From Bacteroidales bacterium (GTDB lineage Bacteria; Bacteroidota; Bacteroidia; Bacteroidales; FEN-979), in NCBI GenBank assembly GCA_028706295.1, contig JAQWBQ010000021.1, positions 1-46,220 of the forward strand: a DNA stretch of 46,220 nt, given 5' to 3'. The notes under the pieces were generated by a model. That model saw only the letters and a list, made by a program, of their open reading frames with translations, was not told where the DNA came from and did not search any database. Position numbers and translations under genes: made by a program. Below, piece after piece: positions 1-46,220 of the stretch. Each line of letters begins with the position of its first letter. The stretch's first letter is position 1.

Positions 1-2
1 TC

Positions 3-620
3 TTTATCTTTGCCATGCTGCTCGGCGCTGCACTTCAACTTACCAACGCCTATGGAGATACCTTCCTTCACGATTTCGCCTCCATTCCCGAGTTTCAGAA
101 TCTGATCGCTATTCGCTATCCTGCTATTATTATGTCAGTTTCTCAGATTTCTGAAACCCTTTTTATCCTTACCATTCCGTTTTTCCTGCGAAAATTCGGC
201 ATAAAAAAAGTTATGCTCTTCAGCATGTTTGCCTGGGTATTGCGCTTCGGCCTTTTTGCCTGGGGCGATCCGGCCGGCGGTCTGTGGATGATTATTCTTT
301 CCTGTATTATTTACGGGATGGCCTTTGATTTCTTTAACATCTCAGGATCCTTGTTCGTCGAAACCCGGAGCGAACCCGGAATCCGGGCAAGCGCCCAGGG
401 CCTGTTCATGGTCATGACCAACGGTTTCGGAGCCTTTCTGGGTAGCCGGATCAGCGGGCTTGTCATCGATAATTACTTTACCCTTTCATCTGGAAAATTT
501 GACTGGCATGGCATCTGGATCGCCTTTGCCGGTTATGCGTTAGTTGTTGCGGTATTGTTCGCAATTCTCTTCCGGCACAAACACGACCCGAAAGCATTCT
601 CTGGCGTGAACACACACTGA
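3..620 (+). CDS. Nucleoside/H+ symporter of the MFS (NupG/XapB-like), C-terminal part
   Basis: The open frame runs off the left edge, so only the last ~205 residues are present. Several hydrophobic membrane spans are visible, separated by short loops such as FFLRKFGIKKVM between helices. The stretch around FNISGSLFVETRSEPGIRAS, followed by a helix with FMVMTNGFGAFLGS, resembles the C-terminal half of nucleoside:H+ symporters (NHS family). The family imports nucleosides with protons across the inner membrane. That role would suit the downstream thymidylate and folate genes, but the 83-bp gap gives no proof of cotranscription. The stop is at 618-620. Family-level assignment is fairly secure; the substrate is inferred. 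Confidence 0.8.
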   Translation, partial: FIFAMLLGAALQLTNAYGDTFLHDFASIPEFQNLIAIRYPAIIMSVSQISETLFILTIPFFLRKFGIKKVMLFSMFAWVLRFGLFAWGDPAGGLWMIILSCIIYGMAFDFFNISGSLFVETRSEPGIRASAQGLFMVMTNGFGAFLGSRISGLVIDNYFTLSSGKFDWHGIWIAFAGYALVVAVLFAILFRHKHDPKAFSGVNTH

Positions 621-702
621 CAATTCAGGAACTACTTTTTTTCTGACGCTATAAAACTGCATAAATATTCACCCGACCCTTGTATCACCTTGCTATCAGC
701 CC

Positions 703-1497
703 ATGAAACAATATCTTGATCTTTTACAACACGTTCTTGATAAAGGAATTCGGAAAACCGACCGGACCGGAACCGGTACCCTTAGTGTTTTTGGGTACCA
801 GATGCGTTTTGACCTGACGGATTCGTTTCCCCTTCTGACGACAAAAAAACTTCATCTGCGTTCCATTATTTATGAGTTGCTCTGGTTTCTGAAAGGTTCA
901 ACCAACATCCGTTTTTTACATGAAAATAAGGTGACCATCTGGGATGAATGGGCGCGTGCAGATGGTGAACTGGGACCGGTTTATGGAAGCCAATGGCGGT
1001 CGTGGCCCCGGCCCGATGGTAGTGCCATTGATCAAATCGCCGGGGTGATCCATTCCATTAAATCCGATCCCGATTCCCGCCGCCATATCGTAAGCGCCTG
1101 GAATGTAGGTGAACTCGAAAAAATGGCATTGCCTCCGTGCCACCTTCTCTTCCAGTTTTATGTTGCGAATGGAACCTTATCCTGCCAGATGTATCAGCGA
1201 AGTTGTGACATTTTTATAGGCATCCCCTTCAACATAGCATCCTATTCCTTGCTAACCATGATGATGGCACAGGTGACCGGTTTGAAACCGGGTGAATTTA
1301 TCCATACGCTGGGCGACGCCCATATCTACCTGAATCATATTGACCAGGTTAAATTGCAGTTGTCGAGAACTCCGTTTCCTCCTCCGGTAATGAGGCTGAA
1401 TCAGGATATTCAATCGATCGACGATATTAAATATGAAGACTTCCAATTGTTGAACTATCAATCGCACCCGCATATCAAGGGAGCCATTGCCGTATAA
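703..1497 (+). CDS. thyA: Thymidylate synthase
   Basis: Methylates dUMP to dTMP using 5,10-methylene-tetrahydrofolate, which becomes dihydrofolate. The protein has 264 residues, the same length as the E. coli enzyme. The nucleophile is Cys146 in [13 protein letters not shown]. Other signatures are [11 protein letters not shown] near the N terminus, the dUMP-phosphate-binding [26 protein letters not shown] and [10 protein letters not shown]. It lies 8 bp upstream of dihydrofolate reductase, which recycles the dihydrofolate made here, so the two are almost certainly one operon. The first ATG of the frame gives the standard N terminus. Confidence 0.98.
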
Positions 1498-1505
1498 AAT
1501 CTTCT

Positions 1506-1994
1506 ATGATATCTATTATTGTTGCAATAGCTGAAAATGGTGCCATCGGGAAAAATAACGACCTTCTCTGGCACATTTCGGGGGATCTTCGCATGTTTAA
1601 AAGGATTACCAGGGGACACACCGTCATCATGGGTAAAAAGACCTATGAATCATTGCCCCGCCGTCCTTTACGCGAGCGCCGGAATATTGTGATAACCGAC
1701 CTTCCCGGCGAAACCATCGAAGGTTGCGAAATGGCTTATTCTATTCAGGATGCAGTAAATCTGTGTGATCCGGCCGAAGAAAACTTTATAATCGGCGGGG
1801 CTTCGGTTTACCGACAATTTCTCCCCCTTGCCGACCGGCTCTACATCACCAGGGTACATAAATCATTTGAGGCAGATGTCTTCTTTCCGCCTATCGATCC
1901 AGGGATATGGGAACTGACCGCTCAGGAACCCGGTGAGGTTGACCCGAAGCTGGCTTTTCATTATACTTACGAGGTTTACGACCGGCGGAAGTGA
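1506..1994 (+). CDS. folA: Dihydrofolate reductase
   Basis: Reduces dihydrofolate to tetrahydrofolate with NADPH. At 162 residues it has normal bacterial length. Visible family features are the N-terminal IISIIVAIAENGAIGKNN-type strand and Met20-like loop, the acidic substrate-binding residue Asp27 in HISGDLRMFK, VIMGKKTYESLP at the NADPH site, and the FIIGGASVYRQFLPLADRLY segment. It follows thyA by 8 bp in a classic thyA-folA pair. It converges on the next gene, with stop codons 6 bp apart. Confidence 0.98.
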   Translation: MISIIVAIAENGAIGKNNDLLWHISGDLRMFKRITRGHTVIMGKKTYESLPRRPLRERRNIVITDLPGETIEGCEMAYSIQDAVNLCDPAEENFIIGGASVYRQFLPLADRLYITRVHKSFEADVFFPPIDPGIWELTAQEPGEVDPKLAFHYTYEVYDRRK

Positions 1995-2000
1995 CTTGGG

Positions 2001-3281
2001 TCAGGTCTTCCTCTTTTCCTTTTTCGCCGCCGGAAATAAAATGTTATTAAGAATAAGCCGGTATCCGGGTGAATTGGGATGCAGGTTCAGATCAGTCGGC
2101 GGATCCCCCACCAGATGCTGGTAGTCTTCCGGATCGTGCCCCCCTAAAAAAGTCCAGGTGCCCCTTCCGAAATCACCGTGAATGTACCTCGCTTCATCAA
2201 GTGCTTTCGCCTCCCCGAGTATGACGACGCCGGGTTTAAGATATTTTTTATTGAAAGCCGTTGTTTGTCCCATAAATCCATGGATGATGGCTACATGATC
2301 CTGGCATAACATACTGGGAACAGGATCCCATTTGGCCGAAAATTCGAACAAAGTAAAAAAATCATTTTCCTTTGTTACACTACGGGGCCTTGTCTCCGTA
2401 ACATCGATCGATGAAATTTCATACTCGTAGGGATTCATATTCAGGGTGAAATTCTCAAAGGCAAATCCATTGGCAAAGTTTAACTTGGAAGATGCTTGAG
2501 GATCCGCTGCATCCCCGTCGAACATGACATCACAAATGTCGATCCCCTCTGAACACAACGCAACATCATAACTGTCAGGTGCCGAACACATTGAAAACAA
2601 ATAACCGCCTCCGGCTACGAAATCGCGTATCTTACCGGCAACGGCCAGTTTCATCTGCGAAACTTTTTTGTAGCCAAGCCTTGCTGCTGCAGCTTCCTGG
2701 GCCGCGACATCCTCCCGGTACCACGGAAATGATTTATAGGCGGCCCAGAATTTTCCATATTGACCTGTAAAATCTTCGTGATGGAGATGCAACCAATCGT
2801 ACACCGGCAAAATCCCCGACATGACCTCTTCATCGTAAATTACCTCATAGGGGATTTCTGCATAACTGAGCACCAATGTCACCGCATCATCCCATGGCAA
2901 TTTGTTCTTCGGGGAATAGACCGCGATTTTCGGGGCCTTGTGGAGCTTGACTGTCTCCATGTTCACCTGGGTGTCGGAAATCTCAAGCTTTATCGCTTCA
3001 GCCTGAACATCTGCCAGTACCTGATAACTAACCCCACGGATTTTACACTCCTCTTCACCAATTTTATAATAGGGAAACAGGAAACTTCCTCCGCGGTAGT
3101 TTAAAAGCCAATCAACTTCAATTTCCCGCTGCAGTACCCAGTACGCTACTCCGTATGCCTTCAGGTGATTCCGTTGATCCTCATCCATGGGAATCAAAAT
3201 AAAAGCGCAACGGGCACTTTGTATAAATGCAAACAAAAAACAGGTAAATAAAAAAATTACTTTTTCAAAATGGCATCTCAT
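2001..3281 (-). CDS. Secreted protein of unknown function (sometimes labelled 'asparagine synthetase B' in Bacteroidota)
   Basis: About 426 residues. I place the start at the ATG ending at 3281, because it gives a clean signal peptide (hydrophobic stretch VIFLFTCFLFAFI ending in SARCAF). An upstream ATG pair at 3291-3296 would add five residues. The start overlaps the end of dnaB by 17 bp. The mature protein begins ILIPMDEDQRNHLKAYGVAY. Its middle part (IAVYSPKNKLPWDDAVTLVL ... GGGYLFSMCSAPDSYDVAL ... HGDFGRGTWTFLGGHDPEDY) looks like a class I glutamine-amidotransferase-like fold. I do not see asparagine synthetase domains, so that name seems wrong. Probably periplasmic; function unknown. Confidence 0.75.
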   Translation of the reverse strand: MRCHFEKVIFLFTCFLFAFIQSARCAFILIPMDEDQRNHLKAYGVAYWVLQREIEVDWLLNYRGGSFLFPYYKIGEEECKIRGVSYQVLADVQAEAIKLEISDTQVNMETVKLHKAPKIAVYSPKNKLPWDDAVTLVLSYAEIPYEVIYDEEVMSGILPVYDWLHLHHEDFTGQYGKFWAAYKSFPWYREDVAAQEAAAARLGYKKVSQMKLAVAGKIRDFVAGGGYLFSMCSAPDSYDVALCSEGIDICDVMFDGDAADPQASSKLNFANGFAFENFTLNMNPYEYEISSIDVTETRPRSVTKENDFFTLFEFSAKWDPVPSMLCQDHVAIIHGFMGQTTAFNKKYLKPGVVILGEAKALDEARYIHGDFGRGTWTFLGGHDPEDYQHLVGDPPTDLNLHPNSPGYRLILNNILFPAAKKEKRKT

Positions 3282-4773
3282 TGCGATCCTCATCATCCAT
3301 TTTCGACATGATCGTCCGGGTTCTTAAAGAACCGTCAAACGATTCGTTAGCCGGAATATTGTTTACCGGAATGTAGTCCATCTCAGGATCAACAAACTTG
3401 GCATATTTCGAAATAAACCTGAGTTTGACATCTTTTAAAGGACCATTACGGTTTTTCGCAATGCTGATTTCCGCGACTCCGGAGGTTGAGTCGCCGCTTT
3501 GATCTACATCAATCTTATAATATTCGGGCCGGTAAATGAACAGTACCATGTCGGCATCCTGCTCAATGGATCCCGATTCACGTAAATCGGAAAGAATAGG
3601 CTTTGAGCCAGGGGCTCGTTTTTCAGGCGCCCGGCTCAATTGGGATAAGGCAATTACAGGCACCTCCAGCTCTTTTGCAAGAGTCTTGAGCGCCCTCGAA
3701 ATGCTGCTGATCTCCTGCTCTCTGTTCCCGCGGGTATCCTGGCTTCCCTGCATCAACTGAAGGTAATCGACAATGATCATTTGCACATCGTGATGTGCTT
3801 TCAGCCTGCGGCATTTTGCACGCAGGTCAAAAATGGAGAGTGCTGCAGTATCATCGATGAAAAGCGGCGCATCGATCAAAGAAGAAATCCTGGTATTCAA
3901 CTGGGTCCATTCATGATCCTCCATCGACCCTTTCCGCAATTTCTCCTGCGGAATCTCTGTTTCACTTGAAATCAAACGGGTTACAAGCTGTACGGATGAC
4001 ATTTCCAATGAAAACACCGCTATCGGTTTTTTGAAGTCAACTGCTGCATTTCGCGCCATGGTAAGTGCAAATGCCGTCTTGCCCATACCGGGCCTCGAGG
4101 CGATGATGATCAGATCGGATTTCTGCCAGCCTGAGGTGATCCGGTCAAGTTCGGTGAAACCTGATCCGACACCTTTCAGTCTCCCTTCCTGATTCCGACC
4201 GGCCGCAATCTCTTTTAAGGCCTCTTTGATAATGGCCTGCATATCCATGTACGATTTACCGATGCTGCTTTCACTGATCGAAAACAACCCGGTCTCGGCT
4301 TTATCCAGCAAATCGAAAACATCGGTTGTGTCTTCATAAGCATCCTTGATGATCTCCGATGAAACCCGGATCAATTCCCGCTGAATGAACTTCTGCAGAA
4401 TAATCCTTGAGTGAAATTCGATATTCGCGGCAGAAGCAATGCGGTTGGTAAGCATCGTGATGAAATACGGGCCGCCCGTGACTTCAAGTTCACCGCTTTT
4501 CCGCAACTCTTCTGTGACCGTAAGAATGTCGACCGGTTCATTTTGAGCAAATAACCGCTGAATTGCAGAAAAAATTATCTGGTGATTTTCTTTATAAAAT
4601 ACTTCTGGTTTCAGGATTTCAATAACTTCAGCCAACCGGTCGTTTTCCAGCATCATTGCGCCCAAAACCGCTTCTTCAAGGTCCAACGCCTGCGGCGGAA
4701 TCTTCCCGTGCTCGTAAACAGCATCACTGATGCCGTACTTGCGGCTCCTCTTTTTCAGATTCTTATCTTCCAT
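3265..4773 (-). CDS. dnaB: Replicative DNA helicase DnaB
   Basis: Hexameric 5'-3' helicase that unwinds DNA at the replication fork. 502 residues, normal for the family. The N-terminal domain starts near PPQALDLEEAVLGAMMLEND. The RecA-like domain carries Walker A ASRPGMGKTAFAL (Lys232, Thr233), a Walker B-type strand VQMIIVDYLQLMQG, PVIALSQLSRAPEKR and the arginine-finger region DLRESGSIEQDADMVLFIYR. No intein is present. The short downstream overlap with the secreted protein gene suggests cotranscription. An imperfect -7-like element (AATCTTTG on the minus strand) lies about 40 bp upstream. Confidence 0.98.
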   Translation of the reverse strand: MEDKNLKKRSRKYGISDAVYEHGKIPPQALDLEEAVLGAMMLENDRLAEVIEILKPEVFYKENHQIIFSAIQRLFAQNEPVDILTVTEELRKSGELEVTGGPYFITMLTNRIASAANIEFHSRIILQKFIQRELIRVSSEIIKDAYEDTTDVFDLLDKAETGLFSISESSIGKSYMDMQAIIKEALKEIAAGRNQEGRLKGVGSGFTELDRITSGWQKSDLIIIASRPGMGKTAFALTMARNAAVDFKKPIAVFSLEMSSVQLVTRLISSETEIPQEKLRKGSMEDHEWTQLNTRISSLIDAPLFIDDTAALSIFDLRAKCRRLKAHHDVQMIIVDYLQLMQGSQDTRGNREQEISSISRALKTLAKELEVPVIALSQLSRAPEKRAPGSKPILSDLRESGSIEQDADMVLFIYRPEYYKIDVDQSGDSTSGVAEISIAKNRNGPLKDVKLRFISKYAKFVDPEMDYIPVNNIPANESFDGSLRTRTIMSKMDDEDRNEMPF

Positions 4774-4836
4774 GTTCCAAAATTACCTTTATTCACCGTC
4801 TGATTTTAACTGCAAAGATTTTTTATTTTTCAACAA

Positions 4837-6138
4837 CTACAAGCAGAAAACAAGCGCAATATGTACCCATTTATGCCATAAACCTCCTGAGAATTCAGGA
4901 CTTAACAGAAACTGCTCCATGTCGAGGCGGACTCCTCCCAGGGTCAGTGACAAACCAGCGCTGGTCTGAAATACGAATCTGCCTATTTCATCGTGTGAAA
5001 TGACATAGGCACTGCTTTTATTGAATAGCCCGCCCTGTAATGTTGCATCATAGCCGACCAGTTTCCCGGAACCCCGCAGGAAAACAAAGAACTGGTTTTT
5101 TTTGAGACCTTTTCCCCTCAGAACACGCCCCTTTTCCACGCCCAGATTGGCAAAATAGGGATTGATCCATCCGGCCCGTAATCCGACCCCCCCAGAAGTA
5201 TTGGTGTAAAGTGTCCCAATCTGTCCAACAGCCTGAAGATTCACCTCAAAATGGCTCGCCGAAACGATCCCTTTTTCATAGGCCAGGTTGTAATTCAATA
5301 CCAAATCATTCTGAATCTGATACTCCCAGCCCAGCGGCTCATTATTTGTCGGAACCGAAGTGTGAAAAGCACGCTGCACCCATTCACCGTATGAATTCGG
5401 ACCAATAATACCAACATCCAGCCCGGTGGTCTGCCTGAACCGGTGAACCGGATCATTGGTGATTTTTTTTGTGTTGAAGTACAGGTAAGCAGCGTAAGGT
5501 CTGTCACCGATCTTGATGCCCCCTGTTTTTGTAGTCGAGGGAGTGTACATGTTCTGTACTACGGCAATCCCGTAATAGTTGGTGGCGGAACTCCAGTACG
5601 GGATCATGGTAACCGCCAGCGGATTCGACCGGAGTCCGGGATGGATCAATTCAACCCGAATCCCGTTTGTATAAAAACGGTCGGTGTAATCCAGAATATC
5701 ATTGTCGAAACTAAATTCAAGAAACACTTCATCCGAAAGCATCACCATGGAAGAGTAATCCGGGTTGTGGAGGCGCCCGGAAATTTGTTCCCGGCTGATG
5801 GGTTCATTGAGATCGATTTGCCGGTCAATCTTCCGCAAAGTGGTGATCCGGTGTAATCGTGCAGAATCTTCCGCCGCTCTAAAAGCGAAATTTAGCGTTG
5901 TGTCATTCTTTATGCGTTTCCTTTTTACACCGGAGCGCAACCGTATTCCAGAATGCCGGGGTTCCTGCGTGAGTGTCGGTCTCCCGGTACTCCGACCACG
6001 ATACATTTTATTTTGTAATTCTCTTTTATTTTTATCAACGGATAAATCCCGATACCCGGCAACAGGCATATCGGTCCCACTATCCGAACAGCGGACAAAA
6101 AGTAAAATCAGGAAAAGGCAGAAGAATTTTTTTTTCAT
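4837..6138 (-). CDS. LpxR-family lipid A deacylase (DUF2219) with N-terminal extension
   Basis: Outer-membrane beta-barrel related to LpxR, which removes the 3'-acyloxyacyl group from lipid A. The catalytic core is visible: FSFDNDILDYTDRFYTNG (Asn146, Asp147 and the Thr/Asn-Gly block), GDRPYAAYLYF, and GIIGPNSYGEWVQRAFHT with the probable catalytic His259. These match the Asn/Asp/Thr/His set of the Salmonella enzyme. The protein has 433 residues, longer than the ~300 usual for LpxR. The excess is ~130 residues between the signal peptide and the barrel, basic and apparently unstructured. The signal region ends VRCSDSG; the Cys could be a lipidation site, but Arg at -1 is unusual. Not in an obvious operon. 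Confidence 0.85.
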   Translation of the reverse strand: MKKKFFCLFLILLFVRCSDSGTDMPVAGYRDLSVDKNKRELQNKMYRGRSTGRPTLTQEPRHSGIRLRSGVKRKRIKNDTTLNFAFRAAEDSARLHRITTLRKIDRQIDLNEPISREQISGRLHNPDYSSMVMLSDEVFLEFSFDNDILDYTDRFYTNGIRVELIHPGLRSNPLAVTMIPYWSSATNYYGIAVVQNMYTPSTTKTGGIKIGDRPYAAYLYFNTKKITNDPVHRFRQTTGLDVGIIGPNSYGEWVQRAFHTSVPTNNEPLGWEYQIQNDLVLNYNLAYEKGIVSASHFEVNLQAVGQIGTLYTNTSGGVGLRAGWINPYFANLGVEKGRVLRGKGLKKNQFFVFLRGSGKLVGYDATLQGGLFNKSSAYVISHDEIGRFVFQTSAGLSLTLGGVRLDMEQFLLSPEFSGGLWHKWVHIALVFCL

Positions 6139-6219
6139 CCTTCCGCAAAATTAAGCATTTACCTCCACCCTCATGGTTATCTTTACACTCCGGAATATTC
6201 TGTTAATAGTTCCGGTACC

Positions 6220-6711
6220 ATGAAAAACATTTTACTCCTGTTTATAATCATGGCCTTCACGGCAAGCGCTTCGGCACAGAAAACCATGATGGTAGAGAAA
6301 ATCGGAACGAGCCACCGCTATTTTTTTAAGACCGGAGATTATATCAAACTGAAGATTTCAAAACCCGATACCCTCCTGAAAGGGAAACTGTGGAGTATTG
6401 ACGACAGTGCAGTCTTTGTTTCGGATTTCCGTCCATTCGAGGTGTCTGTCAGGCAGATTAATGCCGTATATAAGAGATTTGATGCACCCAGGAAAATGGC
6501 TTATACTACCTTAATCGGAAGTTTAGGTATCTTCTGCATTATTACAATCAATCACGTCATAAACAATGAAACAGTGATCTCGCCCGATGCACTTCTGATC
6601 AGTGGAGGCGTCGCCGCAGCAGGATTGATAACCCTGTCTTTTTCGGAAAAAAAGATGAAAACGGGCAGCAGGTGGAAAATTAAAATTCTCGACCTGGTGG
6701 TGTATGAGTGA
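6220..6711 (+). CDS. Small secreted/membrane protein of unknown function
   Basis: 163 residues with a clear signal peptide (NILLLFIIMAFTASASAQ, cleavage likely after ASAQ). A short beta-rich segment follows (FKTGDYIKLKISKPD, LKGKLWSIDDSAVFVSDF, FEVSVRQINAVYKRFD), then two hydrophobic helices near residues 95-115 and 128-147, and a short basic tail. This layout is common in small uncharacterised Bacteroidota proteins. I do not recognise a named domain. It stands alone between the divergently read LpxR-like gene and the convergent punA. Confidence 0.7.
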   Translation: MKNILLLFIIMAFTASASAQKTMMVEKIGTSHRYFFKTGDYIKLKISKPDTLLKGKLWSIDDSAVFVSDFRPFEVSVRQINAVYKRFDAPRKMAYTTLIGSLGIFCIITINHVINNETVISPDALLISGGVAAAGLITLSFSEKKMKTGSRWKIKILDLVVYE

Positions 6712-6713
6712 CC

Positions 6714-7520
6714 TTATGCTATCAGTTCCCGGATGATCCGGGTCATAAAAGGTTCGGCCGCACTGGCAGCATCGATTACCTGTTTGTGCGAAATTTCGAC
6801 AATCTTTCCCACAACCCCGAGATCTGAAATCACCGATACTGCGAAGCAGGTAAGCCCCATGTGCCGGGCGGCAATAACTTCCGGAACAGTCGACATTCCA
6901 ACAGCATCAGCGCCTATTGCCCGGATGTATTTATACTCCGCCGGGGTTTCGAAGGTAGGACCCGAAACTGCTGCATATACACCTTTCTGTAATTTAATGC
7001 CATGTTGCTCGGCGATCCTCAGGGCTTTCTGTATCAACTCCTGATCATATGCCACACTCATATCCGGAAACCTTACCCCGATCTCATGTTCGTTCTTTCC
7101 GATCAGGGGATTGTCCTTCATAAGGTTTATATGGTCTTCAACGATCATGATATCCCCGACTTCAAAACCGGGATTAACTCCTCCGCTTGCATTTGACAAA
7201 ATAAGCAACTTGATGCCCATGAACTTCATGATTCTGACCGGGAACGTTATTTCTTTCATGGAATAACCTTCATAATAGTGAAACCTTCCCTGCATTGCCA
7301 TGATTTTCTTCCCGCTCAACGTACCAAAAATAAGTTGCCCCCGGTGACCCTCAACAGTCGAAACAGGGAAATTCGGGATATCTTCATAGGAGATTGATTG
7401 CTCAATCTCCATGACGTTGACGAGGCCCCCAAGCCCTGTCCCTAAAATAATTCCTACCTCAGGCCTGGTGCTGATCCTGTTTTCCAGGAATTCAACGGTC
7501 TCTTTGATCTTTTGTAGCAT
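6714..7520 (-). CDS. punA: Purine nucleoside phosphorylase
   Basis: Phosphorolytic cleavage of purine nucleosides to base and ribose-1-phosphate, in salvage. 268 residues, the length of trimeric PNP. Signatures: GIILGTGLGGL at the phosphate site, VEGHRGQLIFG, MQGRFHYYEGYSMKEITFPVR, the purine-site block LSNASGGVNP, and GPTFETPAEYKYIR followed by GADAVGMSTVPEVIAARH. Its start overlaps the end of lpxK by 29 bp, so the two genes are very probably cotranscribed, although their pathways are unrelated. Confidence 0.96.
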   Translation of the reverse strand: MLQKIKETVEFLENRISTRPEVGIILGTGLGGLVNVMEIEQSISYEDIPNFPVSTVEGHRGQLIFGTLSGKKIMAMQGRFHYYEGYSMKEITFPVRIMKFMGIKLLILSNASGGVNPGFEVGDIMIVEDHINLMKDNPLIGKNEHEIGVRFPDMSVAYDQELIQKALRIAEQHGIKLQKGVYAAVSGPTFETPAEYKYIRAIGADAVGMSTVPEVIAARHMGLTCFAVSVISDLGVVGKIVEISHKQVIDAASAAEPFMTRIIRELIA

Positions 7521-8559
7521 ACTTTAGTATCTGGTTGTCAAATAATTCTTTGTCCGTTCCATGAAACGCTACTTCCATGGGAACGTAAAATAACGGCAAT
7601 TTGCCCAGTTTAGTGTCCGGTTCAACCACTTTTAGCCGCATGGCATCTTTTTCAGTGGTTACCAAAACCTTTTTATGTGTAGGCAGATCATTGAAGATCC
7701 TGACGATCTCTTCGATATCTTTTACGGAATATGGATGATGGTCCGAAAATTTTAAGGTGATAATCTCACTGCACATCCTCGATAAATGCTCTTTCAGGGG
7801 ATAATCATTAGCGATTCCCGTAAAGAGCAGGATGTTGGTGAGCTTATCAGGAAAATCATACTGTGATGGTATAATAAATGGAACCGGGTCCAGATAACGG
7901 ATATAGGAAAAATATAACTGTTGATGGCTCTTCAATTTAAGTTCACCCAGAATCCTTCGCCGGGTTATGGGCGAAAATATCTTGGGTGTCTTTGTTACTA
8001 TAATAATATCAGCCCGGGAAGCATTTGACCTGAATTCTCTCAGTGTGCCCGAAGGAATAACAAAGTCTTCGGGGTAAAGCCGGTGATAATCGGTTAACAG
8101 TATTGAAATACCTGGTTTTACATATCGGTGCTGGTAGGCATCGTCGAGAAGAATCACGGTAAGGTCGGGAAACTGCTGAAGTAAATTCTGAATCCCCCGC
8201 TTCCTTTTTTCGTCGACAGCCACAACGATTTGCTCAAACTTGTTCAGGTACTGTACAGGTTCATCTCCGAGTTGTAAAACATCTGATCCGGGAATGCCAA
8301 GTACGAATCCTTTGCTTTTCCTTCCATAACCCCGGCTCAACGTTGCAAGCCGGCCATATGGCTGAAGCAACCGGACAAGGTACTCTACATGAGGTGTTTT
8401 CCCGGTTCCCCCGTAACTGAGATTACCGACTGATATCACTGGTTTGGAGAAAGAGGCCGACTTGAAAATATGAAAATCAAATAAAAGGTTTCTGAATTGC
8501 ATCAGCAACCCAAAACAAATGGAGAATGGATACAAAAATATTTGAAGAAACCTCGTCAT
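7492..8559 (-). CDS. lpxK: Tetraacyldisaccharide 4'-kinase (lipid A biosynthesis)
   Basis: Phosphorylates the 4'-position of the tetra-acylated disaccharide to make lipid IVA at the inner membrane. 355 residues. An N-terminal membrane-associated helix (LQIFLYPFSICFGLLMQF) is followed by the P-loop SVGNLSYGGTGKTPH (Lys54). Further family features are LSRGYGRKSKGF, QLGDEPVQYL, VILLDDAYQHRYVKPGISIL and a C-terminal VLVTTEKDAMRL. It lies upstream of punA and overlaps it. A perfect 10-bp hairpin sits just before its start (8590-8612). Confidence 0.96.
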   Translation of the reverse strand: MTRFLQIFLYPFSICFGLLMQFRNLLFDFHIFKSASFSKPVISVGNLSYGGTGKTPHVEYLVRLLQPYGRLATLSRGYGRKSKGFVLGIPGSDVLQLGDEPVQYLNKFEQIVVAVDEKRKRGIQNLLQQFPDLTVILLDDAYQHRYVKPGISILLTDYHRLYPEDFVIPSGTLREFRSNASRADIIIVTKTPKIFSPITRRRILGELKLKSHQQLYFSYIRYLDPVPFIIPSQYDFPDKLTNILLFTGIANDYPLKEHLSRMCSEIITLKFSDHHPYSVKDIEEIVRIFNDLPTHKKVLVTTEKDAMRLKVVEPDTKLGKLPLFYVPMEVAFHGTDKELFDNQILKYATKDQRDR

Positions 8560-8589
8560 TTTTGAGGCTTCTAAATTAAGAAAAATATT

Positions 8590-8612
8590 CTTTTACACAA
8601 AATGTGTAAAAG
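8590..8612 (-). terminator. Hairpin, probable terminator of the receiver-domain gene
   Basis: CTTTTACACA / TGTGTAAAAG form a perfect 10-bp stem with a 3-nt loop. Read on the minus strand it follows the response regulator gene and leads into a T-rich tract (AATATTTTTCTTAATTT). It could instead act as an operator for lpxK, which starts about 30 bp further on. Confidence 0.5.
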
Positions 8613-8646
8613 CCTGTTATCTAATGGAATGAAATGGCAACAACCA

Positions 8647-9042
8647 TCAAACCGGTAACTTCTCCCGGATCAGATACTTAATGTTCTTAATCAATTCATT
8701 GATCCCGTAATCCAGTCGGCTGGTCTTCACGATGTAATCGGTGGCCCCTGATTCGAGCAGGTTGATGGCAAGAATCGGGTCATCGGAAGAAGCAAAGAAA
8801 ATGACCTTGGGGAAAGCTGATGATTTTTCAATCCTGGCAACGAGCGAATGATCGAAATGATGTTGAGGATCATAGTCGGAAATTATGAAATCAGGGATCA
8901 AACCTTTTTGTAACCGGTACAAACATTCATCCGCCGTCTGGAATACATAAACACTTTCAAACTTATTGATATTCAGATGGTATTTTAAAAGACTGCGGTG
9001 GATCGGATTATTATCCAGGATAAAAATTACCGGTTCTTTCAT
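8647..9042 (-). CDS. Stand-alone response-regulator receiver domain
   Basis: 131 residues, a single CheY-like receiver with no output domain. The likely phospho-acceptor is Asp56 in FIISDYDPQ. The switch Ser/Thr is at Ser85/86 (FFASSDD) and the conserved Lys is Lys106 (DYIVKTS). The N-terminal acidic pocket reads ILDNNP, so one of the usual two acids is Asn. No histidine kinase is nearby, so the partner is unknown. It is read away from the Nif3-like gene. Confidence 0.88.
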   Translation of the reverse strand: MKEPVIFILDNNPIHRSLLKYHLNINKFESVYVFQTADECLYRLQKGLIPDFIISDYDPQHHFDHSLVARIEKSSAFPKVIFFASSDDPILAINLLESGATDYIVKTSRLDYGINELIKNIKYLIREKLPV

Positions 9043-9166
9043 GGGAACGGATTGTGACTTTACAAATCCAAAATTTGGAATTTTTAAATCATAAAAAGTT
9101 AGTACCTCATGAAACTTTTAAACATTTTATGAACACCTTAAACGGTATCAGAATGTTGAGAATGTG

Positions 9167-9174
9167 TATCTTTG
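9167..9174 (+). promoter_or_regulatory. -7 promoter element upstream of the Nif3-like gene
   Basis: TATCTTTG matches the Bacteroidota -7 consensus TAnnTTTG and lies 20 bp before the ATG at 9195. It lies inside the longer open frame, which supports the downstream start. No good -33 TTG is seen. Confidence 0.5.
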
Positions 9175-9194
9175 ACCTTTATTATATTTCTTAT

Positions 9195-10289
9195 ATGGTC
9201 CTTTCTGAAATTATCGCATATCTTGAATCCCTGGCCCCCCTCTCCCTGCAGGAGGATTATGATAATTGCGGGCTCTTGTACGGAGATCCGGGATGGGAAA
9301 TAAACAGCATGCTCCTGACCCTTGATCTGACTTCTGGAGTGATGGACGAAGCCCTTGGAAAGCAATGCAATCTGATCATCTCCCACCATCCTTTTATCTT
9401 TAAAGGATTGAAAAAGTTAACTGCAGGAAGCCCTGAAACCGAAATCATTACAAAGGCCGCCCGAAATAATATCGCGATCTATGCCATGCATACCAATCTC
9501 GACAATTACCGGTTCGGACTCAATGCCATTCTGTTCCGAAAATTGGGGATAACCGATTTCCGTATACTGAAGCCTCAAAAGGGGACCCTTCGCAAACTGA
9601 TAACATTCTGTCCGGCCAATCATGCATCCCGGGTGCGGGAGGCGCTTTTTTCAGCGCATGCGGGTAGGATCGGAAATTATGATCAATGCAGCTTTAACGT
9701 TGAAGGGGAGGGGTCCTTCCGGGCGCTCGAAAACTCCAATCCTTTTGTGGGAACTCTGAATCAACTCCATGTTGAAAAAGAGACCAGGATCGAGGTGATC
9801 TATCATGATTACGATGAATCAAACGTAATCAGTAACCTGTTGAAAAGCCATCCCTATGAAGAAATTGCTTATGATATCGTACCGCTTGAAAACGACGATC
9901 CGGAATCAGGTGCGGGATTGATCGGCACGCTGGCCGAACCACTGGCAGCCGATAATTTTCTGGCAAGGGTAAAGGAAACTCTGAATATTCCCTTTATCCG
10001 TCACACCAGGAATCCTGACTCCGGGATCCGGAAGGTTGCCCTGTGTACAGGCTCGGGGAGTTTTCTGATCCCTGACGCCATGCTACAAGGCGCCGATGCC
10101 TTTCTGACTGCAGATATAAAGTATCATGATTTTTTCATTGCCTCAGGCAAATTGCTTTTAGCGGATATCGGTCATTATGAAAGCGAACAGATGGTAAAAG
10201 AGTGGTTTCATGATGTGCTAATCGAAAAATTTCCTAATTTTGCATCCTTAATTTCAGAAGTGAATACAAATCCCGTTCATTATTTTTAA
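9195..10289 (+). CDS. Nif3-like dinuclear metal-centre protein (YbgI/YqfO family)
   Basis: 364 residues from the ATG at 9195. The frame is open further upstream, but that part has no family similarity and contains a probable promoter. The N terminus VLSEIIAYLESLAPLSLQED leads into DNCGLLYGD. Metal ligands are visible in LIISHHPFIF (His64/His65) and near the C terminus in ADIGHYESEQ. The length fits the Bacteroidota form, in which a PII-like insert sits between the two halves. The molecular role is unsettled; family members are often called GTP cyclohydrolase 1 type 2. It is followed after 10 bp by the zinc-ribbon gene, a pairing seen in many bacteria. Confidence 0.93.
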   Translation: MVLSEIIAYLESLAPLSLQEDYDNCGLLYGDPGWEINSMLLTLDLTSGVMDEALGKQCNLIISHHPFIFKGLKKLTAGSPETEIITKAARNNIAIYAMHTNLDNYRFGLNAILFRKLGITDFRILKPQKGTLRKLITFCPANHASRVREALFSAHAGRIGNYDQCSFNVEGEGSFRALENSNPFVGTLNQLHVEKETRIEVIYHDYDESNVISNLLKSHPYEEIAYDIVPLENDDPESGAGLIGTLAEPLAADNFLARVKETLNIPFIRHTRNPDSGIRKVALCTGSGSFLIPDAMLQGADAFLTADIKYHDFFIASGKLLLADIGHYESEQMVKEWFHDVLIEKFPNFASLISEVNTNPVHYF

Positions 10290-10299
10290 ATACCCATTT

Positions 10300-11217
10300 A
10301 TGGCAAAAACTACGGGCAAGCCGATTGCCACCTCAAAACCGTCAAAATTGATGAAAAAAGACGCTTCTAAAGAAAAGCGCACATCAACCAAGGAGACTCC
10401 GGTGGCTGAACAGGTCGTCGAAACAAAACCTTTAATACCCGTACCTCCGGTTGTTAAAAGTGAAACAAGTGAAGATAAGACCGAAGTGACTATTGAAAAG
10501 AAACTGATTGCGCTGTACAGCCTGCAGCAGATTGATTCTCAAATTGATAAGATCAGGATTATCCGCGGTGAACTCCCACTCGAGGTACAGGATCTTGAAG
10601 ACGAAATTGCCGGACTGGAAACTAGGATCGACAACTATATCCAGGAAACGGTCGCCCTGGATCGGTCCGTTTCAGATAAAAAAAATGCCATCAGGGATTC
10701 TCAGGCCCTGATCAAGAAGTATGAGGATCAGCAGCAAAATGTCAGGAATAACCGCGAATATGATTCCCTTACCAAGGAGATTGAGTATCAGAATCTGGAA
10801 ATTCAATTATCGGAAAAGAGGATAAAAGAATTTCAGGCGACGCTTGACTTGAAGCAAGAAGAAATTGAAAATTACCAAAAACAATTGCAGGATCGTAAAA
10901 ATGATATTGACATCAAGCGTAACGAACTGGAAGATATAATAGCAGAAACGGAAAAAGAGGAGCAGGAACTTATAAAGAACTCAGAAGAGAACCGGAAGTA
11001 TATTGAGGAACGGTTACTTACTGCCTATACCAGGATCAGGAAAAATGCACGGAACGGACTTGCGGTTGTGCAGATTGAACGGGATGCCTGCGGTGGTTGT
11101 TTTAATAAAATTCCCCCCCAGCATCAACTCGATATCCGGATGCACAAAAAGATTATCGTGTGTGAATATTGCGGCCGGATCCTTGTTGATGATGGTATCG
11201 TCAATGCAGTAAATTGA
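10300..11217 (+). CDS. Coiled-coil zinc-ribbon protein (C4-type, CT398-like)
   Basis: 305 residues. A charged, Lys/Thr-rich N-terminal ~65 residues looks disordered. It is followed by a long coiled coil (about residues 70-250, starting LYSLQQIDSQIDKIRIIRGE). The C-terminal zinc ribbon has four cysteines: CGGC (264, 267) and CEYC (288, 291). The family is thought to act as an adaptor or nucleic-acid-binding factor, but no defined reaction is known. It is downstream of and close to the Nif3-like gene, and the two are probably one transcript. Confidence 0.9.
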   Translation: MAKTTGKPIATSKPSKLMKKDASKEKRTSTKETPVAEQVVETKPLIPVPPVVKSETSEDKTEVTIEKKLIALYSLQQIDSQIDKIRIIRGELPLEVQDLEDEIAGLETRIDNYIQETVALDRSVSDKKNAIRDSQALIKKYEDQQQNVRNNREYDSLTKEIEYQNLEIQLSEKRIKEFQATLDLKQEEIENYQKQLQDRKNDIDIKRNELEDIIAETEKEEQELIKNSEENRKYIEERLLTAYTRIRKNARNGLAVVQIERDACGGCFNKIPPQHQLDIRMHKKIIVCEYCGRILVDDGIVNAVN

Positions 11218-11231
11218 TACTCTACGCTTTC

Positions 11232-12686
11232 TTAGAATCTAAACCCGATTGTGGTCAATACTGTGTTGCTGTAATAAGTATTGTGTGATGGATTGACCAT
11301 AGTGGCATCGTAAAGATAATAGTCCTGGTTCATCCGGGACCAAACGTAAGTCACATCTGCAAAGAAGGACTTCGAACGGTAACCCAGTCCGCCCGAAACC
11401 TGAAATTTCTCCCCATTGTTAATGCCTTCATTAAAAGGATTGCTGAAGTAAGCAAATCCTCCCCGGATACGGAAGGATGATATTCCCCATTCAGTCCCGA
11501 TTCTTATATTGCCGAAGGATTGGAAATTATTTTCGATTTCAGAATTAACCTCGCTGAAACTGTCATCCGAGGAAGTTAAGCGTCCCTGGGAGTAATTTAC
11601 ATACTCATAATCAGCGCTGAGAAGTCCATATTTTCCGATGATAAAAGCAAGACTCCCGATCGCCCGGAATGGAGTTCTCATCTGGTAATCATAATAACCG
11701 ATCGGGGAGTCCATGGAAGCATTCCATGCCAGGGTATCAAACGACGATTGCATACTGCTGAACCATTCGTCCTGCATACCGGGATACCACGTTGGTGAAT
11801 GGATGGCGGCACCGACTCTGAACCACTGGACCGGTTTGTAAATCATTCCGAATTTCACATTGAAACCCGTCCCGCGGGTTTGCAGATTATAACGGTATTT
11901 AAGTGAGATGAAGTTCTTTAGAGTGTCGTTGGTCCTGGACTCCTGATAAATGCTGTTTTCGTAATAACTGACCATCGGAATTCCCAGTGTGAGCCCGAGA
12001 AACAGCGTGTTATTCAGGTTTGTACCGACCGAAAAATCAAGTTCATTAACTGAACCATAACTGTTAACCTGTTTAGTTTGCAGAACACCGCCGTATTTGG
12101 CGTCGCATTCATATTCATTGTTTGTATTATAAAAAACCAGGTTCGTCCCGTATGCCAGTCCGATATCAAATGGGTATGTATCAGTTACGGTTGAGGGTGG
12201 TATTTTGCCTTCATTCAGGATATTGGTATAATTCTGCATAAGGGAATTTTCCTTGTTTACACCACTGATCAACATCTGGTTGTTGAAATCGTTTTGTCGG
12301 TTAAAACCGAATCCGATGTTAATGCTTTTTAGGATGCTGCTATTCTTGGAAGGTTTGATGCTGAATACAAAACCAAAATTACCAAGACCGAAGTTTACTC
12401 GGTTTTCTGATGCCTCCGACCCGTTGTAATTCGTGTGGGTACTCCCGATGGTCGGGGCAATGGTTAATGTCATTTCGGAAACAGAATAGAGCCCAAGTCC
12501 TGCCGGATTAGTGGCCAATGTCGAGAAATCGGCCCCGACCGCACCAAAGGCGCCACTCAGGGCGTTAAATCTGGCTGTTCCACTGTAATTGATCCTGGAA
12601 AATCGCAATACATCTTCTGCAGTCTGTGACTGTACGATGGTACTTGTTAGGAGCAGGGAAAAGATGAAAATCATTATCTTTTTCAT
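11232..12686 (-). CDS. OmpP1/FadL/TodX-family outer-membrane transport protein
   Basis: 484 residues with a signal peptide (IMIFIFSLLLTSTIVQSQ). The N-terminal plug region SGTARFNALSGAFGAVGADF, then LATNPAGLGLYSVSEMT, is the hallmark of Bacteroidota FadL-like proteins. The remainder alternates amphipathic beta strands and ends in TTIGFRF, whose terminal Phe is the outer-membrane insertion signal. FadL homologues let hydrophobic compounds such as fatty acids diffuse across the outer membrane; the cargo here is unknown. It follows the lipoprotein gene by 22 bp on the same strand. Confidence 0.88.
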   Translation of the reverse strand: MKKIMIFIFSLLLTSTIVQSQTAEDVLRFSRINYSGTARFNALSGAFGAVGADFSTLATNPAGLGLYSVSEMTLTIAPTIGSTHTNYNGSEASENRVNFGLGNFGFVFSIKPSKNSSILKSINIGFGFNRQNDFNNQMLISGVNKENSLMQNYTNILNEGKIPPSTVTDTYPFDIGLAYGTNLVFYNTNNEYECDAKYGGVLQTKQVNSYGSVNELDFSVGTNLNNTLFLGLTLGIPMVSYYENSIYQESRTNDTLKNFISLKYRYNLQTRGTGFNVKFGMIYKPVQWFRVGAAIHSPTWYPGMQDEWFSSMQSSFDTLAWNASMDSPIGYYDYQMRTPFRAIGSLAFIIGKYGLLSADYEYVNYSQGRLTSSDDSFSEVNSEIENNFQSFGNIRIGTEWGISSFRIRGGFAYFSNPFNEGINNGEKFQVSGGLGYRSKSFFADVTYVWSRMNQDYYLYDATMVNPSHNTYYSNTVLTTIGFRF

Positions 12687-12708
12687 AGTTCTGGAAGTTT
12701 AGGGTTAA

Positions 12709-14094
12709 TTAACGGCGTCTTCCGCCTCCACTGCTGCTGCCTCCTGAGGGTGCAGTACCGCTGCCGCCTCCGGAGCGGGATGGAGCAGAATAACTGCCTC
12801 CGGAACCTGAAGGGGGGGAGTAGGATCCGCTTCCCGACCTTGAGGGCGTTGAATAGGACGGGGTGGATCTGACCGGTGCGCTGTACCGTTGTGATTCATT
12901 CCGGGATGGAGCTGAATAAGAGCCTGGCGCGGTTGAACGGGGAGTGACCGTCGGCCGCGATCCGGATTGGTTAGTTTGGCCGCTGTTTCTTACAGTACTG
13001 CCCTGGTTCGAACGGCTGGATGCCGGATTCTGGGTTCTGGGAGAGAGGTACTCCTGACTTGATTTGGGTTGCCGGTAAACCGGGGATGAATAACTTTGGG
13101 TGGTACCTCCGTTTCTCTGAACATTTGTACTTCGTTGATTACCCGTGGTACGTTGGTTACTGATTTCGGATTCGGGTTTGACGAAACGTGGCTTTGGCTG
13201 CTCCCTGACAGTCGTACGGTTCTGGACAATCGATCTTTTGTATCCGTCCTGCCGGCTTCCTGTGGATCTGGTATACCGATATTGTTCCTGACCGGAAGGA
13301 TTAACCCTGGGTACGGAATTATTGTTAACGGCAGATCCTGAATTTCTGGAATAGCTGGGAATCTCCCCGATTCTTGAATTTCTGTTTTCCGGAGTTAATG
13401 CATTATTTGCTGAAGTGCGTGAATTCCGGGCATTCAGGTCTCCTGAAGTGTTGTAGAGGGATTTTCTGGAGCCATAATAGGTGTTGGTATAATATGGTGG
13501 ATAGCCCCAGTCATAATATCCGTAACAATAGCAACAGGGGTAATACCATGGATTATACCAGCCGTAATAAGGATATCCCCATGAATAGCCATAGTAAGGG
13601 TACCCCCATCCGTAATTCCATCCCCAACCATAATTCCAACCCCAGGGATCGTAGGGATATCCCCAACCGAATCCAAGAGAGAATGACGAGCCGTAGAATC
13701 CTCCCAGGCCGATCCCGGTTCCAATATAAAGATTTACATCCGGATTATTTCCGCCACCTCCCGAAACATTAGCCTCACTATTGTAAGATTCATCGAAATA
13801 TCCTTTGCTGGTATCCTTACTGTTGAACCGGTTGATCCGGTCAGAGTAAGAATAATCGTTGTAATCGTCGGCAAATGTCGAAGAAGCGGGAGTTTTGGAG
13901 GTCGAAAGATCGGGAGAGGTGATGACCTGTGTTCCGCCGGTAGTGGATTCCGAGAATTTTACCCTCGTGTTGCTCCGGTTGTTGTACCCCGGACTGTAAA
14001 CATCATCATTGACGACGGTACCCGTTTGCTTCTGGGTGGTACAGGCAGTGATGATTACTGCGATGACTGCACAGAAAAGAGATGCTTTTTTCAT
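12709..14094 (-). CDS. Low-complexity lipoprotein, Gly/Tyr/Trp-rich then Ser/Arg-rich
   Basis: 461 residues. The N terminus (KKASLFCAVIAVIITACTTQ) has a convincing lipobox ending at Cys18. Residues ~125-210 are dominated by Gly, Tyr, Trp and Pro in imperfect WGYPYYG-like units, including a PCCYCYGYY patch. From ~210 on the chain is rich in Ser, Arg, Gln, Asn and Thr, and the tail is SGSGSYSPPSGSGG-like with a final GGGRRR. No enzymatic domain is visible. The composition suggests a surface or periplasmic structural polypeptide, possibly self-associating; that is inference. It is probably cotranscribed with the FadL-like porin 22 bp downstream. Confidence 0.75.
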   Translation of the reverse strand: MKKASLFCAVIAVIITACTTQKQTGTVVNDDVYSPGYNNRSNTRVKFSESTTGGTQVITSPDLSTSKTPASSTFADDYNDYSYSDRINRFNSKDTSKGYFDESYNSEANVSGGGGNNPDVNLYIGTGIGLGGFYGSSFSLGFGWGYPYDPWGWNYGWGWNYGWGYPYYGYSWGYPYYGWYNPWYYPCCYCYGYYDWGYPPYYTNTYYGSRKSLYNTSGDLNARNSRTSANNALTPENRNSRIGEIPSYSRNSGSAVNNNSVPRVNPSGQEQYRYTRSTGSRQDGYKRSIVQNRTTVREQPKPRFVKPESEISNQRTTGNQRSTNVQRNGGTTQSYSSPVYRQPKSSQEYLSPRTQNPASSRSNQGSTVRNSGQTNQSGSRPTVTPRSTAPGSYSAPSRNESQRYSAPVRSTPSYSTPSRSGSGSYSPPSGSGGSYSAPSRSGGGSGTAPSGGSSSGGGRRR

Positions 14095-14150
14095 GGCTTG
14101 TTTCTTTAAGGCCGGCTTCCCGGATTCATCATAAGGATTGATTTATTTTG

Positions 14151-14158
14151 TAATTTTG
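14151..14158 (+). promoter_or_regulatory. -7 promoter element for proS
   Basis: TAATTTTG matches TAnnTTTG and lies 50 bp before the proS ATG. No clear TTG is found at the right distance upstream. Confidence 0.45.
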
Positions 14159-14208
14159 CCTTTCGCAAAGGTGAGAAAAATAGCAAATTTTATACCAAAC
14201 TCATTAAA

Positions 14209-15684
14209 ATGGCAAAAGATTTTCCTTCAAGAGCTGATAATTATGCACAATGGTACAATGACCTGGTAATCAAGGCAGATCTTGCCGAAAATTCTGCTGT
14301 AAGGGGTTGTATGGTCATTAAACCCTATGGCTATGCAATTTGGGAAAAAATTCAATCGGTTTTAGATCGTAAATTCAAGGATACCGGGCATTCCAATGCC
14401 TATTTTCCCATTTTTATACCAAAATCATTTTTCAGCAGGGAAGCGAGTCATGTTGAAGGATTTGCCAAGGAATGTGCCGTAGTGACCCACTACCGGTTGA
14501 AAAATAGTCCGGATAATACCGGGATTATTGTGGATGAAGAAGCGCGGCTGGAAGAAGAGCTCATTGTTAGGCCTACATCTGAAACCATCATCTGGGATAC
14601 ATATAAAAACTGGATTCAATCCTACCGGGATCTTCCGATCCTGATAAATCAGTGGGCAAATGTGGTTCGTTGGGAAATGCGGACCCGGTTGTTCCTAAGA
14701 ACTGCGGAATTTTTGTGGCAGGAAGGGCACACAGCCCATGCAACCCGGGAGGAAGCAATCACGGAGTCGGAAACTATGCTTGATGTCTATGCCGATTTCG
14801 CTGAGAACTGGATGGCTATTCCGGTCATTAAAGGAACCAAGTCTCCTGCCGAACGGTTCGCCGGTGCCATTGAAACTTACGCCATTGAGGCACTAATGCA
14901 GGATGGTAAGGCGCTGCAGGCAGGAACGTCCCATTTTCTCGGTCAGAACTTCGCAAAGGCCTTTGATGTGAAGTTCCTGAATCAGGACAACAAACTCGAT
15001 TACGTCTGGGCGACCTCATGGGGAGTATCCACCCGGTTGATGGGGGCGCTGATCATGTCGCATTCCGATGATGCCGGATTGGTCTTGCCTCCCAAACTGG
15101 CGCCTATCCAGGTAGTAATTGTTCCGATTTTCAAGAACCAGGAACAATTATCAATAATCTCAAACGTGGTAAGACCTCTTAAGAAATCGCTGGAGGATAA
15201 GGGGATCAGCGTGAAATATGATGATCGTGAAACCCACAAACCAGGCTGGAAGTTCACAGAATATGAGTTTAAAGGGGTTCCGATACGGGTTATCATTGGA
15301 CCGCGTGATGTGGAACAGGGTACAGTGGAAATTGCCCGGCGAGATACCATGGAAAAAGAGGTCTTACAATTGCGGGATCTTGAAAACAAAGTGATCCATT
15401 TACTGGATCAGATCCAGAAGAATCTGTTTGACCGCGCGCTGTCCTTCAGAGAAAGCAATACATACCGGGTTGATTCCTGGCAGGAATTTAAACAGGTACT
15501 GGAAACGACCGGGGGATTTATTTCAGCCCATTGGGACGGCACCCCTGAAACCGAAGAAAAGATCAAGGAGGAGACCAAAGCTACCATCCGGGTCATTCCA
15601 CTCAACAATCCACGGGAAGAGGGAACCTGTGTTTATTCCGGGAAACCTTCCTCCCAGCGTGTACTATTTGCACGGGCTTACTGA
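14209..15684 (+). CDS. proS: Prolyl-tRNA synthetase (archaeal/eukaryotic-type)
   Basis: Class II synthetase that charges tRNA-Pro with proline. 491 residues, lacking the large editing insertion of the E. coli type. Motif 2 is visible as [20 protein letters not shown] followed by [12 protein letters not shown]. The catalytic domain also shows [18 protein letters not shown] and [20 protein letters not shown]. The anticodon-binding domain begins near [12 protein letters not shown], followed by [20 protein letters not shown]. The C-terminal zinc-binding-like domain ends ...[10 protein letters not shown]. It converges on the DUF2807 gene with no bases between the stop codons. Confidence 0.97.
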
Positions 15685-16470
15685 TTAAAAAGGAATCACA
15701 TTACCGCTGCCTCTGACATCTGCTTTAATGGTCTGTGGATTGCCTGTATAATAAATATTTCCAATCGATAAAATTGTTGCTTCCAACAGGGTAGTGGGGT
15801 CGGTGGCCGACTCCACCCTGATATAAGAATCATTGGACGATTTATTGACGGCATGAGCCCATTTGGTCACCAGTGAAATACCGTCAAATTTCCCGTACGA
15901 ACCTGCATACAAATAGATTTCGTCGGAATTTCCGCGCAAAATGAGATCAGCGGTACCCATATTCAGACTGAACATTCCTTTGACTAAGGAAACTGAAAGA
16001 TCAACAACTCCGCAACCTCCCCAGATCTCCACCTTCAGGGAATCGTAAGTAAGAGTCTTTGTGGTACTTACATTTCCCGAAGAGTTGTAAACGATGCGCC
16101 AGATGCCTTCCCCGGATACGTAAACATTTATGGGTATACCATAGTCCCTGAGCCAATTACATTTGTTTTCGTTCGATAAGTACAGGATCCCATCAACCAC
16201 TTCTGTTTTAATCCCACCGATGATATTTTTCCCGCCTTCGACTGTGATGGTCCCGGGAGGTGTGTCGGTCAGGATCAGATTCAAATGATCCTGTATATCA
16301 ATCTGATTACAGCTATCTATGTTCCGGTCCTGTTTTATTATGGGTCCGGTGTTTGATAAACATACACCCTGTTCCTTATTACAACCTGCAAACAGGAGTA
16401 ACAGGATCGGCAGGACAATCCGTACCGAAAGGCGATAAAAAAGTGTCTTAATGGATGGTCTTTTTTCCAT
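15685..16470 (-). CDS. DUF2807 (head GIN domain) lipoprotein
   Basis: 261 residues. The N terminus has a hydrophobic stretch (LSVRIVLPILLLLFAGC) with a lipobox at Cys29 (LFAGC), so it is probably lipid-anchored. The body is a beta-rich repeat domain typical of DUF2807: CNQIDIQDHLNLILTD, GTITVEGGKNIIGGIKTEV, and alternating short strands (LKVEIWGGCGVVDLS, FSLNMGTADLILRGNSDEI). The family is often annotated as putative auto-transporter adhesin, but no enzymatic function is established. Its start overlaps the end of the upstream PagL-like gene by 23 bp, which indicates a shared transcript. Confidence 0.88.
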   Translation of the reverse strand: MEKRPSIKTLFYRLSVRIVLPILLLLFAGCNKEQGVCLSNTGPIIKQDRNIDSCNQIDIQDHLNLILTDTPPGTITVEGGKNIIGGIKTEVVDGILYLSNENKCNWLRDYGIPINVYVSGEGIWRIVYNSSGNVSTTKTLTYDSLKVEIWGGCGVVDLSVSLVKGMFSLNMGTADLILRGNSDEIYLYAGSYGKFDGISLVTKWAHAVNKSSNDSYIRVESATDPTTLLEATILSIGNIYYTGNPQTIKADVRGSGNVIPF

Positions 16471-17626
16471 ATTTGGTTATGAATTTATATCCCAGTCCCC
16501 AACCAATGTAATCAGCCCGGCCCCAATGAACTTTAAGCATCACGGAAGCAAAAAAGTTTTTCGAGAAATTATACTGGAGCGACAGTTTTTCATACAGGGG
16601 ACCGTTGCTTTTTTCTTTTCCGCCGAGGTATACACCCAGGTTGACAATGCATGCGATCTTTGAAATGGCCAATTGGTATGCTGCATTGACACCCGGGCGA
16701 AGGATCTTAAATTTATTATCGACCGGGTTATCGCTCATTTCAAGAATTTTAATGTGCGAGGGATCATAGGAAAGATCCAGGCCCAATCCTATCTTACTTT
16801 TTCTTCCCCAGGGTATAAACGTATTTTCGAAAAGGTGATATACGAGGAAATTCTGGCCGAACACGGCTTCCATATTTTTATATCCCAGGAATCCTCCAAT
16901 ATTAAATTCAATGGTTCTTCTGATTATTGCCTCATAAGGTCGGGTTGGGGCATAAAACCGATCATCAATTTCCTTGTTTTCCCTGAATGGTCGGTACGCC
17001 AGTCCGACATTTATCTGAATGGCATTCACTCCATAGTTGGGGAGTTTAAGTGCGCCGTTTGAAAAATGCTGTAAACCGATCCCGCCTGTAAGGGTTAGAT
17101 AGTAATTGAGCCTGTACCTGGCTTCCAGCATAAGGTTTACGGCGGCATTGAAATTCGAGCCAACGGCCAGATTCTTATAATTGGTCAGTCGGTCGAATGA
17201 CCTGGTAATGTATCCCAAACCCAATGCAAATCGAAATCCCAGGGTGAAATCTTTTTTTTTGAACAGGGGAAAGTTGATATGAGGCATCACGGCAAAACCC
17301 TGTCCCAGCGATGGATTGTTCCCCAAGGTCGAATAAAGGAGTGATAATCCAATGAGGGGATAGTTGTAAGCCCTTTCCCACGGGTGTTTCCCGAAAGTCA
17401 TCTGTTGAATACTGATTTCAAAGGATGGGAAATGTGCGTTATAATATTCCAGTTCAAGATGTTGGGCGTAGAGGAATCCATAATAGATTTTTCCTTCAAA
17501 AACGAGGTTTGAGGAAAAAAGTTTATGCTCAAACTGTGCATGCAGCAAAGTTCCGTTCAAGGTCAGAAGAACAGTCAGTCCTGTAAGAATACACGATTTT
17601 ACAATATTTTTTTTCCGGATAGTCAA
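16448..17626 (-). CDS. PagL-like acyloxyacyl hydrolase / lipid A 3-O-deacylase family protein
   Basis: 392 residues with a signal peptide ending LLHAQ. The middle contains GIGLQHFSNGALKLPNYGVN, which matches the PagL active-site region: His187 and Ser189, with an Asn-rich turn after it. PagL is an outer-membrane barrel that removes the 3-O-acyl chain of lipid A. The protein is about twice the size of PagL and has ~190 residues after the motif, also beta-rich (FNIGGFLGYKNMEAVFGQNF). That extended form is common in Bacteroidota, and its enzymatic activity is unproven. It overlaps the DUF2807 gene downstream. Confidence 0.78.
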   Translation of the reverse strand: MTIRKKNIVKSCILTGLTVLLTLNGTLLHAQFEHKLFSSNLVFEGKIYYGFLYAQHLELEYYNAHFPSFEISIQQMTFGKHPWERAYNYPLIGLSLLYSTLGNNPSLGQGFAVMPHINFPLFKKKDFTLGFRFALGLGYITRSFDRLTNYKNLAVGSNFNAAVNLMLEARYRLNYYLTLTGGIGLQHFSNGALKLPNYGVNAIQINVGLAYRPFRENKEIDDRFYAPTRPYEAIIRRTIEFNIGGFLGYKNMEAVFGQNFLVYHLFENTFIPWGRKSKIGLGLDLSYDPSHIKILEMSDNPVDNKFKILRPGVNAAYQLAISKIACIVNLGVYLGGKEKSNGPLYEKLSLQYNFSKNFFASVMLKVHWGRADYIGWGLGYKFITKYGKKTIH

Positions 17627-17653
17627 AAGTCGGTCGATTGTCCTGCAAATTTA

Positions 17654-17789
17654 CCATGAAATATCCATAGGAACCAGGTTCATGCAAAACACGAATGATA
17701 ATAATGGATATTCCATTTGGCCAATGAAATATCCATCAGTACACTGTACATGCATCCCCCTATCGATAACAATGGATATTCAATGTGGC
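17654..17789. repeat. Two tandem 68-bp imperfect direct repeats with internal inverted motifs
   Basis: Unit A is 17654-17721 and unit B 17722-17789. By my alignment they agree at 50 of 68 positions. Conservation is concentrated at both ends of the unit: ATGAAATATCCAT at the left and AATGGATATTC plus TGGC at the right, with CATGCA in the middle. The two ends are inverted relative to each other. At the unit junction they form a near-perfect 33-nt palindrome (17704-17736, two mismatched pairs). It could be an operator array between the divergent PagL-like gene and mazG; function unknown. Confidence 0.8.
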
Positions 17790-18022
17790 CCGAAAAAAAA
17801 TAAATATGAGCACATTAAATATAAAATTGTTAACAAATGAAATGTAAAGCCATACATCAGTTTCCGCAATGCCTCAAGGTTAATTCCCGGGGACCTGCAC
17901 GGTTTTTCTCATAAAAATGGAGCGGCATGGCAGGCACCAGGAATACTGTTGTTTTTGCTGATCGGGGTTATCCAAGTGGGTTCCTGTGGGTGTCAAATTA
18001 TAAATTGGAGGGATGAAATGAT

Positions 18023-18030
18023 TACTTTTG
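18023..18030 (+). promoter_or_regulatory. -7 promoter element for mazG
   Basis: TACTTTTG matches TAnnTTTG and ends 14 bp before the mazG ATG. The nearest TTG (18005-18007) is too close for a standard -33, so this is tentative. Confidence 0.4.
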
Positions 18031-18044
18031 CTGAAAATTGAAAC

Positions 18045-18818
18045 ATGGAAGAGAAGATTGCTGCATTTCGGAAATTGCTCGAAATCATGGATGAACTCAG
18101 GTTGAAATGCCCGTGGGATAAAAAGCAGACGCTTGAATCATTGCGTTATCTAACCATTGAAGAAACCTATGAACTTTCTGAATCGATCCTGCAGCGTGAC
18201 ATGGATTCTATTAAAAAAGAGTTGGGTGACTTGATGCTACACCTGGTATTTTATTCGAAAATCGCCTCTGAATCCGGCTCCTTTGATATTAAAGATGTTT
18301 TGGAAAACATCATTTCAAAACTCATAAACCGGCATCCGCATATTTTTGGCGATGTGGTCGTAAAGGATGCCAAGGAGGTAAAAGATAACTGGGAAAAGAT
18401 CAAATTGCTGGAAAAGGGGAATAAATCAGTGCTTTCGGGTGTTCCCAAAGGGCTTCCCGCCATGGTGAAGGCCTATCGTATTCAGGAGAAGGCAAGCGGT
18501 GTGGGATTCGACTGGGAGCATCCGGAACAGGTATGGGATAAGGTTCAGGAAGAGTTGCGCGAATTGAAGGAAGCAGTCGTAACGGGTTCAGACCATAAGA
18601 GCCGGGAACACGAAGTGGGTGATCTGCTTTTTGCCATTATTAACTATGCACGGTTTATCGAGGTAAATCCCGAGGATGCGTTGGAGCGGACAAACCGAAG
18701 GTTTATCAAAAGATTCAGGTTTATTGAAGAAAAGGCCGCCGCGATGGGGGTTCCCATGCATACGTTATCGCTTGATGAAATGGAACGATACTGGAATGAG
18801 GCCAAGAAGAAGGAATAA
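18045..18818 (+). CDS. mazG: Nucleoside triphosphate pyrophosphohydrolase MazG
   Basis: Hydrolyses NTPs to NMPs and pyrophosphate, a house-cleaning activity. 257 residues with two tandem MazG domains, as in E. coli. The first carries CPWDKKQTLESLRYLTIEE then TYELSESI and KKELGDLMLHLVFY (the acidic metal-binding EExxE and ExxD helices). The second carries VQEELRELKEA and HEVGDLLFAIINYARF. The conserved VSATDAHR-type clamp is absent and not expected. It is followed by a strong hairpin terminator. Confidence 0.96.
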   Translation: MEEKIAAFRKLLEIMDELRLKCPWDKKQTLESLRYLTIEETYELSESILQRDMDSIKKELGDLMLHLVFYSKIASESGSFDIKDVLENIISKLINRHPHIFGDVVVKDAKEVKDNWEKIKLLEKGNKSVLSGVPKGLPAMVKAYRIQEKASGVGFDWEHPEQVWDKVQEELRELKEAVVTGSDHKSREHEVGDLLFAIINYARFIEVNPEDALERTNRRFIKRFRFIEEKAAAMGVPMHTLSLDEMERYWNEAKKKE

Positions 18819-18851
18819 AAAAGCCCTCAGGATCAGGTCCTGAAGGCTTTT
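18819..18851. terminator. Bidirectional terminator between mazG and the peroxiredoxin gene
   Basis: AAAAGCCCTCAGGA pairs with TCCTGAAGGCTTTT (one mismatch) around a 5-nt loop. A and T runs flank both sides, so it can serve both converging genes. Confidence 0.88.
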
Positions 18852-18865
18852 CATCTGATCTTCAT

Positions 18866-19498
18866 TTAGTGCCGGCCCAGATAATCGGCTACACCTTCTG
18901 CTGTTGCTTTCATTCCTTCCTGGCCTTTATGCCAGTTGGCGGGACAAACTTCGCCGTTCTCTTCAAAGAACTGCAACGCATCGACCATCCTGATTGCTTC
19001 ATCAATGCTTCTGCCCAATGATAGATCATTCACGACCTGATGACGGACAATTCCTTGTTTGTCGATCAGGAAAAGCCCGCGTAAAGCAACCGGTCCGCCT
19101 TCAAATTCCATGGTGCCATCCTCGGTGTACATGTATTCTCCTGCAAGGACATCATAATTGGCCGAGATCGTTTTTGAAAGATCAGAGACAATAGGATATT
19201 TTACTCCTTTAATACCACCCTGCTTACGTTCGGTATTCAACCACGCCCAGTGGGAAAACTTGGAATCGATAGAACACCCAACGACCGCCACGTTTCTTTT
19301 TTCAAACTCCTCCATCTTATCCTGAAATGCAATAATTTCAGTGGGACATACAAAAGTAAAATCGAGGGGATAGAAAAAGAAGATCACATGTTTTTTTCCG
19401 ATGTACTGTGAAAGCGAGAATTTGTCGACAAATTCATTGCCATTGATTACTGCTTCGGCTTCAAACGCCGGAGCCTTTTTTCCTACTAATACTGCCAT
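18866..19498 (-). CDS. Peroxiredoxin, AhpC/TSA family (typical 2-Cys)
   Basis: Reduces hydrogen peroxide and alkyl hydroperoxides in the cytoplasm. 210 residues. The peroxidatic Cys is in PLDFTFVCPTEIIAF and the resolving Cys in NGEVCPANWHKG near the C terminus, which defines the typical 2-Cys class. Other markers are FFYPLDFTF, VVGCSIDSKFSHWAW and ALRGLFLIDKQGIVRH. The extended C terminus after the resolving Cys is of normal length. No dedicated reductase (AhpF) is adjacent. It has its own promoter element. Confidence 0.96.
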   Translation of the reverse strand: MAVLVGKKAPAFEAEAVINGNEFVDKFSLSQYIGKKHVIFFFYPLDFTFVCPTEIIAFQDKMEEFEKRNVAVVGCSIDSKFSHWAWLNTERKQGGIKGVKYPIVSDLSKTISANYDVLAGEYMYTEDGTMEFEGGPVALRGLFLIDKQGIVRHQVVNDLSLGRSIDEAIRMVDALQFFEENGEVCPANWHKGQEGMKATAEGVADYLGRH

Positions 19499-19526
19499 AA
19501 TTCAATAATTTTAAGTTTGCTTGATG

Positions 19527-19534
19527 CAAAGATA
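19527..19534 (-). promoter_or_regulatory. -7 promoter element for the peroxiredoxin gene
   Basis: On the minus strand TATCTTTG matches TAnnTTTG, 28 bp before the start codon, in an AT-rich region. Confidence 0.55.
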
Positions 19535-19579
19535 AATATTATTTAGAATAAATTTTAATAAGAGTATGAAAATTAACGA

Positions 19580-21061
19580 TCATTTAATGATCCTGAGGTC
19601 CAGTTCAAGATTCTCATTTTTCCTGAAATCGAACAATGTGAGTTTTCGGATTTCGAAATAGTTTCTCCAGTAGGTTTGTAGGGCCGTATAATAGTTCTTT
19701 TCAGAATTGTCGGTCTCGATCTGGGCATTATTCAGGTCGAGGATGCTGTTGATCTTCCCGATCAGGTATCGGCCTTTGATCACTTCATAACTTTTTCGGG
19801 CGACGGTATCCGATTTCGCGGCGATCATGATCTGGGTCTGTTGCATGTTAAACTGAACGGCTTTTAGATATACATTTCGTTGAAAATCAATAATTTCCTG
19901 TTCAACAGAATTTTTTACGATCTCTTCCTGCGACTGAGCCATTTTTATTTTTCCGCGTGCAACTCCCCAATCCACGATCGGGATGGTCAGTCCTACCGAA
20001 ACCTGTCGTTGATCAGCCGGATTGAGGTATGCATCGGGGATTGTCGCTCCCGATTGTTGGAGTCCGATCAGTGCATGGATTGTAGCATCAAACCTTCCGT
20101 TTGTCTTGGCGTAATTCACACCGCTGGCGGCTTCCAGCAATCTTCTTTTGAAATCGAGGGAGGAGGATGAATTCTGGTTGGCCAGTTCGACTGCGTTCCC
20201 GGGATTGATCATAAAAAAATCAATATTGTTAGGCGGGATCAGGATGACCTGCATACTGTCCTGGAGGCGAAGAAATGATTTAAAGCGAAACTGTGCATTT
20301 TCAAGCGCCAGGTCAGCATTCTGAACCTGGGCCTGCGCTTTGAGAAAACTTAATTCCAATTGCAGAAGGTCATTCTCGGCAATTTTTCCCAACTGGTACC
20401 TCCCTTTTGCAATCCGGTAGAGGGTATCATAATTGGAAAGGTTGGTCTGGGAGATCTTTTTTTCAATTTGTGACTGTAACAGGGTAAAGAAGTAATTCGT
20501 TGCGGTAACGGCGATTTGTTCAATATCTTCAAGGTATTTCCTTTTTGCCATTGAATATTTCAGGGGTTGGATTTTCCGGTCCCAGCGAAAGGAATTATAG
20601 GTGAAAATGGGTTGTGAAAGTTCAATGTTGACCGGGTAACTGAGATATGGAGCCTGGTTTTTCGATTTATCTGCATTGAATTGGGCGCCAAGGTATGAGT
20701 TAATGGAGACGGTACCTCCGGTTATTCCGATTTTCTGGGAAAGGGCCAGGTTCCCCTGAGCCGAAATATATTTATAGCTGGCATACGACTGTACGCCGTC
20801 GATGCTTTGTGACGAAATGGTCTGGTTGATATTGGGCAAAGTTGCAGTAAAAGTCAGGTAGGGCAGGTTGGATGCTGTATAGGAACGGTACTCCCAATAG
20901 CTGGAACGGAAGGTCTGACGTGCATTCAGGGCATCGGGCGATTGTGTTTTTGCAATGGAAAGTGCCTCTTCAAGTGTAAGTTGTCGGGTCGTTTTCTGTG
21001 AGAACCCGGAATAAACCAGGAGCAGCAGGATCAGCAGGGTTGAGATGTTTTTCAGTTTCAT
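19580..21061 (-). CDS. TolC-family outer-membrane efflux protein
   Basis: 493 residues with a signal peptide (LKNISTLLILLLLVYSGFSQ). The TolC pattern is seen: TRQLTLEEALSIAKTQSPDA at the start, then two helical-hairpin repeats (LLQLELSFLKAQAQVQNADL; later KIKMAQSQEEIVKNSVEQEI) and alternating beta segments such as VSVGLTIPIVDWGVARG. It forms a trimeric channel across the outer membrane and periplasm. It is last in the adaptor-permease-TolC operon, 21 bp after the permease. Confidence 0.94.
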   Translation of the reverse strand: MKLKNISTLLILLLLVYSGFSQKTTRQLTLEEALSIAKTQSPDALNARQTFRSSYWEYRSYTASNLPYLTFTATLPNINQTISSQSIDGVQSYASYKYISAQGNLALSQKIGITGGTVSINSYLGAQFNADKSKNQAPYLSYPVNIELSQPIFTYNSFRWDRKIQPLKYSMAKRKYLEDIEQIAVTATNYFFTLLQSQIEKKISQTNLSNYDTLYRIAKGRYQLGKIAENDLLQLELSFLKAQAQVQNADLALENAQFRFKSFLRLQDSMQVILIPPNNIDFFMINPGNAVELANQNSSSSLDFKRRLLEAASGVNYAKTNGRFDATIHALIGLQQSGATIPDAYLNPADQRQVSVGLTIPIVDWGVARGKIKMAQSQEEIVKNSVEQEIIDFQRNVYLKAVQFNMQQTQIMIAAKSDTVARKSYEVIKGRYLIGKINSILDLNNAQIETDNSEKNYYTALQTYWRNYFEIRKLTLFDFRKNENLELDLRIIK

Positions 21062-21082
21062 AGCGGAAATAATGACGGTACA

Positions 21083-22486
21083 CTATTCATATCGCAGGGA
21101 TTCGACCGGATCCTGTTTTGCAGCCCGTTTCGAAGGCATATATCCAAAGATGATCCCGACAGAGGCGGAGACACCGAAGGAGATCAGGATCGAAACCATC
21201 GAAACGATGGTCAGGATTCCGGTCAGTTCCATGATGATTTTAGAGAGGGCAATCCCGAGGATGATCCCGACAAGGCCTCCGCTGATGCTGAGCAGTGTGG
21301 CTTCCATCAGGAACTGAAGTACAATGTCGCGTTTGGTGGCGCCGATGGCCTGGCGGATTCCGATCTCCTTGATACGTTCCATTACTGAAGCGAGCATAAT
21401 GTTCATGATCCCGATACCCCCAACAAGCAATGATATACTTGCAATGGCGCCAAGAACAATGTTAAAGATATCCTTGGTACGTTGTTCCTGTTTGAGAAGC
21501 AGTTCGGGAACTTTAATTTCGACATCTTCAACACCTGCGTGTCGTCGGACCATCATCTTTTTCAGGATCTCGGTCGTTGGAGCGATCTGGCTGCTTTCTT
21601 TGACCTGAACCACAATTTTATCGATCTGGTTTTTACCGGTTTCTCCGGAACTCTGGTCCATGTACATGGTGCTCCAACCATCGGAGTAAACCGTTCCGCC
21701 GTGAAGCGAACTGGATGTGATCATCGACCGGTCTCTGAAACGTCGGAGAATGGTCTGGATAGGAGTATAAAGGGAGTTGTTGTAATCGGAGATTCCAAGG
21801 TTGTCGATGCTCGATTGACTGATCTCTCTTTTTTTCAGGACCCCGATGATCCGGAGCCAGACAGGTCCGCATTTTATATCTTTACCGATTGGATCTTCAA
21901 CCGGAAAGAATTTGGATTTTATGACCGGTCCGATGATACAGACCGCTTTCCCATCCTTTAATTGTTCGGAATTGAACATTTCGCCTGCATCCAGTTCCAA
22001 TCCGAAAACCGTAAAGAAGTCGGGAGTAACCCCTGTGAACTTGGCAGTCGTTTTCACTCCGTCCTTAACAATATCGGTTTCGAAAATGACTTCGGGGCTA
22101 ACTTTTGAGACGGTGGGAATGATTGATCCGATGCTTTCGGCATCTTTAAGCGTCAGACCCGGAGAAAATTTACCCTTATTCTTTTCCGTTCCCTGATCGG
22201 TAGATTCGGTTGATTCGCTTGCTGAACCGGTATTTTTATCCTTGCCTTTTTCAGGTTTCGGAGTTATGATAATGTTGTTTACCCCAACCAGTTTCATTTG
22301 GTCGAGTATTTCTTTTTTAGCGCCATTGCCAATCGCCATCATGGTAATGACTGCGGCCACGCCAAAGATGATCCCGAGGGCTGTAAGGACAGATCTGAAT
22401 TTATTTAGAAAAACCGCTTCAAGAGCGATATTGAAGAGGTATTTATATCTTTCAAACATGCGATTGAAATTAGCCTGGGACTTCAT
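21083..22486 (-). CDS. MacB-type ABC transporter permease (FtsX domain)
   Basis: 467 residues. One N-terminal membrane helix (FLNKFRSVLTALGIIFGVAAV) is followed by a large periplasmic domain of ~270 residues. The C-terminal FtsX domain has three helices: IASISLLVGGIGIMNIMLAS, the MERIKEIGIRQAIGATKRDI loop that contacts the ATPase, then further helices. The ATP-binding domain found in E. coli MacB is missing, so a separate ATPase is needed. The periplasmic domain has an unusual Lys/Glu/Ser-rich low-complexity insert (KPEKGKDKNTGSASESTEST). It is 26 bp after the adaptor gene. Confidence 0.93.
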   Translation of the reverse strand: MKSQANFNRMFERYKYLFNIALEAVFLNKFRSVLTALGIIFGVAAVITMMAIGNGAKKEILDQMKLVGVNNIIITPKPEKGKDKNTGSASESTESTDQGTEKNKGKFSPGLTLKDAESIGSIIPTVSKVSPEVIFETDIVKDGVKTTAKFTGVTPDFFTVFGLELDAGEMFNSEQLKDGKAVCIIGPVIKSKFFPVEDPIGKDIKCGPVWLRIIGVLKKREISQSSIDNLGISDYNNSLYTPIQTILRRFRDRSMITSSSLHGGTVYSDGWSTMYMDQSSGETGKNQIDKIVVQVKESSQIAPTTEILKKMMVRRHAGVEDVEIKVPELLLKQEQRTKDIFNIVLGAIASISLLVGGIGIMNIMLASVMERIKEIGIRQAIGATKRDIVLQFLMEATLLSISGGLVGIILGIALSKIIMELTGILTIVSMVSILISFGVSASVGIIFGYMPSKRAAKQDPVESLRYE

Positions 22487-22512
22487 GAACTGCGGTCGGG
22501 GAAAGAAGCCTG

Positions 22513-23868
22513 TTATTTTTTCATAATAACGGGTGTTCCCGGGGTCTGGGTCCCGGAAGGTCTGTTGGCAGTTTTCTCGGTTTTGGGTTTGGAGGGTTTT
22601 TCCCGGAATTTTGCAATGATATCGGCCGGGAGTTTTTTAAGTTTCAGTTTGTCGGCTTTTTCGGGGGGAACCAGCAACACTTCATCGTCGGTTGTCAGCC
22701 CTGCACGAATAATGATCTCATTGTCGTTGGATTGACCTACGATTACCTGTTGTTTTACGGCCGATGAGCCATCTTTGCGGTATACAAACGCGACAGAATC
22801 GGCATTAAAAATAGCTTCAATGGGGATGAAAAACACGCTGTCGACCACGCTTGTGAGAATTTTATTTTTGGTGGTCATGGCTGGGCGAAGAATGGAATCA
22901 AATTCGTTGACCAGGATTCTTACCTCATAGACCTTTGCATTGGAGTTTTGAAGTTGTTCACCGATATTAGCCACTTCAATCACCTTTCCGGTGAATTTTT
23001 TTTCGGGAAATGCATCGATACCGACCTGTACTGCCTGACCTACTTTGACTTTGCTGATATCAATTTCGTTGATATACGTTTTTGAAATCATTTCAGAGAG
23101 ATCGGGCAGTTCGGCAACGACATTATCCCACGCATTAACGGTAGCTCCGACTCCCATTTTATTTCCGTCCCAGTTCCGTTTATAGATCACCATTCCGGCT
23201 TTCGGGGCCAGAACATTGAATTCTTTGAGGACGTCGGTCATTTGTTGCAGTTTTCGCTGGGCCTGGTTATAAGAGGCGGAGACTTCCTGCATGTTCGCGA
23301 CGGCTTTCTGATACCGGAGTTTGTAGTTTTTCTCAGCCTGTTCAAAAGCCCGCTGCGATTTTTCAAGGTCAATCTGAACCTGACGGATGGTAGCGGGGGG
23401 CTCATATTTTGATTGATCGAGTGTTATTTTTCTTTCTTCCAGGGCATATTTGAGGTTGATCAGTTCGTCGCGTGCGGAACGGAGTTCCAAGGAAGTGTCG
23501 AGCCTGGTTTTGGTAAGTTGGGATTCGAGTTTTTCAAGGTTGGTCTCTTCATCCTTGATTTTATTAGAAATTTCGGTACGGTCGAGCGATGCGACATACT
23601 GACCTGAATCGACCACAGTACCATCGGGTATGATATCCTGAATTTTGACCTGCCAGATCTGGATCTGCCGGAGTCCCTGCGGACCATATATTTTTTCCGA
23701 ACTTTTGGCAACCAATTCACCAGTAGTAGTTACTTCGATCGGAAAATTCCCCTTTTTGACTTTAGCAACAACCTGTTGATTTTTGTCGTTTTTCGAGAGT
23801 AGAACCCAGGCGATGATGATCAGGATTGCCACTGAGGCAATGATGTAAGTGTACTTTTTGCGGTTCAT
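22513..23868 (-). CDS. Periplasmic adaptor (membrane fusion) subunit, HlyD/MacA-like
   Basis: 451 residues, with one N-terminal membrane anchor (YTYIIASVAILIIIAWVLLS). It then shows the barrel-sandwich half (FPIEVTTTGELVAKSSEKIY), a long coiled-coil hairpin (~100-215), the second half (VLAPKAGMVIYKRNW), a beta-barrel domain (VKVGQAVQVGIDAFPEKKFT) and a C-terminal Pro/Lys-rich tail. It links the inner-membrane permease to TolC. The start is 24 bp after gyrB on the same strand. Substrate unknown. Confidence 0.93.
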   Translation of the reverse strand: MNRKKYTYIIASVAILIIIAWVLLSKNDKNQQVVAKVKKGNFPIEVTTTGELVAKSSEKIYGPQGLRQIQIWQVKIQDIIPDGTVVDSGQYVASLDRTEISNKIKDEETNLEKLESQLTKTRLDTSLELRSARDELINLKYALEERKITLDQSKYEPPATIRQVQIDLEKSQRAFEQAEKNYKLRYQKAVANMQEVSASYNQAQRKLQQMTDVLKEFNVLAPKAGMVIYKRNWDGNKMGVGATVNAWDNVVAELPDLSEMISKTYINEIDISKVKVGQAVQVGIDAFPEKKFTGKVIEVANIGEQLQNSNAKVYEVRILVNEFDSILRPAMTTKNKILTSVVDSVFFIPIEAIFNADSVAFVYRKDGSSAVKQQVIVGQSNDNEIIIRAGLTTDDEVLLVPPEKADKLKLKKLPADIIAKFREKPSKPKTEKTANRPSGTQTPGTPVIMKK

Positions 23869-23891
23869 CGGGTTATGTTTAGCCTGTCGGA

Positions 23892-25958
<2,067 letters not shown>

Positions 25959-27014
25959 TTAAAAACGGAGCAAGCTTTCGAGTATGACACCTGCTGCATT
26001 TCCATCACCAAAATCCTTATTAACCGGGGCTTTAGGAGGATCAGCCAGAATTGCCCTGACAATTTTTCCGGGATCGCTGCCCGTGATGATATTCCAGTTG
26101 TCGTGCATGGTCTCGACCCATTCGGTTTCGGTTCGGAGTGTGATGCATTGTTTACCCAGAAAATATGCCTCTTTCTGAAGTCCTCCCGAATCGGTCAGGA
26201 CTTTGTCGGCGTGAAGGGTAAGGTAAAGCATCTGCAGATATCCTACCGGATCGATTATAGTCACATTGGCCGGAATATTCCCCGGTTCCAGCAGCGTTTT
26301 CCGGGTACGGGGATGCAGCGGTAATACAATATTTTTTTCGATATTACCAAATGCTGTGAAAATATCTTTAAGATTTTGGGGATTGTCGGTGTTTTCTGCC
26401 CTGTGAATAGTGGCCAGGTGATATATATCCGGTATCCCAGGAGTGATATATTGTTCAGGATTGCGTTTTATTCGATCGATATAAAATAGGACGGAGTCGT
26501 ACATCACATCCCCGGAAAATTTGGTGATCTCTGCCAATCCTTCCTTTTGAAGGTTGTTCATGGCTGTAAGCGTGGGGGCAAAGAGAAGGTCGCTGATCCG
26601 GTCGGTTACAATCCGGTTGATCTCTTCCGGCATGAACCGGTTAAAACTTCGGAGACCGGCTTCAACATGAGCAACACGGATATGTAATTTTACGGCTGCA
26701 AGGGCGCCGGCGATGGTGGAATTCGTATCACCGTAAACCAGCACCAGATCGGGTTTTTCAAGAATCAGTATTTCCTCAATTCCTTTCAGCATGGAACCGG
26801 TTTGTTCCGCATGACTACCGGATCCGACCCCCAAATTGTAATCGGGCCGGGGGATATCCAGTTCCCGGAAGAACACCTCCGACATATTTTCATCATAATG
26901 CTGTCCGGTATGCAGAATTATTTCATTTATTTCGCTATGGTTCCCCATCGTCCGGGAAACTGTGGCGGCTTTGATAAATTGGGGCCGGGCACCGATGATC
27001 GATAGTATCTTCAT
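25959..27014 (-). CDS. wecB: UDP-N-acetylglucosamine 2-epimerase (non-hydrolysing)
   Basis: Interconverts UDP-GlcNAc and UDP-ManNAc, supplying ManNAc sugars for surface polysaccharide. 351 residues. Motifs: IIGARPQFIKAATVSR at the N terminus, LHTGQHYDENMSEVFF, VYGDTNSTIAGALAA, VAHVEAGLRSFNRFMPEEIN and LTDSGGLQKEAYFLGKQCIT with the UDP-contacting residues. No other polysaccharide genes flank it directly. It lies 22 bp downstream of the RNase P RNA on the same strand, so read-through from that promoter is possible. Confidence 0.95.
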   Translation of the reverse strand: MKILSIIGARPQFIKAATVSRTMGNHSEINEIILHTGQHYDENMSEVFFRELDIPRPDYNLGVGSGSHAEQTGSMLKGIEEILILEKPDLVLVYGDTNSTIAGALAAVKLHIRVAHVEAGLRSFNRFMPEEINRIVTDRISDLLFAPTLTAMNNLQKEGLAEITKFSGDVMYDSVLFYIDRIKRNPEQYITPGIPDIYHLATIHRAENTDNPQNLKDIFTAFGNIEKNIVLPLHPRTRKTLLEPGNIPANVTIIDPVGYLQMLYLTLHADKVLTDSGGLQKEAYFLGKQCITLRTETEWVETMHDNWNIITGSDPGKIVRAILADPPKAPVNKDFGDGNAAGVILESLLRF

Positions 27015-27035
27015 TATGCAGGATTCAAGAATGAT

Positions 27036-27388
27036 AAAAACAACGGTTCCGTAAGCGGGATTCTGTTTTATTCTGTCATTTATCTGTGTTTACCGTCACC
27101 GGCAAACTAAAGCGACCTACCCTCCGGCATCGGGCGAGCAACCCTTGATTGCCGGTATACTTGGTCTTTCAACCCATGAGGTTTATCCGCGATTTCAGTC
27201 ACCCGAAACCACCGTGGTCTCTTACACCGCGTTTTCACCCTTACCGGTTTCATTCCGGCGGTCATTTTCTGTGACACTTGCTGTCCCCGGTCATACCCGG
27301 GTCCTTCCGGTTAGGAAGCATGGTGCCCTGTGTTGTCCCGACTTTCCTCCCCGGTCCGGAGACCGGGGCGACAGATCGAACCGTTGTT
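27036..27388 (-). ncRNA. rnpB: RNase P RNA (bacterial type A)
   Basis: The catalytic RNA that removes 5' leaders from pre-tRNAs. On the minus strand the 5' region has GAGGAAAGTCGGGACAACAC, a close match to the conserved GAGGAAAGTC block. The 3' region has ACAGAATCCCGCTTACGG, matching the conserved ACAGAA..GGCTTA element. P1 is visible: CAACGGTTC (27378-27386) pairs with GAACCGTTG (27041-27049). About 350 nt between them fits the class. A short T run (27036-27040) ends it. The end positions are approximate. Confidence 0.93.
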
Positions 27389-27391
27389 GAT

Positions 27392-27399
27392 GCAAAGAT
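27392..27399 (-). promoter_or_regulatory. -7 promoter element for rnpB
   Basis: On the minus strand TATCTTTG (TAnnTTTG) lies 5-12 bp before the P1 stem, so transcription would begin close to the first base of the mature RNA. Confidence 0.55.
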
Positions 27400-27420
27400 A
27401 AGAAATATCGGCAATATCGC

Positions 27421-27428
27421 TACCTTTG
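27421..27428 (+). promoter_or_regulatory. -7 promoter element next to the MATE gene
   Basis: TACCTTTG fits TAnnTTTG and ends only 4 bp before the ATG at 27433, which would give a message with almost no leader. No good -33 TTG is present. Confidence 0.35.
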
Positions 27429-27432
27429 CGCC

Positions 27433-28785
27433 ATGAAGGATCTGAGCCATGGAGCAGAAGGCAGATTGATCTTTAGATTTGCCATCCCGATGCTTCTCGG
27501 ACAATTGTTTCAACAACTTTACCATGTTGTCGACAGCATCATTGTTGGAAGGTACATCGGGAAGATTGCGCTGGCTGCCGTTGGAACTTCAGCCCCGATC
27601 ATTTTTTTACTGGTATCGTTTGTGGTTGGTATAACGATGGGTTTTACCATTGTGATTTCCCAATATTTCGGGGCAAAAAAGATGGACCAGGTCAAGAAGG
27701 CCATTGATACCCTTTACATCTTCATGTTTTTCACATCGATTCTGGTCAGTATTGCCGGGATCCTGGTTGCTCCCTCGATTTTCAGGCTGATTGACCTTTC
27801 GCCGGAGATCGTACCGGGGGCTGCATTATTCCTGAATATTTTTCTTACAGGGATGATCTTTTTATTTATGTTCAACGGGACCAGCGCCATCCTGCGGGGG
27901 CTCGGCGATTCCAAAACACCTCTTTACTTTCTGGTCGGATCGGTGGTGCTGAACATCATTCTCGACCTGATCTTTGTTCCTGTTTTTCACTGGGATATTG
28001 CCGGAGTTGCGGTTGCAAGCGTGATCTCCGTTGCGGCTGCATTCATCTTTCAGATTGCTTATCTGAATACCTATCATCCCGTGGTCAAATTCTCGTTCCA
28101 TGATTTCAGTTTTGACCGTGAAATTTTCAGGAAAAGTATTCGGATCGGGTTGCCCACAGGATTTCAACAGACCTTTGTTGCGGCAGGGATGGTCGGACTT
28201 TACTGGATCGTGAACCAATTCGGCGTGGATGCGAATGCAGCATACAGTGCAGCCGGCCGGATCGATAGTTTTGCAGCTATTCCGGCCATGAGTTTTTCCA
28301 TCGCACTATCGACTTTTGTCGGACAGAACCTGGGCGCAAACAGGCTTGACCGGGTCAGGATCGGGTTGCGTTCGACTGTTTTCATGACCAGTGGGTTTTC
28401 CGTATTTACCTCCCTGGTAATGGTGATTTTCGGAAAATATCTCATGCAGATGTTCACGACCGATCCGGTGGTGATCTCCATGGGTTATGAATATCTGATC
28501 ATCATCGGTTCCAGCTATATTTTGTTTTCCCTTATGTTCGTGGTAAACGGAGTACTTCGCGGTGCCGGTGACACCCTGATTCCCATGTTCATCAGTCTTT
28601 TTTCCCTTTGGATTGTTCGCCTGCCGGTTGCCTATATAATGTCGAAAAATCCCGGGATCGGAGTCTCCGGGATCTGGTGGTCGATTCCGATCGGGTGGCT
28701 GTCGGGGGTGATTTTATACTGGGGGTATTACCGAATGGGGCGGTGGAAGGATAAAGTCGTCGTCAAATCTGCCGAACGGTCCTAA
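27433..28785 (+). CDS. MATE-family multidrug/cation efflux transporter
   Basis: 450 residues, about 12 membrane helices in two MatE repeats. The first repeat begins LIFRFAIPMLLGQLFQQLYH and contains VVDSIIVGRYIG. A family-typical FNGTSAILRGLGDSKTPLYF occurs in the first half, and the matching VVNGVLRGAGDTLIPMFI in the second. These proteins expel cationic compounds in exchange for Na+ or H+. It is read divergently from rnpB and converges on the glycosyltransferase. Substrate unknown. Confidence 0.95.
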   Translation: MKDLSHGAEGRLIFRFAIPMLLGQLFQQLYHVVDSIIVGRYIGKIALAAVGTSAPIIFLLVSFVVGITMGFTIVISQYFGAKKMDQVKKAIDTLYIFMFFTSILVSIAGILVAPSIFRLIDLSPEIVPGAALFLNIFLTGMIFLFMFNGTSAILRGLGDSKTPLYFLVGSVVLNIILDLIFVPVFHWDIAGVAVASVISVAAAFIFQIAYLNTYHPVVKFSFHDFSFDREIFRKSIRIGLPTGFQQTFVAAGMVGLYWIVNQFGVDANAAYSAAGRIDSFAAIPAMSFSIALSTFVGQNLGANRLDRVRIGLRSTVFMTSGFSVFTSLVMVIFGKYLMQMFTTDPVVISMGYEYLIIIGSSYILFSLMFVVNGVLRGAGDTLIPMFISLFSLWIVRLPVAYIMSKNPGIGVSGIWWSIPIGWLSGVILYWGYYRMGRWKDKVVVKSAERS

Positions 28786-28794
28786 CATAATGTT

Positions 28795-30102
28795 TCAATG
28801 GTCAGCGTTCAGATTGTCCAGAATTTGTGCCAGTGACCGGGTAAGTTCTTTTCTTGAAAATTTCTCGATTCCTGAGGTTCCTGACTCCAATGTCCCGGTC
28901 TGGTAACGGGAATAGAAATGAAATATGTGTTTTTTCAGGGCCTCTTTATTCCCGTGGTCTGCAAGCAGACCTGCCCGGGTTTCATTCAGGATCCGGGCAG
29001 CTTCACCGTTTTCCGGCCCGATGCATAACACAGGTCTTCCCGCTGCAAGATATTCAAAGAATTTTCCTGTCAGGATCATCGCTGCATTCGGTGTGTTATT
29101 GATGATCAGAAGCAAAACCTGAGATTGTTGCTGGACACGGACGACCTCATCATGCGGGAGGTAGTCGATCTTTCGCAAATATCCATCCAGCCCGAAACTT
29201 GTGATCGAGGCGCGTACAGAATAATCGACTTTTCCAACCAATTTAATTTCAAGATCCTTACTGAAGTTTTCGTTTTCATCCAGTAATTCCCGGAGCGCGG
29301 CCCATAGGGCTACAGGATTTCTGGTGCTGACAAGGGTCCCGATATGGGCAATCGAAAATTTTTCATCGCGTACCACGAGATCCGGGATTGCCGTATCTTC
29401 AGGATCAAAACCGTTGGTAATGACATCATATTTTCGCGGAACTATCCGGTTGAAATCATCGGCCATGGGCTGGCTGATCACGGTGACTGCGGAGGCATTT
29501 TCAAGGACTCCGCGTTCGAGAATTTGATGACGACGATCGGCATACCGGGTGAGTTTCAGGTCGGTATAGAAATCAATATGCGTCCAGGGATCCCTGAAAT
29601 CAGCCAGCCAGGGGATGTTCAATTGTCGCGAAAGCGCCTGCGCGATCAGATGTGTTGAATGGGGTGGCCCGGTTGAAACAAGGGCATCAACTTTATTTTT
29701 CGCGAAAAATTTCAGTAAAAATTTAACGGATGGCCGGATCCAGAATTTGCGGGCATCGGGAATGAAGAGGTTTCCCCGGATCCAGATTGCGATACCTTCC
29801 AGAATTTTATTTTTTTTATGTTCCGTGAGGAATGCAGCATTGATTTTTTCCTCTTTTTTATGGCCTGAGAAGATTTTGTAAGCTGAATAGGGTTCCCAAA
29901 CCGGAAACTGAATGATTTTTATCCCGGAAGGGACATCCTTCAGCAGAGAATCATCCAATTCAGGGTACTCCGGATTTTCGGGGCAAAAGATGACAGGTTC
30001 CCAGTTAAAAAGGCGCAGATACTTTACGAATTTCAACCACCGCTGTACACCCGCGCCACCACTTGGTGGCCAGTAGTACGTGATGATCAGAACGGTTTTC
30101 AT
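28795..30102 (-). CDS. Glycosyltransferase family 4 (GT-B fold)
   Basis: 435 residues. The N-terminal YYWPPSGGAGVQRWLKFVKY is typical of GT4 enzymes that bind an acceptor. WLADFRDPWTHIDFYTD follows in the first Rossmann domain. The second domain has FSIAHIGTLVSTRNP and the donor-binding block FEYLAAGRPVLCIGPENGEA with the conserved acidic residues. It transfers a nucleotide-activated sugar; acceptor and sugar are unknown. Its ATG overlaps the stop of the YfhO gene by 4 bp (ATGA), so translation is probably coupled. Confidence 0.9.
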   Translation of the reverse strand: MKTVLIITYYWPPSGGAGVQRWLKFVKYLRLFNWEPVIFCPENPEYPELDDSLLKDVPSGIKIIQFPVWEPYSAYKIFSGHKKEEKINAAFLTEHKKNKILEGIAIWIRGNLFIPDARKFWIRPSVKFLLKFFAKNKVDALVSTGPPHSTHLIAQALSRQLNIPWLADFRDPWTHIDFYTDLKLTRYADRRHQILERGVLENASAVTVISQPMADDFNRIVPRKYDVITNGFDPEDTAIPDLVVRDEKFSIAHIGTLVSTRNPVALWAALRELLDENENFSKDLEIKLVGKVDYSVRASITSFGLDGYLRKIDYLPHDEVVRVQQQSQVLLLIINNTPNAAMILTGKFFEYLAAGRPVLCIGPENGEAARILNETRAGLLADHGNKEALKKHIFHFYSRYQTGTLESGTSGIEKFSRKELTRSLAQILDNLNADH

Positions 30103-32579
30103 GCCTGGGATTTTCGCGTTTTCCAGAATTCAAAAAAGATTGCAATGAGTACCAGGGCAATCACGATCAGTGAGCTGACCAGCGAAATTGTTTCTCCCAT
30201 TGAATAGACAACCGGCTCAAACCTGAATTCAATTTTGTGATTGCCTTCGGGGAGGATCATGGCCCGAAGTACATAGTTTGCACGGAAATGGGGTGCGGGT
30301 TGCCCATCGACAAAGGCATTCCAGCCTTTTGGGTAGTAGATCTCCGAAAACACAGCCAGGGCTTTGTTGCGTGAGGTGTACTCATACATCAGTTTGTTGG
30401 GCTCATAGTTGATCAGATTGATGACGTCTGACGAATCACAGGCCGGTTGGAATCCTTTGAGCTGATCAGCAAATGACTTATTGACAATAACCACCGAATC
30501 GGGTTTGAAATCCTTCATGGCCGCTATCTCAGCATCAGCATTATCAACAAGTTGATAGTTTTTTGCGAACCAGGCGTTCCCGAGGGCATTGGTGTTGGGG
30601 TAGGCAGCCGGCCGTTTGTCCTGACCCGGAATGATGAGATACCGGGTATTCAGCATATTCAAAACCGGTGTGTTCAGGGTGCTCATCGACTTGATAAACG
30701 TCTGGATATCCTGGTCAATGCCATGGTCGATCAATTCCTGGTAACGGCGCAGTTTTGCTCCGTGGTATCCGCCAATGGACTTGTGAAAATAGGAAGTTGA
30801 AGCGTCATTGTATGGATCAAGGGTAAGATTGAGCACCCGGAAATCGAGTGCCGGATCTTTGAGGATAATGTTATCTGCATCCGAGGGGGAATATGGATTC
30901 TCTACCCTTGATTTTGAGGTAAAGCCGTCGTTGTTGAAATAACGTTTGTTAACGGGGAACATGTCGGCCAGAATGAGTACTCCCAGAATGAGGTACGCGT
31001 ACTCTTTTTTTATTTTGTTGAACAGGATGGTCCACATCAACCCGCCTGCAAGAAGAATAAATACCAGTGACCTGATCGCGTCGAGCCTTAGGAGGCGCAA
31101 GCGCTCATCGCGAATAGACTGCATGAGCCATTCTGGAAACTGGTATTGTTGCTGATACATGGCATCCTTGGGACCGGTGAAGTTAAAAAATGCGCCGGGG
31201 AGGAGGGCAAGAATCAGGCAAATACCGCCCGAAATGATCAGGGCAATCATGAATCCTTTGTTCAGCACTTTGACATCGCGGTCTTTCGCGGTAAGTTCAC
31301 GGACTGCCAGAATTCCAAGCAACGGAATGGCGAATTCGGCAATAACAAGAATCATGGTGACCGCTCTGAATTTGTTGTAACCCGGAAGGAAGGTCAGGAA
31401 GAAGTCGGTGACCGGCATCAGGTTGTGTCCCCAGGCCAGGATGATTGACAGGATCGTTGCGGATAGTAACCACCATTTAACGGGTCCTTTAACAATGATC
31501 AACCCAAGGATAAAAAGAAAAATGAAGATGGCTCCCACGTAGACCGGTCCCGAAGTAAAAGGCTGAGAACCCCAATAGATGAATGGCAGGGGCTGGCTGG
31601 TAAATTGTTGTATCGATTCATCTGGAAGGCCGTTGGCTTTCATAGCTTCAGCGACCTTTGATTTTTCGCTGATTTGAAGGTTCGACGAACCGCCATAGAT
31701 ATTTGGGACCAACAGGGTCATGGTCTCGGCGATGCCGTAGCTCCATTGGGTCACATAATCCTTGTCAAGTCCGGTTGTTTTATTGGCTTTATTGACAGAA
31801 AGCTCAGATTTTCCCCTGATGGTGTATTTTCCATATTCCCATGTTGCCCAGAGACTGGTCAGGTTGGTCAGGACCGCAAAGGCCACGGCGATGACGAGTA
31901 CGCCCACAGCTTTCAGAAAGGGCATCAATTCTTTAAACCGGATGGCATGAATCAGTTTGAAAATTCCCAGGATCAATGCGATCATGGCCAGGTAATAGGT
32001 GATCTGTGGATGGTTGGCTTTTACTTCAAGTGACAGGAAAACCGTGGTAAGCAAACCACCCCAAAGATATTTGCGTTTCATTGTCAGGATCATACCGGCG
32101 ATCACGGGGGCCATGTAAGCAATAGCATGCGCTTTCGAGTTGTGACCCGCGTCGAATATGATGAAGAAATAGGAGGAGAAGGCAAAGCCGATGGCCCCGA
32201 CGATGGAAAGCCAGGGATTGACGCCCATCACCAGGAGGAGGATAAAGAATCCCAGAAAATAAAGGAATACCAGGTTTGCCGGATGGGGCAATCCGAGGGA
32301 AAGGATCTTGTCGGCATAGCCCAATACGTTTCCGGTGTACTTCGTTGATATCTGGTATGCCGGCATCCCACCGAACATGGAGTTGGTCCAGAGCGGTTCC
32401 TGGCCTGTCTTTGCGCGGTAATCAACAATTTCTTTCGACATTCCCTGGAAGTGAATAATATCGCTCTGCATGAGTCTCTTCCCTTCCAGCAGGGGAGTTA
32501 AATAGGCAAAAGTTATGATCAGGAAAATGACCACGGCGGCAAGATAGGGCGCCAGTTTTTTAAAATCCAGGTTTTTCAT
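30099..32579 (-). CDS. YfhO-family polytopic membrane protein
   Basis: 826 residues. An N-terminal helix (LAAVVIFLIITFAYLTPLLE) is followed by a periplasmic loop with the family signature MQSDIIHFQGMSKE and WTNSMFGGMPAYQIS. About a dozen membrane spans follow, then a ~200-residue periplasmic beta-rich region and one last C-terminal helix. YfhO proteins (GT-C-like fold) are implicated in glycosylation of cell-wall polymers or lipids. It is translationally coupled to the downstream GT4 gene, which supports a joint glycan role; the product is unknown. Confidence 0.92.
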   Translation of the reverse strand: MKNLDFKKLAPYLAAVVIFLIITFAYLTPLLEGKRLMQSDIIHFQGMSKEIVDYRAKTGQEPLWTNSMFGGMPAYQISTKYTGNVLGYADKILSLGLPHPANLVFLYFLGFFILLLVMGVNPWLSIVGAIGFAFSSYFFIIFDAGHNSKAHAIAYMAPVIAGMILTMKRKYLWGGLLTTVFLSLEVKANHPQITYYLAMIALILGIFKLIHAIRFKELMPFLKAVGVLVIAVAFAVLTNLTSLWATWEYGKYTIRGKSELSVNKANKTTGLDKDYVTQWSYGIAETMTLLVPNIYGGSSNLQISEKSKVAEAMKANGLPDESIQQFTSQPLPFIYWGSQPFTSGPVYVGAIFIFLFILGLIIVKGPVKWWLLSATILSIILAWGHNLMPVTDFFLTFLPGYNKFRAVTMILVIAEFAIPLLGILAVRELTAKDRDVKVLNKGFMIALIISGGICLILALLPGAFFNFTGPKDAMYQQQYQFPEWLMQSIRDERLRLLRLDAIRSLVFILLAGGLMWTILFNKIKKEYAYLILGVLILADMFPVNKRYFNNDGFTSKSRVENPYSPSDADNIILKDPALDFRVLNLTLDPYNDASTSYFHKSIGGYHGAKLRRYQELIDHGIDQDIQTFIKSMSTLNTPVLNMLNTRYLIIPGQDKRPAAYPNTNALGNAWFAKNYQLVDNADAEIAAMKDFKPDSVVIVNKSFADQLKGFQPACDSSDVINLINYEPNKLMYEYTSRNKALAVFSEIYYPKGWNAFVDGQPAPHFRANYVLRAMILPEGNHKIEFRFEPVVYSMGETISLVSSLIVIALVLIAIFFEFWKTRKSQA

Positions 32580-32610
32580 GAGACAGGGATCAAAATGAGA
32601 ACACAGAAAA

Positions 32611-32644
32611 ATAAAAAAAGAAGATAAATGTCATTATCTTCTTT
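32611..32644 (-). terminator. Intrinsic terminator after rpmH
   Basis: AAAGAAGATAA (32617-32627) pairs perfectly with TTATCTTCTTT (32634-32644) around a 6-nt loop. On the minus strand it is followed by a T-rich run. Confidence 0.82.
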
Positions 32645-32698
32645 CAGTTTACAAAATTGCTAAAAAATGGATTGATCCGGTCAATACCGTAAAGAAAA

Positions 32699-32860
32699 TT
32701 ATTCTTTGTCAAGTGTTTCATCAGAAACTGTCAGTTTTTTCCGACCCTTGGCCCTTCTTGCAGACAGTACCTTACGACCGTTTGCGGTGGACATTCTTTC
32801 ACGGAAACCATGCTTGTTCTTTCTTTTTCTGTTTGAGGGCTGGAATGTTCTCTTTGTCAT
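32699..32860 (-). CDS. rpmH: Ribosomal protein bL34
   Basis: 53 residues from the ATG ending at 32860. The N terminus [20 protein letters not shown] is the standard L34 signature, followed by [21 protein letters not shown] and a slightly longer acidic tail (VSDETLDKE). The frame is open upstream, but those residues are not L34-like. It stands apart from the usual dnaA/rnpA neighbours. It is flanked by a promoter element upstream and a hairpin terminator downstream, so it is probably monocistronic. Confidence 0.97.
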
Positions 32861-32881
32861 TGCATGATGATTTTGGGACTG

Positions 32882-32889
32882 CAAAAGTA
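32882..32889 (-). promoter_or_regulatory. -7 promoter element for rpmH
   Basis: On the minus strand TACTTTTG fits TAnnTTTG, 21 bp before the rpmH ATG. Confidence 0.55.
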
Positions 32890-32954
32890 TAAAAAAAATG
32901 AATACAACCAAAAGAATGAGTGATTTTTTTCAAGGTGCAGGTGGCTGGCCCGGA

Positions 32955-34787
32955 TCAATTCCTGATGAATCTCTTTTGGATAACAGAACCATCCTGATTT
33001 ATCATTCTGAGAAGGTACATTCCCGGGGCCAGACGGCTGATATCGCATCGGGACTGTGTTCCTTGCAAAATGTACCGGAGGAAGGTCTTCCCGGTAATGT
33101 CGGTAATTTCAAGGATTCCATCCGGAATCAGTAAATCGGTTCCCGATCGTTTGACGGTAATGTACCGGGTTGCAGGATTCGGCAGTATGGCTACAGATGG
33201 TTGGTCATCTAACGAGATTTGCCCGTCAGTACCCATCGGCCATTTGCATCCGGGTTCAGGCGGGGGAATTGTGATGACCGAGACCTGAGGAATGGAGGCG
33301 CCGCACGCGTTGATATTTCTGAATTGCAGTTGAATGACTGTGTCGGGTTTGAACCTTCCGAACCGGCAGTAGGTAATCTGGTCAATGTGTTCCAGGTCGC
33401 CCGGTAACCAGTTGATTCCCTGGTCAAGGCTGTACTCACTTCCCGAAGTATGATCCGGGACCGGGGTGACCAGGCTGTAATAGCAGGAGGTATCCTTTCT
33501 TTCGGGAGTGAAAGTGTCGGTTGGAACCGGGGGTATTCCTGAATGGATAAAGATCTGTACGGTATCATTTTCTGTGACGCCCCATGGATCGACGGAGGTG
33601 AGGGCAACCGGATATTCGGCGCCGGGGATCGCTTGTTCCCGGAGACGGAGGAGATAGCGTTCAGGCGGGCGGGGCATGGCGTCGGGTTGCGGGATCATCT
33701 CAAATACAGTTGCATTCCACTGGTACTGATAGCCGGGGTAGTAGCGGGTTCCAACAGGCTTCCCGGTCGCCGGGACAAGGGTCGTGTCGCTACAGAACTG
33801 GCACAGATGGTCGTGGATGAGGACTGGTGTTTTCGGGGTACCGGCTTTTTGATAGACTCTCACATAATCGACGATCATGGATTGTGGAAAATCGGCCGGG
33901 TTCGCTTGCTGTGATTGATTCCCGACGCTATTGTACGACGTACCCATACGCAGGGAGAAGGGGGCGACGGGAGGCGCGTAGGTTGAAGCATCGATGCAAT
34001 AGGGCGGAATGCGATGGAGATCCAGTTCCTTAACGAGGGTATTATTCACGTACCATCGGATGACGTCGGTGTTCCACTCTAATCCGAAAATGGTCCATTC
34101 AGCAGTGAGATCGTACAACCCCAGAGAGTCGGTAAGGTACACAGAATGGTTCTGTGAAACATGGACCCCTCCGTTGCTCCAGTGATAAGTACCTGTAAAG
34201 ATATTCCGGTTCACACCATTCAGTTCAAAAAGATCAATTTCATTCCAGGGGCCCGGACCACCGGGGTCCTCCGGGGTGCCTACGCCCCAAAGCCAGCAGG
34301 CGGCTCCCTGCCCGGTTTTGTTGAAAAGTCTCACCCGAGCTTCGACATAGGCCGGGGCGTAAAAATAGTAACTCTTAAAACCGGTGTCTTTAACGCTGAT
34401 TGTCTTGATTTCACCCCCGGAAAAGGGACAATCGGGAAGGATGGAGATGGCCCTGTTTGAGATTCGCGCGGTCTCATTGTCGATATCTACATTACCGGGA
34501 TTGACCGAAAAGTTTCTAAGGCATGCGCCAATGCCATCATCCCAGGGATTACTCCGGTTCCAGAAAAGACCGTTTAGGGAATCGGAGGTGAATTCATCGT
34601 TGAAGATGAGATTCCATCCTGGTTTTCCGACCGGATTCGGGGTGTTCAGGCGGCTGATCCTGACGGTCTTGTTTTCACCGCCGTTCAGGCAATAGATGAG
34701 ATCCCAGAGGGTATTCTGTGCCTCAATTCGTTGGATCACCATGACACTGGCAAGCAACATAAACAGGATCCTTAATCTAATGACCAT
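32955..34787 (-). CDS. Secreted glycoside hydrolase family 16 with T9SS sorting domain
   Basis: 610 residues. A signal peptide (LRILFMLLASVMVIQRIEAQ) is followed by a GH16 domain (~55-315). The active-site motif is NEIDLFELNG, with Glu183 as probable nucleophile, Asp185, and Glu188 as acid/base. The family hydrolyses beta-1,3/1,4-linked glucans or galactans; the substrate cannot be read from sequence. Residues ~330-520 are beta-rich linker domains. The last ~80 residues (ILPNPATRYITVKRSG ... LEITDITGK ... GMYLLRM ... FIRN) form a type A sorting domain. The enzyme is therefore expected on the surface or outside the cell. Confidence 0.93.
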   Translation of the reverse strand: MVIRLRILFMLLASVMVIQRIEAQNTLWDLIYCLNGGENKTVRISRLNTPNPVGKPGWNLIFNDEFTSDSLNGLFWNRSNPWDDGIGACLRNFSVNPGNVDIDNETARISNRAISILPDCPFSGGEIKTISVKDTGFKSYYFYAPAYVEARVRLFNKTGQGAACWLWGVGTPEDPGGPGPWNEIDLFELNGVNRNIFTGTYHWSNGGVHVSQNHSVYLTDSLGLYDLTAEWTIFGLEWNTDVIRWYVNNTLVKELDLHRIPPYCIDASTYAPPVAPFSLRMGTSYNSVGNQSQQANPADFPQSMIVDYVRVYQKAGTPKTPVLIHDHLCQFCSDTTLVPATGKPVGTRYYPGYQYQWNATVFEMIPQPDAMPRPPERYLLRLREQAIPGAEYPVALTSVDPWGVTENDTVQIFIHSGIPPVPTDTFTPERKDTSCYYSLVTPVPDHTSGSEYSLDQGINWLPGDLEHIDQITYCRFGRFKPDTVIQLQFRNINACGASIPQVSVITIPPPEPGCKWPMGTDGQISLDDQPSVAILPNPATRYITVKRSGTDLLIPDGILEITDITGKTFLRYILQGTQSRCDISRLAPGMYLLRMINQDGSVIQKRFIRN

Positions 34788-34823
34788 GATGGTTCCGGTT
34801 AGGGACGATCAAAAGTACAGAAT

Positions 34824-34859
34824 TAAAAAAAAAGAAAGCGGCCTTTTGAGCCGCTTTCT
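34824..34859 (-). terminator. Intrinsic terminator after pepD
   Basis: On the minus strand GAAAGCGGC and GCCGCTTTC form a 9-bp stem around a 7-nt loop, followed by a run of nine T. A 25-nt core (34832-34856) is identical to the terminator after the HU gene. Confidence 0.9.
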
Positions 34860-34878
34860 GAACAGAAGATTTTGATGT

Positions 34879-36339
34879 TTATTTCACAGGAGCATTTTTC
34901 AGGGTATCAATCAGGAAATCCCAGAATTTCTGCACTGTCGCAATATTCACGCGTTCATCGGGTGAATGCGGATTGCGCAGGGTGGGCCCGAAGGAGATCA
35001 TGTCCCAGTTCGGATAGGTTCCTCCCAGAATACCGCATTCGAGTCCGGCATGGATTCCTTTAATTTCGGGAATCTTTCCAAACTTTTTATGGTAGCGATC
35101 GAGCATGACCTTGAGGATGGGGGAGTCGGGGTTTGGTTTCCAGCCGGGATATTTTCCATCAAAGGTTGATGCAGCGCCGGCGAGGTCAAATACCGACTTC
35201 ATCATCTGTTCCAGGTCATCTTTTGCGGAGTCGACAGAACTTCTGAGCAGGCATTGGATCCGGATGGTTCCCTGTTCCGATTTTACGATCGCGAGATTGT
35301 TGGAGGTTTCCACCAATCCTGCCATTTCGTTGCTCATGCGGATCACGCCGTTCGGACAGGCGTACAGGGTATAGAGAAGTTTTTCGACAGTGACCGGGTC
35401 AATAATCTTAGCCGGGGTTTCAGCGGGGATGAGTTCGATTTTCAGATCGGGTTCAACTGCTGAAAGTTCTTTTTTTACAAGTTCGGTTATTTTATCAAGG
35501 AAGGAACTGAAACCTGAAACCTGGTTTCCGGGGATGGCAATTACTGCGAACGATTCACGCGGAATAGCATTACGCAATCCTCCTCCGTCGATGGAAGCAA
35601 GCATGACGCCGTGATCTTTGGTGCCGGTGTAAAGGATCCGGGTCATGATCTTTATGGCATTTCCCTTTCCCAGGTTAATATCGATCCCGCTGTGTCCGCC
35701 CTTCAGGCCGGTTACCTGAAGTTTAAATCCGGAGTAACCGGCAGGTACCGGTTGCTCAGAATATTCAAACCGGGCATTACCGTTGGTGCCGCCGGCACAA
35801 CCCACGTAAAGTTCTCCTTCATCTTCCGAATCCAGGTTCAGAAGAATATCTCCGTGGAGGACCCCCGGTTTCAATCCGAAGGCGCCGGTCATCCCGGTCT
35901 CCTCATCGGTAGTAAAGAGGGCTTCGATGGGACCGTGTTCAAGGGTTTTCGATTCAAGGATGGCCATTGCGGCCGCGACACCCATGCCGTTGTCGGCGCC
36001 GAGGGTCGTGCCGTTCGCTCTGACCCAATCTCCATCGATGATGGTTTCGATGGGATCTTTTTCGAAATCGTGTACTTTATCGCTGTTTTTCTGGGGAACC
36101 ATGTCGAGATGTCCCTGGAGGATGATCCCTTTGCGGTTTTCCATGCCCGGTGTCGCCGGCTTTCGTATGATGATGTTTCCTGTTTCATCGATGATTGTTT
36201 CAAGTCCGAGGTTTTTCCCAAACCGGAGCATGAAATCCCTTATTTTTTCCTCTTTTTTCGACGGCCGCGGGATTTGGGTCAGGCTGTGAAAATTTTTCCA
36301 TAGAGCTTTTGGCTCCAGGTTCAGAATCGTGTTGCTCAT
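34879..36339 (-). CDS. pepD: Cytosol non-specific dipeptidase (aminoacyl-histidine dipeptidase, M20C)
   Basis: Metallopeptidase that cleaves dipeptides in the cytoplasm. 486 residues, full length. Di-zinc motifs: GIILQGHLDMVPQKNSDK, TTLGADNGMGVAAAMAILES and ALFTTDEETGMTGAFGL. Family-typical GLKGGHSGIDINLGKGNAIK lies in the dimerisation/lid domain and AGLECGILGGTYP near the C terminus. It is 57 bp downstream of the PqqD-like gene on the same strand, which follows the OPT transporter, so peptide import and cleavage may be linked here. A strong terminator follows. Confidence 0.96.
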   Translation of the reverse strand: MSNTILNLEPKALWKNFHSLTQIPRPSKKEEKIRDFMLRFGKNLGLETIIDETGNIIIRKPATPGMENRKGIILQGHLDMVPQKNSDKVHDFEKDPIETIIDGDWVRANGTTLGADNGMGVAAAMAILESKTLEHGPIEALFTTDEETGMTGAFGLKPGVLHGDILLNLDSEDEGELYVGCAGGTNGNARFEYSEQPVPAGYSGFKLQVTGLKGGHSGIDINLGKGNAIKIMTRILYTGTKDHGVMLASIDGGGLRNAIPRESFAVIAIPGNQVSGFSSFLDKITELVKKELSAVEPDLKIELIPAETPAKIIDPVTVEKLLYTLYACPNGVIRMSNEMAGLVETSNNLAIVKSEQGTIRIQCLLRSSVDSAKDDLEQMMKSVFDLAGAASTFDGKYPGWKPNPDSPILKVMLDRYHKKFGKIPEIKGIHAGLECGILGGTYPNWDMISFGPTLRNPHSPDERVNIATVQKFWDFLIDTLKNAPVK

Positions 36340-36395
36340 GAGTCAGATATTTTAATTTTAATGGATCAATGTTTTAATGGTTCAAATTTACAAAA

Positions 36396-36788
36396 TTAAT
36401 CGTTGTGCCGGTCCTGCTGTAATTCAACGAAGGAAATGTACCGTTGGTCATAGAGCAGGGAGAGGAATTTGGTGACCCTTTCGTCGGCCTCCCCATTTGC
36501 TAAAAATTCCCCCGGAAAAGTTTTTTTCAAAACATTGGTTATATCAGCGACATTGCGCTGCCCGTCGATTAACAGCCAGGTTTCACTTCCGAATTGGTCG
36601 AGTCGTATGGTGATGAATTTGCTTTTCGACCGGGGCTGTAACAGGGTGGAGGCCAGTTTTTTCCTGAATCTGGGTAAAAGGATGGTCACGTTTCCATTTT
36701 CGTTCAGCTCATGATCCATCACCCTGACGGGTGTCAAATCCAGGAAATTTGCCGTTTTCAGTATTTTCCGGCGGTGAAAAAAGTTCAT
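36396..36788 (-). CDS. PqqD-like small protein (RRE-type peptide-binding fold)
   Basis: 130 residues from the ATG ending at 36788, chosen because it follows the OPT gene by 10 bp. The frame is open upstream into that gene. The chain has a conserved LTPVRVMDHELNENGNVTI start, then RLDQFGSETWLLIDGQRNVA and DITNVLKKTFPGE, the usual winged-helix PqqD pattern. PqqD-like domains bind precursor peptides of modified natural products, but stand-alone copies also occur without such clusters. No modification enzymes are nearby. It sits between a peptide transporter and a dipeptidase; function not established. Confidence 0.8.
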   Translation of the reverse strand: MNFFHRRKILKTANFLDLTPVRVMDHELNENGNVTILLPRFRKKLASTLLQPRSKSKFITIRLDQFGSETWLLIDGQRNVADITNVLKKTFPGEFLANGEADERVTKFLSLLYDQRYISFVELQQDRHND

Positions 36789-36798
36789 AAACCGCACA

Positions 36799-38874
36799 TT
36801 ACATTCCCGAGGCAGGCGGGGCCGGCTGGTCGGGTTTTCCTGCATTTTTCAGCGGGATCTGGATCAGTACATAGGCAATGATGGCCAGGATCACGAAACT
36901 GAGAAAGAAAGTAGGATTCTTGAAGAAGGAGAAATAGTTGTACAGGAAGATGTCGAATACCGCGAAGATGGCGATCAACAGTCCCATCAAGGCCTCACCC
37001 GCGATCATTCCGGAGGCCAGAAGGACCCCGGTATTTTCAACCCTAACCTTTTGAGCATCGTTGTGTTTGCGTTTTTCAGAATAGAGATCTACGGCACCTT
37101 TGATCAGTCCGCCCACGAAGATCGCGAAGGTGGTTTCGATCGGAAGGTACATACCGACGCTGACGAGCATCGGGCTTTTGACCTGCATCAGGATAAAGGC
37201 GACGCCCATGAGCATACCTGCGATGATCAGCGGCCAGGCCATTTGTCCCTGGACGATTCCCCTCGAGAGGATCGCCATCAGACTTGCCTGCGGAGCCGAA
37301 AGGTTTTTACTGCCAAATCCTCCCTGGTAGCCCAGGTTTTTACCGCTTGCGATGTCGCCGTCATTCAGAAACGCGAGCACAACAAACATCACGGCGCCTG
37401 CGAGGATCACGCCCATGATATCGCCGATCTGCATGCGCCACGGGGTACCACCCAGGATATGTCCGGCCTTCAGGTCCTGCAGCATTTCACCGGCAACGGC
37501 CGCTGAAACACAAACAATTGCTGCGACTCCCAGCACGGTTGCTACTCCTGCATCTCCCTGAACGCCAAGGGCGACCAAAATCAGCGCGGTCACGACCAGC
37601 GCTGTCAGGGTAAGTCCGCTGATGGGATTGTTGGAAGAACCCATGATGCCGACGAGATATCCCGACACCGAGGCGAAGAAGAATGCCAGGATGATCATAA
37701 CGGTAGCGGCTACAATAGCAATCAGCATATTGGTCTGGAAAATGAAGTAGGTGATGCAGAACGTAAGCACTGCAACAGCCCCGATTCCGACCATGATCCA
37801 GCTGAAGCTGATGTCTTTTTCATTACGGGGAACATTGTGCTCGATCCCGGTGGCAGCTTTTTTAACATCCTTTACCGACCGGGCAATTCCGGTGCTGAGG
37901 CTTTTTCGCATTTTAAAGAGCGTATAGCCGGCGCTAACGAGCATTCCGCCGATGGCGATGGGCCGGACAATATATTTCCAAATCTGGTTGATCTGGTATG
38001 TCGGATCGGTCACCTTAGCCATCGCGGTATCGAGCGACAGGGTTGAATCCTGCGACATCAGGAAGGAGGCCCATTCCTGAAAGTTGATGCCCGGCAGTAA
38101 AAAATACATGATCATGGGAGCCATTAACCCCCATGCAAGTAAACCGCCGCTAAAGTTCAGGGCGCCCAATTTCGGTCCGATGATGTAACCTACTCCCATA
38201 TAGGCCGGACTGACGCCCGGCGAACTCAGGAGCATACCTCCCTGGCCTTTGAATATGGTTCCGCTGATGGTCTGTTGGCCGAAGACGACGAATTTTTCCC
38301 ACAGGTACTGAAACAGCCTGAGTTCGCCCAGAATTTTGATAAGCCCGCCGAGGCCCATTGCCCAGAACAGGAATTTTGAGCCTCCTGACCCACCCTGGCC
38401 GGCTTTATGGATTTCGGCAGCGGCCACCGATTCGGGGAAAGGCAGTTCGGCATCCTCAACCATCACCCTCCGGAGTAATGCCACGAACATAATGCCGAGG
38501 ACACCGCCCGCGATCAGGATCAGGGAGGAGGTAATATAATGACCCGGGGTGAAGAAATCAGACCAGATGCCGGATACGAAGAAGGCCGGAAGGGTGAAGA
38601 TCGCACCTGCTGCAACCGATTCGCCGATGGACCCTACGGTACGGGTGAAATTCTCTTCGAGGATGGTTCCTTTCATCAGACGGAGAATGGCCATTCCGAG
38701 AACAGCAGCCGGATAGGTTGCCGCAATGGTCATCCCGGCTTTGAGACCCAGGTAGGCGTTGGCAGCCCCCAGGATGACTGCAAAGAAAAGGCCGATGATG
38801 AGCGCTCTGACAGTGAATTCTTTCATATTGGTCTCCGCGGAGACAAAGGGAATGAACTTTTTGTGTTCAGCCAT
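36799..38874 (-). CDS. OPT-family oligopeptide transporter
   Basis: 691 residues, with about 14-16 hydrophobic segments. It starts KKFIPFVSAETNMKEFTVRA and has the family-typical NAYLGLKAGMTIAATYPAAV, SIGESVAAGAIFTLPAFF, the loop with FPESVAAAEIHKAGQG, and SGYLVGIMGSSNNPISGLT. OPT proteins import small peptides with protons. The PqqD-like gene follows by 10 bp, with pepD next. The Pro-rich C-terminal tail (PDQPAPPASGM) is cytoplasmic or disordered. The exact substrate is not deducible. Confidence 0.93.
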   Translation of the reverse strand: MAEHKKFIPFVSAETNMKEFTVRALIIGLFFAVILGAANAYLGLKAGMTIAATYPAAVLGMAILRLMKGTILEENFTRTVGSIGESVAAGAIFTLPAFFVSGIWSDFFTPGHYITSSLILIAGGVLGIMFVALLRRVMVEDAELPFPESVAAAEIHKAGQGGSGGSKFLFWAMGLGGLIKILGELRLFQYLWEKFVVFGQQTISGTIFKGQGGMLLSSPGVSPAYMGVGYIIGPKLGALNFSGGLLAWGLMAPMIMYFLLPGINFQEWASFLMSQDSTLSLDTAMAKVTDPTYQINQIWKYIVRPIAIGGMLVSAGYTLFKMRKSLSTGIARSVKDVKKAATGIEHNVPRNEKDISFSWIMVGIGAVAVLTFCITYFIFQTNMLIAIVAATVMIILAFFFASVSGYLVGIMGSSNNPISGLTLTALVVTALILVALGVQGDAGVATVLGVAAIVCVSAAVAGEMLQDLKAGHILGGTPWRMQIGDIMGVILAGAVMFVVLAFLNDGDIASGKNLGYQGGFGSKNLSAPQASLMAILSRGIVQGQMAWPLIIAGMLMGVAFILMQVKSPMLVSVGMYLPIETTFAIFVGGLIKGAVDLYSEKRKHNDAQKVRVENTGVLLASGMIAGEALMGLLIAIFAVFDIFLYNYFSFFKNPTFFLSFVILAIIAYVLIQIPLKNAGKPDQPAPPASGM

Positions 38875-39008
38875 GGTTTTAATTTTTTTTGGTTAAATAG
38901 GATTTTTAAATCGGGTAGCGAAGTAAAGAAAATCTGAGGAACCTGACAAATACAATTTCAACGGGATCTCAAATTCAAATACATATAATTGATAATGAGC
39001 GTGATTAC

Positions 39009-39644
39009 TTACAAAAAGTTATACAGGTGAATCAGCTTCTTGGTTTCAAAATAGGGTTCGTTGAAAAAGTTTGCCAGACTATATCCTGTTTTTTGTGCCC
39101 GGACCGCTTCGAGGCTTTGCTGCAGTTCGCCCCCGGTCAGGTACAAGATGCCATTCGGGATATCGTTAAAGCCCTTTTTTTTAATCAGGGGTGCGTTCAT
39201 TTTTACAAACGCTGCAATGTTGGTAACGGCACGACCGGTAATAAAGTCGTACCGTGATGAAAGGGATTCGAACCGGGCATTCATCAGCGTTACGTTTTTC
39301 AGACCCAATCTTTGGGAGACATCTTCAGCCACCCTGATTTTCTTAGCGATGGAATCGACCAGGGTAAATCGTGATTCCGGAAAAAAAATCGCAAGGGGTA
39401 TTCCCGGGAAACCGCCACCCGTGCCTGCATCCATGATTTCAGTTCCGGGTTTAAAAGCAATTACCCTGGCAATTGCCAGGGAATGGAGGATGTGATGCGT
39501 CAGCAACTGGTCAATGTCTTTGCGCGATATGACATTGATTTTTAAATTCCATTCCCTATAGATCTGGCATGATTCCCAATACTGATCGAGTTGATAGCCG
39601 GTCAGTAGCGGAAAATAAAGTTTCAACTGATGCATTCGGTGCAT
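39009..39644 (-). CDS. rsmG: 16S rRNA (guanine-527-N7)-methyltransferase RsmG/GidB
   Basis: Methylates G527 of 16S rRNA. 211 residues. SAM-binding motif IMDAGTGGGFPGIPLAIFFP, then FTLVDSIAKKIRVAEDVSQR and LKNVTLMNARFE, and the catalytic-domain ITGRAVTNIAAFVKM. An alternative start three codons downstream (ending at 39635) would give 208 residues; both fit the family. The ATG lies directly beside the terminator of the bTHX-like gene. Confidence 0.95.
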   Translation of the reverse strand: MHRMHQLKLYFPLLTGYQLDQYWESCQIYREWNLKINVISRKDIDQLLTHHILHSLAIARVIAFKPGTEIMDAGTGGGFPGIPLAIFFPESRFTLVDSIAKKIRVAEDVSQRLGLKNVTLMNARFESLSSRYDFITGRAVTNIAAFVKMNAPLIKKKGFNDIPNGILYLTGGELQQSLEAVRAQKTGYSLANFFNEPYFETKKLIHLYNFL

Positions 39645-39645
39645 A

Positions 39646-39674
39646 GAAAAAAGACCGGAATCATATCATTCCGG
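39646..39674 (-). terminator. Intrinsic terminator after the bTHX-like gene
   Basis: CCGGAAT (39655-39661) pairs with ATTCCGG (39668-39674) around a 6-nt loop. On the minus strand a T-rich run (39646-39652) follows. It ends 2 bp from the rsmG start codon. Confidence 0.8.
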
Positions 39675-39699
39675 GTAATTTCGAGGTCGGATCAGGGAG

Positions 39700-39993
39700 T
39701 CAGCCTTCAACCGGGTTCTCAGGGGTTTCAGGGGATTCGGCGGGTTTTTTCCGACTCCTTGCAACTTTAGGTTTTTCGGGGGCAGGGGGAGTGGTTTCCG
39801 CACTTTTTTTCGGACTCTTTTTAACGGGTTCCTTTACAATTTCAACCGGTTTTTCGACGATTGAAGCGGTATTCAAGGGTTCGTGGCTCGCTGCCGTTTT
39901 CCGGAACGTCTTTTTCTTTTTACGTGCGCGGCGTACCCCGGAGGTTCCAATGACAATCTTGCCGCGCCGGGTTTTTTTATCTCCTTTTCCCAT
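39700..39993 (-). CDS. bTHX-like 30S ribosomal protein with long C-terminal extension
   Basis: 97 residues. The first ~30 (GKGDKKTRRGKIVIGTSGVR then RARKKKK) match the bTHX/THX family of small basic 30S proteins, usually 25-50 residues. The rest is a Lys/Pro/Ala/Glu-rich, probably disordered extension with repeated KPVE, VKEP and KKPAE units. The THX core is convincing; the extension is unusual in length. It has its own promoter element and terminator. Confidence 0.8.
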   Translation of the reverse strand: MGKGDKKTRRGKIVIGTSGVRRARKKKKTFRKTAASHEPLNTASIVEKPVEIVKEPVKKSPKKSAETTPPAPEKPKVARSRKKPAESPETPENPVEG

Positions 39994-40021
39994 TTGATGG
40001 TTTATTTAATTTCATAAAAGG

Positions 40022-40029
40022 CAAAGATA
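40022..40029 (-). promoter_or_regulatory. -7 promoter element for the bTHX-like gene
   Basis: On the minus strand TATCTTTG fits TAnnTTTG, 28 bp before the ATG. Confidence 0.55.
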
Positions 40030-40055
40030 TAAAAAATGATAAAAATATTTAAATA

Positions 40056-40754
40056 TCATCGAATCCTGTTTTGAAAATCCCTGAGGATGATGTCTGATTT
40101 CCGGATAGAAGTTTTCAACCACTCGAGTAAAATGATATTTTTTTCATCCGTTGTTAGTTGCCAGGGGATGGAAGCGGATCTTAAACGGTCGCTGAGCGCA
40201 TGGATGAGGGTTGCCGCCGAGACACTGATGTTCAGACTTTCGGTAAATCCAACCATGGGGATCCGGATAAAATCATCCGCCAGTTCAAGGGCAGTCGGGG
40301 AGAGCCCCGAAAGTTCTGTTCCGAAAAGCAGGGCTGTTTTTTTTTCGATGCAGAGTGTCGCAGGGGTATAGTCGTTTTTATGGGGGGTCGTGGCTATAAG
40401 GCGGTATCCCTGTTGTTTAAGCGATTTCAGGCAGGGGGTGGTATTTTCTTCGAGACCGTGGTATTTTTTCAGGGTAAGCCATTTGGAGGAGCCCAGGGCA
40501 ACATCGGGATTTACCTCATATTTATTCCGATTTTCTATGATGTGTACATCCTGGATCCCGAAGCAGTCGCAGGTGCGCAACACCGCGCTGGCATTGTGGG
40601 GTTGATAAATATCTTCAAGCACTACGGTAAGATGGCGCGTGCGGTAACGGAGGACGTCGGTGAACTTCAGAAATCGTTCGGGGGTAACAAAAGGCCTGAG
40701 AAGGTCTATCGTTTGTGTGATTTCGTCATTTTCGGGGCAGTCGGCCGGCTTCAT
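40056..40754 (-). CDS. TrmH/SpoU-family RNA 2'-O-methyltransferase
   Basis: 232 residues from the ATG ending at 40754. The frame is open further upstream, but that part overlaps the promoter and start of the divergent TPR gene and is unlike the family. SPOUT motifs: VLEDIYQPHNASAVLRTCDC, ALGSSKWL, LLFGTELSGLSPTALELAD and FIRIPMVGFTESLNISVSAA. It is closest to TrmH (tRNA Gm18 methyltransferase) in length and motif spacing. The target RNA is inferred, not shown. Confidence 0.92.
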   Translation of the reverse strand: MKPADCPENDEITQTIDLLRPFVTPERFLKFTDVLRYRTRHLTVVLEDIYQPHNASAVLRTCDCFGIQDVHIIENRNKYEVNPDVALGSSKWLTLKKYHGLEENTTPCLKSLKQQGYRLIATTPHKNDYTPATLCIEKKTALLFGTELSGLSPTALELADDFIRIPMVGFTESLNISVSAATLIHALSDRLRSASIPWQLTTDEKNIILLEWLKTSIRKSDIILRDFQNRIR

Positions 40755-40825
40755 AGACAACAGCGTCGATTCAAAGACAAAAGTAAAAAAAATGGCCTGA
40801 CATGCCGGAAATTCAGGAAAAAATG

Positions 40826-40833
40826 TAATTTTG
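40826..40833 (+). promoter_or_regulatory. -7 promoter element for the TPR gene
   Basis: TAATTTTG fits TAnnTTTG, 21 bp before the ATG at 40855. It lies in the divergent gap with the TrmH-like gene. Confidence 0.5.
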
Positions 40834-40854
40834 CACCTCCAAAATTCAGAAAAC

Positions 40855-41556
40855 ATGGCCAATAAGCAGGAAAAAAAGATTGAAAAGGCTGAAGAACGGA
40901 TTGGTGCGGTTGAGGAAGTATTCAGCAAATCGGAACAGTTCATTGAAAAGTACCAGAAAATCATTCTCATTGTTATCGGGGTGATCGTTGTCATTGTGTT
41001 GGGTTTCTTCGGATTCAAACGGTTTTACCTGGCACCCCGTGAAAAGGAGGCGCAGAGCCAGATGTTCATGGCCGAGAAGTACTTCGAGCTTGATTCACTA
41101 AACAAGGCGCTGAACGGAGACGGGCAGTACCTGGGCTTTTTGTCGATCATAGAGGATTACAGCATGACCAAGTCGGCCAACCTGTCGCATTACTATGCCG
41201 GCATCTGTTTTTTGAAAATGGGAAAGTACGACCAGGCTTTAGAACATCTTGATAAATTCAGCAGCGATGATAACATAATCGGCCCGATGGCAAAAGGCGC
41301 CATGGGCGACGCTTACATGGAACTGAAGCAAGTGGATAAGGCTGTTGATCTATACATGGATGCCGCCGATATGAGGAAAAACGACTTCACAACTCCCTTG
41401 TTTTTTATGAAAGCAGCCATGGCATACGAGGAACTTGGCAAGCTTGATAAGTCGCTCGAAATCTACAAGCGGATCAAGGAAGAGTATCCCCGGTCGAATG
41501 AAGGACGCGAGATTGATAAATACATTTCCTACACGGAATCGCTGTTAAAGAAATAG
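40855..41556 (+). CDS. Membrane-anchored TPR protein
   Basis: 234 residues from ATG 40855 (start set by the -7 element just upstream). The N terminus is charged and helical (KKIEKAEERIGAVEEVF). One membrane helix follows (IILIVIGVIVVIVLGFFGF, ~35-55), then about three tetratricopeptide repeats: SHYYAGICFLKMGKYDQALE, AKGAMGDAYMELKQVDKAVD, and MKAAMAYEELGKLDKSLEIY. The layout resembles YfgM/tol-pal-type scaffold proteins, with the TPRs probably in the periplasm. It may assist envelope assembly; the partner is unknown. A strong terminator follows. Confidence 0.9.
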   Translation: MANKQEKKIEKAEERIGAVEEVFSKSEQFIEKYQKIILIVIGVIVVIVLGFFGFKRFYLAPREKEAQSQMFMAEKYFELDSLNKALNGDGQYLGFLSIIEDYSMTKSANLSHYYAGICFLKMGKYDQALEHLDKFSSDDNIIGPMAKGAMGDAYMELKQVDKAVDLYMDAADMRKNDFTTPLFFMKAAMAYEELGKLDKSLEIYKRIKEEYPRSNEGREIDKYISYTESLLKK

Positions 41557-41587
41557 ACCCGGTTTATACCGTCGTTTTGATATCAGG

Positions 41588-41636
41588 ACCCGCCGGGGGC
41601 AGTACGATTGATGCTGAACCGGCGGGTTTTGTTTTG
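41588..41636 (+). terminator. Intrinsic terminator after the TPR gene
   Basis: ACCCGCCGG (41588-41596) pairs with CCGGCGGGT (41619-41627), and a T-rich tract follows. The 22-nt loop can pair further (GCAG/CTG). Confidence 0.88.
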
Positions 41637-41671
41637 GTTTTTGTACTTTTATCCCTGCTGAATTGATCTTT

Positions 41672-42640
41672 ATGAAGGATTTTCCACATCTGGTATTTTA
41701 TGGAACTCCCGAATTCGCTGTTCCTTCACTCAGGGCGATCGTGGAGGCGGGGTACCCGGTTCAGGCGGTTGTTACGGCGCCGGACCGGCCGGCCGGCCGG
41801 GGATTACGGCTGTTATCGACCCCGGTTAAAGAATTTGCCCGATCAAAAAATCTTCCGGTATTGGAACCGGTCAATCTCCGGGATCCGGCCTTCCTGGGAA
41901 CATTGCGGGAATTGAACCCCGATCTGCAGGTCGTGATTGCCTTCCGGATGATGCCCCGTGAGGTCTGGTCATTGCCCCGCCTGGGGACTTTCAATCTGCA
42001 TGCTTCCCTTTTGCCCCAGTATCGTGGTGCAGCGCCGATCAACCGGGCGGTCATGAATGGTGAGACCGATACCGGACTCACGACCTTTCTGCTCGATGAG
42101 CGCATCGACACCGGCCGTATTCTTTTGCAGGAGCGCGTTTCGATCGGCGGTGAGGAGACTGCCGGGGAGTTGCACGACCGGATGATGCTTCAGGGGTCGG
42201 AACTGGTGCTGAAGACCATCGGGCGCATTCTCCAGGGTGAACGGGGCACTCCCCAGGAGTCCATGACCGAAGGAGGGATCGAACTGCGCAAAGCGCCCAA
42301 GATTTTCAGGGAGGATTGCAGGATCGACTGGAAGGGGGATACCCTCCGGATTCATAATTTCATCAGGGGATTATCGCCGGTTCCGGCAGCATGGACCCAG
42401 CTGCATTCGCATGATGGCGCGATCCATACCCTCAAGATACTGAGGGCTTTGCCCGGCTTTCCGGAGGGGGCGGGTATCCCGGGAACTTTCCGGATTATGG
42501 GCAAAGATACCTTGACGATCACCACGGGTAATGGATGTATATATGTAAGGGAGCTACAGCTTTCCGGTCGGAAACCCTTGAATAGTGTGGATTTTGTAAG
42601 TGGTTATGGTCGTATATTCCCTGAAACCCTTTGTTTATAA
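41672..42640 (+). CDS. fmt: Methionyl-tRNA formyltransferase
   Basis: Formylates Met-tRNA-fMet with 10-formyl-tetrahydrofolate. 322 residues from ATG 41672; an in-frame TTG three codons upstream is less likely. N-terminal FYGTPEFAVPSLRAIVEAGY and VTAPDRPAGRGL are followed by the active-site block FNLHASLLPQYRGAAPINRA (conserved Asn, His and the SLLP loop) and ETDTGLTTFLLDERIDTGRI. The C-terminal tRNA-binding domain begins around IHNFIRGLSPVPAAWT. No def gene is adjacent. Confidence 0.97.
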   Translation: MKDFPHLVFYGTPEFAVPSLRAIVEAGYPVQAVVTAPDRPAGRGLRLLSTPVKEFARSKNLPVLEPVNLRDPAFLGTLRELNPDLQVVIAFRMMPREVWSLPRLGTFNLHASLLPQYRGAAPINRAVMNGETDTGLTTFLLDERIDTGRILLQERVSIGGEETAGELHDRMMLQGSELVLKTIGRILQGERGTPQESMTEGGIELRKAPKIFREDCRIDWKGDTLRIHNFIRGLSPVPAAWTQLHSHDGAIHTLKILRALPGFPEGAGIPGTFRIMGKDTLTITTGNGCIYVRELQLSGRKPLNSVDFVSGYGRIFPETLCL

Positions 42641-42712
42641 CCGTTTTCATTGAGAGATATTAACAAAAATTTGAATTTATCAACATTTTCAACGCTTTCC
42701 TATAAAAAACCC

Positions 42713-42742
42713 TTGACAATTATTAATGAAAGCTTATATTTG
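42713..42742 (+). promoter_or_regulatory. Promoter of the HU gene
   Basis: TTG at 42713-42715 and TATATTTG at 42735-42742 with a 19-bp spacer: a full match to the Bacteroidota -33/-7 consensus. The ATG follows 40 bp downstream. Confidence 0.85.
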
Positions 42743-42782
42743 CATTGGTTATAAATTAGTTATTCATTAAAAATCAAGCAAA

Positions 42783-43055
42783 ATGAACAAGGCTCAATTA
42801 ATTGAAGCAGTTGCAAATGATGCAAAAATGACAAAAGCAGAAGCCAAAAGGGCTCTGGAAGCTGTTATTACTGCTATCACCAAGGCACTGGGCAAAGGTG
42901 AAAGAGTTGCTTTAGTAGGTTTTGGTTCATTCTCTGTTTCCAAGAGAGCTGCTCGCAAGGGTCGCAATCCGCAGAACGGAAAAGAGATCAAGATTCCTGC
43001 AAAGAAAGTCGTAAAGTTCAAAGCCGGCGCAGAACTTGGCAAGAAAGTAAAGTAA
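42783..43055 (+). CDS. HU-family DNA-binding protein
   Basis: 90 residues, the canonical length. It starts NKAQLIEAVANDAKMTKAEA and has the core VALVGFGSFSVSKRAARKGR, then the DNA-intercalating arm RNPQNGKEIKIPAKKVVKFK with the conserved Pro, and ends AELGKKVK. HU bends and compacts DNA as a dimer and affects replication and transcription. It has a consensus promoter upstream and a strong terminator downstream, which suggests high, independent expression. Confidence 0.97.
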   Translation: MNKAQLIEAVANDAKMTKAEAKRALEAVITAITKALGKGERVALVGFGSFSVSKRAARKGRNPQNGKEIKIPAKKVVKFKAGAELGKKVK

Positions 43056-43079
43056 ATCTTTACGTTTTAAAGATTAGGG

Positions 43080-43105
43080 AAGCGGCTCAAAAGGCCGCTT
43101 TCTTA
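43080..43105 (+). terminator. Intrinsic terminator after the HU gene
   Basis: AAGCGGC pairs with GCCGCTT around a 7-nt loop, followed by TCTTA. A 25-nt core is identical to the pepD terminator on the other strand (34832-34856). Confidence 0.85.
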
Positions 43106-43256
43106 GTTTACTATATGAAAGTTATTATCTCAGATTAATCGATTATCTTTGAATGTTTTTGAACCGGACATCAAACTTTTTTAAAATTTCCCGTATTTTA
43201 AGTCAAATGTTGGATTTTCATTCAGCCAACGATCACAGGTATTAAAATTTTTGCAT

Positions 43257-43634
43257 ATGAAACTAAACCTGACCTTTTTCAAGAACAAATTTTTCATTTC
43301 GGGATTGATTTCCGGAGCGTTGATTGCTTCAATAGTTTTCATCCTGATCATTTCCTCAAATTATCCGCCCTCGGATAAAAAGAAGCTGAAGGGGACCGTT
43401 TCGGGAGCGTATACCCCTTCGGTTGGAGATGAAGGCACGCGGCAGGGCGTCGTTTCGACCAATTGTGGTACGAAACCATTGGTCGTTTTTGACAGCGATC
43501 CTACCCAAACGCCCATAATTTGTCATCAGGATGATGGATTGGAAGCGGGACGTGTGATCGTCACACAGGTGAGTTCTGCCCTGTTTTGCCCAAACGGAGG
43601 CGTTCATGTCGAAATGCTGGTAACGCAGAATTAA
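43257..43634 (+). CDS. Small membrane-anchored protein of unknown function
   Basis: 125 residues from ATG 43257; a TTG two codons upstream is less likely. One N-terminal membrane helix (FFISGLISGALIASIVFILI) is followed by a ~85-residue extracytoplasmic part. That part has three cysteines (TNCGTK, IICHQDD, FCPNGGV) and ends HVEMLVTQN. I do not recognise a domain. It ends 7 bp before the degenerate terminal CRISPR repeat. The adjacency may be accidental, since that is the trailer end of the array. Confidence 0.6.
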   Translation: MKLNLTFFKNKFFISGLISGALIASIVFILIISSNYPPSDKKKLKGTVSGAYTPSVGDEGTRQGVVSTNCGTKPLVVFDSDPTQTPIICHQDDGLEAGRVIVTQVSSALFCPNGGVHVEMLVTQN

Positions 43635-43641
43635 CGGGGGG

Positions 43642-43709
43642 ATTTCAATTCCGGTTTGGTACAATTGATACGTCGCTATAACATAGCGTATCTCAAAGTC
43701 CGGAGATAA
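43642..43709 (-). repeat. Degenerate terminal CRISPR repeat and trailer spacer
   Basis: 43642-43671 matches the repeat at 25 of 30 positions. It differs at position 1, at 12-13 (AC to GG), at 22 and at 30. The 38-nt spacer that follows contains a perfect CGCTAT-AAC-ATAGCG hairpin (43674-43688). Decay at this end is the usual mark of the leader-distal end. Confidence 0.9.
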
Positions 43710-46038
43710 ATTTCAATTCCACTTTGGTACGATTGATAGAAAACGTGCTCCATGATATCGGTCAACTTCATAAAGGTTTCAATTCCACTTTGGTACGATT
43801 GATAGGATAACTTTGTTTACGCTTGCCATAGGTTAATTTTTGTTTCAATTCCACTTTGGTACGATTGATAGTGCCCGATCAGAATTTGTTGTTATGTAAG
43901 CTGAATAGTTTCAATTCCACTTTGGTACGATTGATAGTCTTTTTCATCTACGCCAATAATTATCTTATATACGTTTCAATTCCACTTTGGTACGATTGAT
44001 AGAATGTCTTTGAGTTGCTTTTTTACGGCCTCTTTCGTGTTTCAATTCCACTTTGGTACGATTGATAGCTGCTACAAAAGAGGATCAGGCCCGTATCGGG
44101 TTGTTTCAATTCCACTTTGGTACGATTGATAGTGAAACGGGCAAAAGTAACAGGATGACCTTTGTGGGTTTCAATTCCACTTTGGTACGATTGATAGATG
44201 ATATGACCTGTACTATTTCAAAGTATCAATCATTTGAACAAGTTTCAATTCCACTTTGGTACGATTGATAGATATTTTTCGACAACCTTATCAACATCCT
44301 TTGTTGTGTTTCAATTCCACTTTGGTACGATTGATAGCGTCCGGGTCAGTGCTACCGATGCACATCGGTTAGCGGTTTCAATTCCACTTTGGTACGATTG
44401 ATAGACTGAACTTGTGATTGTTTTCATGGCTTTGATTGTTGTTTCAATTCCACTTTGGTACGATTGATAGATCCGCGCCGTCGATCACGCCGGCAGTGAC
44501 TTCATGTTTCAATTCCACTTTGGTACGATTGATAGTGACGAGTGATAGCGTTATTGTGCCATCCGATCTCAGTTTCAATTCCACTTTGGTACGATTGATA
44601 GGTTAACCATGCCTGCAAGGGCCTCATATAGGGTAGTGTTTCAATTCCACTTTGGTACGATTGATAGAACGGATAGGACTGTACGGAAAGCCGGAATTTG
44701 TTGTTTCAATTCCACTTTGGTACGATTGATAGTTTCCCTCAAGGTTTTGCTGATAGACGGAATAATTGTTTCAATTCCACTTTGGTACGATTGATAGAAG
44801 GTGTGGTTGATAAGGCCCGGTATGGTTATGTGGTTTCAATTCCACTTTGGTACGATTGATAGTAATTATCGTATGTACCTGAGTGATTATGTCCGATGTT
44901 TCAATTCCACTTTGGTACGATTGATAGATACAGATTCCGATGGGGGCTAAAATCAATGAGCCGGTTTCAATTCCACTTTGGTACGATTGATAGTTCCTGA
45001 TCTCTTCTCCAGGCCATTGGTACGCAAACCTGTTTCAATTCCACTTTGGTACGATTGATAGTCCAGGCTTTCAAAACGGTGTGTAGAACCATTATGTTTC
45101 AATTCCACTTTGGTACGATTGATAGGACAGGCCATATCTTGCTAAAATACAGATTCCGAGTTTCAATTCCACTTTGGTACGATTGATAGCTCCGATCTGT
45201 GAAATTTCTCTGCGGTTAACTCTTGTTTCAATTCCACTTTGGTACGATTGATAGTGCGTTCCTATCAATGTGGATTGTTATCATGATAGTTTCAATTCCA
45301 CTTTGGTACGATTGATAGGTGCGGCAATTTCAATTAACCTGGAATAAACCCAGTTTCAATTCCACTTTGGTACGATTGATAGTTTTGCCAACCGAGCTGC
45401 ACGATCTCAAAACAGCTTGTTTCAATTCCACTTTGGTACGATTGATAGAAAAGCTGGTAGAAGTTGAAGTTCCGGGAACCTGGTTTCAATTCCACTTTGG
45501 TACGATTGATAGACAGTAGTGACTTATAATAGGCTTCACAACTCAAGTTTCAATTCCACTTTGGTACGATTGATAGGCCTTAATCAGCCAGACGTGGGAG
45601 GACTACTTCAAGTTTCAATTCCACTTTGGTACGATTGATAGTATAAACATTCGCCATGACGTAGATAATGATCCGGCGGGTTTCAATTCCACTTTGGTAC
45701 GATTGATAGAACCAAGAAAAATAACGGAAATACTTACTGCCGAGGTTTCAATTCCACTTTGGTACGATTGATAGATGTAGATGTCTTGGAAGATTATTTA
45801 GAGACATACATAGGTTTCAATTCCACTTTGGTACGATTGATAGTCGCTTGCAAACTTTAAACTCAGGGTTGAAAGCCTTGTTTCAATTCCACTTTGGTAC
45901 GATTGATAGAGTCGCCCCATCACCCCGAAACTCTCATAATACGCGTTTCAATTCCACTTTGGTACGATTGATAGAACCGGCAAACATGGCGAACGGTTAT
46001 TATCTGACGTTTCAATTCCACTTTGGTACGATTGATAG
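43642..46038 (-). CRISPR. CRISPR array: 36 near-identical 30-bp repeats, 35 spacers between them, plus a degenerate terminal repeat
   Basis: Full repeats run from 43710 to 46038. As written on the plus strand each begins GTTTCAATTCC and ends TACGATTGATAG. The leftmost (43710-43739) differs in its first base (A for G); the other 35 look identical. A further copy at 43642-43671 has five mismatches and marks the old end. Spacers are 34-39 nt (most 34-36), except one of 44 nt (44198-44241). On the minus strand the repeat ends ATTGAAAC, the standard type I/III 5' handle, and its 30-bp length suits type I-B. No cas genes are visible. Notable spacers: 43806-43841 (SSB-like), 44338-44374 (clamp-like), and the overlapping pair 44928-44963 and 45126-45159. 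The type is inferred from the repeat only. Confidence 0.99.
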
Positions 46039-46220
46039 CCGTTGGCTGAGCAAAAATAAAAAATTGATTATCAGGAGTCAAGAAAAATAATTATTGAAAA
46101 AATCTGGTGAAAATGTCGTCGATATATGATGATATGAAAAACCCCGGTAATCGACACTCTTTAAATTTACTGATGATGAGCGCATTGTGCTGATTCGACT
46201 TAATTGAACTTCATTTTCTC
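46039..46220 (-). promoter_or_regulatory. CRISPR leader with Bacteroidota-type promoter; no gene seen
   Basis: AT-rich and without a convincing coding frame. On the minus strand TTG (46079-46081) and TATTTTTG (46051-46058) are separated by 20 bp, a good -33/-7 pair. The -7 element ends 12 bp before the first repeat, so the pre-crRNA would begin almost at that repeat. An inverted GTCGAT (46118-46123) / ATCGAC (46150-46155) lies further upstream and might be a bending-protein or integrase contact; that is speculation. Confidence 0.8.

Follow-up and report, generated by a model that had tools for sequence, protein, structure and literature searches.

Two spacers of a type I-B CRISPR array in a member of the Bacteroidales share thirteen letters, the end of the one being the start of the other. 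Do they derive from one place in one invader, and does the one then supply the flank, and with it the PAM, of the other? The window, by which we mean the whole stretch of DNA analysed, comprises 46,220 nucleotides (contig JAQWBQ010000021.1 of assembly GCA_028706295.1). The features needed here are:

43642..46038, minus strand: type I-B CRISPR array with 36 repeats, a degenerate copy at the trailer end and 36 spacers; crRNA sense minus
43642..43671, minus strand: degenerate repeat copy at the trailer (old) end
46039..46220, minus strand: leader end of the array, truncated where the contig stops
44928..44963, minus strand: spacer 20, 36 nt, older of the pair
45126..45159, minus strand: spacer 23, 34 nt, newer of the pair
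44928..44940, minus strand: 13-nt overlap, copy in spacer 20
45147..45159, minus strand: 13-nt overlap, copy in spacer 23
44994..45095, minus strand: spacers 21 (44994-45031) and 22 (45062-45095) with the repeat between them, separating the pair
44941..44943, minus strand: TGG on the plus strand, CCA on the minus; putative PAM for the protospacer of spacer 23, taken from spacer 20

The array and its overlapping pair

The array repeat is GTTTCAATTCCACTTTGGTACGATTGATAG; 35 of the 36 copies are identical, and the copy at 43710 starts with A. As expected of type I-B, the repeat is about 30 nt long and ends in minus sense with ATTGAAAC, which at the 3' end of such a repeat we take to be the usual crRNA handle. 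The 36 spacers range from 34 to 44 nt, most being about 34-39 nt; the single outlier is spacer 9 (44198-44241), which at 44 nt exceeds every other spacer of the array by 5 nt. Since a degenerate repeat copy lies at 43642-43671, the left end of the array is the old (trailer) end. The leader is on the right side, at 46039-46220, so that the crRNA sense is minus, as a sequence-only reading of the locus had assumed. This leader is 94% identical (171 of 182 letters) to that of a congener, genome G009, and the repeat consensus is the same in the two arrays. In CRISPR arrays the spacers closer to the leader are the newer ones; spacer 20, lying at the greater distance from it, is therefore older than spacer 23.

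The 13 nt ATACAGATTCCGA form both the end of spacer 23 and the start of spacer 20, and the match is exact, as had been noticed earlier. This is the only such pair among the 36 spacers; the longest of the remaining end overlaps, whatever the orientation, measures 6 nt, and the second-longest word common to any two window spacers is 10 nt. By chance, same-strand end-to-start matches of at least 13 nt are expected 3.5e-5 times, a figure that falls inside the range of 1 in 10^4 to 10^5 first estimated. Frame 1 of the joined 57-mer is open (DRPYLAKIQIPMGAKINEP), a point to which the sequence-only reading had attached no significance, and rightly so: three further frames are also open, and with four of six open the coding frame is uninformative. 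In minus sense the letters preceding spacer 23 are GCCCCCA. The protospacers had been described as 21 nt apart, which is the offset of their plus-strand starts. Because spacers 21 and 22 do lie between the two, the pair is most simply ascribed to separate uptake events, spacer 20 first.

Searches for the invader returned little. With blastn the 57-mer matched nothing among phages up to E 10 and, in 43 genomes of the family, only the window itself (E up to 0.01). The whole array gave weak matches only, with best E values of 0.2 for phages and 0.02 for plasmids; in these array-wide searches there was no match over spacers 20 or 23 alone and no convincing target for the other window spacers. The plasmid match at E 0.02 was rejected as a target, having no annotated gene beneath it and being of the kind expected from the repeats of other arrays. 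When exact 17-26-nt pieces of the 57-mer were sought in IMG/VR, some had 0 matches, and the 6 matches obtained were discarded since their flanks disagree (at most 36 of 57 letters). One search with peptide-degenerate patterns of the 57-mer gave 0 matches, and 4 protein matches to such a pattern show no agreement beyond the motif (9 of 19 residues). Three matches of an 18-mer in a collection of genome contigs are attributed to chance, agreeing at best in 28 of 57 letters. As no target appeared in the phage, viral, bacterial or family genomes searched, we infer, rather than demonstrate, that spacers 20 and 23 would stem from one contiguous 57-nt target. The joined flank predicts that in the invader NGG should stand on the plus strand directly after the 57-mer, as the PAM of spacer 20.

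Flanks read from overlapping spacers

Partially overlapping spacers of one array supply each other's protospacer flanks, and no invader genome is needed. A mass-uptake study of the archaeon Sulfolobus solfataricus, whose system is presumably of type I-A, provides a precedent. There overlapping spacers were built into contigs, with a CCN PAM preceding (published in 2012; PMC3468723, in the text available). For the present analysis an order-wide DNA search gave matches in 77 of 393 genomes; the related arrays are a non-random sample, since they were drawn from among the matches listed. Batch 1, made up of 20 loci of the order, the window and 4 loci of the family, yielded 25 arrays with 1453 spacers. 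Batch 2 was held out, the NGG prediction having been recorded before it was fetched, and its 20 loci yielded 14 usable arrays with 681 spacers; L090 and L097 contributed no spacers, and L101, L106 and L108 no array. The totals are 39 arrays and 2134 spacers with the window, or 38 related arrays and 2098 spacers without it. Locus L105 (37 false spacers, from a failed repeat call) was left out of the final counts and L038 (one repeat) was unused.

Batch 1, window included, contained 14 partial same-array overlaps of 13-30 nt, and the 38 related arrays contain 19. Shuffling the spacer letters gave 0 overlaps in each of 10 runs for batch 1 (window included) and 0 in each of 5 runs for batch 2. Pairs 10/70 and 10/85 of L073 reflect one duplicated spacer, and pairs 55/61 and 55/66 of L094 two variants of one spacer; the final flank tally counts distinct spacer-flank combinations. 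In batch 1 without the window, NGG was found in 6 of 9 downstream flanks, and the three flanks of the held-out batch are TGG, CGG and TGG, that is, NGG in 3 of 3. Pooled over the related arrays, 9 of the 12 flanks on the downstream side have NGG, with the GG at precisely +2,+3, equivalent to CCN 5' in the crRNA sense (background GG, 3.8%); with exact overlaps only, the figure is 4 of 5. The binomial probability of 9 in 12 is 3e-11, a value which assumes independent flanks, yet five of the twelve come from array L072. The three exceptions are AAG and CGC, both in mismatched overlaps, and CAG, in a CAG-rich one. Upstream, GG occurs at -3,-2 in 1 of 24 flanks; elsewhere the count is 5 of 24 each for -4,-3 and -5,-4, and 4 of 24 for -8,-7, some of these coming from duplicated or variant spacers counted twice. 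Cross-array overlaps were examined in batch 1 only, and one of them (L070/L074, outside the twelve) has the flank TTC, against NGG.

The ends of near-identical spacers were also compared. Of 54 such pairs, 22 differ only at the left end, 1 only at the right end and 2 at both, whereas 29 agree at both ends, block duplications of array segments being among these 29. Since the left end varies and the right is mostly fixed, uptake seems to be anchored at the right, PAM-side end. In the available text on S. solfataricus the PAM-side ends are likewise fixed and the far ends variable (PMC3468723). The array L072, which is I-B-like and has 243 spacers, carries an eight-spacer block duplicated in tandem (spacers 67-74 and 75-82, numbered from 0).

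Phage protospacers were sought with eight stretches from 7 of the 39 arrays, two of these arrays in part. The window and G009 (L034) arrays, at E limits of 10 and 5, gave weak matches only, the best E being 0.2 and 5, respectively. Five arrays were searched at an E limit of 0.01, namely L067 (122 of 185 spacers), L081, L073, L079 and, in two parts, L072 (216 of 243 spacers); they produced two phage matches in all, H41 and H42. The former pairs a spacer of L067 with phage LR756500.1 over 34 of 35 letters, with ATA downstream and not NGG. No other phage protospacer turned up for a related array in these searches, and this one counts against the NGG rule; it could represent an escape variant, or a relative of the true source. 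H42 (E 5e-3) was set aside as PAM evidence, falling outside the called spacers and being uninformative on the point.

The PAM rule in the related arrays is NGG downstream on the plus strand, or CCN 5' in the crRNA sense. The window flank after spacer 23, TGG, fits it, and the CC tag of this target was probably used in uptake by the window array. For Bacteroides fragilis, as far as the available text of PMC9367070 extends, a tendency towards G at positions 2 and 3 downstream of I-B protospacers is reported, which the window pair matches, and the repeat, ATTTCAATTCCATAAGGTACAATTAATAC, resembles the window repeat in the same orientation. That PAM was derived from known phage and other mobile-element targets (PMC9367070), whereas the PAM of the window was read from overlapping spacers. 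CC-type PAMs are also listed for I-B systems of other genera in the part of PMC8482600 available. The CC-type PAM proposed in the sequence-only reading is thus upheld by 9 of the 12 related-array flanks and by the B. fragilis I-B logo (PMC9367070); a CC-containing logo, on which the proposal was to depend, emerged in the related arrays, though one phage protospacer of a relative lacks NGG.

Type I-B genes and their effector modules

After the leader, G009 has a cas2-like ORF (L034:4802-5065, identified by eye), cas1, cas4 and a set of I-B effector genes. The cas1 product matches TIGR03641 (cas1_HMARI, type I-B) with E 2e-136, and cas1 and cas4 sit between the leader and an ATPase gene. Upstream of cas4 is a second short ORF (L034:7175-7489) that by eye is like the start of Cas4, perhaps a cas4 remnant. 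A stretch of about 30 nt, at about L034 16660-16755, adjoins a gene in the I-B neighbourhood; in the window genome it has copies on at least eight contigs (C4, C91, C97, C100 and others), and it is perhaps a dispersed repeat element.

Searches with the Cas6 family and with the G009 Cas3 turned up nothing at the locus and suggested that the window genome is without I-B genes, a view overturned by a DNA comparison pointing to contig C88. There the right-hand neighbours of the G009 locus are present at 96% identity and the ATPase gene at 94%. Between them PADLOC detects another I-B effector set, Cas6b, Cas8b, Cas7b, Cas5b and Cas3b. The signature gene, cas8b, is ORF L117:7002-8882 (Cas8b model PDLC01507, E 2.8e-86), which has no NCBIfam or Pfam match; in NCBIfam the Cas6 and Cas3 domains score above their cut-offs, and Cas7 (Csh2) and Cas5 (Cas5h) below theirs. 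The cas3, cas5b, cas7b and cas6 genes expected of type I-B effectors are thus all found on C88 (L117). The stretch expected to hold cas4-cas1-cas2, genes that take up about 2.3 kb in G009, lies in the gap that separates the end of C88 from that of C32. Contig C107 carries the one Cas1 detected in the window assembly, beside a set which by eye resembles type I-C (L014:7126-17343, cas3 to cas2); this set adjoins an array whose repeats translate as THPSRGAT. Since the I-B genes on C88 have the same neighbours as the G009 locus, the window array is most likely not an orphan and would be served by them, a connection that rests on synteny.

A DUF6155 protein is encoded between cas3 and the ATPase gene (L117:13352-14035), and an ORF similar to it by eye lies near cas4 in another genus (L038:377-1237); the protein may belong to this I-B variant. 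The ATPase itself, of the AAA_14/DUF4143 kind, is inside the I-B locus in both genomes (L117:14082-15299 and L034:7512-8729), beside the exchanged module, and that of the window genome matches the PADLOC candidate defence model PDC-S01. The exchanged modules are:

L117:6138-13340 (C88): I-B effector module of the window genome
L034:8901-14659 (G009): I-B effector module of the congener

Between the same neighbours the gene order is cas6-cas8b-cas7-cas5-cas3 in the window genome and cas6-cas5-cas3-cas8b-cas7 in G009. The proteins are scarcely similar, Cas3 being 27% identical over 357 aa (E 1e-11) and Cas6 20% (E 0.008), the others having E values of about 1. Near L034:14815-14952, G009 has a remnant of the start of a window-type Cas6, 53 aligned residues that are 81% identical, followed by a break. 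Because of this remnant we would place the window-type module first and its replacement in G009 later; the comparison suggests that it is the original, and that repeat, leader and neighbours were retained. We lean towards an in-place swap of the I-B module in G009 which left some 50 cas6 codons, the same repeat and a leader and neighbours 94-96% identical, and which would amount to a natural effector-swap experiment. That variants of a single subtype exchange effector modules in situ near cas6 is known (PMC6452270, in the portion available); the window genome and G009 likewise have different I-B effectors flanked by the same genes, and the break lies within cas6. To what that portion describes they add a particular new case, with a cas6 remnant kept, the same repeat consensus and a leader 94% identical. 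The spacers of the G009 array include no overlapping ones.

Origin of the pair and its meaning

Very probably the two spacers were taken at different times from overlapping sites on a single strand of one invader (or of nearly identical ones), the TGG/CCA flank being a CCN PAM. Spacer 20 would have been acquired first and spacers 21 and 22 added next, after which spacer 23 would have come from an overlapping place on the same strand. Joined, they would restore 57 nt of the invader, with spacer 20 supplying the flank of spacer 23; the second uptake would have been a re-encounter or primed uptake. Of this, the overlap and the polarity of the array are established, as is the NGG/CCN rule in related arrays. 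Mere chance, by which unrelated spacers would share 13 nt end to start, is extremely improbable. It might be entertained in that no target turned up in the collections searched and that a 13-mer common to two spacers at any position, on either strand, has an expectation of 0.012, but the end-to-start expectation is 3.5e-5, the PAM fit needs a further 4% coincidence, and shuffled related arrays yield no such overlaps.

Partial overlaps are common, with 20 in 10 of the 39 arrays (2134 spacers, window included). By comparison, the S. solfataricus case is one of experimental mass uptake in an archaeon, and overlaps are called rare in natural Sulfolobus arrays in the available text of PMC3468723. 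Overlapping pairs are somewhat closer together in the array than random ones (mean percentile 0.39 against 0.51, P 0.03, or 0.05 without the window), and 11 are on the same strand and 9 on opposite strands. Repeated sampling of one persistent invader is likely. That spacer 20 guided targeting which led to the uptake of spacer 23 at the same spot would be a sub-case of the preferred explanation, and we hold it only tentatively. Spacer 20 is indeed the older, the leader being on the right, and the closeness of overlapping pairs in related arrays points the same way; the clustering is weak, however, and would also follow from a single phage in a long epidemic, the strands are split 11 to 9, and no further window spacer overlaps the pair by 13 nt or more. 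The earlier suggestion of repeated encounters or priming is plausible, the overlaps in 10 of 39 arrays fitting repeated sampling; priming is inseparable from re-infection. Two different but related invaders, such as variants of a phage or plasmid gene sharing the 13 nt, are unlikely, although this reading overlaps with the preferred one and the odds are not exclusive. Related arrays do contain same-end spacers with 1-3 mismatches (7 of 29 same-end pairs) and partial overlaps with mismatches, as if invader variants had been sampled repeatedly. The window overlap, against this, is free of mismatches, though at 13 nt it is short, and the flank read from the other spacer fits the PAM rule.

With uptake from overlapping sites of one invader, or near-identical ones, as the preferred explanation, the pair is a real pattern and an ordinary one for its kind. 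Given a published I-B logo, CC-type PAMs and spacer contigs with CCN, it is a new instance of known things, and since, for this clade of I-B systems, NGG/CCN agrees with the B. fragilis logo, it adds breadth rather than surprise. PAMs are readable from spacer arrays alone, without the genome of an invader: pooled partial overlaps recover NGG/CCN, and the held-out batch agrees. If both effector modules, that of the window genome and that of G009, use CCN, then the retained adaptation genes, leader and existing memories would keep the PAM constant, and any incoming effector would need to suit it. The in-place swap, with repeat and leader unchanged, would be a compact case in which to ask which of the two modules, adaptation or effector, sets the PAM.
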